Shown here: positions 1 to 64,000 of the stretch, piece after piece
How the letters are laid out: each line of letters starts with the position of its first letter
How positions within the stretch are numbered: position 1 is the stretch's first letter
Assembly: GCA_004123355.1 (NCBI GenBank)
Contig: SCHM01000002.1
Coordinates: 3,348,001 to 3,412,000, forward strand
DNA length: 64,000 nt
Direction of reading: 5' to 3'
Source: Amphirosellinia nigrospora
Taxonomy: Eukaryota; Ascomycota; Sordariomycetes; Xylariales; Xylariaceae
Translations under genes and position numbers: made by a program
The notes under the pieces: generated by a model
The model's input: the letters and a program-made list of their open reading frames with translations, nothing else
What the model was told of the DNA's origin: nothing
Database searches by the model: none

Positions 1-324
1 TTCCAATGCATTGATCAATTGACAGGAGTGAAGTAGGGACCTAGGTACCACTACTTGTAATCAAATTAAGGATGTTCTAATCCTGTGGGCCGGTACCTGT
101 CCAATGGCCAATCACGCTGGCCCTGGATTCTACATTTGGCATTTCCTGATCTATCATGACAGACATGAATGACTGGCGACGGCTTTAGAAATGAAGCACT
201 GAGTGGCCTATATATATTTAACATGTTAAATTATCCGTAGTAACGGTATGCTCCATGACAAGAAACATCCTTCCCTGAATTTCCCCCGTATCGGTCGCCA
301 GCTCTATTCCCTAATATAGTTCTA
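1..324. other. Intergenic, left edge
   Basis: No coding signal was found. The stretch holds two GGTACC palindromes (about 46-51 and 93-98), a motif scattered through the intergenic DNA of this window. It lies downstream (3') of the minus-strand hydrolase relic. Confidence 0.5.
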
Positions 325-1257
325 TCACGACTTGCTTTCAACCGATCCAAGCTCCTTTAGCCCGGCCAATATCTCACACGCCTGTCTCCATGAGTTATCT
401 CCCTCGTAAAGTCGGCTTCTCAGGTAGGCCAGCGACATCCTCTGGACGAAACCAAGCATTTGTGGGCTCTCGTCCTGGGTTTCCGCCGCATCCCATCCGC
501 TTATGCCACCAAAGCCGTGGCGGCCTCCCTTCACCCGCAGCAAGTCCTTAGGACCCGAGCCGAGCGTGTACGCGTCCCAATGCCAATCGGCGCCACGCAC
601 GGTGAGATGTGGGCCGACGTCATCCTCGCCGCCGATGACGAGGGTGGGCGCATGCATCGTGCTGAAGTCGACGTCGTAGAAGGGAAGCAGCTTGCGTCCG
701 TTCTCCGACATGTCCGCGCCGCCATTCCCAGGCCGCCGAAGAGAATGCCAGCTTTGATGCGTTGGTCGAACGGGCCGAACACGGCCCCATCACGTGGGTC
801 TGTGTTTTTCGCGCCGAGAAGGAGACTCATCGTCAGAGTGCCAAAGGAATGGCCGACACCCGCAATCTTGCTTTTGTCGAGGCGCCCCTTCAGGCCGGGT
901 ACAGCTGTCTCGACGACATCATCGAGATGGTCCAGAATCTGGATCATGTCTTCCGGCCGTGACTTCCAATACATTTCGTCGCCATGCGGGGGACTCGGTA
1001 GATCCAACGTTCGAGAGGATAGATGGGTGGGCTGAATCACCACGAAGCCATGCTTGGCCCAAAATTCAGCGAGAGGGGCATAGCCCTCGAGGGACGATAG
1101 CCAGTCCATCGCCAATGGCAGGTGCTGTCACACGAAGTTGCAACTCGGTAGGACGGCCTGGGCTGGGTACGACAACGGGCGCGAAGGAAATAACGGGAGT
1201 GGAAGAATGGACTGGGAACTTGGCAGCGGCGCCGAGGAGAACGTGTTCGGTGGCCAT
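325..1257 (-). pseudogene. Chlorophyllase-like alpha/beta-hydrolase, broken
   Basis: This is an alpha/beta-hydrolase of the chlorophyllase / PAF-acetylhydrolase-like type. The frame starts at the ATG at 1257 with a typical N-terminal stretch (ends near LQLRVTAPAIGD). It resumes in another frame with EGYAPLAEFWAKHGFVVIQP, carries the nucleophile elbow GHSFG (about 843-857), then changes frame once more near 710. The last part supplies the acid-residue region (GGEDD, about 615-630) and the catalytic His (GGRHGFGG, about 505-525) and ends at 325. Between GDGL and LSSLEGYAPL about a dozen residues are missing, namely the strand and HG loop that form the oxyanion hole in relatives. The second frame change has the sense of one missing base, as elsewhere in this window, but the lost loop is a true gap. 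The product would be inactive as read. The family is fairly sure; the substrate is unknown. Confidence 0.7.
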
Positions 1258-2234
1258 CTTGACAGCGTGGTAGGCGTAGATTGAGTGATAGAATAACGAT
1301 GAGGGAATGGCGCCTTAGAGCATGATATGGGATATAAATGGATAATACTGAGAGGCCATGTAGTGCCCTTATATATTCGTGAAGACGTCCTTTGAGTCTC
1401 ATCTCAGTGCGCTTCGTCCTCATCATGGCGGCAACAAGGTCACAAGTAGTGGAGTCACGGACTTAAGCAGACGTGATATTTTCCGGTTCTTTAGAATTCT
1501 GCCTCACACCTTTGCGCGCAATACACGTATGCCGCCATGATACGGGCTGCGCTACCTCCATCACCTCCCAAGTTGAATACGCGTATCCGAAAAGCTTCCA
1601 GCACGTACCTTAAGTAGGTACGTAGTCTAAATACATACCTAGTATTCAAAGTCTACGGGGTAGGCCCACTTAGTTACTTAGCTCGGACTCTTGAACACAC
1701 TTGAATGCGCTAGTTATCGCCTAACTCCACCGGCTATCACGATGGCGGATGACTTAAGTATGCTAATACAATGATGATGCCAAGGAAAATAAAATCCATG
1801 TCACTCCTACGCGTGCGTGGAAAAAGACAATGAGGAATCGATGGTTCGGGGATTTCACATCGATGCAATTAGGATAGGGTTAGTTCGAAGGGATAGAGCT
1901 GTATTTGCAATATAGGCACTTATTACATAAGTCTCGAGTTATATCGTACCATCATTGCTTCCATCATGCCATTATGTATATGCGTTACCGCCGAGTAGAA
2001 CTCACGCTATTCATACTCTACGGGTATTCATGGTATATATATAAACCCACCTCCCTTTTCTCCTCCGTCATGTTGGAATCGGGGCTGTAATGATTCTCCC
2101 GTGCCCCCAAAATTTTCCATCAGGTCCTCCCAGGGCCATTCTGCAGTATGATGGCTGTACTGGTTATTTGCTGTAGGATCCAGTACTCCTAGAGGACCTA
2201 CTAGGTGGTTTGGGAAAAGCCAGTTTCCGTTAAA
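1258..2234. other. Intergenic, nothing recognised
   Basis: No coding signal was found. AT content rises toward 2000. A palindrome-like TACCTTAAGTAGGTACGTA lies near 1607-1625. The stretch is upstream of the hydrolase relic and downstream of the HMG gene. Confidence 0.5.
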
Positions 2235-3228
2235 CTAGTTATTATAGACGGCTTCATTCCCTTGGGCCATCGGCTCTGGCTGTTGGATCTGCTGTTCCAA
2301 CGGTGACTCGACTCTCTGTCGCTTCACCTGCTTCGTCCTTGACGCCATCTTTTGCTTTCCACGAGCGTTGCCATCCTTGTAGTAGTCCGGATAAGATTTT
2401 CTAAACTCTGCTAAAGGAGTATTCGCCAGCCCGTTCCATGGCCTCTTCTCGTCATCCGACATATTCTTCCACATATCCCTCGTGACGCCCGCTAGTGAAA
2501 AATAATAAAGAGCGATCAGCAAGCTTTACTGAAGTGCTGCTGAAGTCGTGGCATTTCACTTACATATCGTGGTTTCATGCATCATGGGGTTAGCACGGCG
2601 GAGATTCGGGGTTTGCGCCTTTCTGAATCGAATGTACACATTAGGCGGAGGCTTGACTCTATTATATTTAGACTGGAAATCATCCTCAACCCCGTTTTTG
2701 TCATCCTGGTGCATTTGTTGAGGGTGTCGCTGGGGTGACTGGTGTCTGAACCTGAGGTGCGCTGGATGATAGTGGTGGCTGCGGCCGTGGTTGGGGATCT
2801 TGTTGTGCTCCCCGACCGATCCGGGCCTTGCCGCCGCCATTTGCGTGGTTTTGGCGGCATCTATGGCTGCGTTGATCGAAGCAGTCGGAAAGTAGCGTTT
2901 AGTGTCCTCCGGAGAAATCGCTATGCCTTACTTTGGCGATCCTTGACCATAGCATCGATTTTGCCGAGCTTATTTCTAATAACCTCCATCTGCACGAGGC
3001 CCCGCACGTATTTGCCCTTTAACTCCGTGAGCCACTTCTGCCTTCATCTTCGCCGACAGATAAACTCCCTTGGCTGCCACCATTTGGAGGTAACTGGGCT
3101 ACCCCATGACTATCAGCAGGTTTGTAGCCCTCGCCGAGCTGGCCTTCTCCTTGCAGTAGTAGTTGTTGTTCACAACATAAATGATCATTGTTGGGATATT
3201 CGGAAGTCCTAGCATGAAACGCTATCAT
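2235..3228 (-). CDS. MAT-type HMG-box protein A
   Basis: This resembles the MAT1-2-1 class of sequence-specific HMG-box DNA-binding proteins. The first half of the box (VKPPPNVYIRFRKAQTPNL) is followed by a 72-bp intron (2492-2563; donor GTAAGT, acceptor CACTAG). The second half is GVTRDMWKNMSDDEKRPWNG and ends in a basic tail (KQVKRQR, a likely nuclear signal). The intron splits a serine codon after its first base (T^CG), the position conserved in ascomycete MAT HMG boxes. Upstream lies a long region with KYVRGLVQMEVIRNKLGKID and a Pro/Gln/His-rich linker. Reading it continuously needs two frame changes (near 3030 and 2930), each like one missing base. The true start is uncertain; the ATG at 3228 is the first plausible one. 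No APN2 or SLA2 lies nearby, so this is not an ordinary MAT locus. Confidence 0.6.
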
Positions 3229-3942
3229 ATACGTAGTTGGATTCGCGAGATACACTTCATTACAAAAAGACACTCTAGTATATAGTTAGGATAGCCCGCA
3301 AAGACAGTTTTAGACACATTCGCACAAAATTAAATCTACATCACCTACCTCTTATGCAGGATCCTTAACAATGATTTACGATTCCATTTTTATAGACTTT
3401 TGAGCAAACCTGTAGTTGAGATTTGTAGCTAATGTTTGAAATAGTTTCCAACTGCTTGTAAAGCAGCTTTTTAAATATGATTGTATATATAAATCGTAAA
3501 ACAACACGAAATTTGTTTTCGTGATGTTTGATTTTTAACTTTGTAACTTTGTTTGGGATATGGCAGGCCAAACTGGCAGTGAGAGCCAAGAACTTGGGTG
3601 GCAAGTTTCTTCGAAACTCTTTCTTACTTTCGTGGTTGATTGATACTAGGATACCACATCTTAACAAGGAGGCAAAGTAGTTCCGTATTTGCTCTGGTTA
3701 CTGTATTGAGAGCATACGTTACGGCCGGTGATGACACATGGTGGAAAAGTATAATATACACGCGCGCACACGTAGAGATGAGGAAAGGGCCCTCTATTTA
3801 GGATATGCGGGTTCTGATTTGAAGCCAATGGATGAGATTGCTCTGACATTAATGTATGTATCTATTGTCTCGTATCTATTTTGCGTGCCAATTATTCCGC
3901 CAGACATACACTGGCGAAAATCTATGGTGAAGTGAATTGATT
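3229..3942. other. AT-rich intergenic
   Basis: This is AT-rich DNA between two minus-strand genes. An open frame at 3365-3667 on the minus strand has no family pattern and an AT-driven composition, so it is not called. The 5' end of HMG gene A may extend into the right-hand side of this stretch. Confidence 0.4.
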
Positions 3943-4889
3943 CTACTGTGGGGTGTAGCCAGCAGTGATGCGGTCAAACGAGCGGTGGCCGGTTGCATTG
4001 TATCCATCCACATACGCTGTTCCGAAGGGTTCAACGAAAGTGTTGTAGGTAGCGTCCGGCTTGGTGGCAGCCATCCATGTAAAGGTATCGATGGCGCCCT
4101 TCTGGAAGCTCTCCTTGGGATACTCAGCAACAATGCTATCGAATTTGTCCGCAGGAACTTCCTCAGGCTGGAAGTTGACGCCATCAAAGCCAACACTAGT
4201 TGTAATCCACTTGCTATCAATATTCTTGTAAGGGTGGATGCCTACAGTGCCGTGGAGCGCGATGCCGTCAAAAATGCGCTCGAGGCGAGCCTCGGTCCAT
4301 ACGCAGGGAGTGTAGGACTTGTGTTCCTTGATGAATCTCACGGCGCCGAGAGCGCCGTCGACCTCGAAGCGATTCTCACTATTTGTCGAAAAGTCAGTAC
4401 GGCACACAGAGACTACTAAGCTAAAGAAACTCGTCTATTTGCCCCCCCAGTCCGGTCCAGGTCCACAAAATGCAGGATGTTTCGAGAAGAGGATAACGTA
4501 CTGAGTGACCCAGGGAGAATCGGGAGACACTAGAGTCGAGGATTAGCTACGGTAGGGCGATGGCGGGATCTAGCACTTTGAGCACATACTGTCCCACCCT
4601 AGATCGTGGAGGATCGTGCCCAGGGCATGGGCCTCTAGGTCAACCTGAGCCTTGAGAGTCTCGTTGGCGTTAATGGTAGCGGCACCCAGCAACCAGGTGC
4701 GCAGAGAGTGCCAGTACAAGAAATCGGGGAAATTCTTGATCAGGTCGTGAGCATCACGGACTATTTGCGTATCGACTACCTCAACACCGGCGATAGTGGT
4801 GGTGGGGAGGTGCTTGTGGCCTTGGGCTTGGGAGAGGCAAAGGTGGTGGCGCTGAGCGCAAGGACCGAAATGATGCCGTTGACCTTCAT
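3943..4889 (-). CDS. Secreted HD-domain protein, cyanamide hydratase-type
   Basis: This belongs to the fungal HD-domain cyanamide hydratase family, metal-dependent hydrolases or hydratases with a His/Asp metal site. The start at 4889 gives a signal peptide (MKVNGIISVLALSATTFAS). Conserved blocks follow: TIAGVEVVDT, then LYWHSLRTWLLGAATINAN with the first metal His, then LGTILHDLGWD with the HD pair, then after the intron NRFEVDGALGAV and ALHGTVGIHPYKN. The intron is 4413-4589 (177 bp, donor GTATGT, acceptor TAG). Exon 1 is 300 nt, but the phase needs one more base. The frame changes at about 4811-4823 (GGCCACAAGCACC), as if one base were missing. Apart from that the metal ligands are present and the length (about 256 aa) is normal. 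The substrate is not predictable; many family members do not act on cyanamide. Confidence 0.75.
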
Positions 4890-7800
4890 TTTGCGAAGTA
4901 ACCTGGTTGAGGAGAGATGATACAAGAACCGGGAGACGTTGAGAGGGACGAGGCCGAGAGATTTTCCAGAGTCATCAGGGCCACGGGAACTTGTAGTTCT
5001 TTATAGTCTGCTGCTCCCATCATCAGGCCATCATGGGCATTTACAATTGGAATGAACTGACGAGCATTAAGCAACCTCGGTTCTGCATCCGATCTACACG
5101 TTCCCCATGCTTCTTTCCTCCATGATTTCAGATAATTGCTGATCTTATGCTTGCTTGATGATATGGAATTTTCGGAATGCGCGGGGTTAGGCTCTCGTCA
5201 GTTGTGTCTTCGGTTGGGTTGATTGCATCTTGGCAACAAATGACTAAGCGCACCAAGCTAGCCAATACAGCTTCAGTCTTTGAACTATTATGATCCTGGG
5301 AGATCTTGGATCAAAATTTCACCAAATTAACCCATTCTAAGATTGTTAGCTTTGTGGAGTGTCGCAACGGCAGGGCCCGAGATCGTGACAAGCTTTAGAT
5401 ACTTCGCTAGTGAGGAGAGCACCTATCACGTTTAACAAGCACATATACGGTGTTTTTTTTACCATTTTTAATAAAAAAAGACTTCAAGGCGCCGGTGTAT
5501 TTGGTGTGAACCGTGGTTTCGACGGTGATTCGGGAAGCTATTCATCGACCACTATCTGATAATAGGGGCGACTTGAAAGAATTACTAACACAATACGATT
5601 CACACGGAAGGTGTGGCATGACACCGGAAAGCCTCTTGGCTTGCATGCCATTTGAAATGTCGATGCGCTTGGCACCGCTAATACCAGTGCGGCGGTGAGA
5701 TGTGCTCACTTCTTTCCTCATTTGCGGAAGTTGTATGGTACCTCTTTTATTAGGACACTACCTCCTTAGTAGGTAAGCATCTTCAATGCTAAATGACACT
5801 ACAGTGCCTGTATATTTTCATTCGTGGGCCGTCGTATGTCTGGATAGCACACGTAGTTGAGTTGCTGGCTCATGCGATGGTTTGTCGGGGCGGCTCAGGT
5901 CTCGCGGGCCCGCAATTCGCGGCTAGGTTAGGCCAGTCTTATTTACGGTGCGGCTGAATTAGCAAAGCTGGAAATTGGAATACATTCGTATAGCGACAAA
6001 TCAAGCCGAAAGCGCTGGCCTCCACCACGCGATACAATCTCATGGGTGCCATTTGAGTTCAGAGGCAGCACCCTTCCTCGGCACATTACCGTGCGTACAT
6101 ACATACACGCATTCATGAATGAGCATGGCTATAGCAGTGTAGACGCGTCGTATCGTGGAGAGGCCGTACGCCACCAGGGGAGAACTAGCCGCGACCGTTT
6201 TCCTGGGTCTCACCTAATGGCTACATGATATGCAGGATTGCCGGCACATGCCGCACGCCTCTCGTGCGGGTGCATGGGTAGTGCATGGAGTAGTCTCGGC
6301 AGATGTCTTGGTATTGCACTATATTACTGCACTTACGTCAAGTTCACTACTGCTGCTTATCAAATATTGGCAGCCTGAAGATGATTTGGAAACAAGCTGG
6401 CTTGCCAAGTAGCCGATCGCAGATGACAACCAGATTTCGAAAATTGGTTCCTGGCTATTTGGAGTCATTTGATTCACCAACATCGCGTCACGAATTTCGA
6501 GTTGTGATCAGCCCAGGTCCAAGCTCCCACCGAACTCAATAGGTCAAAACGTTTACGCCCCCTACCCCAGATGGCGATGTAACCGAGATGTTATGTATCA
6601 AGGTACTTTAGTGTATTACTCGCATAAGAGGGCAAGATTTGACTACACAGAGATTATTTATCAGAAGCAGCCAATAAAGTATCAACTACTGGGCAGTGAT
6701 ATGTTGGGCGGTGTTCCATTCGTATGATAAGATCATGGTTTAATGTACTATAGTACAGAGTAAGCGTGTCGTGCTCAAAGTGTTCACACTTGTATCACTG
6801 TTTGACTGGACCCGAACCTTGACGATGAACAATCGAATCCATACAGAGCCAAGGGCTCCTAACCCCTCGATGATACCCTTTCAAGCCCCAGCATAAGGAT
6901 TTGATGTCTTCAGGCCGTTTCCATATAGTGTTAGATATCAGACAGTGGGCAAACTATCACTCTGGACAAACTATGAATAGGCTTCCCGGGAGGCACGAAA
7001 TTCTAGCAAGAAAGCTTCATCTTTGCAATGTCCCGTCAACAGAAAACCCAAAGGGGCAGAGAAATAAAAATCGAATCCCAATAAACACGATACATTTTTA
7101 CGCGTCTGTTTTACATAGCTCGCACTCCAAAACCGCCGTAGTCTCTAGTTGATGATGTCGTGGCCATCCCAGGATATTGGGTTCTTGACCATTTTCTAGA
7201 TATGTTAATGCGCGCATCTAGCTTCTGAAGAGAAATGTTGAAACCAAAAGATTTGGTGGGAGACTTTTAGTAAAATAAATGAGAAAAGCGCCTTTACTAA
7301 ATGTTTAAGGCGCATGTCATCCCATCGCAGATTGCTAGAACAAAAACATATTCACTGTTTACATGATCAATAGTCATTACACTTTTATCATAATTCATTC
7401 CAATTGGCATCGACAGCTAGCGAAAAAGAGTACAAAATCAATAAGGGCAACTCAAGAGATGTTCCCCCGGAAAATATAAGGTTCTTTTACCGGTATCGAT
7501 AACATGAGAGTGATATAATACAGTGCCCAATATGATTCTTAACCACCAAGGTTTTGGGTTTCGGAACCCACAACATATAAAATAATAGAAGCAAGTTCGA
7601 ACTCAGATGCTTTAAATGTGAGTGTGATATAGGATGAATATATAATATAACCTATGCAATGTATGGGTACGAGCTGTGTGAGAAAAAGACGTCTATGACG
7701 TATTTTCGGAATGTAGGCGTAGTGGTACTCATACAATAGCGACGGGATAGTTTTTATGGTTTTATGGTTATTGATATGCCATTTTATTGACCACGGGCTT

Positions 7801-9499
7801 TATGTCCATGGAACTCTGGTCTCCTTATCTACCTAGCCACGTAGGAGATCCCTAGTCTATATCCGAATTGCCTGTGCTCCACACGCGGATGGGACTGAGG
7901 CCATACATATCTCATCGCTAGCAAAGGACGTGAAAGTGGTTGGAAATAATGTCCGGATGTTATTGATGTCACTTGCTGCTGGCGGGGTTGTGAAGTGAGT
8001 TATGTCCTGCCTGTGCTGTTCATTCAAACAAACTCTAAAAGATGTCTTGGAAAAGCTATGAGGCCTTCGTAACCGCTCCAACAATGCTTAAGTTCCGCAG
8101 AAAGGAATTGATCATACAATTTGAAAGGCCAGAAGGATCTGAACCAAGCGCGTGGTAAGCAGTTATAGCGGTTAGTGTCTCTATGATTCATCTACTGATG
8201 AAAACAAAAGTTCAGCTCTACTATTCTCTTTGGTAACTACGACGTTGGTGAGGGTCAATGTGACCTACTAAGCTGGCCTTCGGCGCATATAGTTTTGGGG
8301 GGATTCCTTTTCAGATGTTGTGTCTTTGTTATGAAGGGTACTACATATATGATGACAACTAGGAAAGCTAATTTGGTGGAATTGTACTCTTGGGGGCGAT
8401 GAATGTAATAATCGCCGATATTTTTTCTGTCTTACACACATGTGGCGCTAAACGATCTGTCAGTCAAATTTGAATAAAGAACGTGTTAGGAACCTCTTAC
8501 CAATACTTAAGGTAGCCTCAACGCTTGTCTCGTGGAAGGCTCTGGATGTATGCAGAATACCCTTTGTTTTACAGTTTCGGAGGTACCTTGTGATCAAACG
8601 AGCTGGGGCTGAGGTTGACCATGAGTGCCTCACTTTTGAAGTTGTTGGCCCTAGTACTTTGTGTTTCACATATCGAGCCGATTGGCACGCAAGATGTTAG
8701 GCCATATGATGATCTAGGTTTTGGGAAACAATTGGTCACCATGATGGGCTGGCGGAGGAAAGAATGAACATTCAGTGTTAATGAAGTCTAAGCGCTGGGA
8801 GCGGTCGCGACGAGGGTTGTCACTGTGGGTCAGCTGCGCCATCAGTGTGGTCAACCAATGACACGCCGCAAGTCTGACTATGCCATGCTGCAAGTTAAGT
8901 TGTTGGTTGATGGTGCTACAATTGCTGCAGGAGTTCAGCCATAAAACACCTTGTTGGTAAGCTTCGCATGCATTTTCAAACGGAGCAGTTGTCTGGCTTC
9001 TAGGTTGCTTCCCATGTTTGATCCAGCGCTAAGTTTTGTTGTCTTGATGGCATAGTACACTCGTTATAGAGAGACTTATCATGATTTAGCTTGTACTATC
9101 TTACTATAATTAGGAGGACTATAGTGTGGTGGGATGGGCGGATTGTCAGGGTGTCTGTCGTCAAACGTCCCGGGCTGGCCCGGCCAAAGACTGCTGAGAC
9201 AATTGCTGCCTGGAAATACAACTATTTACCAAATGAAGCGACCATGTGCTACTCAATTCTAAGCTGCTCTTGATGGCTTGACAGTTCAGCAAGACACTTT
9301 TGGGGTATTTATATGAAGTGATGCGACACTGTTTGGGTTTGCATGACATATCATCATAGTAAACAACCTGGATTCTCTATTTGTTTTGTTTTCTCCCTTT
9401 GCTACAGGTTTGCATCTGAAGGCAATAGTCGCCTTATTTGATCCCGTTGCACAATGGTCAGAGTAAAGGTGAGAGTATTCAACCACCCTTCCTGTTGGT
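4890..9499. other. 4.6-kb gene-poor stretch
   Basis: No family pattern or credible exon was found on either strand. All open frames are short (under 85 codons), lack spliced continuations and look like chance. Local base composition swings between AT-rich and mixed. This may be decayed repeat DNA, but I see no terminal repeats, reverse transcriptase or transposase motifs. Confidence 0.4.
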
Positions 9500-12400
9500 T
9501 ATTCTAACGTGTTTAGTAGCCATCTTCTCGCTCTGTTAACCGACCAGATCGGGGGAGTAGGCAAAGCTCTCGGAATAGTACTGACGGCTACTTCACTCCA
9601 CTTTCTTCGGCGTCTGGGTCCGTTATCGAACGCTGTACGGTTCCTCGTACCCAGTTCAACTTCAGCTTCTCGCCTGATACTGCTCTGGCGACCGAAAGGC
9701 CTTCACCTAGTAAAGCAACATACAACATATCGGCCACGTCAACTTCTACTTCTCTATCCCGTCGCTACCCCTCACTCCATCTGATTCGACTTCTGGTCAT
9801 GATTCCAGCCCTGAAAATGCCGATGGAGGCCGAGATGTTACTAGTGCTTTAGATGCCCAACTCAAAGAGTTGCGTTTCTCATCCACAGATCAGTATAGAT
9901 ATGACTAGTGTGGCAGATGCTATACAAGCAGTAGTAGCAGGAAGAGACAGCCGTTCTAGTCCTCTGGATCCAACGTCGTCGCCACCACCACAGGACTAGG
10001 CCCTCATCGAAGATTCTCAAGACCGCGAGATCGGTTTGAAAAACATGACATCAAGGAAGCCCCGCCACATGATCGTTTTAACCTTCCAGCAGTTCAAAAT
10101 GCCCTGCGAACTACGACGGATTTGATGAATGAATGGCCGATGTGCTAAAGCAGTGTGGTGCATAATGAACCTGACTCAGTCATGAAACGGCTTCACCGCC
10201 AAGCAAAGAACCTAGCCGAATTCAAGTGTCTATCTACACGAATTGTTGCTTGTCGGGGACTCGGGCGCCGGTGAGATCTTTATTACTTATAATAGGTTGG
10301 TGACATGTTGACTCCCTGTTCATAGGAAAAAGCAGCCTGCTTAATTCCCTACTTGATTATCGGGATCTGCAAATCGGTGAGTTGCTTATGTGAACGTGTG
10401 GGTTATAACTTATTAATAAACCATAGAGCAACAGCGGAGCGGCTTGTACGTGCGTAGTTACGGAATTTCACTATCATGAGGACGAAAAATTGGCCATTAT
10501 AGTGGAAAGATTCTCTGAAACTGAACTTGTATTTCAACCGAAGTCTCTTCGAGACACCGACATTTTCACTTGAAAAGAGACTCACTGGAGCCACACGAGT
10601 TTGCTGACTCTGAAAGCGAGCCAAGCTGGCTAGCGACACTTTTCAAGCTCTATCCGTGGTCTCTTTGTCGAAAGACACAAATGATTGAGAATACAGAATC
10701 GAAAGCTCTATCAACGCTGAGGTCATGGGGCAGTGTTTGATCAGTCCATGATCCGCGCGAATACACCGGGTTGAGCCCTACCCGATGCTCTATTTTGTTG
10801 ACAGAACTTACTTCAGACCTGCCATCATCTGCTACCACTATCTGGCGTGGATTAAGAAGATTAAGAACAAGATTCTAATCGTTCTGACACACGGCAATTG
10901 ACGTTATAGGGTCTATTTGAATGCACATATCCTGAGCAAAGGGCTCATCTTAGTTGACCTACCAGGTATATCCCTCACTAATATGCCATCACATTGTTCA
11001 CACTGACGCAGCTACCGCTAGTTTGCGTGATATGAATTTCGCACGTCGGAATATAACTGAACGGTATTTACTCAAATGCGATGAAATATTTGCCGTGGCT
11101 ATCGAAGGCCGAGCCACAACAGATGAGGGCGTCCAAACCGTTATCGAATTGGCGAAGAAAGCGAGATTGTCAAACGTTGGAATTATTTGCACCAGGTCTG
11201 ATGTAAGTATTCTTAAGCATACAAACACCATCAATTACTTATGTATGTACAGGAAATTAAACCCACAGAAGCTCTGAGGGACTGGAAAGGGAGAAAACTT
11301 TCCGAGGAAATTCAACGAAGGATCGAAGTTATTAATCAGAATGATTCCGAGGTCAAATGCTTGGATGAGGAAATATCAACCTTCGACGAAATTGAAGAGG
11401 ATGACCTGTCAAACGAGGAGAAGGATGAACGCAATCTATTACAACGTAAACTCAGATTGATAAGGTATATGTCACCCTCAAAATAGCGTGTGAAGTTCAC
11501 TCTAATCACCTCACTATAGAAACCGACGGAATGAAAACAAATTTGAGTAAGCCGACAGGAATCTTCAGTACAGAACTCACTAATAGAAATAGTCTACAAA
11601 AGCTTCTGGTCACAACTCGCAATCAAGCCGTCGAAAAGAAACTCGTCCGGCTTTATAGACACGAGGTTTCAGAAGGCTTGCTCAAAGTGTTCTGCGCCAG
11701 TAATACAATATACTGGGACCACCGCGACGCATCTAGAGACAAATCAATGCCTTACTTAAGGCTCAGTGGGATTATATCAATCCGTGAGCATTGCTTAACG
11801 ATGGTTTCGGAGAGTCAGTACGTGGCGGTGACGAATTACATGCGAAACGATATCCGAGTCCTTCTTGGAGAATTGGATCTCTGGGTGCGGTCAGGGCAGG
11901 GATCTTTGAGTGCGGAAAAGAAAGAAAAGATCCGGGGTGCTCTAGACGTTGTAGAGAGGAGACTGTACCTGGTTTGGAACCCCGAGTAATTTATCGGACC
12001 AACGATGCAATCTAATATTTGTTTAGGGGCTATGCGGACGTACATCAGCACTAAATTGTGTAGGGAATTTGTATAAGAATGAATTTAAGACGAAGATATA
12101 CCAACTACAGGGTATGTATCACCTCTTCGCCATGTTAAGCTGGTCTAAACAGGCCTAGGGAGGAACATAGATATATGGAATGCAACCGCGAAAAGTGCGA
12201 GCGCCGACTGGAGCTGTGTAGGTAAGAGCGCTACTGGACTCTAGAGACTGTTCATCTAACTATGCTCACATAGTGGCATCATCGTAAGTCGTCCATCAAA
12301 ATACTCTGAAAGTTTCCTGACGAGTCAAGAAACGTACTCTGCGTTTTGCCGCAATTACGGCACCCACCACACTGCGGCTGTCGGTCCACGGAATTGGAAT

Positions 12401-13204
12401 CAGGAGATAATCGAAAAAATGGCACAAGACATGAGCGGTCCTTGGAATGAAGTGGAAATGAACTTGGACAAACAGGGCGAAGATATCGTTGAGTCGATTG
12501 AGGACCTCTTTGGCTGGGTAAGCCAATTTCTAGGTAAGTTGGGACACACCCTTGGAGAAACGTCCTAGCTGATCAATCTGTAGATACTGAATTGGCCGAG
12601 TCCCCTGACACGGTGTTTTCCCTCGCATCCACACTTCTGCCCATGAAATCTGTTCTAGAAGCGGACATTGAAGAGATTTTGAAAGATCTCCGAGATGATC
12701 TTCGGTGAGCAAAGTTGTGTTTTAATTTGAACGATTGGCTAACAACCTTTCCTAGAACGCTTCGAACAGACGCTATGTCGAGTATTCGTACGTCTTTCGT
12801 CGGTAAAGCCATGGAAAATGCCTACACAAATGCAAGGTTGGAGAGTGGTAAGCTTAGTATACTTGCCATGGCTATTATGTGTATCCTGCTCACCATTAGT
12901 AGGTCAAGGTAGCGATGCCCGTAGGAAGACTATCATAAACGCTACAGTCAAGCAGAGCGAACTTTTTGCAGATTTATTGAAAGACTTCAAAAGCTTCAAC
13001 GGCCACGCAGACAACGCGCAGGAGCGCTTCCGAGGGATCGTCGGCTCCCATTTTGATGCTCTCAAAGATACGCTTCAAATTGTTCGGAGTGATAATGTTG
13101 CTCTGGAGAGCGAAAGGGATCCCCAATTTCGTCGACGGGTTGAATCCAGATTGGAAACCACAAGAAAGGAGATGGAGAAAGTAGAAAGCACTCTAACGAC
13201 TTGA
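9500..13204 (+). pseudogene. Dynamin-like nuclear GTPase (SLIP-GC-like), decayed
   Basis: This is a large P-loop GTPase of the fungal nuclear-GTPase / dynamin-like group (tail of DUF7605 type). The P-loop is split by an intron: VGDSGAG / KSSLLNSLLDY, with intron 10271-10325. A switch-I-like block (SNSGAACTCVVTEF) follows, then G3 ILVDLPG (about 10950), G4 ICTRSD (about 11185-11205), then long helical tail segments: KVFCASNTIYWDHRD (11690), NYMRNDIRVLLGELDLWVRS, FRGIVGSHFDALKDTLQIV. It ends at 13204. Several short introns fit well (10967-11020, 11203-11252, about 11466-11519). The N-terminal third and the part around 10580-10900 change frame repeatedly and meet stops, more than a few single-base errors would explain. 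The C-terminal half is well preserved. The start is approximate. It is either a degenerating gene or one badly misread. Confidence 0.65.
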
Positions 13205-13952
13205 GTGGGATGCTATCCAGAGTTTGGATAATGCTCGGTCCTTGTTCCATTTGTCTATTCGTTACAGCTTATTTCTAAGTAGTTGTCTTTTCGCTTTTTC
13301 TCTATTTCTGTTACCTCGACATCAGTTTTCTAATTAGGCAAAGTGAAATAATTTCAATAATAGCCAAGGCTAGATTGCTCAAGTCGATTTAACTGTTAGT
13401 GCATCCTCCGAGCTGACTTTAACGGAGTTCGGTGCCGAAGCTGACCAGCACTGTCCCGTAGCTCGTGTGACTTCAAAGAAAGCAGGCTAGCAATTACACA
13501 TCCTGGTCGAATTTTCTGGTGGTGACGGTTGCTGACACTTGCTCCAAGTACGATGCGTGTGCTTCTGGTATTGAAGCGACAAGTCTAGCCTTTCATATAC
13601 ATTATTACGGCAACACAGCCATATTAAAGAAAATCGAACACATCATTGTAGAGCACCCAGCTTGCAAGTAGAGGACATCACTATCCCCGCCATATATCCA
13701 TCGAGATTACTACTCTTTCAATAGCGTCCTTCTTTTTCAAGAGCTCCTAGGGCACGTACAAAGCCTGAGACATTGAGACTACCTATAGACGTTGTGCTCC
13801 TCAGCCCAGTCGACGTTGAAAAACTGGAGCGGCTATGGCTTCCCCACCCCGCCCGCGCCTCCCAACTTCGACTTTCATCGTCAACATCTACTCCGCATCT
13901 TCTTACCCTCACGTCTTCTCTCCCGTCCCATTCGCGTGGCGTAGAACTTGCC
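13205..13952. other. Intergenic, P450 promoter side
   Basis: This is the gap between the GTPase end and the P450 start. The last 150 bp, CT-rich and just before the ATG at 13953, look like a fungal core promoter and leader. An open frame begins at 13773 upstream of the P450 ATG, but the membrane anchor starts at 13953. Confidence 0.4.
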
Positions 13953-15648
13953 ATGGCTATCCTTCAAATCCTTTTAACGACAGTGCTTTTGGCCGCCCTG
14001 CTGACCATCGGAGGTGCTATACGCCGTTTGTTCCTCCACCCCTTGGCTCATATTCCTGGCCCGAGACTTGCGGCTCTCACCTGGTGGTATGAATTCTATT
14101 TCGACGCCATTCAACCCGGCCAATATGTCTTCAAAATCCAGGAGCTGCACAAACAATACGGTAAGCCCAATACGTGCGCACGTGTGGTTCACAGCGCAGC
14201 ATCATTGATCTACCTCGCAGGACCAATCATCCGGGTCACCCCGGACGAGATTCACATCTCTGATGTTGGATTCCTCGATACCATTTATGCCCCTTCTTCG
14301 TCCCCGAGAGACAAGTATGAGTACCAACTGAGATCTTTGCGGGTTCCCGGTGGAGTTGGCACTAGTCCCAGTCTTGAGGTCCATCGCAAACGACGTGAAG
14401 CTCTGTCTCCATTCTTCAGCAAACGCAATGTGGTCTTCCTTGAGCCGACGATTACCGAAAAAGTTCAACAGATTTGTCAATTGCTTTTGAAGCATGCCTC
14501 CGAACAGACGCCAGTCAATCTTTCGGATGTGTTCTTCGCCTTCTCCAATGAGTAAGATCCCTTCAAATTCGGGCGAAGAATGATCCTAACAGAGGCTAGT
14601 GTTGTCAATAACTTCTTGTTCTCTCAGAGGACAGACATCCTTTCGGATGAACAGAAAGCCGCCACATTACGCCATAACAGCTACGAGCTCATGATGGGAA
14701 TTAATCTCAACAAGCACTTCCCATTCATTCCCGACTTCCTAGAATCTCTCCCGAAATCCATCAGCAGGCCTATCATGCCACCTGGATTGCTTGATATGCT
14801 AGACCTATTTGATGTATGCGTTGCCCTGAAAATTAGCGGCATGGTGTTCTAATACTAAAGACGCAGCGAGTCCGAGCCGAACTAGTAGGCATCAAAGCCA
14901 AAGCTTCAGGGGCCGGTAGCGATTCGTCGAGTGCAAAATCTGTATATTATACTGTGCTCGACAATCCTATTTTGCCCGCACCAGAGAAGGCTTTGCTCCG
15001 GCTTGAGCAAGAAGGTGCACTTCTGGTTTCGCAGGAACTGAATCACCAGCCAAGTCCCCAACATGATATTCTACCCTACTAGCCAATACAAGATCATGAG
15101 CAAGCTACGGGAAGAACTCAGCACCGTCGCACAACCAGCGTCGTGGACCCAACTTGAGCGACTGCCATATCTCACCGCGGTCATCGAGGAAGCTCACCGT
15201 CTCTCCTTCGGTGTCACGGCCAGAACAGCACGTATCGCTCGGGAAACACTTGTATACACACCTACATCTCATGCAGCTTACTCTTCGAACATTGGAAAGT
15301 CCTTTAAGATTCCGCCGGTACTCCCATGAGCACAACTACCTTGAGCGCCCATACCGCACCGAGTGTTTTCCCCGACCCATTCGTCTTCGATCCGGAACGC
15401 TGGCTCGGTGACGAGGGCCGCAAGCTCCAGAAATACCAGATGTCATTTGGTAAAGGCAGCAGAAAGTGCCTTGGCATCGAGCTGGCACGTGCCGAGATGT
15501 ATCTGGTGACTGCAGCGCTGGTTCAGGGCTTTGATATGAAATTGTGGAAGACTGAGGCGAGCGATGGAGCGATGTGGTTCATGATTATCATGTTTCAATG
15601 CCAAGCATTAAGTTCAAGGGGTTGGAGGCTACGATGACTGCCCTGTGA
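13953..15648 (+). CDS. Cytochrome P450, frame broken as read
   Basis: This is a microsomal P450 monooxygenase, closest in pattern to the trichodiene-oxygenase-like (CYP58/65) group. An N-terminal anchor (ILLTTVLLAALLTIGGAI) is followed by HPLAHIPGPRLAALTWWYEF. Four exons are joined by introns at 14161-14220, 14552-14599 and 14814-14866. Motifs in order: I-helix AGTES (about residue 306), ExxR as EEAHR (about 357), PERW (FDPERWL, about 428), and the haem loop FGKGSRKCLG with its Cys ligand (about 446-455). The natural end is SIKFKGLEATMTAL, stop at 15648. The last exon changes frame about four times (near 15030, 15062, 15320 at CCGCCGG, and 15560), each time with the sense of one missing base. 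All catalytic motifs are intact, so sequence errors are as likely as decay. Confidence 0.8.
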
Positions 15649-16400
15649 GGAAGTGCAACCTGGTTTCAATGGCTACGTATTAATCACTCAGCAAAGAATT
15701 GGCAACTTTAGATCATTGACTTGCTGTCACAAGGGCTCAGATAGAGGGTTTGGAATGGATTCAGATTGAGTAATAAGCAACTATGATGCCAAAGGGGCCA
15801 TATAGATCTAAGTTTCTTATTCCCTCGAAGGGAGGATTCGTGCCCTTTTATGCTTAGAATTCTCCCTTTTTTCCCTACAGCTTCGCGGACCTCTACGGGA
15901 CCGAAAACTAGAGACCTGTGTAGCCGGAGACTGAATGTCCCGGTGTTCGAGTTCAGCTTCGGTATCTGCTTGAGACTCGCAATAACCTCGTACGACTGCT
16001 TCAGCCTCGTAGGGTAGTATCTAGCGAACTCCGGGTGGCAGTCCGTGTGGCACTGTATTGCACACTTAGCCAGATCCGGGTGACACTTGCACAGTTGCAG
16101 GTAATGAAAACGATACTTTGGGAGTCTCAATCGTACAGAAACTTATATTGACTTGAAAGTTGTGATACTGAGTGACTACATCTGTGCTGTTGAGAGCAGC
16201 TCTTCATGCCTACTTTAAACTGGTAATGAGTGTTACGAACCAGCATTGCAGGAACTCCGCAGGCGGGTTGGCAGGCCCTAGGAATGAGAAGCTGTGGATT
16301 CAGCTTCGTATCACGGAGGTATGGATAGTAAAGATCGAAGTAAAAGATAACATAAAATGTTGTCCAGCAAGTTTAAGCTGAATAAAACTAGTTATTATTT
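15649..16400. other. Intergenic
   Basis: No gene was recognised between the P450 end and the AT-only block. The open frame at 15708-16130 (minus) is Cys/His-containing but fits no family I know, so it is not called. Confidence 0.4.
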
Positions 16401-16633
16401 CTAAAAATAATTAAAGAAAGATTTTATAATATTTGTAAAAAAATAATAAATAATAAATAATAAAATAAATAAAATAATAAATAATAAATAATAAATAATA
16501 AATAATAAATATAATAATAATAATAAATAATAAATAATAATAATAATAAATAATAAAAAAAAATAAAAAAAAAAATAAAAATAATAATAATAATAAATAA
16601 ATAATAAATAATAAATAATAAATAATAATAATA

Positions 16634-16669
<36 letters not shown>

Positions 16670-16855
16670 TAAATAATAAATAATAAATAATAAATAATAA
16701 ATAATAAATAATAATATAATATAAATAATAAATAATAAATAATAAAAAAATAATAATAATAAAATAAATAATAAATAATAAATAATAAATAATAAATAAT
16801 AAATAATAAATAATAATAATAAATAATAAATAATAATAATAAATAAGCTTTTTAT
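16401..16855. repeat. (TAA)n / (TAAATAA)n low-complexity block
   Basis: About 455 bp consist almost only of A and T, built from TAA and TAAATAA units (plus-strand view) with short A-runs near 16555-16575. No G or C occurs over most of the block. Any open frame through it is an artefact that reads as Tyr/Leu/Ile. It ends abruptly at AAGCTTTTTATTATACACGCG. LINEs in fungi and other eukaryotes can end in TAA repeats, but no reverse transcriptase lies on either side here. Confidence 0.95.
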
Positions 16856-18885
16856 TATACACGCGAGGTAAAATAGCTATTGTTAGTTTTTAGCGCGCCT
16901 TTGGCGGCTCTATTAAAGGATTAGCTAGTAGGCCTAGGGTGTTATGGCAAAGGGTAGAAAGAGGGGAGTGGCTTAAGTAAAAGCGGCATCGTTCAGAGCA
17001 GGAGGAAAGCATGCCCTGTATAGGCTCGACCGTTCTATGTCTTTTAATACGGTATATTATTAGGGTCGACGAGTCGATGGCGAAACGGAGGCCCAGCGGC
17101 TATGAGGAAAGGCGAGACCGCCGCACCGCTACGATAAGTTAGCAGACGCCTTCGTACCGAGTTATTAATATTGTAATGTAACTGAAACTTCATATATAGT
17201 TCTTAACAGGTCAGAGCCGTTAATTTTCTGATTATTAATATAAAAGTTTTGTCCAAAATATAGGTATAAATGTCAGAATTTATACGAAGTGTTTCCGGTA
17301 TAAGTTATCGTGATTGCACAACGAAGAAAACCGCAATCGATGTAGCAGAAACTGCATCTCTAGAATGTATGTGGCCATGGGCCCACGCCCATTAACCCCT
17401 GCTCCCGGTGTTATTATGTAGCGTTCCGGGACAATTAAGAACTCCACAGTACTTTTTATTCTTCTATAAATCCTCGCGCCCTTAACAACAACTTCCCACC
17501 ATTATTCGTTCTCTGAAACTAACTATCACCATAAGCAACTAACATTCTGTTTGTGTTCATAATCCCTCACTACTATTTTGATCTGTCACGAACCTTGCAG
17601 AGGTAGGGTGCAAACATCTGTTGTTGCACAGAGGACCAGTGAAGTCATCTCCGTGGGCTCTACGTGACTATATGGCTATATACGGGGGAGTCTCTTTGTC
17701 TTCCTCTTGATCCCTGTTCTCCTGATCACCTCAGAGATGAGAGCTCCATGCTATGGAAATGGATTAGGTTGATGAGACACTCTGCATTAAAATAACGTAA
17801 TCCTACTTCTCGCAATACCGATTTTACTATCAGGCCAGCTAGTGTAATAACTAGCGTAAATTTCGGTTTAGAAGACAAATCACTACTTGGCGTCGAGCAG
17901 CTATATTCTCTCACGATCCTCACGACAGGGGAGTACGCCAAATTTATTTAGCACATCAAAGCCCTAGTTAGAGACGGTACATATAGAGGCACTGCGAGTT
18001 ACCCTCATGAAAGATACTTCACGTTTGTTGAGATATGTTGAAACTTTAGGTGTATTATGGTTTTATGAGCTTTGGCTATAGAAAGCGGTCGTAAATTTCA
18101 TAGCGAGCTTGATTTTCTCACTGCTGTACACATGGCTACGTTTCATAATTTCCCTTTCGACACATCTTCACTGAGTAGTCGAGGTTTGTCATCTCCACCG
18201 CTCAAGTAAATCCGCTGTGGGCATGTGTTTCTTGCATTTGTACTGGCCTACCACTCCCCGAAGACAGCTTTCTCGGCGACGTCGTAATTCCTTCGCCCAA
18301 TTCTGGGGGCACCTGACCACACAAGTGGTACATATATTCTCAAGAAATCAAGCGAGTTTATATCTACATCTCTACGCCTGGATATAGATCATAGCCTCTT
18401 ACTCCATCTCTAAAAGTAAACACAAGAAGCCTGGTAGAGACGTACACACGTAACTAAAATCCTAAGGCTGTGTGGTTCACTAATAATATCTATCACCAAG
18501 CCCTGATAGATAGATAGCAGAAGCTATTCACCGCAGACGGGGCCCAGTTGACCCACAGCGAAATCGAAGCCACAAAACCACAACACTGTTCATAAATAAC
18601 TTCTCTCACTTGCTTTATTCCCACCCCTCCTTCTTCTCATCTACATCTTTTTCTATGCTCTCATCCTCTGGCATAAGAAACGTACAACCGCCACTGGAGC
18701 TAGCTGCAATCACTCTTCGCTCTTTACGATTGATTGCCTATAGTCGATCTTTAGCCGCTCTCGTCAAAATTATTCTTCTACTGCCGGCACTGCGAAGGAC
18801 AAAGTAGCCTTCTTTGCGACTAATGTTCACGAGACAATATCTTCCACTCTTACTGGTCTGATTCTCGTGTCATCCACAACTGGCG
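16856..18885. other. Intergenic with a possible repeat fragment
   Basis: The first 300 bp (16856-17160) are GC-richer and sharply different from the AT block beside them, with an open stretch but no family pattern. They could be the remaining end of a mobile element. The rest to 18885 is ordinary mixed sequence. A CT-rich region around 18600-18700 may be the promoter side of HMG gene B. Confidence 0.35.
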
Positions 18886-20669
18886 ATGTCGGCTGTTGTT
18901 GGTGATCGTTACGACGCCATGATGGTGCTCTGGGCGCGGTTATCGACCCAAGTCAATGGTTCAATTACAACCATTACATTAACCGCGGCAGAGTTTGACA
19001 GTCTGCACGACGATGGAGAAGCCCTCTTTTTGTATAGTTCTATGTAAGTCTCTTCATTTTTGTTCTTGAAGTCCCAATGATTCAACACCACTTTACTCTC
19101 CGACTTGCTTTCCATCGCGAGTTAACCGCATCCCTGCGCATCGCCATTTATAGCTTTGCTACTATTTCTTTATCAGTGGTTTGTCCACGAAGGCGACTCG
19201 CACATATGAAGCCCCTCATCACTGTTTAGTGTATTTGTCCATTCTGCCAGAAGCCTAGTTACTCATAGCATATGCGGATTCTAAAGCGATAACTACACGT
19301 CCTCGTCTATGTTGCTTTTTTATTTCCCGATCACCACTAACCGGAAAATAATAGGGCTCTCATGAATAAAGTAACCGAGTTTGTTGCCGACACTTCGAAC
19401 CCCAATGTGGTCTTGCTAGGGAATCCCGAAGAAATGCAGCACACAACGGGTTCAGTCATCACACGTTTTCCGGGAAGTAGGCTACGTATGCTTTGGCGTA
19501 CCTTTGACAGCCGGGTTGGACCATCCAATTTGGCTATGCCGCACAACAACACCGTCGGCAGAATAAGCACGGCGAACGGCTATAACAATCCGGGAGCCAT
19601 GAACTTTCTCAATCATATATCAATCAAGAAGCCCAACGTTCTTCCGATTTCCGCATGGCTGTCCACACACCCGCCCAAGTATCTTCATCACCACTAAAAG
19701 ACAATTATTCGGAGGCCGTTCCCTCTTCATCCCGGAAGAGAAAAGCCCCAGATCATGCTCAACAGAGTAACGCCAGTACGGGCTAGAGTCTCATTGGCGC
19801 TCTAAGTGGGCAAGCTGTAGGATCCAACTCAGATTATGAAGAAGCGGGCAATAAAGACACGGTGCCAAACCCAAAGAAGCCGAAATCTAACAATCCAAAG
19901 CCTATGAACTCGTACCTTCTATTCCGGCAGGATTATACCAGACGCGAGAGATCCCAGCATCAAAGGGTAGTGTGTACGTGAGAACTTCCGAGAAGGTACT
20001 TCAGCATAATACTAATTAAATATATTTTCAGCCAGCGAGACGTCCCAAATATGGAAATACATGTCTGAAGAGCAAAAGGAGCCCTGGAGGCAACAGGCTC
20101 GTGACCTTGCAACGAAGCAGAAGGAAATGTGTCACGATAGCAACCCCAGCGCGGCTAAGGATCAAGCGCCGCCAGCACCCACGGCGGTTCAAGCACCACG
20201 ACGGCAACAGACTCCAGCACATAACCATCCAACTTCTAGTCCACCAATAGTGCATCAGACCGAAAATCCGGATTCTTTTACTTTACAGCCTAACCAGACT
20301 CATCGCGAGGATGTCCCTCAGTTCACTGCCGCTCATTCATTTTCATCCCAGGAATTCCAGACATATCAAGCCCTGCTCCCGGAGGCCTCTTACGATCCTT
20401 ACGTGGACCTGCAGAAACAAGAGGATGTATCTAAACCCCATATTGAGCATGATGAGGCCAACCAGCCGCAGAATGAGCAATTCATCCGAGGTTTGGATGA
20501 TCTATACTTCCCAACCTTCCCAAACTCACCTAATCAATACGGTGAGCATAACGAAGCTCCTTGGCTGCAGCATGATGGGCCTGCCCAGGGCCAAAACTCG
20601 CAGGATAAAGTGAATTTGTCGGATAATCATCTTGATGACATGGATGCTTCTCGGGAGCCCAGCCGATGA
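18886..20669 (+). CDS. MAT-type HMG-box protein B
   Basis: This is a second MAT1-2-1-like HMG-box gene. Exon 1 (18886-19043) starts MSAVVGDRYDAMMVLWARL. Intron 19044-19354 joins to NKVTEFVADTSNPNVVLLGN, similar in style to the N-terminal region of MAT1-2-1. The HMG box is NNPKPMNSYLLFRQDYTRRE, then intron 19974-20031 (58 bp, GTACGT...CAG), then SETSQIWKYMSEEQKEPWRQ. The intron splits a serine codon after base one (T^CC), exactly as in gene A. A basic patch (SSRKRKAP) precedes the box. A long Gln/Pro/Asp-rich tail, possibly activating, runs to 20669. Problems as read: one frame change between about 19520 and 19590 (sense of one missing base) and one in-frame TAG near 19787. The TAG could sit in an unrecognised intron (GTATCT near 19670 to CTAG near 19789). 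Confidence 0.65.
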
Positions 20670-21330
20670 TCAGAGTGGTCACCAGGAACCGTCTGTCTAG
20701 CATCACGAAAGAGTCTCAACTTGCTAGAGGGCACGGAGGGAAGGGGAAGATCTTGATGTTGGCAGATATACCTGCTCGTTTCTTATCGAGGGCCTCTACG
20801 TTCGGTTCTTCGAAACAGGCAGGAGTATATATGGTTTGAGAGGTCTTGGAACTATTGCCTCTACTATTCATTGGCCAATTGGAAAGCGGAAAGGTAGCTT
20901 TTCTGCTCTGGTTGAAAGGGGGGGTGTTGGACGGATACATAATGGTTTAGCTTATATGATAATGGGGAAACCCGGGGAATTTTAGGACGAGGAATAGGGA
21001 CGAGGTTGATTTAGAGCACACCGTAGCAACAAGCCAGCACGTGATACTTTTATTTCTTACCTTGTTTGAAACAAGCATAACCTAAATGGATAAATTGGTG
21101 TCACTTTGCACGATTTGAATGATGATTCAAAACAGCGCACTAGTAAGACATCGGGGGTATCCTAGACTACCTACATATAGACTAGCGGTAGTGGGGTTAA
21201 GGTCAAGTCTAATGGGCCAAGGCACGACCCCACCATCAGCTCATGTCATGCATGTCATGTCATGTCGTTATCTTGTCATGATTTTCAGCCAACATCTTCC
21301 AACCTTGGGGCTGTATGTAGCTTCGGCAGT
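20670..21330. other. Intergenic
   Basis: No gene was found between HMG gene B and the methyltransferase. A CATGTCATG-type direct repeat (GTCATGCATGTCATGTCATGTC, about 21244-21266) lies 65 bp before the methyltransferase ATG. Confidence 0.45.
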
Positions 21331-22598
21331 ATGAGTAGGAAACAGTCATTCGTTTACTGCGAGGGCTCGCCGTCGTGGAACCCGGAGACCTACCTCGCCG
21401 ATGCCGAACTACACGCGCGCGCCGAAGCGCACCTGGCCGGAAACGACTTGAGATCCGCCATCACGACATCCTTCTCGCTGCGCAAGTCCGACACCTACGT
21501 CTACCACGCCATAGTCGCTGTCACGCTGCCCCAAGTCCAACAGGCCGTGTCCCTAGGCGGCGCGCACGGCTTGCACAGCTGGTACTACGCCGAGCCGGCC
21601 GAACCCACGAGCGCCAGCGCACCCGAGTCGGAACCGCAAGCACCACCACCGCAACCCGATATAGACGCCTACCTCTCCATCTTCCTCCCCTCCAACGCCG
21701 CCGCGACCGCGCTGAAGAACTTCGCCGCTAACGCAAAGAAGGGGTCCCTCCGCCGCGAGACCGGCACATATCTGACCTCGAGGCGATACATCCACCCAGC
21801 CCGAAACGCCCTCGCCAAGCTGCCGCGCGCCAAGCCCTCGCGGCCGGCGCCCACGAACCCATACCTCACCTTCCTGGCCTGGACAAGCCGGAATCTAGAA
21901 TGGGTGGGCCCGAACGCGTCGTCGGCGCGCGGCCGCCCGTCCTCCCACCACGTCCTTCCCGTGCTGATGCACCACTTCGGCTGCGTTTGCCCGTCGCACG
22001 AGGCCCTCGAGATGCTGCGCGCCCTCGCCGACGGTCGCGAGATCATCGACGTCGGGTCGGGGAACGGGTACTGGACGCGCATGTTGCGCGACTACCACGC
22101 CTTTCACGCCCAGGACACCCCATGTCCAAGTCCAAGGCGAGGCCTCCTACCGCCCTTCCGCTCGTCACGCCCGTCGATAGCGCCCAGTCGAGCTGGCGCA
22201 CCAACTGGGTGCCCGACACCCTGATCGCCGACGGCGCCGCCTACCTCCACACTACTCGTGCTGGCGCTGAGGAAGCCGTACTGCTCCTCGTCTACCCCAT
22301 CGTTGGGGGCGGCGTCGCTGGCGGTAGCGAGGGCGGCTTCACGCGCCGCATGTTGGACGCCTACAAAGGCGACACGGTCGCCGTCGTCGGCACCCAGAAT
22401 CACAACGGCTACACCGGCTTTCGGAATATGACCATGGACGAGTTCATGGCCCGGGAGCACGGCGGCGAGTGGGTCAAGGTGGTGCAGGTGCCATTGCCCA
22501 GCTTTCCCGGCAAGGACGAGGCCCTATACGTCTTCCAGCGAGGTTCGAGAGCACCGTCGAGTGTCGAGGCCGAGACAGCGCACCCAGGAACCAGTTAG
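21331..22598 (+). CDS. SAM-dependent methyltransferase-like protein
   Basis: This is a fungal protein with an N-terminal helical region (from MSRKQSFVYCEGSPSWNPET) and a C-terminal Rossmann methyltransferase-like domain. SAM-binding motif I is DVGSGNGYWTRML at about residues 236-250. Later strands include SSWRTNWVPDTLIADGAAYL, a hydrophobic strand ending in a glycine run (EEAVLLLVYPIVGGGV), and GDTVAVVGTQNHNGYTGF. It is a single exon. The frame changes once between about 22090 and 22170 (C-rich GACACCCCATG or nearby), with the sense of one missing base; restoring phase would give about 422 aa. Base composition is strikingly GC-rich (many GCC/CGC codons) against its neighbours. The substrate is unknown, and no biosynthetic backbone gene is adjacent. 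Confidence 0.65.
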
Positions 22599-23115
22599 CC
22601 AAGGTAAGGAAAACACACGACCCCAATCCACCCCCAAGAGAACAGGGACGTCCACGGCCGTACATATATATAGCTGTCGCTTCTTTGGCATGTGAGCATA
22701 TCGCCTCATCTTCCCTTATCGTGCACGATACAGACAGAACTGCCTTGGGTTTGTCAAGTAACGCACAAAGCCTACCGCGCCATCAGGACTTAGAGCCGCT
22801 ATACAATCGTAGGTAACGCAAGAGATTTATTACGCACCACCATCCGAGCTAGCTAAAGTATTTACATCCCATCGATTCTGTCCATCATGTCTTCATTGCT
22901 AGACTCCCTTTTTCTTGTTTTTGGCCCATCATGTCACGCGAGCCGTTTACCTTCCAACACATTCATCTGTTCGCCATATTACATACACCAAGACTGCAAC
23001 GCACTGAGCTGCCTTGGTTCGAATCATATAGCACTTGGCCCCTCACCTGACGACGTATAGCCCCGTACTTTCTCAATTTCGTTACAGGTATTACCAGAAA
23101 CTCTGTGCCGGCACA
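22599..23115. other. Intergenic between convergent genes
   Basis: This gap lies between the 3' ends of the methyltransferase (+) and the caspase-like gene (-). It holds presumably both transcript ends; no poly(A) signal is distinctive. Confidence 0.45.
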
Positions 23116-25777
23116 TTAGTCGCGTCTTTTACTAAGACCACGTAGGTGAGGAGGTATTTTGCGCCCTGTGGTTTCTTGAATCTGGACTGGAGATTGTGGT
23201 GCGTCCCGGTTCGTCGCTCCCACAGAACGTTCAGCCCACTTGTGCGGAGGGGGAGTAGCATCAAGACCTTGTGGCTTCTGAATCGACGGCTGTGGCATGT
23301 GGGTGGGAGCCGTATGCCCGCTCGTCTCTGGCTGTGTCTCGCCGCCATTGTGCCAACCATCCTTGATCTCGGTGGAAGAGGTAGCTGCGATGGTTTCCTT
23401 GTCATTTTCGCTGGAGGCACTGTTCTGCACAACGTTTTTCGAATGTTTGGCGTCGGGAAGACTACGGTTCCTGCCGCTCTGCAGTAGCTGCAAGAGCTCT
23501 TTGGTCAGCTTCTCTCTCTCTTCTCTATCAGTCGTAGTGTGCAGTGCCGTGATGATTCGAGTTTCCTCCGCATTGTAATCCACTTCTTCCTGGGAGAAGT
23601 TGATCTTCTCGTCTTCTGGTGCCTGTGTCACCACGATAGGTGGGCTTGCTATTCTTATTTCCGGCGTAACCCACGGTTTCTGCTGAAGATAATCACCTTC
23701 CGGGGGCTCTTCTGCAGCAGCAGCGACGGTCCCCTGTTGTTGGACTGGGACGAAGAGGCCGAAAGGTGTAAAGGAAAGCTGCTGTCCCGGGGCATATTCG
23801 TCCGTAGTATGCCCGGCCACTGTAAAGCTCGCCGTATCACCTGGCTGTGCTTCTTCTTCGTCTTGATAAACTACGTATTCATCCTCAACATCTAGGACAT
23901 CAACTGCATCTTCGGGTGTTTTAATCCCTTGAGATACTCTCATTGCGCCTACTGCATTTTTATGCTCACGGATTGGCATCCCGATGGCGCTGAGCCATTT
24001 GCAACAAAGCAGATAAACATCCTTGTCCGAAATTAGCAACTCTGCTTGCTTTAATTGGACCTCCTGAAGGACTATATCCTATTAGCTCATTTACCAACAG
24101 CCGCGAGATAGAGAACACTTACAATTTTTGATACGGCTCATGGCAGCTTCGCTGGAGTCCTTAGACGTCAAAAATCGAATTCCTAGAGCGGCTCGAACGT
24201 AATTCGCTCCGCTCTCCAGACGTCTCTGCAATTTACTCATACTATTCTGGTTTATGCCAGGTGGCAGGTTTGGTCCGGGAACGCATCCAAGTACAACACC
24301 AAAATACTTTATCAAGGAAGATCGGTCTGTCTCCGAGAGCTCTTGCTTCCATTTATAATGGTCCCAATCTCGGGACCGTTGGTTGTGTGGCATGGGAGAT
24401 CAAAGTACTGAACCACCGCATCGGCCACAATAGATTGTCGAGCGCGATGTTCAAGGATGTTGAAAATCTCGTGGCAATCGAGATCATCTGGCTGTTCCTT
24501 ATTCATAAAGCGCTCGAAGGCTTCCTTTGTCTCTTCGCCGAAATTCGATGCCCAATGGTCTGGCCAAGCCAGATAAGACTCTCTAATGAGGTATTTGATG
24601 TGATTGAGCTGAGATTCCCGAGTACCTCCAAAAGCGGTTCCGAGGTATTCGTATCCATTGTCAGTATTCTCTAAAACCTGCGCAGTTGGAAGCTTGGCCC
24701 ACTTTCGCTCGTACCAATCTAACGGGCGATAGTGCAGTGGCCGCTCACGATTTCTGATGAGTCTTTCCCACTCATCGTTGTCCTTGCTGAAAGAGAATGA
24801 ATGATCCATATGGGATGCACTCAGCCCCCGACCAGACAAGACTGGATCTTGATTAGAAGCCGAGAGACCAATTTTTTAACCTCGTCAGATGGACAAGCAG
24901 GTCCAGGGAATCTCTCAGTTCGGACTGAGGGTTTTACCTTTGTTCCATCCAATGCTGGGCAGTTCCATCCAACGAAAGTCTCACAAAGATTCTGCGCAAA
25001 AAGCCCACCGAACTGCCTGGCAAGAAACTCACACCAGCCACCACGCACCTGTGCAGACGGCTGACCGCCGAATGAAGCGTTCACTTGCCAACCAGCAGAA
25101 AACAAAGAGGGTGTGACAATGGTGGCCTCGATATGGTTAATGCCGTCGCCAAGCTCGCTGCGTAAGTCTTGTAAGGTGTACTGGTTTTCGGCCTCAATTG
25201 TACCAAAATATATGTGTTGTTCTGGAGACGTGATGCCACAGACGATGAGCAACAATGGGTATTGCATTTTCATCGCGATGTCCAGCTTTTGCTTCACTGC
25301 CGAGATGAAGTTTACTTTCAGAGACTCCGACGACATCGCAACCTGGATGTCGTCTTCTCGCTTGATCAGTCCACCCTGTACTTGATGTTTTGCTGGCCTT
25401 GCCGCAGAGCCTACCAAGCGTCTATCCTTTCCGTGGGCGTATCGCTCTGAATTCGCTTCCACGAGAGCAGGGATATCACAGAGGGCCAGCCAGGTCTGAG
25501 CTCTTGGTGGATTGTCACCACAGAGCAGCGCTCGAAAGGCAAGAAAATCAGTGATATGCCATCCTAAGTCGTTCATACCCGCCTTATCTTCCGGCACAGT
25601 GCAGAGCCCGACGATACCAGCGTAGCGATGGGCGTTTGGAATTGTCTGCGTAATGAAGCTTGCATGAAGAACCTCTCTCTTGGCTTCTATGATCTTCGGA
25701 GTGAACTCAGTAGCAGTAGGCGTGAGGGACTGTCGGCGGCCACTGCCAGCAATGTCAGAAGATGGCGAAAGTGCCAT
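23116..25777 (-). CDS. Caspase-like (C14-type) fungal protein, apparently inactive
   Basis: This multi-domain fungal protein of about 870 aa belongs to a family I associate with caspase-like (C14) folds. Family blocks are FLAFRALLCG, TWLALCDIPALVE with Y-AHGK (residues about 85-115), the core strand YPLLLIVCGITS (about 180) where active relatives have a GHG-type His, and TIVTPSLFSAGW (about 220) where relatives have SCYSGGW. Neither the catalytic His nor the Cys is present. A second conserved block follows (DEWERLIRNRERPL, LNHIKYLIRESYLAWP, about 335-420), then after intron 24072-24122 (51 bp) a low-complexity, charged tail of about 300 aa. Two frame changes, near 24830 (GGTCGGGGG) and near 24390 (CTCCCATG), both look like one missing base. 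A pseudo-enzyme or binding role is inferred, not shown. Confidence 0.55.
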
Positions 25778-27498
25778 GTCGAAATCCGTCGTTGTAGGGT
25801 ATTAATTGCTACAACCACCATCGTGCGTTAGTTCAGGCATCCACTCAACTCATGTAGGTAATATAATAGCGTATTATGAACCGGCTGATTCGGTTGTGAA
25901 ATGAAAGGACAGCTCAAGTTGCACAACCATAGCGTAGCCAGCGTCTCGGAAATAACAGAACCAACAGCATTTAAGTTGCTCTAGCTTTCTCAAGTAACAA
26001 CAATGAAAACGCTACGACGGAAGTCTGGGTAAAGGCAATAGAGACTCACTATTTGACTACCAGCAGCCACAGAACAAGTGCAGAAGGACAGAACGTGTTG
26101 GAACCAAACAAATCGGGTGGAGATGGGGAAAGAGGCCTATGTATGTAAGAGCGTTAATATTTGGAAAGAGACTAAACTTCAAGTCGGGGTAAGTTAGCAC
26201 AAGATAGAAAAGGTAGTAAGCAACCCAAAATTCTACCTACCCAGGTAGATTCAAGTACTGTTGCTGCTGATGAGATTATCAGGATACTTGGCGCAAGGTG
26301 GATGGGAAACGATGGACCAGGAACGAGGTTGCAACAGAGAGATGTGCTGTATCTCTCGAGACGCAATTTCACCTCAGGTGGAGTGCTCTCGCACTTTCAG
26401 GAAGTAGCAGTGATGTTGAGGTGAGGGGATATACAGGAGGTATTAAACGAAGCGGCGGCTCAGTGATGCCAGATGAGAGTTCAATATCAAGGATCAGAAG
26501 AGGAAACTTGGGAAGCCTGGTTTGTGTTGAGGGGAGCTGCCAAGTAACAAAGATAGGCTATCCGCCTTAGTACTGAGCCTTGAGACTTGGATGGGGCGCA
26601 AGTTCTAGTTGAAGGAGTGAAGGCTCTGAGTAAGGCAGGATGTGGGTCAGACGTTTTTATTTTGCTTTCATGTCTGAGAATTTGGAAGGTAGGCACCACC
26701 ACTAGACTCTTCCTACTACGTGCTTGCCAAGTCAGGGTAACACATATTAAATGTTTGTAAAGGCAGGTACCAGGTACCATGCACCTGCCAGACTGGAGGA
26801 AACATACATTATTTATGCTGAAGTTGGCACTACCTAAATATTCCAGAGTCCTTTGTTGATTCAAACTCCCCTACCCAGATACCTAGGTACCCAGGTAGCC
26901 TGTATACAATTCTCAAGCTACCTACCTACCCCTAATAGCAAGTGCCTAGGTGTTCCCTTGTTGTCAAGATATTCGATATAGGCAATATCCTCACGTTCAC
27001 TTGGATCATGGCCTGTCTGAACAATGGCTACCTAGTTTGCATAGATAACTAGAGAAGGTTCACGATCAAATACTTAATGAACTCCTCTTCATATAACAAT
27101 ACAGAGTCTCATATGACACTAGGCTCTTCATCTAACGACAACTTTGCCAATGATATAGTGTGCTATCGTAGCCGTAGATCCAAGATCTCGTATCTTATAG
27201 CATCAAACCCAATCTCAACATTCACCTAGAAATGACCTCTAGATCTAGCACCTCTGGTCTGTAGACACTAATTAATAGGTTAATACGGCAGCTTCAGCTA
27301 TGAGAAAGCAAGCGCGTGTGGGTACTTGCTTGTATAGACTAGTATGAGATAAACCCCGATATCGCCGTGGTCATTCCCGATGAGCACCGTCGCGCACTAA
27401 GCAACATATCAGCGAATCAACTGGGGAACGTGTATTCTGCCACTTTACCGTTCGTTGCCTTTGTTTATTATCAGCTTCTAATAATTAAACATCGAGCG
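25778..27498. other. Divergent promoter region, GGTACCT-rich
   Basis: This is a shared upstream region of the caspase-like gene (-) and the DUF1772-like gene (+). It is rich in CCTAGGTACC / ACCTACCTACC / CCAGGTACC-type motifs (about 26230-26245, 26760-26780, 26870-26930), a pattern frequent in intergenic DNA of sordariomycetes. No coding exon was recognised; the frames at 26298 and 26487 overlap each other and match nothing. Confidence 0.45.
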
Positions 27499-28124
27499 AT
27501 GGCGTCCAAAGCGTTCTTTGACCCCCTCGTCCTCCTGCGCATCGCGCCTGTTCTCACATCCACCAGTAAGAAATTCCCGCGACCCTCTTCTTCTCGCAGT
27601 GGCAACTTTCGGAGCACGAAATAACTAACTAGGAGTGCGCTAGTGGCCATGCGCTTTTCGCATGACCAATGGCTGTTTCTCGACAACTTCCTAGGCCCCG
27701 AGGTTCGTGAGAGAGCCAACGAGATCGTGCCATCCTACTTCAAGACCTTTTTCATGAAGGGTATCTGGGATATCGGCATACTCTACACGCTGACGACGGC
27801 GACTGGCATCACCAACATCTGTTCCAAGGCGAACGGCGCGTGGAAGTGGTATGCAGCTGGTACCGTCCTTGCATTTTCGCATATGGCTTTCGTGCCCTTC
27901 ATTAGTGAGTTGTCGCCATTGATGCCTGAAGTGGCATGTTACTAAAACGAATGATGCCAATAGTGAATAAGGTGAGGGGTCTTGTCGATGACGAACCAAA
28001 GGGCCGCGGAAACGAGACACTCCGCGAATGGCTAAATGTTCACACCCTCCGATCCTGGGCAAGCGATATCCCGGCCTGGACTTGCTTCGTTGTTGCTTGT
28101 CTGAAGTCCTTGCAACCGTTGTAG
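27499..28124 (+). CDS. Small DUF1772-type integral membrane protein
   Basis: This is a four-helix membrane protein of 162 aa, like the DUF1772 / anthrone-oxygenase-type proteins common in fungi. Three exons, 27499-27565, 27644-27904 and 27964-28124, join in perfect phase. The introns are 78 and 59 bp, with donors GTAAGA and GTGAGT and acceptors CTAG and ATAG. The N-terminus MASKAFFDPLVLLRIAPVLT is typical. Conserved features follow: FSHDQW, PSYFKTFFMKGIWDIGILYTL, a helix at AAGTVLAFSHMAFVPFI, and a C-terminal LREWLNVHTLRSWASDIPAW leading into the last helix. It is the only gene in the window with no frame problem, so it is likely functional. Some relatives act in aromatic polyketide pathways, but most have no known role. 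Confidence 0.85.
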
Positions 28125-31100
28125 TTGGTTATGAAGCATCGATACCACAATATAAAGATGCTTGCCTCCGCCAAGTACCCTGTAAAATAGAGCAGTGTTG
28201 ACCAATGCTTCCTTCACTCATTTCCACAATGTTTACCTCTCGTCACCGGTGTCTTTGCGTTGAAAGCAATGTACCTAGTATCATTTTGAAGGAATATTGC
28301 TCTCGAATACTTATCAGCTACTCGGTGGGAGTAGCTGTTTTCTGAGCACGGTTGTATTGGCACACCGCGATATACCTTCAACCTGGTTGTTTAGTATCTA
28401 GACTTCCAGATATGTAGGATTTTAGTGGCATCATGATCAGATCAATGAGTTGAGGCCCACACAGCAACTGCTACTCAATCTCGTGTCACTGGCCCTATTG
28501 TGTTTTAATACGTATCAATACAGACTCGGAAATTCAAGGCTCATTCTCCAATATCATTACACTATTTTACTTCTGAGTCATATCATATTCCATTGAGATA
28601 TGAGTATTATAGTTTGTGGATGAAATGAGGATACGGGAGGGAGATATGAAAAGAAGAATCATGGAATATAACTTTGTAATACGAGGAAGAGAATGAACGT
28701 ACTTACAATATTGCACGAAGCATTCTAGGTATACCATGTTCATCATAGGCTTACATTCCCATTTCTTTCGCACCTCCTAAACCGTGTTGCTGAGCCTTAT
28801 GTTGTGTTGCTCCGTGATAGTGAAGCTACTCTAGACCTGAAAATATCTCTAGACGCGGTACAACCCGAGCCGTAATACAATAGAATAACATTATCTATTA
28901 TAATTTCTCCATATGACCAGAAATCATATAGCACACCACAAACGACCTCCGGATGTCTCAAATCTACAGCAGGTTTACCACCCCGACTCAGGTTCAAGCA
29001 GCACAGCTCAGGAACTTAGAAAAAGATCAAAAGAGGTCTTTAGCTTAGATTAGAGCTTCGTACACATGTATTATTCGTACTTTTTCTTGTCTATCTATCA
29101 GTCAATAAATCAAGAACACTTCTCTCCCAGACGAGTAAAATTAAATTACTGCGCGAAATCATTAGTCAAATTCGCAGTCCCCTCTCGCAAGCAATCTGCA
29201 GTGTTTGATAGAGTGTAGTGATCGTGGCGATGAATTATGCCGCCTCCACTGAAGCGTAGGAGTCGCCGGACGCCTTGCGATATGTGAAATTATCTTTTAC
29301 AAAATGCAAATGTCTCAATAACTTAGAAGTACATCATGGATCAATGGAGTTATGTCGGTAGGTTACAATCGATTTTCAATTATAGTATGACAATTTTTCC
29401 ACGCCGAGGCGAAGCATTTTCGCCTACAACCCCACAAGTATCATTATTTTATGTGATCGAGTCGGCGATGTGCGCAACAACGCAATACTCTACTCTCTCA
29501 ACTCTGACCGCGCTGGCACCGACCATCTCAGAGGGCGCATTACGGCCCTCCCGAGAAGTAACGGCGAGCTTCTGCATACAAATACTACGCCAAAGTCTAA
29601 AATAACACCGTCTTACTACTGTAGCCCAAACGACGTCAGTCATCTTCTGCTACGAAAACTATGAAGCAAAACCAGCCTAGTCTAAAGGGGTTTCGATGAA
29701 TATACTTCAGATAAAATCTTCAGCGTGTAGCTTTTTTTAGCTACGCAGTGTCAATGCTTACCACGTACTCGTTGTAACTTATTTGCGTACTCGTTTTTTA
29801 CGCCCACTACGCATCTTTAAACCTATAAGACTGGGTAGGGTACAAAGCTCACAAGCAGACTCAAATCTCGTAGCCCAGCCCACCACTACATAATAAGATT
29901 CTCGCCAATTATCGCAGCAGCAGGATTGAATCTTCTATTGCCTATGTAGCTATTTATAGATGCTTATATTCTTTGTTGATTGGTATCGTAGGCGTATCAT
30001 AGTAGACATGTGCTAGGATTGTGGCATTCTAGGGTTATAGCGTTGAGATAAGAGATCGTATTGGTTTGTCTCTAATGACTTGGAATAATATGTAGATAAC
30101 CATGCCCCGAGGTAGCTTTATTGGTACATCTCTTCTTCTTCTTCGTCCTGACACTAAGAGAAAAAAATCGCTAATACATTTCATTCCAAAAACTTTTTTC
30201 TTTGCGTCACCTCCTATGAGCTCGGTTCCACGTAATGTGACATTAAATTCTCCCCGTTCCCAACATCTGAAATATATTGTGCTCATTCACAATTCCAGCC
30301 TCATACCATTACCACGGCGAAATAAGATTCGTGAGGGTGATCCATACTAAAATTCTAAGGCTCCCCTCCTGATAAACATACGTACTAAATATTATTAAGT
30401 TCACATATCATGAATCCGAGCAACGATCGTAGGTTGCCTGAGCGCCTAACCAAACAGGCCTTGAATCTGAACCGCCGTAGTTCCGAGTAAGAGAGTGAAT
30501 TGCGCGTGACTTTCTGTGCGACGGTCTCACTCAGCTCCCAAAGCCCCAAAGTGTTATTATTCATTCACATGATGCGTAATGACCGAAAGTCTGGAATCTA
30601 TCTGGAAGCCTTGCATAGCCGGAAACTCTAAATACGTCATTACTGCGCTACTCCTTCTCACATTCGGCATACACACACACCCTTGCATATAAAGCATAAT
30701 AGTTTAGATTAGGAAGCGAACCAGTTAGGCGTCGTAAGAAAAATATCAAGTTCGAGCCCACTTGTCAATTTACTATTGGCGTGTGCAAAGCGAAAGTAGT
30801 GTTAGGAAGCCCTTGAGCACCAAGGTATCTAGTTAATAGATTCGATCTATTCATAGCCGTTGTTTGCACAAGCTGACATCCACTCTCACGGCGAACGAAC
30901 TTGGTGGAGTTCATGAATGACTACGTCTAATTCTATAAAAGGCGAAAACCATTATACACAGCATGTGATATCATAGCAATTGGAGTTTCATCTCAAAATC
31001 CCTTCATGTTGGAGGCAAACCCTGGTAGTTAGTTGGATGTAGACTCTGATTGAGCCACCTTTGATGGTCTAGGTTGATGCGTCACTGGTTCTGCACACCA

Positions 31101-31610
31101 ATGTTCGAGCAACTCAAGTCTGACCTGGTGGATAGGCCTAGGGCCTTGAATAGGGTACTTATGGTAGACATAGTATATCATTGTAGATAAGCAAAATAGG
31201 CTGAGAGTAATGTGTGTTTGAGTGTGGGTATACTTGATTGTGAAACTACGTGTTTGTGTATGAAATAGTATACCCAGGTTACAATTTGATGAATGGTATC
31301 TACTGCGTAATTCTTTTACCCTTGTCCCCGCTGGACCATTTTCGTAGAAACTAAATTAGATAATAGGAATTCCATTCGAGAAAAAGAATAGAATCGCTAA
31401 CCCGTGACAACTCTACCATTAGTAACTCAGCATTGCGAATCCTAAACCGAGATAGCCTAGCCTGGGGTGTACCACCCTCGAAACTACAGAGTAGGGTGGC
31501 TTCCTATACATAACCTAGATGATTAGCCTATGAAAGTGTCTTTCGAGACCTCCGGGACCCGGTGTTCCAGACATACCTCAAGTTTAGTGCGATAGGGAAG
31601 CGTCGCAACA
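28125..31610. other. 3.5-kb gene-poor, AT-rich stretch
   Basis: No family pattern was found on either strand. Open frames are all under 95 codons with no spliced partners. A short CTT repeat occurs near 30130. A weakly coding-looking frame at 29336-29605 has no recognisable motif. Confidence 0.4.
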
Positions 31611-34353
31611 CTAGGTGCTGTCATCAACGGGCCTGTCGGTGGTCCCTCTACGCTCATTCCATTTTCTTTTACCGACTCTTGTCTCATAGTGTGATACCAT
31701 CGACTTGATATCCACACCAACGTTCTCAGCCGTCTTATGACGGTAAGAATCCACTTTCGAAAGTTAGGGTCTGTCTGGCCAAGGATATGGGAGAGTAAAC
31801 TTACAAGCTCGTTGCATGAAGATAGTCCGGCCTGCGAAAGGCCTACCATTGAGCCAGGCCAGGCGGAAGCCGAGGTCGTTGACTTTAATTTCCTTTAAAC
31901 GTTGACTATTTCTCATCCTCGGTATGGCGACTTCGCCTTCACCATTCGCCATGGGGACTTTCACCATGACACGGTCTCTAGTTCGATTGGTCCTCGAGCG
32001 TCCCGTGCGACCGCCATCGACTTCCACATCATCATCCTCCTCATCAGCCAAATCGTCTTCAAAGAAACGGCTACCAGTCGCACTGGGTGGAGGATCCTGC
32101 ATTTCGCGAGGGAAGTAGCTTCTTGGGAAGACTGCTGACCGCTTGCGAAACGAATCGGGAATCTCTTTCGTATCGACAGTGTCTAATATGACGCGCACAC
32201 GTAGGCGATTACCCCGCCTGCTATCGTCAACAAGTATAAACTTCCGCTTCTTGGATTCTGGGAGGTCAGGAAAGAGTCCCTCTGGCGTCAGGTCTTCCTC
32301 GTCCTCTTGGCTCTTGCGTTTAGCGGCAATCGGTCCTCGGTGAGAACTACCAAGACCCTCATGTATTTGGGATACAGAGGATCCTGAGGCGGCGTGACTG
32401 GGATACTGCTGAGGATACCCACTAAAGACATGAGCTGGCCGGGTCTCTTCTCCAGATCGGCCAGGTGCCTGATGATGGTGCTGGTGGGATTCATCCAAAT
32501 ACTCTCCGTCCCCTGTAAGAGGAATGGGAATCAGCATAACCTTCTTTCAGTTTCAATGGGGTAAGGTGATGGGGTTTAGACATTCCGAGAATTAATGCAA
32601 GCAAGCGCGGTGAAGATGAGAGGGGCTCGTAATACAAGACTGCGATGATATGTGGATGAGATGATATGTGCGCGAAGTGTGTTTGTGCAGCGGAATGCAG
32701 AACGATGCCATACAGCTTTCGGCTCCAGACGGTGACAAACGCCCCAGCAAACCAAGGCAACTAGTTATTGTACAGAAATGGTGCCAGTTTTCCATATGCT
32801 CCTCCCTACGCCGGCGGCCTTTGAAGCCGAATATAAACATAAGAAGCATCCATCCCAAACAAAAGCCAAGCAGGTTATACCATATAAATAACAAGAGGTA
32901 TCGCAACAACGACTGTAACAGCAACGCATCAATCACATCTGGTACATACCGACTTCGTCCCCTCCACCCGGCGCATTTCCGTCATGGGCATGATGATGAT
33001 GCATCTGTGAACTCATGCTTCCCAGCCCAGGCTTTCCTAAGGGCGCTGCGGAACCAGGCCCGATAGCGCCCGGAGTTGGCATGCCTGCAGGGCCCCCGGG
33101 ACCAGGTATATGTGTCGCTTGCACCGTCTTGCGGTTGTTCATCTTAGCCATCCGACGTACGCGGCGACTTCGCAACCTAGGATCCTGATTGCTGTTCCGC
33201 CAGCTGTCTACAGCTCGCTGAATAAGACCCCTCTTGCCTCGGAGACAAGGGTTCAGCTGAGCCAGGGCCCACCCCACCGTATTGCATTCAGTCTCATACT
33301 GAAGTCGGTTGCCCCGATACTGTTCTTTCGGGCAGCACGCTCGAGGATAAACACAATTCTCTGTTCTAAAATCGGAGCTCAGCTCTTCCGTATTCACCGA
33401 TTCCACGTCGCATCGTATAGTATACTCCATTTTGACCCTGTCACGCGAGTACTCGAAGGCAATCCATTGAACCCCGTTATTATCCTGTCTCACAACGAGT
33501 GGTGTCGTGGCTGGGATGGGACCGGGCGCAGCATTATTGTTAATACCGGGAGTAGTAGATCCGGTGGGTGTCGACAGTGATGCGCCGTTTTGATTAGACT
33601 GTGGTGTTCCTAACGGGCCCGAGCCAGGCCGCTGTAATTGCGGTGTCATTTGAGGCTCTAGTTTCGTGTGTCTTGGGCTACCGGTCATCCCTGCCTGGCC
33701 ATGCTGGTTGGCGTGCTGGGGTAACTGGTGTTGTGGACCGGTCTGAGACAAATCATATTTGGCTGCGACGTCATGGTTTGATGAGGTTGCTGCGCATGTT
33801 GTTGATAAGGAGACTGCGCCTGCGACTGCATCGACGAATACTGCTGTTGCTGCGCTCCATAGTATATAGATTGATGTTGTAGTTGAGATGGTGGCTGCCC
33901 GTAGATGCTTCGGTGTTCATGAGTTGAGGGTGACGGTACCGAAGCCGGAGAGTTCGACTGGGGCGTATGGTAAATCGGGGGATATGGTCGGGGCACCATC
34001 ATGTCCGGTGTGTCTATTAAAGTGTGAGCTCACGGAGTTCTGGGGATTCTGGAAGCTGTCGAAGTAACGCGACGCGTCTAATACTCACCAGCCGATGTGT
34101 ATCCGCTAGTGGTGCCGGCGGCACTATACGCGCTCTGATGGGCGTAGTACGGGAGGTCTTGGCCGTGTTGAGCGCTGGTGGAATGGCTTGATGCTTGGTA
34201 TGGCTGTATAGAATGCGACGAATAGGCCGATGCATGGGACTGCGCCGGGGGTGCCTGGTGGGGTTGCTGATGGACTATACTGGAGGGTCTTGTGTGTTGC
34301 TGAAGATGTTGCGTTGTTGAGCCACTGTGGGGATGATGCTGCGCAAAGGTCAT
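31611..34353 (-). CDS. Q/H-rich DUF8032-domain protein, probable nuclear regulator
   Basis: This is a conserved fungal protein of unknown function, about 726 aa. Exons: 34353-34089, 34013-32950, 32512-31805, 31753-31611; introns of 75, 437 and 51 bp, all with good GT/AG sites and matching phase. Residues 1-190 are Gln/His/Ser/Pro-rich. The conserved domain (about 262-380) includes NGVQWIAFEYSRDRVKMEYT, CVYPRACCPKEQYRGNRLQY, RGKRGLIQRAVDSWRNSNQD and the basic RSRRVRRMAKMNNRK. A second related block in exon 3 has DRVMVKVPMANGEGEVAIPR and NDLGFRLAWLNGRPFAGRT, closed in exon 4 by SHYETRVGKRKWNERR. Exon lengths sum to one base short of a multiple of three, matching one frame change near 33752-33772 (before KYDLSQTGPQHQ). 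The DUF number is from memory. The start may instead lie upstream (see 36353-36418). Confidence 0.8.
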
Positions 34354-36352
34354 CACAATTAGCGTCAATTACTGGTCGCAGAAACTGAGGTGGAAGGAGC
34401 CATGAATAGTCGTCGTCGGACGGTCAGATTTCCACCCCTCTTTTTTCGTCTCTTCTTTTGGGGAAAATGAAAAAAAAAAAGCAATAATGAGACTACTGAT
34501 AAAATAGGTAAAACAAATAAAATAGAATAAAGTGAACCAGTTCTGCGGGGTATGCTTGTGAGGTGAGGGGAGTATTAATGCTGCAAGACCAGGGGTTTGA
34601 TACCTTAGGGAAGGATTCAGGCAAGCTGCAGTACCGGGAAGGAAGGGTAGGTAATAGCTGGGATGGAAGGCACCAAACACACAATGTCTATGTGATGTTC
34701 TTCAAGGGCGGACGGAACCCTGGGACTTTCGTGGTTTGGGGAAAGGGAGTGAAATGGCGGGGAAGGCACTCGCTAAAAACGTGCTGCGAAGTAGACGCTG
34801 ATGAAGAATGAGTCGAGTCAATGCGATATTCTTGCACCTAAAACTCTGCAAGGGCTAGTCCTCGTGTCTACCTGTACGCACGAAGTAACAGAGGTGGGGA
34901 TTATGGGTATCGCTTCAGGGGCGTGGATGGATCAAGGTGTGGGACGGTGCAGGGAACAACAACTCGACAGAGTGAACCTCAGACCGGCCATAGATGAAGC
35001 GTCCAATCATGACGGCGCTGGGAGAATCGCGCAGGAAGAGAACACCTAATGTGGAACCTTAAGCCCGGCCCACAGGAAGAGAGCTTGAGCAGGGTGGCAA
35101 GGCGGTGTGTCTACCACAAGTACCGGTACCTCAGTAGCATCCCGAGCTACGACCAACTTGCCTACTAGAGGCTGCGATGCATGCTTTGCCGTCATCACAG
35201 TGTGGCCAAGTATCAGCACTTTGAATGTAGTGTGGCTCCACGCTCGAATCGCGTTTTGCGTCGTTTGCGTGTCGCATCGAGCACTAAGTGTTTTCACCAG
35301 CCTGAATTATTGTTTGCAGAGCACAAATCTGCAAAATGGCGTGGATAACAGAAACTGCACACGCAATCGATCAAACTAGGCCGTGTTGCCTGAAGCTCCA
35401 GTACTGCTGACGCTTCTAGGCTATATTTGGGATGGGCCGTTAACAACAGCGCGCACTGCGCACTCCTGGCTAATTTCAAAGCATTCAACTAGGACGCTTT
35501 GACGTGTCGAGGGATAATTATCCCGAGTACTGAACGGCGGGAGCGGAGCGTTGCCGGAAGTGGATGTGGCTAGTGCCAGACCGGATGCAAAGTGACTGGT
35601 GATCACTGTTCAATGCGCACAGCGAACCCGAGCAGGCCCCGAGCTTGGGCGAGCGTTCGGCGTTTCAACAGGGCATGCAGCGGTGCTGTGGTGGTGCTAG
35701 AAGGGTGCACCGTGCGCTTGGGAGCTGCTGAGATGCAGTGCTGACCGTCGCCGATGAGCGCCAGTGCTATTGCCAGCAGCAGAGGCCCGAGGCGATAGGG
35801 TTGGGTCAGGTCAAGCCAGGTCAGGTCGAGATCCAGGCAGGGTCAGGGTCGGGTTCCAGAAGGACAGACCCACAGAACCCACCAAGCACCAAGCACCCAG
35901 CATCTGCACCAAGGACTGCCCCAGTGACCCCCCCGGCAGCCCGCACCCCCTAGTCGCTGTGAAACGCATCGACCCCCTGCAATTCCCGTTGATGCTGCTC
36001 GAGTCCTGAGTCCTGGCCCGGTCAGGCTTGCCACCTTCCCTGCGAATTTTCTCGAAGTGGGCGCCCGCCCGGCCCCAATTCAAAGATGCCCTTTCGGGTG
36101 TTTGGTAGAGCAAGGGTCGACTTGGTCTGCAACCCACGGGACCTCACACTTGAGGCTGAACAACTGCACCCGTCGCCCGTAACCATGCAGACGGCCCTCA
36201 GCTCTAAGTCTGCTTGGCAGAGTCCACCTTGGAAGGATGCCCATACCAGACCAGCGGGACTCGCGCGCGTGAAAAGACAAATCCGACGACACATTCAAGG
36301 AGACGATGCGGGTATATAGCAACGACCCTAGAAAGAGATAAATGGTACTCAC
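34354..36352 (-). other. Leader or long first intron of the DUF8032 gene
   Basis: This 2-kb region precedes the DUF8032 gene. The sequence just before its second candidate exon start reads GCTAATTGTGATGACCTTTGCGCAG, a good branch point and acceptor. That suggests the annotated ATG (34353) may lie inside an intron that begins at the donor GTGAGT at 36352. Other contents: A-run near 34471, and GGTCAGGTCA-type short repeats at about 35805-35855. No other gene is seen. Confidence 0.4.
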
Positions 36353-36424
36353 CGGCTCTCCGTGCTGCTCTTCCTTCACATAGGGGCTCGGGCCCTGCCG
36401 GTGTTGCGCCATCTTCATAATCAT
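36353..36424 (-). CDS. Possible first coding exon of the DUF8032 gene
   Basis: A short open exon reads KMAQHRQGPSPYVKEEQHGE (preceded by in-frame Met codons at 36424 and 36418) and ends at a strong donor GTGAGT (36352). It ends in phase 0, and the acceptor TTTGCGCAG near 34339-34347 also resumes in phase 0 (HHPHSGSTTQH). An upstream exon pair is suggested by the acceptor TTCTTCAG (about 36450) and a donor GGTAAGTC (about 36690). The implied intron of about 2 kb is unusually long for this organism, so this is a hypothesis from splice signals and composition only. Confidence 0.35.
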
Positions 36425-39400
36425 TGCCGTGCTTCGTTATCCGCACCTTGCCTGAAGAACAACGGTTAGCGATGTAACGATAATCCATGAATCAGAAGGC
36501 AATTCTCCACATGGGCGCGGCATATGGGTTGGTTGTCAGGACTATCCATTGCGGAAACACACCGCGCGCGTCAAGACAAGCAAGGATAACCATGGAAATA
36601 GTCGTTACATGCGCGTCATGAAGAGACCGTGTGTCGAAGAGAAGAGACAAACAGCTTTAGAACCATGAAAGCCCACAGCCTGGACTTACCTATACAGATA
36701 CGCGTAACGGATGGCGCGAAAGCAGCGCTGGGCCAACTGATGGTAATGTTCAAGCTACAATGAATGATGAACAAGAACCGCGGCGGCAGCTATCGTTGAG
36801 AAGATCAGAAATACAATCCTCAACGCACGCGACGATGTGTCAGATGCCGGGGGAGAGATTGGCAAATGATTATAAATAGAAGTGGGTATTAATAACGTGA
36901 AGGAGAAATTAAATGAATGCTCAAAAAAAAAAAAGAGCTAAAAAAGATTCTTCGCATGAATACATTCACGCGAGTACTTTTTCAGCTGAGAGCTGCCGAG
37001 ATTGCATTGCGACTGGCACCAATAAGAGACGGGCACAGCAGCTCGGTAACAATACAGATACCAAAGTAATAGCCAAACAGCAGAGCCCACAGATATTTCC
37101 CATTGACCGGTAGATAAGGCACGGTAGGAGGGGAGGTATACGACAGGACATATAGACGGGCTGGGATGAGACTAGGACTCGGCGCACATACCTCTGAAAA
37201 TTTAGGCACAGCAGGTGCTGAGGTCCTTCGTACGATGATGCTGTATACCGCGTATAACGCACTGGCAAATGGCTAGTAGCGGTCTGCGGGTTCCAAGTTG
37301 CTGACCAGGGTCGCTGCACCACAATCGCACGCCGTGCGCTGCTTGTCGCGTGTGCTGGGGTGACAAATCTGAGTGGGTGGGGCAACGATACGGTATTTGC
37401 GGGGCCCGACTCTTCCTCGTGGGCTTAGGTACAGTACCCAGGTAGTTCCAGGTAGTTCAACACGGTAGCAACGTCTGCCCTAGGCTACCTAAAGGCGCCT
37501 CCCGCCTCAGACCTTCTGAGCGCTGTGATTCTAGTCTGTACTGTGCTTCTATGCACGCGATATGTTGCGACCAACGCAAGGACCAGGGCCTGGACAGGAT
37601 CTAATTGATTGATTGCTTGTTAGTTCATGCGACCTAACGTGAACAATCAATTGCCACGAGAGTATGATGCTGTATGTATAAACAAAGAGCTGTTTGTGTG
37701 GAAGCAGCCGTTCCAGAAGAGGCTTGCGCGCGGCCAGGGTATGGACCTGGACTGGATCTGAACTGGCGCTGGACCTGATCGAGACAGGGGGAGGGTTTGC
37801 GTGACGGGGGTGGAGATGGGGATGGGGACGGGGGTGGTTTAGCCAACAGGGACGGGCAATAGACTAGGTAGAGGTAGTCCTGGTAGTCTTGGGACGCTAT
37901 GCACCTCCGTTGACACCACTTCCGCCGCTACCATGTCCTGCACCGTAGCATTTAGTGGGGGCAGGGATACGAAGATGGCGAGGGCAAACAAAACAGATCA
38001 GAAGGACGTGAGCTGCACTGCAGTGGTTTTGTCGCGCTTTATACAAAGTGCTATCTGGGAATCTGGGACATGGCGAGATGACGTTGTGAACAAGGCCGGG
38101 AACGACGCAAAAGAGACGGGTGTCCTGATAACATATACGAGATGAGACACGAGGGCGGCTAAAACGTGGGAGACGGTGTTGCTCGAGTAAGTTATGGATG
38201 GCAAGGGGACCTGAAAGGGGAGATAGGTGGAGGCATACACGTGGCTCAAAGAATTACACCTCTGCCACTGAGACCGGTCTGGTGGTAATGTGGAAATGAG
38301 ATGGTCGTACCTCTCGGCTTTGGGGTCTGACGACGCTGCGGGTGCGCAAGAGTGACCTGTTGCAAATAAAACGAATACCAGCTTGAGCTTGGTTTCTGCT
38401 CCGTCTCCAACTGTGAATGGTCGTCCGTCAGCGCGATTCTTATGAACAGCTTCGCTGTTTGGGCATATCGATGCTGCAGGTAGCTTACAATCGCGTCAGA
38501 GCTCGGGTGGAGGGCCTGGGAAGCTATCCAGTCGCTACGTTCCGAGTCAGCTAATAGTCAGCGTGACCGTGACGCAGGATGCCTTGCAGATGCGTGATGT
38601 GGAAATGATATTCTACTGAGAGGGTGTTAGAATAACGGATGTCGGAGCAGCATGTAGAACCGATTGGATCCAATGCTCCTGTATGATCTGGTTGCCAACG
38701 TAGAGAAGTGCGTACCCGTGTGTCGGTGGTGCGAATAGGGTTGTATACGGATCGTCGACTGTCAACGTCGGGGCGGCATGCGTTGACTTGGGTTTGCGCG
38801 AATCGTCGAGCTGGAACTCGATCGCTAAGAATTATGAAGGCGTGGATTTGAATCGTCGTAGTAACGACTACGAGGTACGAGAGCTGTCAAAGCCTACCAT
38901 CTAGCAGAGGCCATGAGATCAGTACTTATTTCTTAACATCGAATGACACTACAGTCGGTAGCAGTAAGCCGCACTCCTTCCAATGTCACAGCACACGACT
39001 ATATTTGCTTCAATTGCCCAAATCGCATGTCATTCTGTCGGCGGTCGGCGATGGGATAGATGTTTGCAACTTCCACTATACTCTTTTCCCCCTCAAATGC
39101 CTGTTACGCGCATCGACAGATGTTTTTGGGGCCGCGCCGTGACGCAAGTGGTACCGTTGCTGGTCCGGGGCTCATGCATACAAGTACAAGGGCATGGGCG
39201 CTGCCTAGGGCGGGTTCCCCTGTCTCGACTTGGTCGCTCTATTGTGCCGCATGGCTCACGGGAGCAACAACCGCTAAATGTCGAACACCATGGCCCAGGT
39301 AGAAGCGCAAGCAGAAGAGAATCTGGCACTTACAGGTTATAGAGACGGCGTGAAGGAATGTCTGATATAGTGCCAAAACGGTTTAGTCGCCCTCGTGAGT

Positions 39401-40800
39401 GCAAGGACTGAGAAGTGGTGAGCGTGGTATAAACTGCCGGAGAGGGCCACGCGGTGATTTGCGTGCTGAAAACTGGTCAAACTGCCGTTCTCCCAAGTTA
39501 GTGTTAGATGTCGAAGATATACCAGGGACTTGGCGAGCAAAAGGTGGAAAGATGAGATTTCTCCTGATTTGGGCGACATGAAACAAATCGCGTCAGGCTC
39601 GCTAGATCTTTCTGCAAGGGCCTTTGGGTTCTCTGCAGCATGAATCGGTACAAGAAACGACGTGGTAGGTCGAAGAGGTGGAATGGAAACGACACGCCAG
39701 CCAGCGTTGCGTTTTGTGCAACCTCGGAAAGTAAATGAAGCTGAAATCAAAGAAAACTCGCCCCAAAAAAGAAACACAGGTAAGTACAAGAGGGAATAGG
39801 TGGTTACCGGCTGATCCTGTCTTCTTATCGAGGCGTTATGTTGGCGGGGCACGGATGCCGTGAAATTTCAACAAGACGAGTATTATTCGCAAGAAGGTCT
39901 TTGTTGGCCGGCGACGATATTATGTATGGCGAGGCAAAGGGCTAAGCTCCAATGTAAAGGCGAGAGCATCGGGCTTCCGCGTTCGAGTTTGCCAAAAAGA
40001 AAATCCAGCTATTCGTTATATAAAGTTGTCGTTGGAATACTGTAGACACAGCGCAAGACCCGGAAAGTGGCGCGAGGCGTACACGGGTAAGACTAAATTT
40101 GTAGATGGGTATCAAGTGGCTCTGTCGCTCGCAATTCTACTTTGGCGGTGCCGTAGGTGCACCGATGGTCTACACGCGCGTTGTAATGATTTCTTATCGA
40201 CGAAGTTGAAGGTCGAAACCGCAAGTGATGGGAAGCAGGCTTGATATCAAGGTACGTACCAAGCAGACGAAGGGTGCCTTTTTCAACGGCTTTACCAGGA
40301 TAGCGACAGGGGGCTGCAGGAGCTTCCAGGAAGAGAGTGGAGTGGTTCTTGGGCGAGTGACAGATCGTTGACGGGAACGAACGACTGAAGAGGCGACGGG
40401 AGCAAGGAGTGCTAGGCGGTAGCAGGGTACCGGGCAAGGGACTCGTTTTGGGCAACGGGCAAAAAGAACTCTCCAACCACGTACATCGTAAGTACATACA
40501 AGTAGTTGTGGTATTGCACCGCGCTCGGCTGTTTCCTTTGCGATGGGATAAACAGGGGATGGCCTCCTGGTCCCAATCCTGGTTGGCACACTAGCCTAGT
40601 GCTACTGTACGTACCTACATATACTAATGATGGTGCATGGCTACAGTACATGAACTGGGATGCAAACCTGACTAGGTGCGAAGGTGAGTGGGGAGGAACG
40701 GGAATGGGGGATGAAAGGGGAAGATAAGCTGTGCTGTAGGAATGGTATAGATACCTGTATACTTGCATAATATCACCATATAGGGCACGCTCACATCATA
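36425..40800. other. Gene-poor upstream region, GC-mixed
   Basis: Many overlapping short frames occur on both strands, none with a family pattern. Several good donor-like GTAAGT/GTATGT sites occur on the minus strand (for example about 36690 and 37190), so long non-coding leader exons are possible. Purine-rich runs occur near 37780-37840 and an A-run at 36924. Confidence 0.35.
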
Positions 40801-43800
40801 GATGAATACTTAGGAGGGAGCTTCAACATAAGGAGGCCATGATATTCACATATAATACTATCTATCACGAGAAGATACCCATCGATCAAGTTCAGCAAGT
40901 ATGCTCCAAAGCTAAGTCGATAGTACGCATTATGAGCAAAGAGCCAAACTTCATAAGTTGTATTGGTCTCTGCCATCTTCAAGTGCTAAGTTAGGCTTAC
41001 TTGTGCACGGCACAAGTACCGATGCATGTACCTACATCTCTATATGTACACATAACTCATCCTATAAGTGGCAACACCACCGCGCCGGCTTAGGCGGAAG
41101 TGGTCCGTGTGGGCAACCGAAGTGAGGTATGCTAAGTGCTGGTTGGCTGTATTGAGCTGTGTAAAAATACTTCCTGCTAGTAAAGAGTCAAACAGAACTG
41201 TACTCTCGGTAGTTCTCGTGTTCCTTTATCCCGATTAACATTGGATATTAACGACACTTCCAAATATTAAGTAAGCAGTCGTAGAGGGAAACTATACCAG
41301 CCCCCAATATGCGTCATCATGACTACACTATGTATGCAAAATAGTATTGTACAGCACAGTACAGTACAGCACAGTACGGTAGCCAGGTTGAAAACTCAAG
41401 GAGGGTAGTTTGAAACCCGTCACTAATTATTCTATACACCCATCGTATTACCATAAGAGGAAACGAGTCAGGCTCCCTCTGCTTATATGTATATATAAGA
41501 CAATTCCCAGCACGACGCCGCCGTTCCTGTGAGATATTTTGGCCCGCTTGGCAGGCCGGGTTGTAGTCAAAGCCACGTGAAGACGTCGTGATACAGATGC
41601 CTGGCAGTTGAGAAAACCAAAACTTGACAGGGAAATGCAAACCGTTCTTCAGGGGCAACCTCGGCATGGGTAACGGGCTGGCCGCTGACCAGACTGGCTA
41701 AATATGGGGATTCCTCGCTAGCGATACCACTCTGCCTGGGATGTGCTGCATAATCAGAGTAGTGAGATCCAGCACCTCGGGCTGGGAACGCCAGCTTCAG
41801 CTTCCCCTGCCACTACACTAGACTGCTTGCAAAACGAACTTGTAAGAGCTAGAGCAGTGTATGAATTATTCTATGCGCTAGGCCCGTTTTATGACATCGC
41901 CAAGTCGCCAGAGTCCACCAAAGTTCTTTGACAGATACCTAGCGTTGACGAACATACACTACACCTTACTACTAGTTCTGTGGGTTTCGATGGAACAACC
42001 CGTAGAATGTCTAGCTATTAAACCTCTATTCTCTTTTCAAGCTTATCCTATGGGAATCTAAGACTACCCTGGGCAGACATCCCTATTGATTATACTTATT
42101 GCGCAATGAAGATCGGCGTCCTTAATGTAGTGTAAAGTGTTTCGACAATACACAGTCACGCCGACCGCTCGTTTGCGTATAGACTTATTCAAATGACGTG
42201 GTGGGTTAATTCCCTAAACGTACATACAAGTACCAACGTGCAACCTCAAGAATCAATACGTGCCGAATAACATGCAAATACTATGTATTAGTTTCATAAG
42301 GCTCTGAGTAGGCTTACCAGTCCAGCCTGATATCATGTCTCATAGAATAATAAAACGTCGTAGCAACTTTCGCACTCAAGATTCAGAGTACTACATAGGA
42401 TGTAGAGAGCCGAATTTCGCTCCATCTAAATTTAGACATAACATGTTGCTGGTTTGGGGAGCCCATAGAATCCGGGTTGGTTGACACATACTGTACAGTA
42501 ACGACTCGTCACACACACCTTCCTGGTCAGGTTAACCCTTCACCCACTCTGGTATAACGGCCTATTAGGCCTCCTCACAATTGGTGCATTCCACCTGACC
42601 TTCGGACTTATATCCCGTTCTAGGGTCTGAAAACGGTTGATGATGCGCAATGGCAACACTTTATTGATCACAAGCCACATGCTTGGTATCTTCATATGTA
42701 GCGTATACTTGTAATCACTTAGTTAGAGTTCAATGCCCTAAATCGCTGATGGGTTGATATAATATTATACATCACTGTACTGTGTATATTTACACTACAT
42801 ACATTATAGAACCTTGGAAGGGTTCGGAATGAACAATCCTATTGCTAGCCCTCGCAGGGGGGCAACTGTACCCACTCCCCAAGATCTGGACGAGCCTTAC
42901 CCCTTCTCCCTAATAAGCAAGCCGCAGCTAGCAAGGCTACCTTAGTGTAGTATGTCATTTTATCAGAGCACATGCGGAGTAGGTTAAACTGAAACCCCCA
43001 TCTAGAGAATATAGGAAGTCAACCGGTTGTCGTCCAAGCCTATTTCCACATAGACGAAAGGGCAAGTAGCTACAAGAGAGCCCAGCAGTTACGTGTACAT
43101 TACTTAATATTCCAACTACTAATATAGGCTTCCAGAATGACAGATGAGAAGCGATGCATCACCCTGCTAGTCATGTTTAGATAATAATCCCAGACTTTCG
43201 GGACGAGCCTTCGACGCGACGGGAGTTCGTTCAAAGCGCCCTCCACAACGTCACAATTCACCAATGGTTCAACCTTGATGAGACAGGGGACAGTCCAGGC
43301 AATGAACTACAGTACACATTTCCCTTAGGCTGGTGTGAGATCATCAGGGATCATTTAGAGCAGCCTACTTACCTAGGAAGTTAGCGTCGCGTAGCTTTTC
43401 CTAGGCCCTTCACGTGGCAGCCACCATACAGTAACCCTCGAAGCATGCCAGATGAGACTTTGGTTTCTCCTCACGAATCGCCCATAGCGTATTTCCTTCG
43501 GACAGCCCTGGCGCTGGCTATCTGCCGGAACTTGGTTCCCGGCTTGGTGATACGTTTCATATTGTCTGACTGCATCCTTCGCGTAGAAATTCAGAGAAAT
43601 ACCAACCTCCCATTTCTACCACAAGATATGGTGACGCCCTATAATACACAGTACATATAGGTGCTCAAACCCTTATTTTTGTGAGCAAACACCAAGTTCC
43701 ACACCCTCATGAGAAACAGGGATGTACTTTGGAGAAACCCTGTCAGCCTGGGTAGACGGCACCTGTATTAACAAGTTGCTCTGCCCCTGCTGGTACTGCT

Positions 43801-46800
43801 ACATCCCATATATGACATGTGAGCAGCGAGTAGCATATAACAATAACTTATAACGTCTATCTTCGGGCTTGGAAGGGCGATGCAAGATCCCGAAGTCGCA
43901 GAATTCATACTTACGCAGCCACCGACGTTCTGACAAATCGCTAAGAGCAAGTGGGATAGCTAGGCCACTTTAGCCCACCATAAAATCGAATCTTAATGCT
44001 GCATACTAGCGAAGGCAAAAGTGCCAGTTGACAAGCAATAGTGGACTGTCATAGTAGTTGGTATGGAAATATCCGAAGTATCCACAGGCGCGCCACCCAG
44101 ACCGCAATCATGGTCTGGGTCACAGCCGAGATCAATCATCGCAGTCTGGCCTGAAGTCTGACTACTTGCATAGTCTGGTTATGGGGCATGGGTCTTCCTT
44201 TCTCGAAGTCGTTTTGCTGACAATTCGGATGATTATCTTTTCGTATAAATGTAGGTAAGAAGCCAGGCCAGCAAAATCGTGCATGATTGATCTGGTTTCC
44301 TGGCCAATAACACATTCTCCAATTAATAATGCTATTACGTTCGTACTTAGTAGCAATGGCAACAAGACTGCTAGCAGTCGTGTACATCTAGTTCCGCCTG
44401 TATTCTATATGTTATGCCGGTACAGGAGACAAACTAGCAATGAAGGCAAACGCAAAGACGGGCCTTCTAGGGTTGTCACGTATAGTTGGGCATTGAAAAG
44501 ACCGGCGAACAAGAAGAGTACGAGTAAAGTTGGACCTTTGATGCGAGTCTGAAACTTGTTACCCAGCAACTCGCTATCACAGTTGCTGGTAAAATGGTCA
44601 TCTAAGATTTTATAAACCCACGGGTCTTCGCAAATGGCCAGGGTTCTCTCCTATGAAGTTCCGTTAAAGTTATCACTCGTTATGAGCTCCTAGAATCTCA
44701 TCCCAGTCCTTGGAAGCCCCATCCTCAGCTGCTGCTAACCAGGGGTGAGGCTTGAATCAATGGGTAGATACCAATGACTACTTTGAATGCCAGCAGGGGA
44801 TCCATGACCGATGCTGTCAATCTCCCGTCCAGGGTTGTCAGCTACCAGTATATAGTTGCCGCGCCACAAGATCTCCATAGCGTCTTTGGGAGGCGAATAA
44901 TCACATCGTATAGTGTCTTTTTTTTAATCATCAGTTGTATAGCAGTTAGCCGGCTTCTGCTATTCGATAACACTATTGAAGGCTATGTACCTGCTAGAAC
45001 CTCTGGAAATTCGCTTCACATCTAAATTACGTGGTAGGTAGATGTGTCACGCTAAGTTAATTTGCAAGATATAAAACTTGCTACAGTATGTTAGAGGCCC
45101 ACCTCCTCGCTATTCAATTTTCTATCGCCTAGTGATACGGAGTTGAAGATATCTTATAACTCTAGCCATGTTTTCTACTGTGAAAGTCTTCGTTTCGACC
45201 CAGGTAAATTCGATGTATCCAGGTGTGAGTATAACTAAACAGGTCCGTGTGAAACCCCGCGATGTATTGTTTGGCATTAAAGAGTAGAACGAGGTCGAAC
45301 CAAATCGCACGCCTTTTGCCTCGAAGAAGTAAATAGTAAGCCGGTACTGTGTCATTCGACCTCGTTGTCCTTACTAACGTTAGTTTGAGCAGTATCACTA
45401 CGGCCGTCAAACGTTCTAGTGCGTAAATACGAAATAACTTTCCATTTCTTTCCATAAACTGGGAGTAAGGTTTTATCTCTAATTACATTCTCTTAGCACC
45501 TAGCATAAATCACCACGACTTTTCACCGACGTGTTAATGAAGGTATTATTGGTTTAAATTACCTACATGATGCGATTTGCCATCCCTGAACGGCTATTTT
45601 CTTATTTAGTTGACAAGAACCTTTTGTGAGAAGCGGGCGAGACAAGTTATCAAACTCTGTATATATTCAGAACCAGACTCGTATTCTTTCCTAAAATCAA
45701 GAATAATAACCAAAATGTTGGTTATCTTCTCACATGTTTGGCGTCACGGTTGGGAGTTAGGCTACACATGAAACCGAACTTTGGAACAAAACACTCGGTA
45801 TTCATCACTTCATCGTACTGAGGCGCTCAATTCTAAACTATACGGCGCAGACATCCTGAAACGTAGCACTTTCACCAAAATATGGTTAGGTATTATGTGA
45901 GATACCACGACCCTAATGCCGTCGGTTATAGGTTATGTCAACCCTTTAAATAGATCTATGGGGTTTCACAACTGCACGGTCATCCCCGATACGCATCAGT
46001 GTCCAACCTACAGCATATTTGCAAGCAATCAGGATTACATGATCAAGTATGTGATCCAGAGGCGGACATCGAATTTTTTACGTGACATAAGAAGACGGCA
46101 AAAAGCTTGGCCCACTATTGAATGCGGTCAGCTTTCGGTTCTCTTTGAGACTTCATATGCATTGCGCTCGAAGCGTGAGCAACTTCTTCAACACTACATT
46201 ACCTCCCACACTAGAGGCTTGCCACAGTGACCCAATCATCAATCGATAATGCATTCTACGAGTCGGCAAGACTATATTGTTCGTTCATGACTATCTGAAT
46301 ACTATAAAAAGATACCGAGATAAAGCAGGTACACAAGTACAGATGTAGTGTAGTCAGTAGTCTCAACCAGAACCGAAGTAATGCTACAAGTCGGGACCCT
46401 CTCACCGCCCCCCTGAACCTTGCAGGTCCCCACGACTGGTTTCGTACATGGCGCGGAAAGCTTGGAAAGAAGGGGTGAGGCAAAAGAAAAATAGAGGGTG
46501 CGGAGAGAAGCCCCCTGCTCTGTAGAATAAATGTAACGGTGATATCGTCCCACTGCGTTGTATCTTTTCTGTCCTCCATCTCGATCACCCCGTCGTCCAC
46601 TCATCCCTCGCTTCGTGCTATCCCTGGCCTTGCTTGCATGGTGAAATACTTACGCAAGAGGTAGAGTCGGAACTATTAGACGGTGTGGAAGAGAGATTAT
46701 GCAGAGGTACTCGTAACGGCGGTAGCTGTACCAATCACGGTGTCATTGAGTACCAAAACGATAAACGGTACCGATTTGCATCGGCCCATCCCCTATCATT

Positions 46801-47138
46801 CGCTTACACAAAGGATGCGTGGCCATTCAGGTTTAATTCTCTAGCACGCGGCAGCCCGGGTGATCGAGCTGATGCATGGAAGGCGACGTAAGCCAATTCC
46901 ACGAGCGTCATTACGTGCGTTCGGAGTTTTGGTGGTTTGCGGGTCTCTGCAAACTAGTACCATGGTAATAGGTTAACAGATGGCAGAACCATTGCTGAGC
47001 TTGATGTGATCACTCAAATTGATCCTGGATGGAAGGAGAGATTCCGAGACAGTTTCTTGGGAACAGATAACCGACCCATTCTCAGCAGATAAGTACCTTG
47101 GTATGTACCATCTATAACTAGGTATAAAAAAAACCACG

Positions 47139-47180
47139 CGTTCAACGGTCGTTAGACCAACCAAATTTGTTGACCGTTGA
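47139..47180. repeat. Perfect inverted repeat / hairpin
   Basis: The 10-bp arms TTCAACGGTC and GACCGTTGAA are separated by about 21 nt. No gene is adjacent. It could be an operator-like site, a transposon end fragment, or chance. Confidence 0.6.
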
Positions 47181-48431
47181 AAACCTGCCCAGCTATTACT
47201 TGAACAAAGAACGACAACAGACACGTCGTACTCTATGGCCTACCTAACTTGGTTGTGACATACATGTGCAGTACAGACGTAAATATCAGTGCTACACCGA
47301 GTGGTGAGATCTAATGCAATATTATGTTGGTGACAACTGCACGCGTCTAGAACCTGGCTTAGAAATTGAACGCGCAGCTAGCGCCACACGACCCGTCATT
47401 GGGGTAGTGATCGGGAGATGAGATATACGTGCTGGGAGAGGTAGGGATACCCGGAGGATTATTGGACTAACCCAATAGCCTCCCTCACCCTTGATTTACC
47501 CACTAGGCTGGACAAGGGTAGCATCTATCTAAAGGTTCATGTAAACGAGCAATGGGCCGATCGCCGCTCTGTTCTAACACACTGTGGAGGTCGGTAAAGA
47601 GTTTTGTACTGAGTATAATATCATCAAAACCAAGTAGCCACATGATACGCATATAGCTCACAATATTAATGAGATGTATAGGTATTCCTGCATCACTAAG
47701 GGGTCATTTGTTACCTAAACCTCAATGCAGGCATGAATGACATGCCGAAATGAGCGGTCTTTTCCTGGTTTGACTACAACCTTAGTTCGGAATTATCCAG
47801 ACCTCTACTCGTCACAATTTTAATCTATAACTCGAACGTTGTAGATTGTAGGAGCGTATCTTTTAATATGATCTGATAGTCATGATCGCTAACACTTGAT
47901 TCGTGGCTTTACGCAGTTAAAACATTGACCATTGTCTGTTACGGCTACGTGCGAAACAGTAATTGTTTTGCTCCAAATGGGACGTCGATACGACCATTTC
48001 TTGTTTGCTCACGCTCCTTTCATTTCCCAGGTGTCATGTCGCATTCGTTGACCGTTATCAAGCCCCTCTTGTTCCCCGAGTGGTTTTGCGAGGCTTCCAG
48101 CAATGCCCAACAGCCCGTCTACTAATCGTTCAGAAGAGAGTTCCTCACTCGCGCTTTGTTCTACGATAAGAACTCGGTGTGACGCTACCGATCGCCTCTC
48201 CAATGCTAACGTAGCTGCTTCTAGCCTGGTGCCGTCCCGACCGTTCGGATTCTTTGATAGATCTCTGTGCGTATTAGCAAGGGAAGCCCGCCACATCGCT
48301 GTCTGTGTGACAGGACAATCTTGGGGAACCGTAGAGCTGGGGTCCATCGTGGTTTGGTGTCTGGGGGGAGCAGCCGGTCTTCTCCTCTAGGCTAGCTCTC
48401 CCCTTGTCGTGGCGGACCAACATAAGGGTTT

Positions 48432-48535
48432 GTGCAGCACCCGAGGAGGGAATATAAAGGACGGCGGGGAAACCGCCAGGGAGGGTTGTCGGTGTGCTGC
48501 AGCACCAGGGGGGAGCAGGGAATATGACGGCGAGC
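48432..48535. repeat. Imperfect direct duplication in a GC-rich island
   Basis: Two copies of a segment of about 38 bp, each with CAGCACC, then GAGG or GGGG, then AGGGAATAT and GACGGCG, lie at about 48432-48469 and 48497-48535, separated by about 27 bp. They sit in a GC-rich island inside AT-rich desert. The island may be a remnant of a mobile element or of an unrecognised gene; no domain is visible. Confidence 0.5.
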
Positions 48536-51500
48536 CCCAGGCAGCCTGCGGGGGTTACATCAGATTATTAACTTATACCAGAATCTTGTAGCATCTAAGC
48601 TCCAATTCGATTTTATGTGACGAATAGTTCTATTATAATCACGATAGTTCGGGTCCTTATATAAAACGGGATGTGCTTGTGTAACAAAATAGCCGTTAGA
48701 AACGATTATAGTTATTAACGCTATAAATGCCTAGTTGATTATACGTTATAGAAATCCAATAGGTTGAACTAGAATAGATAAATGATTGTGCTCTAATACC
48801 GTCCTTTACGAGTTGAAAGGCAGCCGGACAACATACGCACACTTAAATACGTCCATATCACATAAGCTGCTGGCACCACTACGTATACCAGTCCAATAAG
48901 GCAATAGACCTTATTCATTAATTATAAACTCATGCGTAACTTACAACAACATTCATAACTTGATGGTGACTGATTGATCTGAAATTGTGAGTACGACCTG
49001 AACTTTCTGAACCTTTTCTTCTTCTACCTATACTCCTTTTCTTGCCCTCCGTGTCGTAATACTGCTCTACGGCGCACACGGCTTGTATTATCATTTTCGT
49101 TTCAAGTTTGTGGTTAACAGACAAGGTATTTTTCAAAAGTACTTTTGTCAGTACTGGAGATATAAAATGGACATTAGTTGCTACAAGAAAGTTTCCGAAA
49201 TCACCTCTGCTGGATGCTGTCTGGCTGTGTACAGAAAGTCTCTTCGCCAACATCAATGTGCCTCGCGACAACTTAATCTATAGAAAGTGAAAGTATATCA
49301 AATGCAGTCGTTGTGACCCTTTTTATAACGGGGCTATAAAGCTTAAGGTTATTCCATATTGTTTCCAGGAAGATTACCAACAACTCTGTTAGCCAGCCTT
49401 GTCTCGTTCATGCCACGGTCATTGTGTGGACGAGGACAGCTAACGTTACAAAAAGGTACTCAAAAAAACTTCTATAAACCGAGTCCACACACACACGCCC
49501 ATATATATAACTTTCTTCTTCAACCTACGAGGTGCTATTATGACATGCTCTGTATCCTTCGCCTCTGCTTTATTTTCAGACCATGTTACTGGTTACCATT
49601 CGAGAGTGGCGTAATATAAATACTGCAGACGTTAATACATTCGACATATGTGTACGCCCGAGTAGTGTCTTATATTTGATGAACCTGAAAATGGGCCTCA
49701 AGGACACTCGATACCCTCACGAAATTTACTGCTATGACTGCAACGATTTTATCCAGGGCGTAAGATTCACTGCTACACATTTAATAGTCGTTGTTTTCTA
49801 TTTCGAAGGCGTACCCATTACCCAACCAACACGCTGCCTAGAAGGAAATAGACGTCTCATGCTAGGGATTACCCGGTCCCATGGAAACTTACTGCGTTCT
49901 TCGAAATGTAGTATGTCACACGGATCTCGCGCGGAGCTCACTGAACATCATACGAGGCTGACGGAATTGCACGTGTCTCGCAAGCCTCAGTCATTCATCC
50001 AAGATCAAGATAGATGAATAAGGCACATAGACTCCAGCTACACAGATATACAGAGGTCTACGAGGCTGCAGGTTAGATAAAACTGGCATCCAAGTATACA
50101 AAGCACGGAGTAATCCCGCCTGGAGATAGAGAAGTTAGATCTTCATGACGCCTTTGGAACTATAGCAAATGACTATTCAATCGAATATATTTTTAAGCTA
50201 TCTATTCGAGCTCTCGTGGCATAGTATATCTGACAGGCGGTGACGAGAAAGACGTTTAAATCAATGAATATTGGGCTGCTACTCGGCGGAAACTATAGCA
50301 GAGTATCAAGCCAGGACACCCCACGACTGAAATTCGGTATAAAAGCGGACATATAATATATGGTAAATATAGCACCTTGCACCGGAAATACCACGCAATT
50401 ATCTGTTCTTTGCCTTCTTGGACTAGTCGCCCAATACCAGGACACGCCGGCTCGGCCAAATTCCGTCCTATCAGGATCAAAGCAAGTGTCGGCAAGCGCC
50501 CTCCTGGTCACGAGAGAAACTTGAAAAAAAAAATAAACATAACGAAATTAAGAACACGCATAATAACAATTTAGAAGACCACACGAGTTAGCACTACTCT
50601 AATAGATGGCATGTCATTGAACGCAGTACTATAATGAGTAGTTCTAGTGTCCAGCAAGCCTTGGCTGTGAATGTGATCGAATGGGTAGGCAGAGGAGTAA
50701 TAGGTCAGCGGATGTAGAAACCAGCACTTCTATTGCCTAGTATAATTGCTTGTTCTTTTTATTGCTATGCTATCGACCTTTAAAAAGCGCTATCTCTTAT
50801 ATCTGGTGGTAGTAATTTTGGTTATTGACGATCTGCTCTTTTCCAGACTGCTGATACGAAATTGATGCCGCTTGGGGAAAGGTGGAAGGAATCTTGACGT
50901 CTTGGCTTGGCCTACCGCAACCATTCCTGAACGACTATGCTGATTCAATATTCAATCAGCCGTTTTCCGTCTTCGATCCGTGGTTCGACAGCTAACTATC
51001 TCGCTGTGAAGCCGACTGGGAATATGATTATTAGCCGTGATACCTAGATATGATTAAACCCATTCGCCGTATGGAGTATAAGGGCAACAATCATTAAGTG
51101 TCGCATTGCCTGGAAGACCCCGCTTGTAGATAGGTATCAGGGATCGCGATCCGTAGCGGAAAACGCCACCTCGGACTTGGTTGGGACAAGTTGAGGTTAT
51201 ATGTATGATAAGCAGGAGTATCACGATGAGTTCTTTCGGATTTACCATGCGGCCTTGTCCGTTTCATGCACCACACAAGGATGTTGGTCATAGACGACCG
51301 GTCTGTGTGTAAGAGCTGAATTTCGCCTTGTCCCAATCATGTGGTGTTGGAGCGCCTGTGGTTTCTTGGCGTCCATTGTGTTTTGTGGCCCGTCAGACTC
51401 AGGAGTAAGCGGGCAGGGATTGTCTGTGGCGTTTGCAACGCGGAGACGGCCGCGCTACATACACACTAGACTAGACTACTTCCTCTCCTAGACTGTTCCC

Positions 51501-51783
51501 CGTGACTAATAAAATCGACTACCCAACTGGACGATGGAGAGCCGGCGTTCGCTAGCTTGTCGGTTTGACACGAGCACTTCGTGATGTGACATACTTAATT
51601 CAACACGCCAGAGCCTTGATGGATCTATAGCTCTTATGGTAGCGCACTCTGCGATCATTGACCCACTGAAAGTTAGATCTGTTTAAGCCCGGCCGGTCAC
51701 TCACCTCATTCTGCATCGCGTTGGGGCCGTTTTGGCGCCGTCTCCTCCACTCTAATCGAGGGGGGCTATTCGCCCCGGAGGTG

Positions 51784-53651
51784 ATGGGAATGCAGTCGTC
51801 CGTAGCCCGCTCAGAGTCCGATGGGGCTGCCGAGCACGGTCGGGTCCGGTATGCGAAACCGTCGGAATGGGCTGCCCAGAAAGACATCATCAAGCGGCTG
51901 TACTTGGACGACAACAAGACCCTTGACGAGGTGAGGCGCATCATGGCGGACGAACACCACTTCCATGCTACGTAAGCCCCATTCTAGTGAACCCCTAATA
52001 TTAGTCATCCGGCTGACGGGCGTATAGGCCAAGTATGGTGAGTCCCTGCATCAAGAAGAGCCCTTGATTGCATTGTAGTGTTCGCACCCTTTTCAACATT
52101 ATGACATCACTCGTAGCCTCTGTGAAGATCTATGAACTGACTCGAAAGGGTAGTATAAGAAGCGTATCAGGGCTTGGCACTTCTCGAAGAAGCTAGAAGA
52201 AGACGATGTTTTGGAAGTACTTCAACAGAAGCTTGAGAGGAAGGCTGCAGGCGAGGCTTCACACAACCTCGTCATTCGCGGGCGTGTGGTGAGGAATCAA
52301 CGCCTCAGACGGTTCCTGGAACGGCGGCCCGAGGTACTCGCCCGACTTCAGGTTCACACGGACTCGGTCCTGTCTATCGGCTCTCCTTCGCCGTCTCATG
52401 GGGCACCTGCCGAAGTGCCCAGAGTACGCGCACTGTCGCCAGAGTCTCGTAGTATGGAGTTGACCTTGTTATCAGGTAAGCAGGGGATAAAATCATGCTG
52501 CATCACCCGCCTCGAGAGTTCAGTCGACAGGCCTGTCTCTCCGAACAAGGATCGCACGAGCCCCTCTTCATCTAAAATCATGCTGACCATGAATTCGCAG
52601 TACGTGACTACATTCGAGAGTGCGCATTTGGGCCCAATGCTTCGTGGGCCTGGACTCAGAATGGCTACACCTCTCGACGACTGGAAATAACGGACTTGAG
52701 AGGGTCAAGAATGGATATGCTTCGGGCCGTTGACGAATTTTACTGCTTGCAAGCTTCTATCGATGATAAAAGGCCACCGAAAGAAATCTTCCAGCTGTTG
52801 AATTCGACGCTGAACTACCTGAATGGCGCCATAAGAGCCGAGTTACCAGACTTCATCTTTCAGATGATAGAAATCCTCCAGCACCCGTGGTCGAACCACC
52901 TTGAGCTGTCACAAATTTTTCGACGACACGTGGTAGAGCTTGGCGTTGCCCACTTGGGTATAAATCACCCGATTTCTATTCTATGGATGAATATGCTTAG
53001 GGCAAATGATGATAATTCCATCAGATTGACGAATAGTGTGTTGGAGGTCTTGCTCGAAGAATTACGGAGGTCCAAAGGCCCACAGGGTCATCTCACCTCG
53101 GTGGCACTCAACTACGTGCTGCGATTTCTAATACATACGCAGGATGCTTTCGTGTCGTGGCAACGATTCAACAAGTGGAATATAAAATATCCCGACTGGG
53201 ATGACCAGTCGAAGTGGTCGGTGTCTGTACGCTCGAGATTGCAGGAATACAAAAATGCCGCGAGCGAACCGGGCCACGATATCAGCGACAGCCGCGTCTT
53301 GACATCACCCGCCATGGAATACCAAAGGCCGGGGGGACGTATGGGGATTTACATTCAAAGTATCTCTTGCCGTACTTGGCAGGGCGGATTGCGGTGCGAA
53401 ATGGGGATGCAGTTCGCGCCGAGGGATGGTTCTTGAAAGCCAAGGTGGCTGCAAAGCAGGTCCCGTTGCCCCATCTGACCGATTATTTCCCCAAGACCTA
53501 CACCAATCTTCATGTCCTCTACGATGCCACAAAACAGGAGGACAAGCTGGCAGCTTTACACGAGGAACTACGCGCCTTCAAGGCCGATTTGCCCACGGGG
53601 ACCAAGTGGCCGGTGGATTTGTTACCTGGAGAATGCCCCGACTGTGTTTAG
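51784..53651 (+). CDS. Clr5-domain protein
   Basis: This is a fungal protein with an N-terminal Clr5 domain, a short helical presumed DNA-binding module named after fission yeast Clr5. Residues about 26-82 read PSEWAAQKDIIKRLYLDDNK ... FHATPSMYKKRIRAWHFSKK. Exons: 51784-51971, a 10-nt micro-exon 52028-52037 (encoding T-PSM), 52154-52475, and 52601-53651. All introns have GT/AG ends and phases agree. The rest, about 440 aa, is helical with TPR-like features: SRRLEITDLRGSRMDMLRAV, LPYLAGRIAVRNGDAVRAEG, FPKTYTNLHVLYDATKQEDK. The start is the ATG at 51784, followed by another Met at 51790. One frame change sits at a run of six G near 53330-53340, equal to one missing base; restored length would be about 523 aa. 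The role is unknown; a nuclear regulator is likely. Confidence 0.8.
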
Positions 53652-56451
53652 TCCTAGCACCTGTGAGAAATCTCCCGGCGTCGTAATCGCCTGAGGGAAC
53701 GTTTGGCCTGGCCATCCGACCCTATCATACCGGTCTGCGTATGTAGTTGGATTCAACTACAGACATACATAGCCCGCGCAGCTATTTCCATACCAACAAA
53801 TCCAATATACGGACAACAGAGTTTTCCCAAGGAAAACTTTGAGTGAAGAAGGTAAGCTCCTCGTCTTCGATAGATACCTTGCCTACTCTTGATTTGCGCT
53901 TACAAGCTTAGGGCGAGGGATGGTACTGAGAATGTATTGCCCTAGTTACGGATATATGAAACGTAAAGAAAATAAGCGCACTGGCAATCAGAAGATATTA
54001 AAGGTCACAGACACGAAACAATGCCTAGTCTATCACACTAGTCGCCACTTAATCATAATATAACTATCAATACCTCATGCTCAAATATGATGGCCGTTCA
54101 GCGAGGCGCGTCCGAAGCACCCTTGGCATTTACGTAGCACGGAGGTTTGTTAGGCAGAATCCGATAACATAGGATCGTGATCAACCATAGGTAGATGATA
54201 AACTAGACCAAACCGCATTACGTTTTAAATCATTATGAAAATGATATCTTACCTATATATTGAGATGTGATAGTATGCTGATATATAAAAGGGTTTCACC
54301 GCGACCAGTCTGCCAGTAGAGCCAGTAAGATATCCCATCTCAGACTTTACAGCGAGCAAAACATGCATAAAGGAATGCGCATGTTGATTGGAATATCGGC
54401 AGTGTCTAGAAGTATCTCACGTTTATGAGAAGCAGAAGGCTCTGCCGGTATCATCTCATTGTACCTACTTACTTCTGTATACTTTTCGGTTGAGCTCATG
54501 CTCATCCAATCCCTCCTCGCCGCCTCGAACCGCCCTTCCTCACCGACTTCTGCCGCTTTGCTTACCAATGACTTCCACAAACCCAGCATCCGACTTGATG
54601 CCAACGTGGCACCATGAGAGAGAGCCAGAGGCATCATGTCGCATCCGTCTTTGCACGCGTGCAACGTACGAGGCTATCCATACACGGCCTGAGCCGTGAG
54701 ACGTCGTGACTTGAGTATGAACAACTTTTAATGGGAGCGAAAAGCCGAACGTGCTTTGATGACGAGGAAAGCCAGGATGATAGGTCGAATGGCCGATTCG
54801 ATATATGTACTAGTTAGCCCTCTCGGTATCTGATAAAGGAAGCTATATACAGAGATCAAGATCACCTAACTGCCGATCCGCCTCGAACTCGTGTATTGGA
54901 ACCAGCGTGTGTGACGTAGATGTCAAATTAACAACCAGGCGTATATACAACTAGTCTAGGGACCGGAAAGACATGGACATCGGTAATAGCATCATAACTA
55001 GGCGGAAATAACTACGACAACGACATCGAAGCCCAACGCTCTCATTGATACAGAGACACCGTCATGAAGCTGCTGCACACGACGGCTAGGATCCCAGGAT
55101 CTTGATTACGGGTGAGAAAGAAAGAACATAGCATCGAAAAAACATGACGGACGCCACATGCAAGCAAGCAAACGGGTCATCCAATCCCCGCTGCCAAAAC
55201 ACCAATGCCGCCACCCGACGCCAACACCCTACATACACCGGGTTCGCGCAGCATACATATATGTGCCTCTCAAAAACCCATACTATAATTACTACCTAGT
55301 ACCCTGCACAGATCGACTCCGGATGCGACGTCGACGAAATCCCAAGTTCCCGCCACAGCTGCTTGGCCCCGGGCCCGACCAGTAAAACGAGCGAGCCTCT
55401 CTCTCGAGAGGATAGACACGATCTCCCGGCCCTAGTGGGATCGACAACCATGATCGGTCAAAAGGTAAAATGAGACCAAAGAACCGGTTCGTCATGCCGT
55501 TCGCCCGCCCAATGAAGTCGACGTCCTACCCAACAGCCTCGCCCAACCAAGCCCATCTTCGCCTCGCGGCGAAACACACGCCCCCGACCGAGTACGACCC
55601 TGGGTCCGATCTCTCTCGTAGTAGTTCCTCACCACCACGCATCACACCATGCCACGCCACCGGCGCAAGGCCGTGGTGACCCCCAAATCTGAACAACGAA
55701 GCAGATAGACAACTGAACCCACACATGCATACATATATAGATACTGACCATGCGCATACGCATACAGAGATCAAAGAGATCAACGAGATCAACAGCCACC
55801 TCTCACTTGGCTGCGTATCACTGCATATACACAGCACTACACATCTACCCCACGTGGCGAGATTCGGGCAGCGAGTGGCACTTGCTATACCCCCCCACCA
55901 CGATTATCCGGCCATCTGGATATAGGCAATCAAGTAGGCGAATTAGTCTATCAGGGAGTGAGGCAGCCTGCCTAGTGAGTCTGTGTGTATCACGATGAGA
56001 TGAGATGGATGGATGGCTGAGCTACCTGACCTGAGCATGGGAGTCAACTAGCCCAGGGGCATGAGAATAGGTGGTATTTCGAGTCTACTGCTCACTGCCT
56101 CATACTAGGTCGCTTTAACGGTATATCATTCCTCCTACCTCCGACGACCACAGGTCTGGGTTGTGCAAGGGAAGAAGGTAACAAAAGAGAGAGATTTTGA
56201 TGAGGATGATTCTTGTCCCAAGCCCCTATTGTCATTTTCTACATACAGTGCACATCCGCTCAACCTCCCACACATACACACATCTCACGGATTCGCCTAC
56301 AAGTGTATACATGATAAATAGCTTTTTGTCGTCGTACATGCGCTTTGGTATCTCTCTATATAGGCAATATCTCGTAACCATGAAATAAAACAGCGCTAGT
56401 AACAAAGGAGAGAAATAAGTCGTGCATCCATGAAGTAAACTCGCTCGGTTT
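53652..56451. other. Intergenic between convergent genes
   Basis: No gene was recognised. Open frames near 55158-55925 are low-complexity (Pro/Thr/His-rich) on both strands and match nothing. The last part presumably contains the 3' untranslated region of the DUF8035 gene. Confidence 0.4.
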
Positions 56452-59239
56452 TTACCGGCGGTCCTCTGCGTTAGAGTCGTAGTGGCGGTGGTTGTGGCCT
56501 GAATTATATTCAATCGTCTTCGGCCGCGTCTCGCCGTCATCGTCGTATCGGTGTCGTCTAGGTTTTTCGTCCGCTGCTCGCCCTTTTCGGTATTCGTCCT
56601 CCTCTCGATGCCGGTGTCGTCTCTGTCGTTCCTCGTCGGAGCGAGTCTGCTCTTCGTCCGAGTGACGTTCGTGTTTAGATTCCTTTTCGAACTCTTTTCT
56701 TCGCATTTCTTTGTACTGATTAGTTCAATGGCTCTATCAAACGGCGAACGTGGTAGCATGTGCTTTGTTCCGAGTACTCACCTCTAATTTGTGCAGTGGC
56801 CGTGGCATAGGCCTGAATCTCTTCTTTGTTGAGCACCCGCAACACAATGACGAAGTCATCACGAAGCTCGAATCGCTCCTTCCCAATAGTAAGCGCTTCG
56901 GGATTGACCTTCTTCCTGCTAATTTTGGTCCATCGAGCCCCAGCCGGGACGTCCTTCTTGGACTGGTCGTCCTTATGCGGTGCCACACCTTCGCGAATGG
57001 GGTTCGAGTCCTCTGGAAATTTAGCACTGGGCGTTTTAAGAATGCCTTTGATCGGCTTCTGATCAGCCTTGTCTCGTGGCGGAGAAACGACCCGGACTTG
57101 CTTCTCTTCACGCATCGGAACAATCTCACGACCGCGAGACTCATCGGCAGAGTCATGACCCTTGTCGGAGCCGTTGGTTCCTGAGACTGTCTTAGCCGGG
57201 GGCACGTCCTTGGTAGATGACGCGTCTGGCTCGTCAACTTTTGTAGGGCCCTTGCTCTGGTTGTCGAGTGCGGCTAGCTCAGCCTTCAGGTCCATCAATC
57301 CCTTGGTGTCTGTAGGGTCAAAGCCCGACGAGGGCCGTTGACGTCTTCGTCCAACGTTAGAGGCGTCTTCTGGTGAAGTCTCCCTTTTGCCTGAGCCATT
57401 GAGCTTGGCTTCGGCGTCATGCCATTGACGCTCACGTTGGTCTCTGTCATCGTCGCGGTCACGCTCCGTCTCACGCTCTTTCGCGTGATCACGTTGACGG
57501 TCGCGTTCTAGTTCCCGGTCCCTGTTGGCGTCGAGATCTGGGTCTTTCGAGCCTGAAACCGACTCTGTACGTCCCCTTCGGGATTCCCGCCGCTCAAAAG
57601 CAGCAGGATCGGTGGCTTCCTTCTCCCTAGGCTTGCTTGTCTCACCTACACGAGAGCTATACTCTCTATCCTCATCAGAAGCTCTTCGTCTGGGCGAAAC
57701 ATTCGTGTCATCTCGGCCAAGGATTGGTATAAGCCCTATGGCGGCAGCAGCTCCCTTAAGGCCAGTAGCAAGCTTGTCACGTGTACGGCTGACACTCTCT
57801 CGACGACCAACACCATCATTCCGATCCCGATTCTCCTCAGTGCGAGACCGATGATCATCAGCAGCATCTCGGTCATGGTGACGAACATGGGACAGTGACT
57901 CATCTGATCCACGTTTGGATGCACGGTCAGCCGGCTCATGGCGCGCGCGGCGCTCATCATAGGTCTGAGCTGGAAGGGCGCCTGCCGGGCGGGCTGGGGA
58001 TGGATCAAGGGTATCTGTGCGAATACCAAACCCACGGGTCACGACGTTTTCATCGCGGTAGCCGTCGTCCCGCTCCCGTCGGTCTTTCCCCATCCGCTCA
58101 TCGTCGCGCGAACGATAAGCATCGTCGACATGTGATGGACGAGCAGGCCCATCCTGATACAGAGACACAGGGCGCGGTCGTGGATTCCTGGTCTCGGCTG
58201 TGGGGCTTCTGGGCGCTCGAGCAGAGCAGGGCGGCGGGAAGTGTCTATTGGTGGCGGTGGTGGCACGGCAGGGGGAGCTGGCATGGTGACCGACGGTCGA
58301 TCATAGGCACCCGCCGCCGCCGCACGGTTGTATCTATCAAGGCCAGCCGAGGGCGGTGGCTTCACACGACTGCGTGGTTCGTAGCGAGTGGTATCGTGGC
58401 TTACGACGTTGACGTGAGGCCGGTAATAGGGACGGTCGACGCTATCGCGTCGGTTCCTCCTGTCTCGATCGTGGTCCAAGTCATATCGAACCAGCTCGCT
58501 CGGCTTCGTATACTCGTAATGTCGTCATCGTATTCTGTTATCGCAGCAGCTGTTGACGTATGTGGGAGTTGCGTGGTGCGCGGGCGTCGCGGTATGGGCC
58601 GGGTGAGCAGAAGTGGTGATAACACATGAGGTCGAGGGTTGCGGAAGTTGTCGGTGCTGGTCCTGCTGGGACCCCAGAAGCCACCATCGCCTGTCGCACC
58701 AGCGCCGCCGGCGCCGCCTACCCGTTCTCGCAGCCGATAGAACTCATCGCCCAGAGGCGCGCCCTGGGTGTAGCTGTGGCGGTTGTGGCTGCGCGAACGG
58801 ATGGAGGAGGCGGGCTGCACAGCGTAGTCGCTGGGGCGGTATGGCTCGCGATCGCGAGAGGGACTCGTGGCCCTCACGCTGCCCGAAGCATGGCTCGACG
58901 ATACGTGGGGCCGGGGGTGGTTTGTGGTGACGATGATGGGCTTCCCCGAGTGCGCGTCGACCGTGGATGACCGATTCCTGTTCGACCTGCTCAGACTCCT
59001 CGACATGGGGTCCTTGGTGACGTTGTAGGTGGTGACGGTGGTGGCGGGAGGGCTGCGCCGGCGGCAGTCTTGGGATCGTGTCGTCGAGACGCTGCGGTAT
59101 CGTAGCGGGCGGCGGGAACGGCATGGAGCTCGCCAGTGTATGGGAGGTGGTGGCCTATGTTGACGGGCATAGACGCCCGCGCGGGGTTGAAGGTGGTAGG
59201 GGACCTCCGACCCTGGTGGCGGGATCGAGGGTCGGCCAT
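56452..59239 (-). CDS. Charged DUF8035-domain protein
   Basis: This is a conserved filamentous-fungal protein of unknown function, about 905 aa. The start is MADPRSRHQGRRSPTTFNP at 59239. An N-terminal Ser/Pro-rich part includes ATTVTTYNVTKDP and IIVTTNHPRP. The middle (about 400-700) is extremely charged, with alternating Arg/Asp/Glu (RDRELERDRQRDHAKE). Near residues 765-815 comes the domain RWTKISRKKVNPEALTIGKE, RFELRDDFVIVLRVLNKEEI, QAYATATAQIRE. Intron 56709-56781 (73 bp) leads to the last exon, which is again Glu/Arg/His-rich. Three frame changes occur (near 59070 in GCAGCCCTCCCGCC, near 58525, and near 58180), each with the sense of one missing base. Such a conserved gene is unlikely to be a true pseudogene. 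The DUF number is from memory. Confidence 0.75.
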
Positions 59240-59952
59240 CGCAGCTGTGTGGTGAATAATAATGAGGATGAATAATAAATAAGCTCAGTCTGCGCAGAGG
59301 GTTTGTGCAAAGACTGGGCAATATGTGTGCTGGATGGGAAGTGTGACAGCAAGCAGGAAAGCAATTCAGTAATATAGGCTGGTGAATAGCAGAGACTGGG
59401 CGAGTCGAGGGTATATAGCGTAGGTTGGATTGCAGAGACCCAGGTGGGAGTGACAGGAAGAGAATATTTGGATTTTGGGATTTGGGAATTTGGGAATTTG
59501 GCTGATGGGAAGGTGGGACAGATAGATGAATAAAGTAAGTAGGTGGGGTGTCCGCTTCGCTTTGATAGTACCTATGTACTGTAGTGCAGTAGCCCCGTAG
59601 CCCGTAGCCCGTAACCCATACCTACCTACCTACCTATTTATGTATGCCCGCATCCCAGATACCCTCATCCCCCTCATCCCCTCATCCTGGTCTAGTCGCC
59701 CCGAGTTCCCAGCATGGTAATCGCTCGGGATGCCCGAGGATGACGGATTGAGATTTCCCTTCGTTCAACTCCCTTCCCTTCCTTCCTCCATCCCTCGCAG
59801 CTCGCAGAGTATTTCCGACCCGATCCCTGCTGTTGCGTTGTGTTGGGGGCGGCAAAGGCAAAGGGAAACGAATAAAGGTAAAGAGTGAGAGACTACTTGA
59901 TACATACGCAGGTCCAACGTAGTACGATAAGTACAGTACGTAGTCAGTGACA

Positions 59953-59976
59953 TTATTTATTTATTTATTTATTTAT
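59953..59976. repeat. (ATTT)n microsatellite
   Basis: This is a run of ATTT tetranucleotides, with related ATTC/ATTT copies continuing to about 59995. It is intergenic, upstream of the DUF8035 gene. Confidence 0.9.
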
Positions 59977-60343
59977 TCTTATTCATTTATTTTATCTTCA
60001 CGACCGGGTACCTCCTATATAGAATCAAAATAAGATAGATACCCAGATACACCACAGACGGGAATGTGTTGGCCACGCTCACGGGCACGGTTCATGTAGT
60101 CTAAGTGAGATGTTAGCAGGTCAGATCTCTGCGCTCTCGCCTGTTTTGCCGTGCTCTGTTGCTGGGTAAATGAAAGTGCATGACCGGGCGTACCACACGC
60201 CTGCTATCAACAGCTTGTCAATTTTCAGAATTGGCCTTTTTCCCTTCTTTTACTTTTCACGCTCTTTCGATCCCCTCGAGACCAATCAGGCCACATTGCG
60301 AGGATTCTCGGCCGCGGGGTACACTACTTACACACACAGAAAA

Positions 60344-60369
60344 AGAGAGAGAGAGAGAGAGAGAGAGAG
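60344..60369. repeat. (AG)n microsatellite
   Basis: This is a perfect AG dinucleotide run of 13 units preceded by ACACACAGAAAA. It is intergenic. Confidence 0.95.
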
Positions 60370-60782
60370 TGGAATGGTGGTGTAAGTATACCAGACTACG
60401 GCAGTAGTGCGTATGCGGCATATGCTGTGTGCGTGCGCGTGTGCATCCGCCCGGCTGCCTGTCTACAGTACCATGCTCTATGCGCCGCCGGTGCTACTAC
60501 TGCTGCTCCCTGGTGCTACGCTGGGTTCCAGATGTTGCGCCCGGGTTGTGTATGGTTGGGCTGCAGGCGGGCAGCCGTTGGGACGCTGCCCAGCCAAGAA
60601 GCCACGAGGAGAGTCCCCTTATTAGGTATAGATGTGTCAGAACAGCCAAGGTAGTCTGACTGGTCCGAGATCGACAATGCCGGAGAAGCTGATCGTCAGC
60701 TACTCTTCTCGCGACCTGGCCTGGCACGAGTTGAGGACACCTTGTATCCCATCTAGCGTACCGTATTACCGTGCTGAACAAT

Positions 60783-60823
60783 AGAGAGAGAGAGAGAGAG
60801 ACAGAGGGAGGGAGAGGGAGAGT
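60783..60823. repeat. Second (AG)n purine tract
   Basis: AGAGAGAG is followed by AGGGAGGGAGAGGGAGAG, an all-purine strand apart from a single C. It is intergenic. Confidence 0.9.
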
Positions 60824-63800
60824 GACGAGAAATCAATGCCTGACGGCGAACCAACGACAAGCGAGGCGAGGAGGGGTCGCAGTCTACTGGTAGCCTACTG
60901 TGTAGTCCCCACGTCCGACGGGAACATTCAATAATCGCTCACGCATAAGTAAATTACATGTGGATGTTGTAGGTAGCTTTGCTCAGACCAGATGCCGCTA
61001 ACGAAGGAAGCGATGTATCTACACTACGGCTGGAAGACGAAGGCCTGGTCCCGGGCCTAAGTCGTCTTGGTGGTCATCTCTGGGTAGTCGGTCTCCGGAG
61101 CTCCGCACCGCTCGCTGTCGCAACCCTGAAACGGGAGGAGGCAGAGAACAATGTGAGATGCTCTGATCTCGGTGTATGGCGTCGTCGAGAGACGAGGGGC
61201 TGATGCAGCTGTCCGACTTGCGCGTCTTTTGAACGTCCGGTGATCAGGCCAAGAGAACAAGAACCGACTATCACCAGTACGGTAAGGCAAACCTCCCAAA
61301 GCGGTGCTCCGGTTGATTGTCTCGTTTTTTCTTAATACTTTTTTTTCCTTCCTCTCTCTCTTCTCTCTCTACCACGGGTCTATTCGGCAGCGGGTGGATT
61401 CAGTCATGCACATTCTCTACCTAATGTAGTCGCTGCAGGAAAAGAACCTTGGCCATGCATGGCAGGACGAATGGTGGGTGGGGGAAAGGGGACGACGCTG
61501 TAGAAGCTACAGACAAGCCACACACACACAAGAGGAGCGAAAGAGGGAATCATTGGATAACCGGTAGGAGTGGGTGGGTTGGAATAGGACCAAGCTAGGT
61601 CACGCGCATCGTAGTAATTTCAACTTCGCTCACTCGCCCGTGATACAGGAGTCTCAGTTCACCTGTGGGTTCAACAAGACGAAGACAAATCAGAGGAAAT
61701 GGAGGAAATGGGAAATGGGAAATGGGACCATGAAGATGGGGACTTTGAAGCTGGTCAAACTACCGCCGGCGTCTCGACCGGCACAAAAGTGCGGTTGGTT
61801 GTGTCCCCCCATTACGTCGGTGGTGATTCGCGATGACGTCCCCGCAGTGCAGAAAATAAAAAAAGAATCAATGCGTTGCGTCAATGGCCGCTGAGCTGCC
61901 GGGACCTTTTTTTTCAGCTGACCCATCCCAAGGTTAGGTTAGTACACACTAGGGCAAGTCACGTCAAGACCGCGGCCAGGGGCTTAATTGCGATCATTGA
62001 AGATACGGGTAGAATGGGTATGCTACTCAGGGGTTTCAGAAAATCAAAAAGTGGCCATTAATTAGATCCTAGTTCATACTACCCTTTTCGGAAGTCATCA
62101 TCGCCAGGAAGCCGGAAATAGTACGAGCAAAATCAACCACATGGCCTGCCGACGATTTCAACGCTTTGTGCCTGACGGTCGAGGGAGCCCACCAGACAAG
62201 GACAAGGAGAGGATCATATCAAAAGCGTACTCCCAGATCTTCCAGATGCTACGCGACTATCAGGCCAGTAGCATCTCTCCCTTTGCCCGAGAGGATAGCA
62301 ACCTTGCTGTTGCCCCTTCTGGAAGGCTATGATGATGATGATGACAACGACGGCGCACAGCCTTGGTTTCAGCACTTATGCCACATATATTGGTCCAACG
62401 GCGACGAGACCAGATGAGATGTCGACCAATCATAAAGGCTTTTTTCCAGTGTACCACTATTTGTGTCTCATGACTGAGCCATGTTGTCTCATCTGTTTGT
62501 CTGCCTGGGCCGTATAGCGTCCCAAATCAAAACTTATGATTCGAAGATGAATTTTTTGTTGTCGCCTGCTTACCTACGCGCCAGAATAAGCCAATATAGG
62601 GGCAAGAAACTGAAGGCTCAAGTCTCAGTGGTTTCCTTTCGTAGCATATGCCGTACCTGTTAGAGTGTATCAATATCAAGTGCAGGGAGATTTACTTCCT
62701 GAGCTAAGCAAATCCTCTTAAGCCACCAACAACAAATCCCTTGCCCCTCCACTGGGTAGAGGGAGAGTGAGGCTGCGTACGTCCTAACACCAAACGCGTC
62801 GCAATGTTGTCGGCGCTAAGGCAATTTTGAGCTCAGTGTCCTTCGGGCTGCAATGCTCACCAGAATCGGAACCCAATCCCCGCCGCCAACCATGGCTGGC
62901 GTGGGTCTCGTGCCTTGTATCGTCGCTTTCCCATCTTGCTATTGGTATCCAGCAGGCTTTATACAGCGTACGCAATCTTATTCTGCCTTGACAGCTCTAT
63001 AGGATGTAACCGCTGCTGTCCCTGAAGCTAGCGCACAGCATCTGCATAAACCGGGCCCGTCCGCTCGGGTTCGCGCCGTACCTACGTCCTTGTGCTTCGC
63101 AAGCCATACGAATGGGTACTAGGTCTTCCGAAGCGTTGACCTGTTAGGTTTCATGTATCTCATCCCACATTGGACACAATGGCTGTTGGCCTTCATCCCG
63201 CTGTTGGTATGAGAGGTGAGGAATATCACGGGCATTGTGAGATGAGTCCAACCGCCGAGCTCTCAGAGGGCACGTTGCTACTAGTAAAAGCAACACCAAT
63301 AGGATGGTATTGAAATAAGGTAAATTGTCAATATCGACAAGTATGAATATGCGGCGGTGATGCCCGAGCGCGCGCTTATAGTTCATTGAAATAGCCTATC
63401 GGTTACAATAAGCTCTCACATCAGCGTTCCATCCTACTACATGTTCCTATAGAGACCTTCAACAGGTTATAGATTTACAGGACATAGTCGATCTACGAGT
63501 GGTGTGTTTGAATAATTCTTACGCTGTTTTGATGCCCAGTTCTGGCAAGGCTACCGATCGCTCGAAGGGAGTAAGCTCATATCGTCTCATCTCATCTCAT
63601 ACAGCTCAGACAACAAAATAGAGTTTGTTCTGCTGTGAAAACAATCGACAACTTGTCTGTTGAGTAACAATTATCAGCTTATCATATAAATGAATTTCCA
63701 CCTATTTACGTATACCAGTGAATTTCATAAACCCTTGCGTCCGGTAGGGCGATTTAAGCTTACAGGTAGAAACCCATCACCCGAAATCTCGGCCTACCTA

Positions 63801-64000
63801 TATTTCTGTGTCCACAAACCTATCGCTGCTTTATCTTGTTTGAACCGGATTAGAAAAAGATTTCAGTCCCGGCATCGGATGCTGGTCGGTTAAGCAATCG
63901 GCAAGCCATGCCTGTATTCGCGTTCCTATCGGCCAATGTTCAGTCGGGTTGTCGTAGGAGTCATCTATCAACACAGCCAACTGACTCTTCTCTAATCTCG

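Follow-up and report, generated by a model that had tools for sequence, protein, structure and literature searches.

The HMG box of the mating-type gene MAT1-2-1 (mat a-1, FPR1) of the Pezizomycotina carries an established intron across a serine codon (PMC3961304, PMC10745113), and box introns are reported to have been lost in sapinea and D. seriata (PMC8905617). In the Pezizomycotina, MATA_HMG genes have already been described away from the mating-type locus: P. anserina has 12 HMG-box genes, of which five are MATA_HMG and two of these (PaHMG5 and PaHMG8) are non-mating-type (PMC3730723), and CfHMG, a MATA_HMG protein encoded outside the mating-type cluster, affects sexual development and pathogenicity (PMC11278496). 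We found no statement in the literature on the presence or absence of the serine intron in non-MAT MATA_HMG genes, and one may still be published; the accessible text of PMC3730723 brings up introns only with regard to RT-qPCR, and that of PMC2999568 does not mention them.

In the 64-kb stretch of Amphirosellinia nigrospora DNA analyzed here (the window), two genes, A on the minus strand and B on the plus strand, each contain an HMG box interrupted by an intron, as the initial annotation had proposed. As in MAT1-2-1, the intron of both boxes interrupts a serine codon, with splicing predicted from the sequence; in contrast to MAT1-2-1, no MAT flank genes were found in the 64 kb around them, their boxes have diverged, and the frame of gene B is broken as sequenced. 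With a probable MATA_HMG-type box and, within the window, a place outside a mating-type locus, they resemble PaHMG5/FMF-1/Ste11, PaHMG8/Rox1/Rfg1, and CfHMG (PMC3730723, PMC11278496), although CfHMG has 682 aa and one intron (PMC11278496), whereas gene A encodes about 177 aa. A further parallel is provided by arbuscular mycorrhizal fungi (Rhizophagus, Gigaspora), whose MATA-HMG families include several HMG-box genes that, as here, are not linked to an established mating locus; Gigaspora rosea, however, has >100 HMG-box factors (PMC4771724), in contrast to the two divergent boxes in our 64 kb.

The HMG box of gene A (2379 to 2657, minus strand, intron included) is complete and, once spliced, matches the entire Pfam HMG_box profile (1-69 of 69) with 56.3 bits (E 4.3e-15), above the curated cut-off. 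One open spliced model runs from Met 2840 to a stop at 2235 and encodes 177 residues, with (i) a 5' coding exon (2564 to 2840) that carries the N-terminal half of the box, (ii) a single phase 1 intron inside the box (2492 to 2563, score 7.9), and (iii) a 3' coding exon (2235 to 2491) that completes the box and continues through a basic tail to the stop codon. A further weak intron (score 4.4) would lengthen the protein to 205 residues. Gene A had been annotated from 2235 to 3228; the box and the exons from 2840 down to 2235 bear this out, whereas no convincing reading frame was found upstream of Met 2840. At the wedge site, gene A reads Y-I-R-F, which agrees with the rule for sequence-specific boxes of M, I, or V at position 9 and aromatics at -1 and +2 (PMC2999568). 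A PDB sequence search with the gene A box had an SRY/HMGB1 fusion, SOX2, and SOX9 as its top matches (best E 1.6e-10), and no homologue of gene A was confirmed in GTDB genomes.

Gene B had been described as one gene from 18886 to 20669, a reading that the exon frames do not confirm. Its candidate first exon (18886 to 19043, plus strand) is an open frame covering the N-terminal region that ends at a GTAAGT donor at 19044; the candidate first intron has 311 nt (19044 to 19354), with GTAAGT, a CTAAC branch site, and TAG (score 8.0). The candidate second exon (19355 to 19694), without a Pfam match, ends at a TAA at 19695 and is out of frame with the HMG exon (19787 to 19973), which is open only after a TAG at 19784 to 19786 and encodes the N-terminal half of the box. 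Downstream of the phase 1 box intron (19974 to 20031, score 7.8), the last exon (20032 to 20669, within a 217-aa open frame at 20016 to 20669) is open over 212 codons and comprises the remaining HMG box, a Gln/Pro-rich tail, and the stop codon. The N-terminal exons and the HMG exon are in different frames, with both stops in between.

The gene B box itself (19895 to 20123, intron included) is 4 residues shorter than that of gene A between helix 1 and the serine. Its spliced sequence exceeds the curated cut-offs for both HMG_box_2, at 31.2 bits (E 3.5e-7), and HMG_box, at 29.0 bits (E 1.5e-6), and a PDB sequence search with it placed the SRY/HMGB1 fusion, SSRP1, and HBP1 first (best E 1.2e-6). 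The wedge site reads Y-L-L-F, with the aromatics present and a Leu in place of M, I, or V. No homologues of gene B parts were confirmed in IMG/VR, and a megablast of the gene B region against a plasmid collection gave no match.

The two box introns share their position and their phase. That of gene A (2563 to 2492, minus strand) is 72 nt long and reads GTAAGT ... GCTGATC ... CTAG, with a CTGAT branch site and a TAG acceptor, and that of gene B (plus strand) is 58 nt long and reads GTACGT ... TACTAAT ... TTTCAG. Both split a serine codon between its first and second bases (T^CG in A, T^CC in B), seven residues before the helix-2 Trp, at the head of the stretches S-G-V-T-R-D-M-W in gene A and S-S-E-T-S-Q-I-W in gene B. 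These serines fall into one alignment column with those of SOX2, SRY, HBP1, SSRP1, and four provisional fungal reference boxes; among the five PDB boxes, four (SOX2, SRY, HBP1, and SSRP1) have a serine in the column, and HMGB1-B has an Ala. An alternative splice of gene B at 19978 to 20035, which has a weaker donor and passes over the first AG, scored 6.3 compared with 7.8 and would move the intron off the serine into a threonine codon, whereas a third pairing, 19974 to 20035, also scored 7.8, but its 4-nt offset loses the frame.

Introns were rated with simple consensus scores devised for this analysis. A score of at least 7.5 was reached by only 33 of the 35,454 candidate GT..AG pairs of 45-120 nt in the window (plus strand, 13; minus strand, 20), a fraction that describes rarity and is no p-value, as the 7.5 cut-off was chosen after both introns (7.8 and 7.9) had been seen. 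Because equally strong candidates are this rare, the shared position is unlikely to have arisen by chance. Position and phase are those described for MAT1-2-1 boxes, as the initial annotation had pointed out, and from the predicted splicing, there is good support for a homologous intron position that connects the two boxes with one another and with the serine intron published for MAT1-2-1. For the further label of this position as MAT-specific, the literature consulted gave no backing.

Both boxes give a significant profile match over the three-helix region, as expected of the HMG-box superfamily. For placement within it, the fungal reference boxes (mat a-1, Mc, Ste11, and Rox1) are provisional sequences rather than database records, and only a part of mat a-1, the motif PRPPNAYILYRK, is confirmed in print (PMC2335104). 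In pairwise comparisons, the gene A box scored highest with SOX2 (111), Mc (109), SRY (99), and mat a-1 (99), and lower with Rox1 (85), HMGB1-B (73), SSRP1 (72), HBP1 (68), and Ste11 (58). The gene B box scored highest with SSRP1 (96), HBP1 (89), and SRY (87), and lower with mat a-1 (76), SOX2 (76), Rox1 (71), HMGB1-B (68), Ste11 (67), and Mc (57). For each of these pairs of A or B with a reference box, 0 of 500 shuffles were as good. The provisional mat a-1 thus stays below SOX2 for gene A and below SSRP1 for gene B, and the Ste11 and Rox1 scores, obtained with provisional boxes, are not distinctive for either gene. A filamentous Ste11-like box, itself an uncertain sequence, scored 76 with gene B and 40 with gene A.

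A maximum-likelihood tree of 11 boxes, a small sample that includes the four provisional fungal references, has a branch that separates A and B, together with these four MATA boxes, from the rest, with a support of 53/81 and no starred branch. Both genes thus group loosely with the MATA boxes, at a support too low to decide their family. AU tests rejected neither A with MATA (p 0.32) nor A with SOX2/SRY (p 0.18), and likewise neither B with HMGB1/SSRP1 (p 0.31) nor A with B (p 0.37). These results also bear on an assignment to other HMG classes, in which gene B would be HMGB/SSRP1-like and gene A SOX-like, with the common intron being a coincidence or an old general HMG-box intron. Such an assignment would agree with SSRP1 as the best score and HMG_box_2 as the best Pfam model for gene B, with the AU tests, which reject neither grouping, and with the serine common to the SOX2, SRY, HBP1, and SSRP1 boxes. 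It would, however, have to account for introns that cut one and the same codon after the same base, where equally strong candidates are rare; further, the full-length HMG_box match and the wedge residues of gene A fit the sequence-specific class, and SOX-TCF genes are described as apparently animal-restricted (PMC3730723). We consider it distinctly improbable.

The spliced A and B boxes align with each other with a score of 89 (0 of 500 shuffles equally good). At the same time, the two genes differ as strongly as the initial annotation had stated: unspliced tblastn between them found only stretches of 16 and 20 residues (E 0.05 and 0.12), a blastn self-comparison of the window yielded no pairs, which rules out a recent local duplication, and this self-comparison showed no DNA similarity in the flanks of the two genes. 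No third HMG box was found in open-frame and six-frame scans, of which the unspliced scan also missed the box of gene B. With only two boxes in 64 kb and the frame of gene B broken as sequenced, the suggestion that these genes founded a lineage-specific family finds no support.

The surroundings of both genes were surveyed by a six-frame Pfam scan of the whole window (48 unspliced 8-kb pieces, stops as X, E 0.001), which returned only DUF7605, cytochrome P450, HMG_box, and Clr5. HMG_box appeared in 1 of 18 pieces of one batch. When open frames with 85 aa or more were scanned separately (144 of the 173 listed), the same families and a weak EAD9 were returned. The DUF7605 pieces (12260 to 13201, plus strand) have E 7e-24 in one open frame and 4.5e-5 in another, and in the second of these frames lies a sub-threshold match to Effector-associated domain 9 (E 6e-4), a possible hint of a fungal signaling gene. 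The Clr5 domain lies at 51859 to 51972 (plus strand; E 1.3e-13). The 24 kb between 24000 and 48000 gave no Pfam match in the unspliced six-frame scan (E 0.001), although they contain open frames of up to 327 aa; two neighbors among them, at 31767 to 32546 and 32936 to 33916 (both minus strand), share 34% over 32 residues (E 2.8e-4), a similarity that possibly reflects low complexity, exons, or tandem relatives. The window contains no tRNAs and no Rfam families at the gathering score. Its gene content and short introns look like those of a filamentous ascomycete.

APN2, SLA2, and the alpha-box were absent from the unspliced six-frame scan of the 64-kb window, a scan that weak or intron-rich domains could escape. 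The placement of both genes outside a MAT locus thus stands within the window, where neither was found beside APN2 or SLA2, and reaches no farther. A displaced or duplicated MAT1-2-1, left as a relic of an old mating-type duplication and degenerating off the active MAT locus, could explain gene B and perhaps gene A as well. The introns do sit at the published MAT1-2-1 serine position, and MAT genes away from APN2 and SLA2 are documented, as for MAT1-1-1 and MAT1-1-3 of Hymenoscyphus fructigenus, and unlinked MAT loci exist (PMC10569646). A marginal similarity, no more than a lead, links the N-terminal region of gene B to the N-terminus of the provisional N. crassa mat a-1: the alignment extends from W.R.S.Q to LLG, has a single 2-residue gap, and scores 45 (6 of 2000 shuffles equally good), but under looser gaps 28 of 2000 shuffles do as well, and a single provisional sequence underlies it. 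Upstream of gene A, a MAT1-2-1-like N-terminus is unsupported: none of the three frame pieces, taken separately, matches the provisional mat a-1 N-terminus (308 to 1521 of 2000 shuffles equally good), and their comparison with gene B found nothing. The closer scores of the gene B box with SSRP1 and HBP1 than with the provisional mat a-1 and the lack of APN2, SLA2, and alpha-box domains in the unspliced scans of the window also speak against such a relic, which we regard as unlikely. It is quite unlikely, too, that the two are ancient copies of the MAT1-2-1 lineage within 17 kb of each other, both long gone from the MAT locus, with one now a small regulator and the other dying.

The condition of gene B was assessed from the introns that could join its parts. 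Donors between 19360 and 19779, paired with acceptors upstream of 19900, give 45 single introns that keep the frame open, but the best of them scores 2.6, whereas the gene's two good introns reach 7.8 and 8.0, and among the 25 listed, none has a branch site. An intron at 19638 to 19930 (score 3.8) keeps the frame only by deleting the N-terminal half of the box; the gene B models that use it, although favored by the spliced-model search, were taken as a scoring artifact. Further, the terminal branch of gene B in the tree measures 3.42 changes per column, compared with a median of 0.88. Because of the frame break with its stops, the Leu at the wedge position, and this long branch, gene B is most likely decaying or already a pseudogene, as judged from its sequence.

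A possible sign of damage and a possible cause of it were set aside. Counted from the helix-1 Asn to the Trp, the gene B box has 30 residues, whereas gene A and all five PDB boxes have 34; among the provisional sequences, S. pombe Ste11 has 30 and Rox1 has 39, and the short loop was dropped as a sign of damage since Ste11, a working protein, is equally short. RIP as the cause of the damage is unsupported, with composite RIP indices of -0.66 for gene A and -0.63 for gene B. RIP-like DNA does account for 21 of the 126 one-kb stretches across the window, among them the ones over 16-18.5 kb adjoining gene B, and an (AAATAAT)n/(AAT)n repeat of ∼400 bases (16395 to 16860) adjoins this RIP-like DNA, which reaches ∼18.5 kb, just 5' of gene B.

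Two neighboring readings seem to change frame as well. The cytochrome P450 (14500 to 15650, plus strand) matches profile positions 294-347 and 359-438 in two different frames and shows, by eye, an in-frame stop farther upstream; it looks frame-broken or has an unrecognized intron. An esterase/hydrolase-like reading (300 to 1330, minus strand), with GHSFGTL and PTLVIGGEDD visible by eye and a Pfam PAF-AH_p_II match below the cut-off (E 0.016), shifts frame along its length and reflects a broken gene, introns, or sequence error. Because these neighbors also seem to shift frame, the break in gene B could be a sequence error instead of decay, and the region around it may either be decaying as a whole or contain indel errors in the sequence.

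Gene B could then be intact and working, for example as a gene of the Ste11 kind, with a frame break that stems from sequence error or from splicing missed by our simple scoring. The open last exon, the 30-residue spacing shared with the provisional Ste11, and the introns that keep the frame open on paper (the 45 weak ones and the one that costs half the box) would allow for this, and the apparent frame shifts of its neighbors would fit an indel-prone sequence. The low scores of the joining introns, the Leu at the wedge position, and the long terminal branch argue otherwise, and the scores of gene B with the provisional Ste11 (67) and with the uncertain filamentous Ste11-like box (76) do not exceed that with mat a-1 (76). 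An intact gene B is possible, in our view, but doubtful.

Taken together, the explanation that we favor, and to which we give about an even chance of being right, is that A and B are old, strongly diverged genes of the SOX/TCF/MATA_HMG kind, with gene A encoding a DNA-bending regulator, gene B decaying or a pseudogene, and no recognizable MAT locus around them. The likeliest reading of gene A is an ordinary non-MAT MATA_HMG-type regulator, with gene B as a distant, probably decaying relative. This explanation draws on (i) the Pfam matches and the position and strength of the introns, (ii) the Y-I-R-F of gene A and its closer similarity to SOX2, SRY, Mc, and mat a-1 than to HMGB1-B and SSRP1, (iii) the side of the tree shared with the MATA boxes, (iv) the long branch and the frame break of gene B, and (v) the documented non-MAT MATA_HMG regulators. 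Against it count the tree without a starred branch, the AU tests that leave A with SOX2/SRY and B with HMGB1/SSRP1 standing, the best score of gene B with SSRP1 (96, compared with at most 76 for the fungal boxes), the scores of gene A of only 58 with Ste11 and 40 with the uncertain filamentous Ste11-like box, the provisional nature of the fungal references, the Ste11-like length of the gene B loop, and the sequence error that could underlie the frame break.

Under this favored explanation, gene A would most likely be translated into a small nuclear protein, whose L-shaped three-helix box would bind an A/T-rich core and bend the DNA, with the I of Y-I-R-F wedged between base pairs. By analogy with PaHMG5 and CfHMG, it may switch target genes, most plausibly those of sexual or developmental programs. 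Gene B would share the same intron-bearing ancestry, and would differ in its atypical Leu at the wedge position, its long branch, and its lack of an ordinary joined frame.

Descent of A and B from MAT1-2-1 would make them examples of mating-type regulators that escaped the MAT locus and of the fate of such regulators, with the conserved intron as a marker of that descent; two ancient MAT1-2-1 copies, in particular, would represent the fossil of a dispersed mating-type idiomorph or a MAT-derived regulator family starting in an ascomycete. If they are instead ordinary non-MAT MATA_HMG genes, they would add two diverged members, one of them probably dying, to a known ascomycete class.
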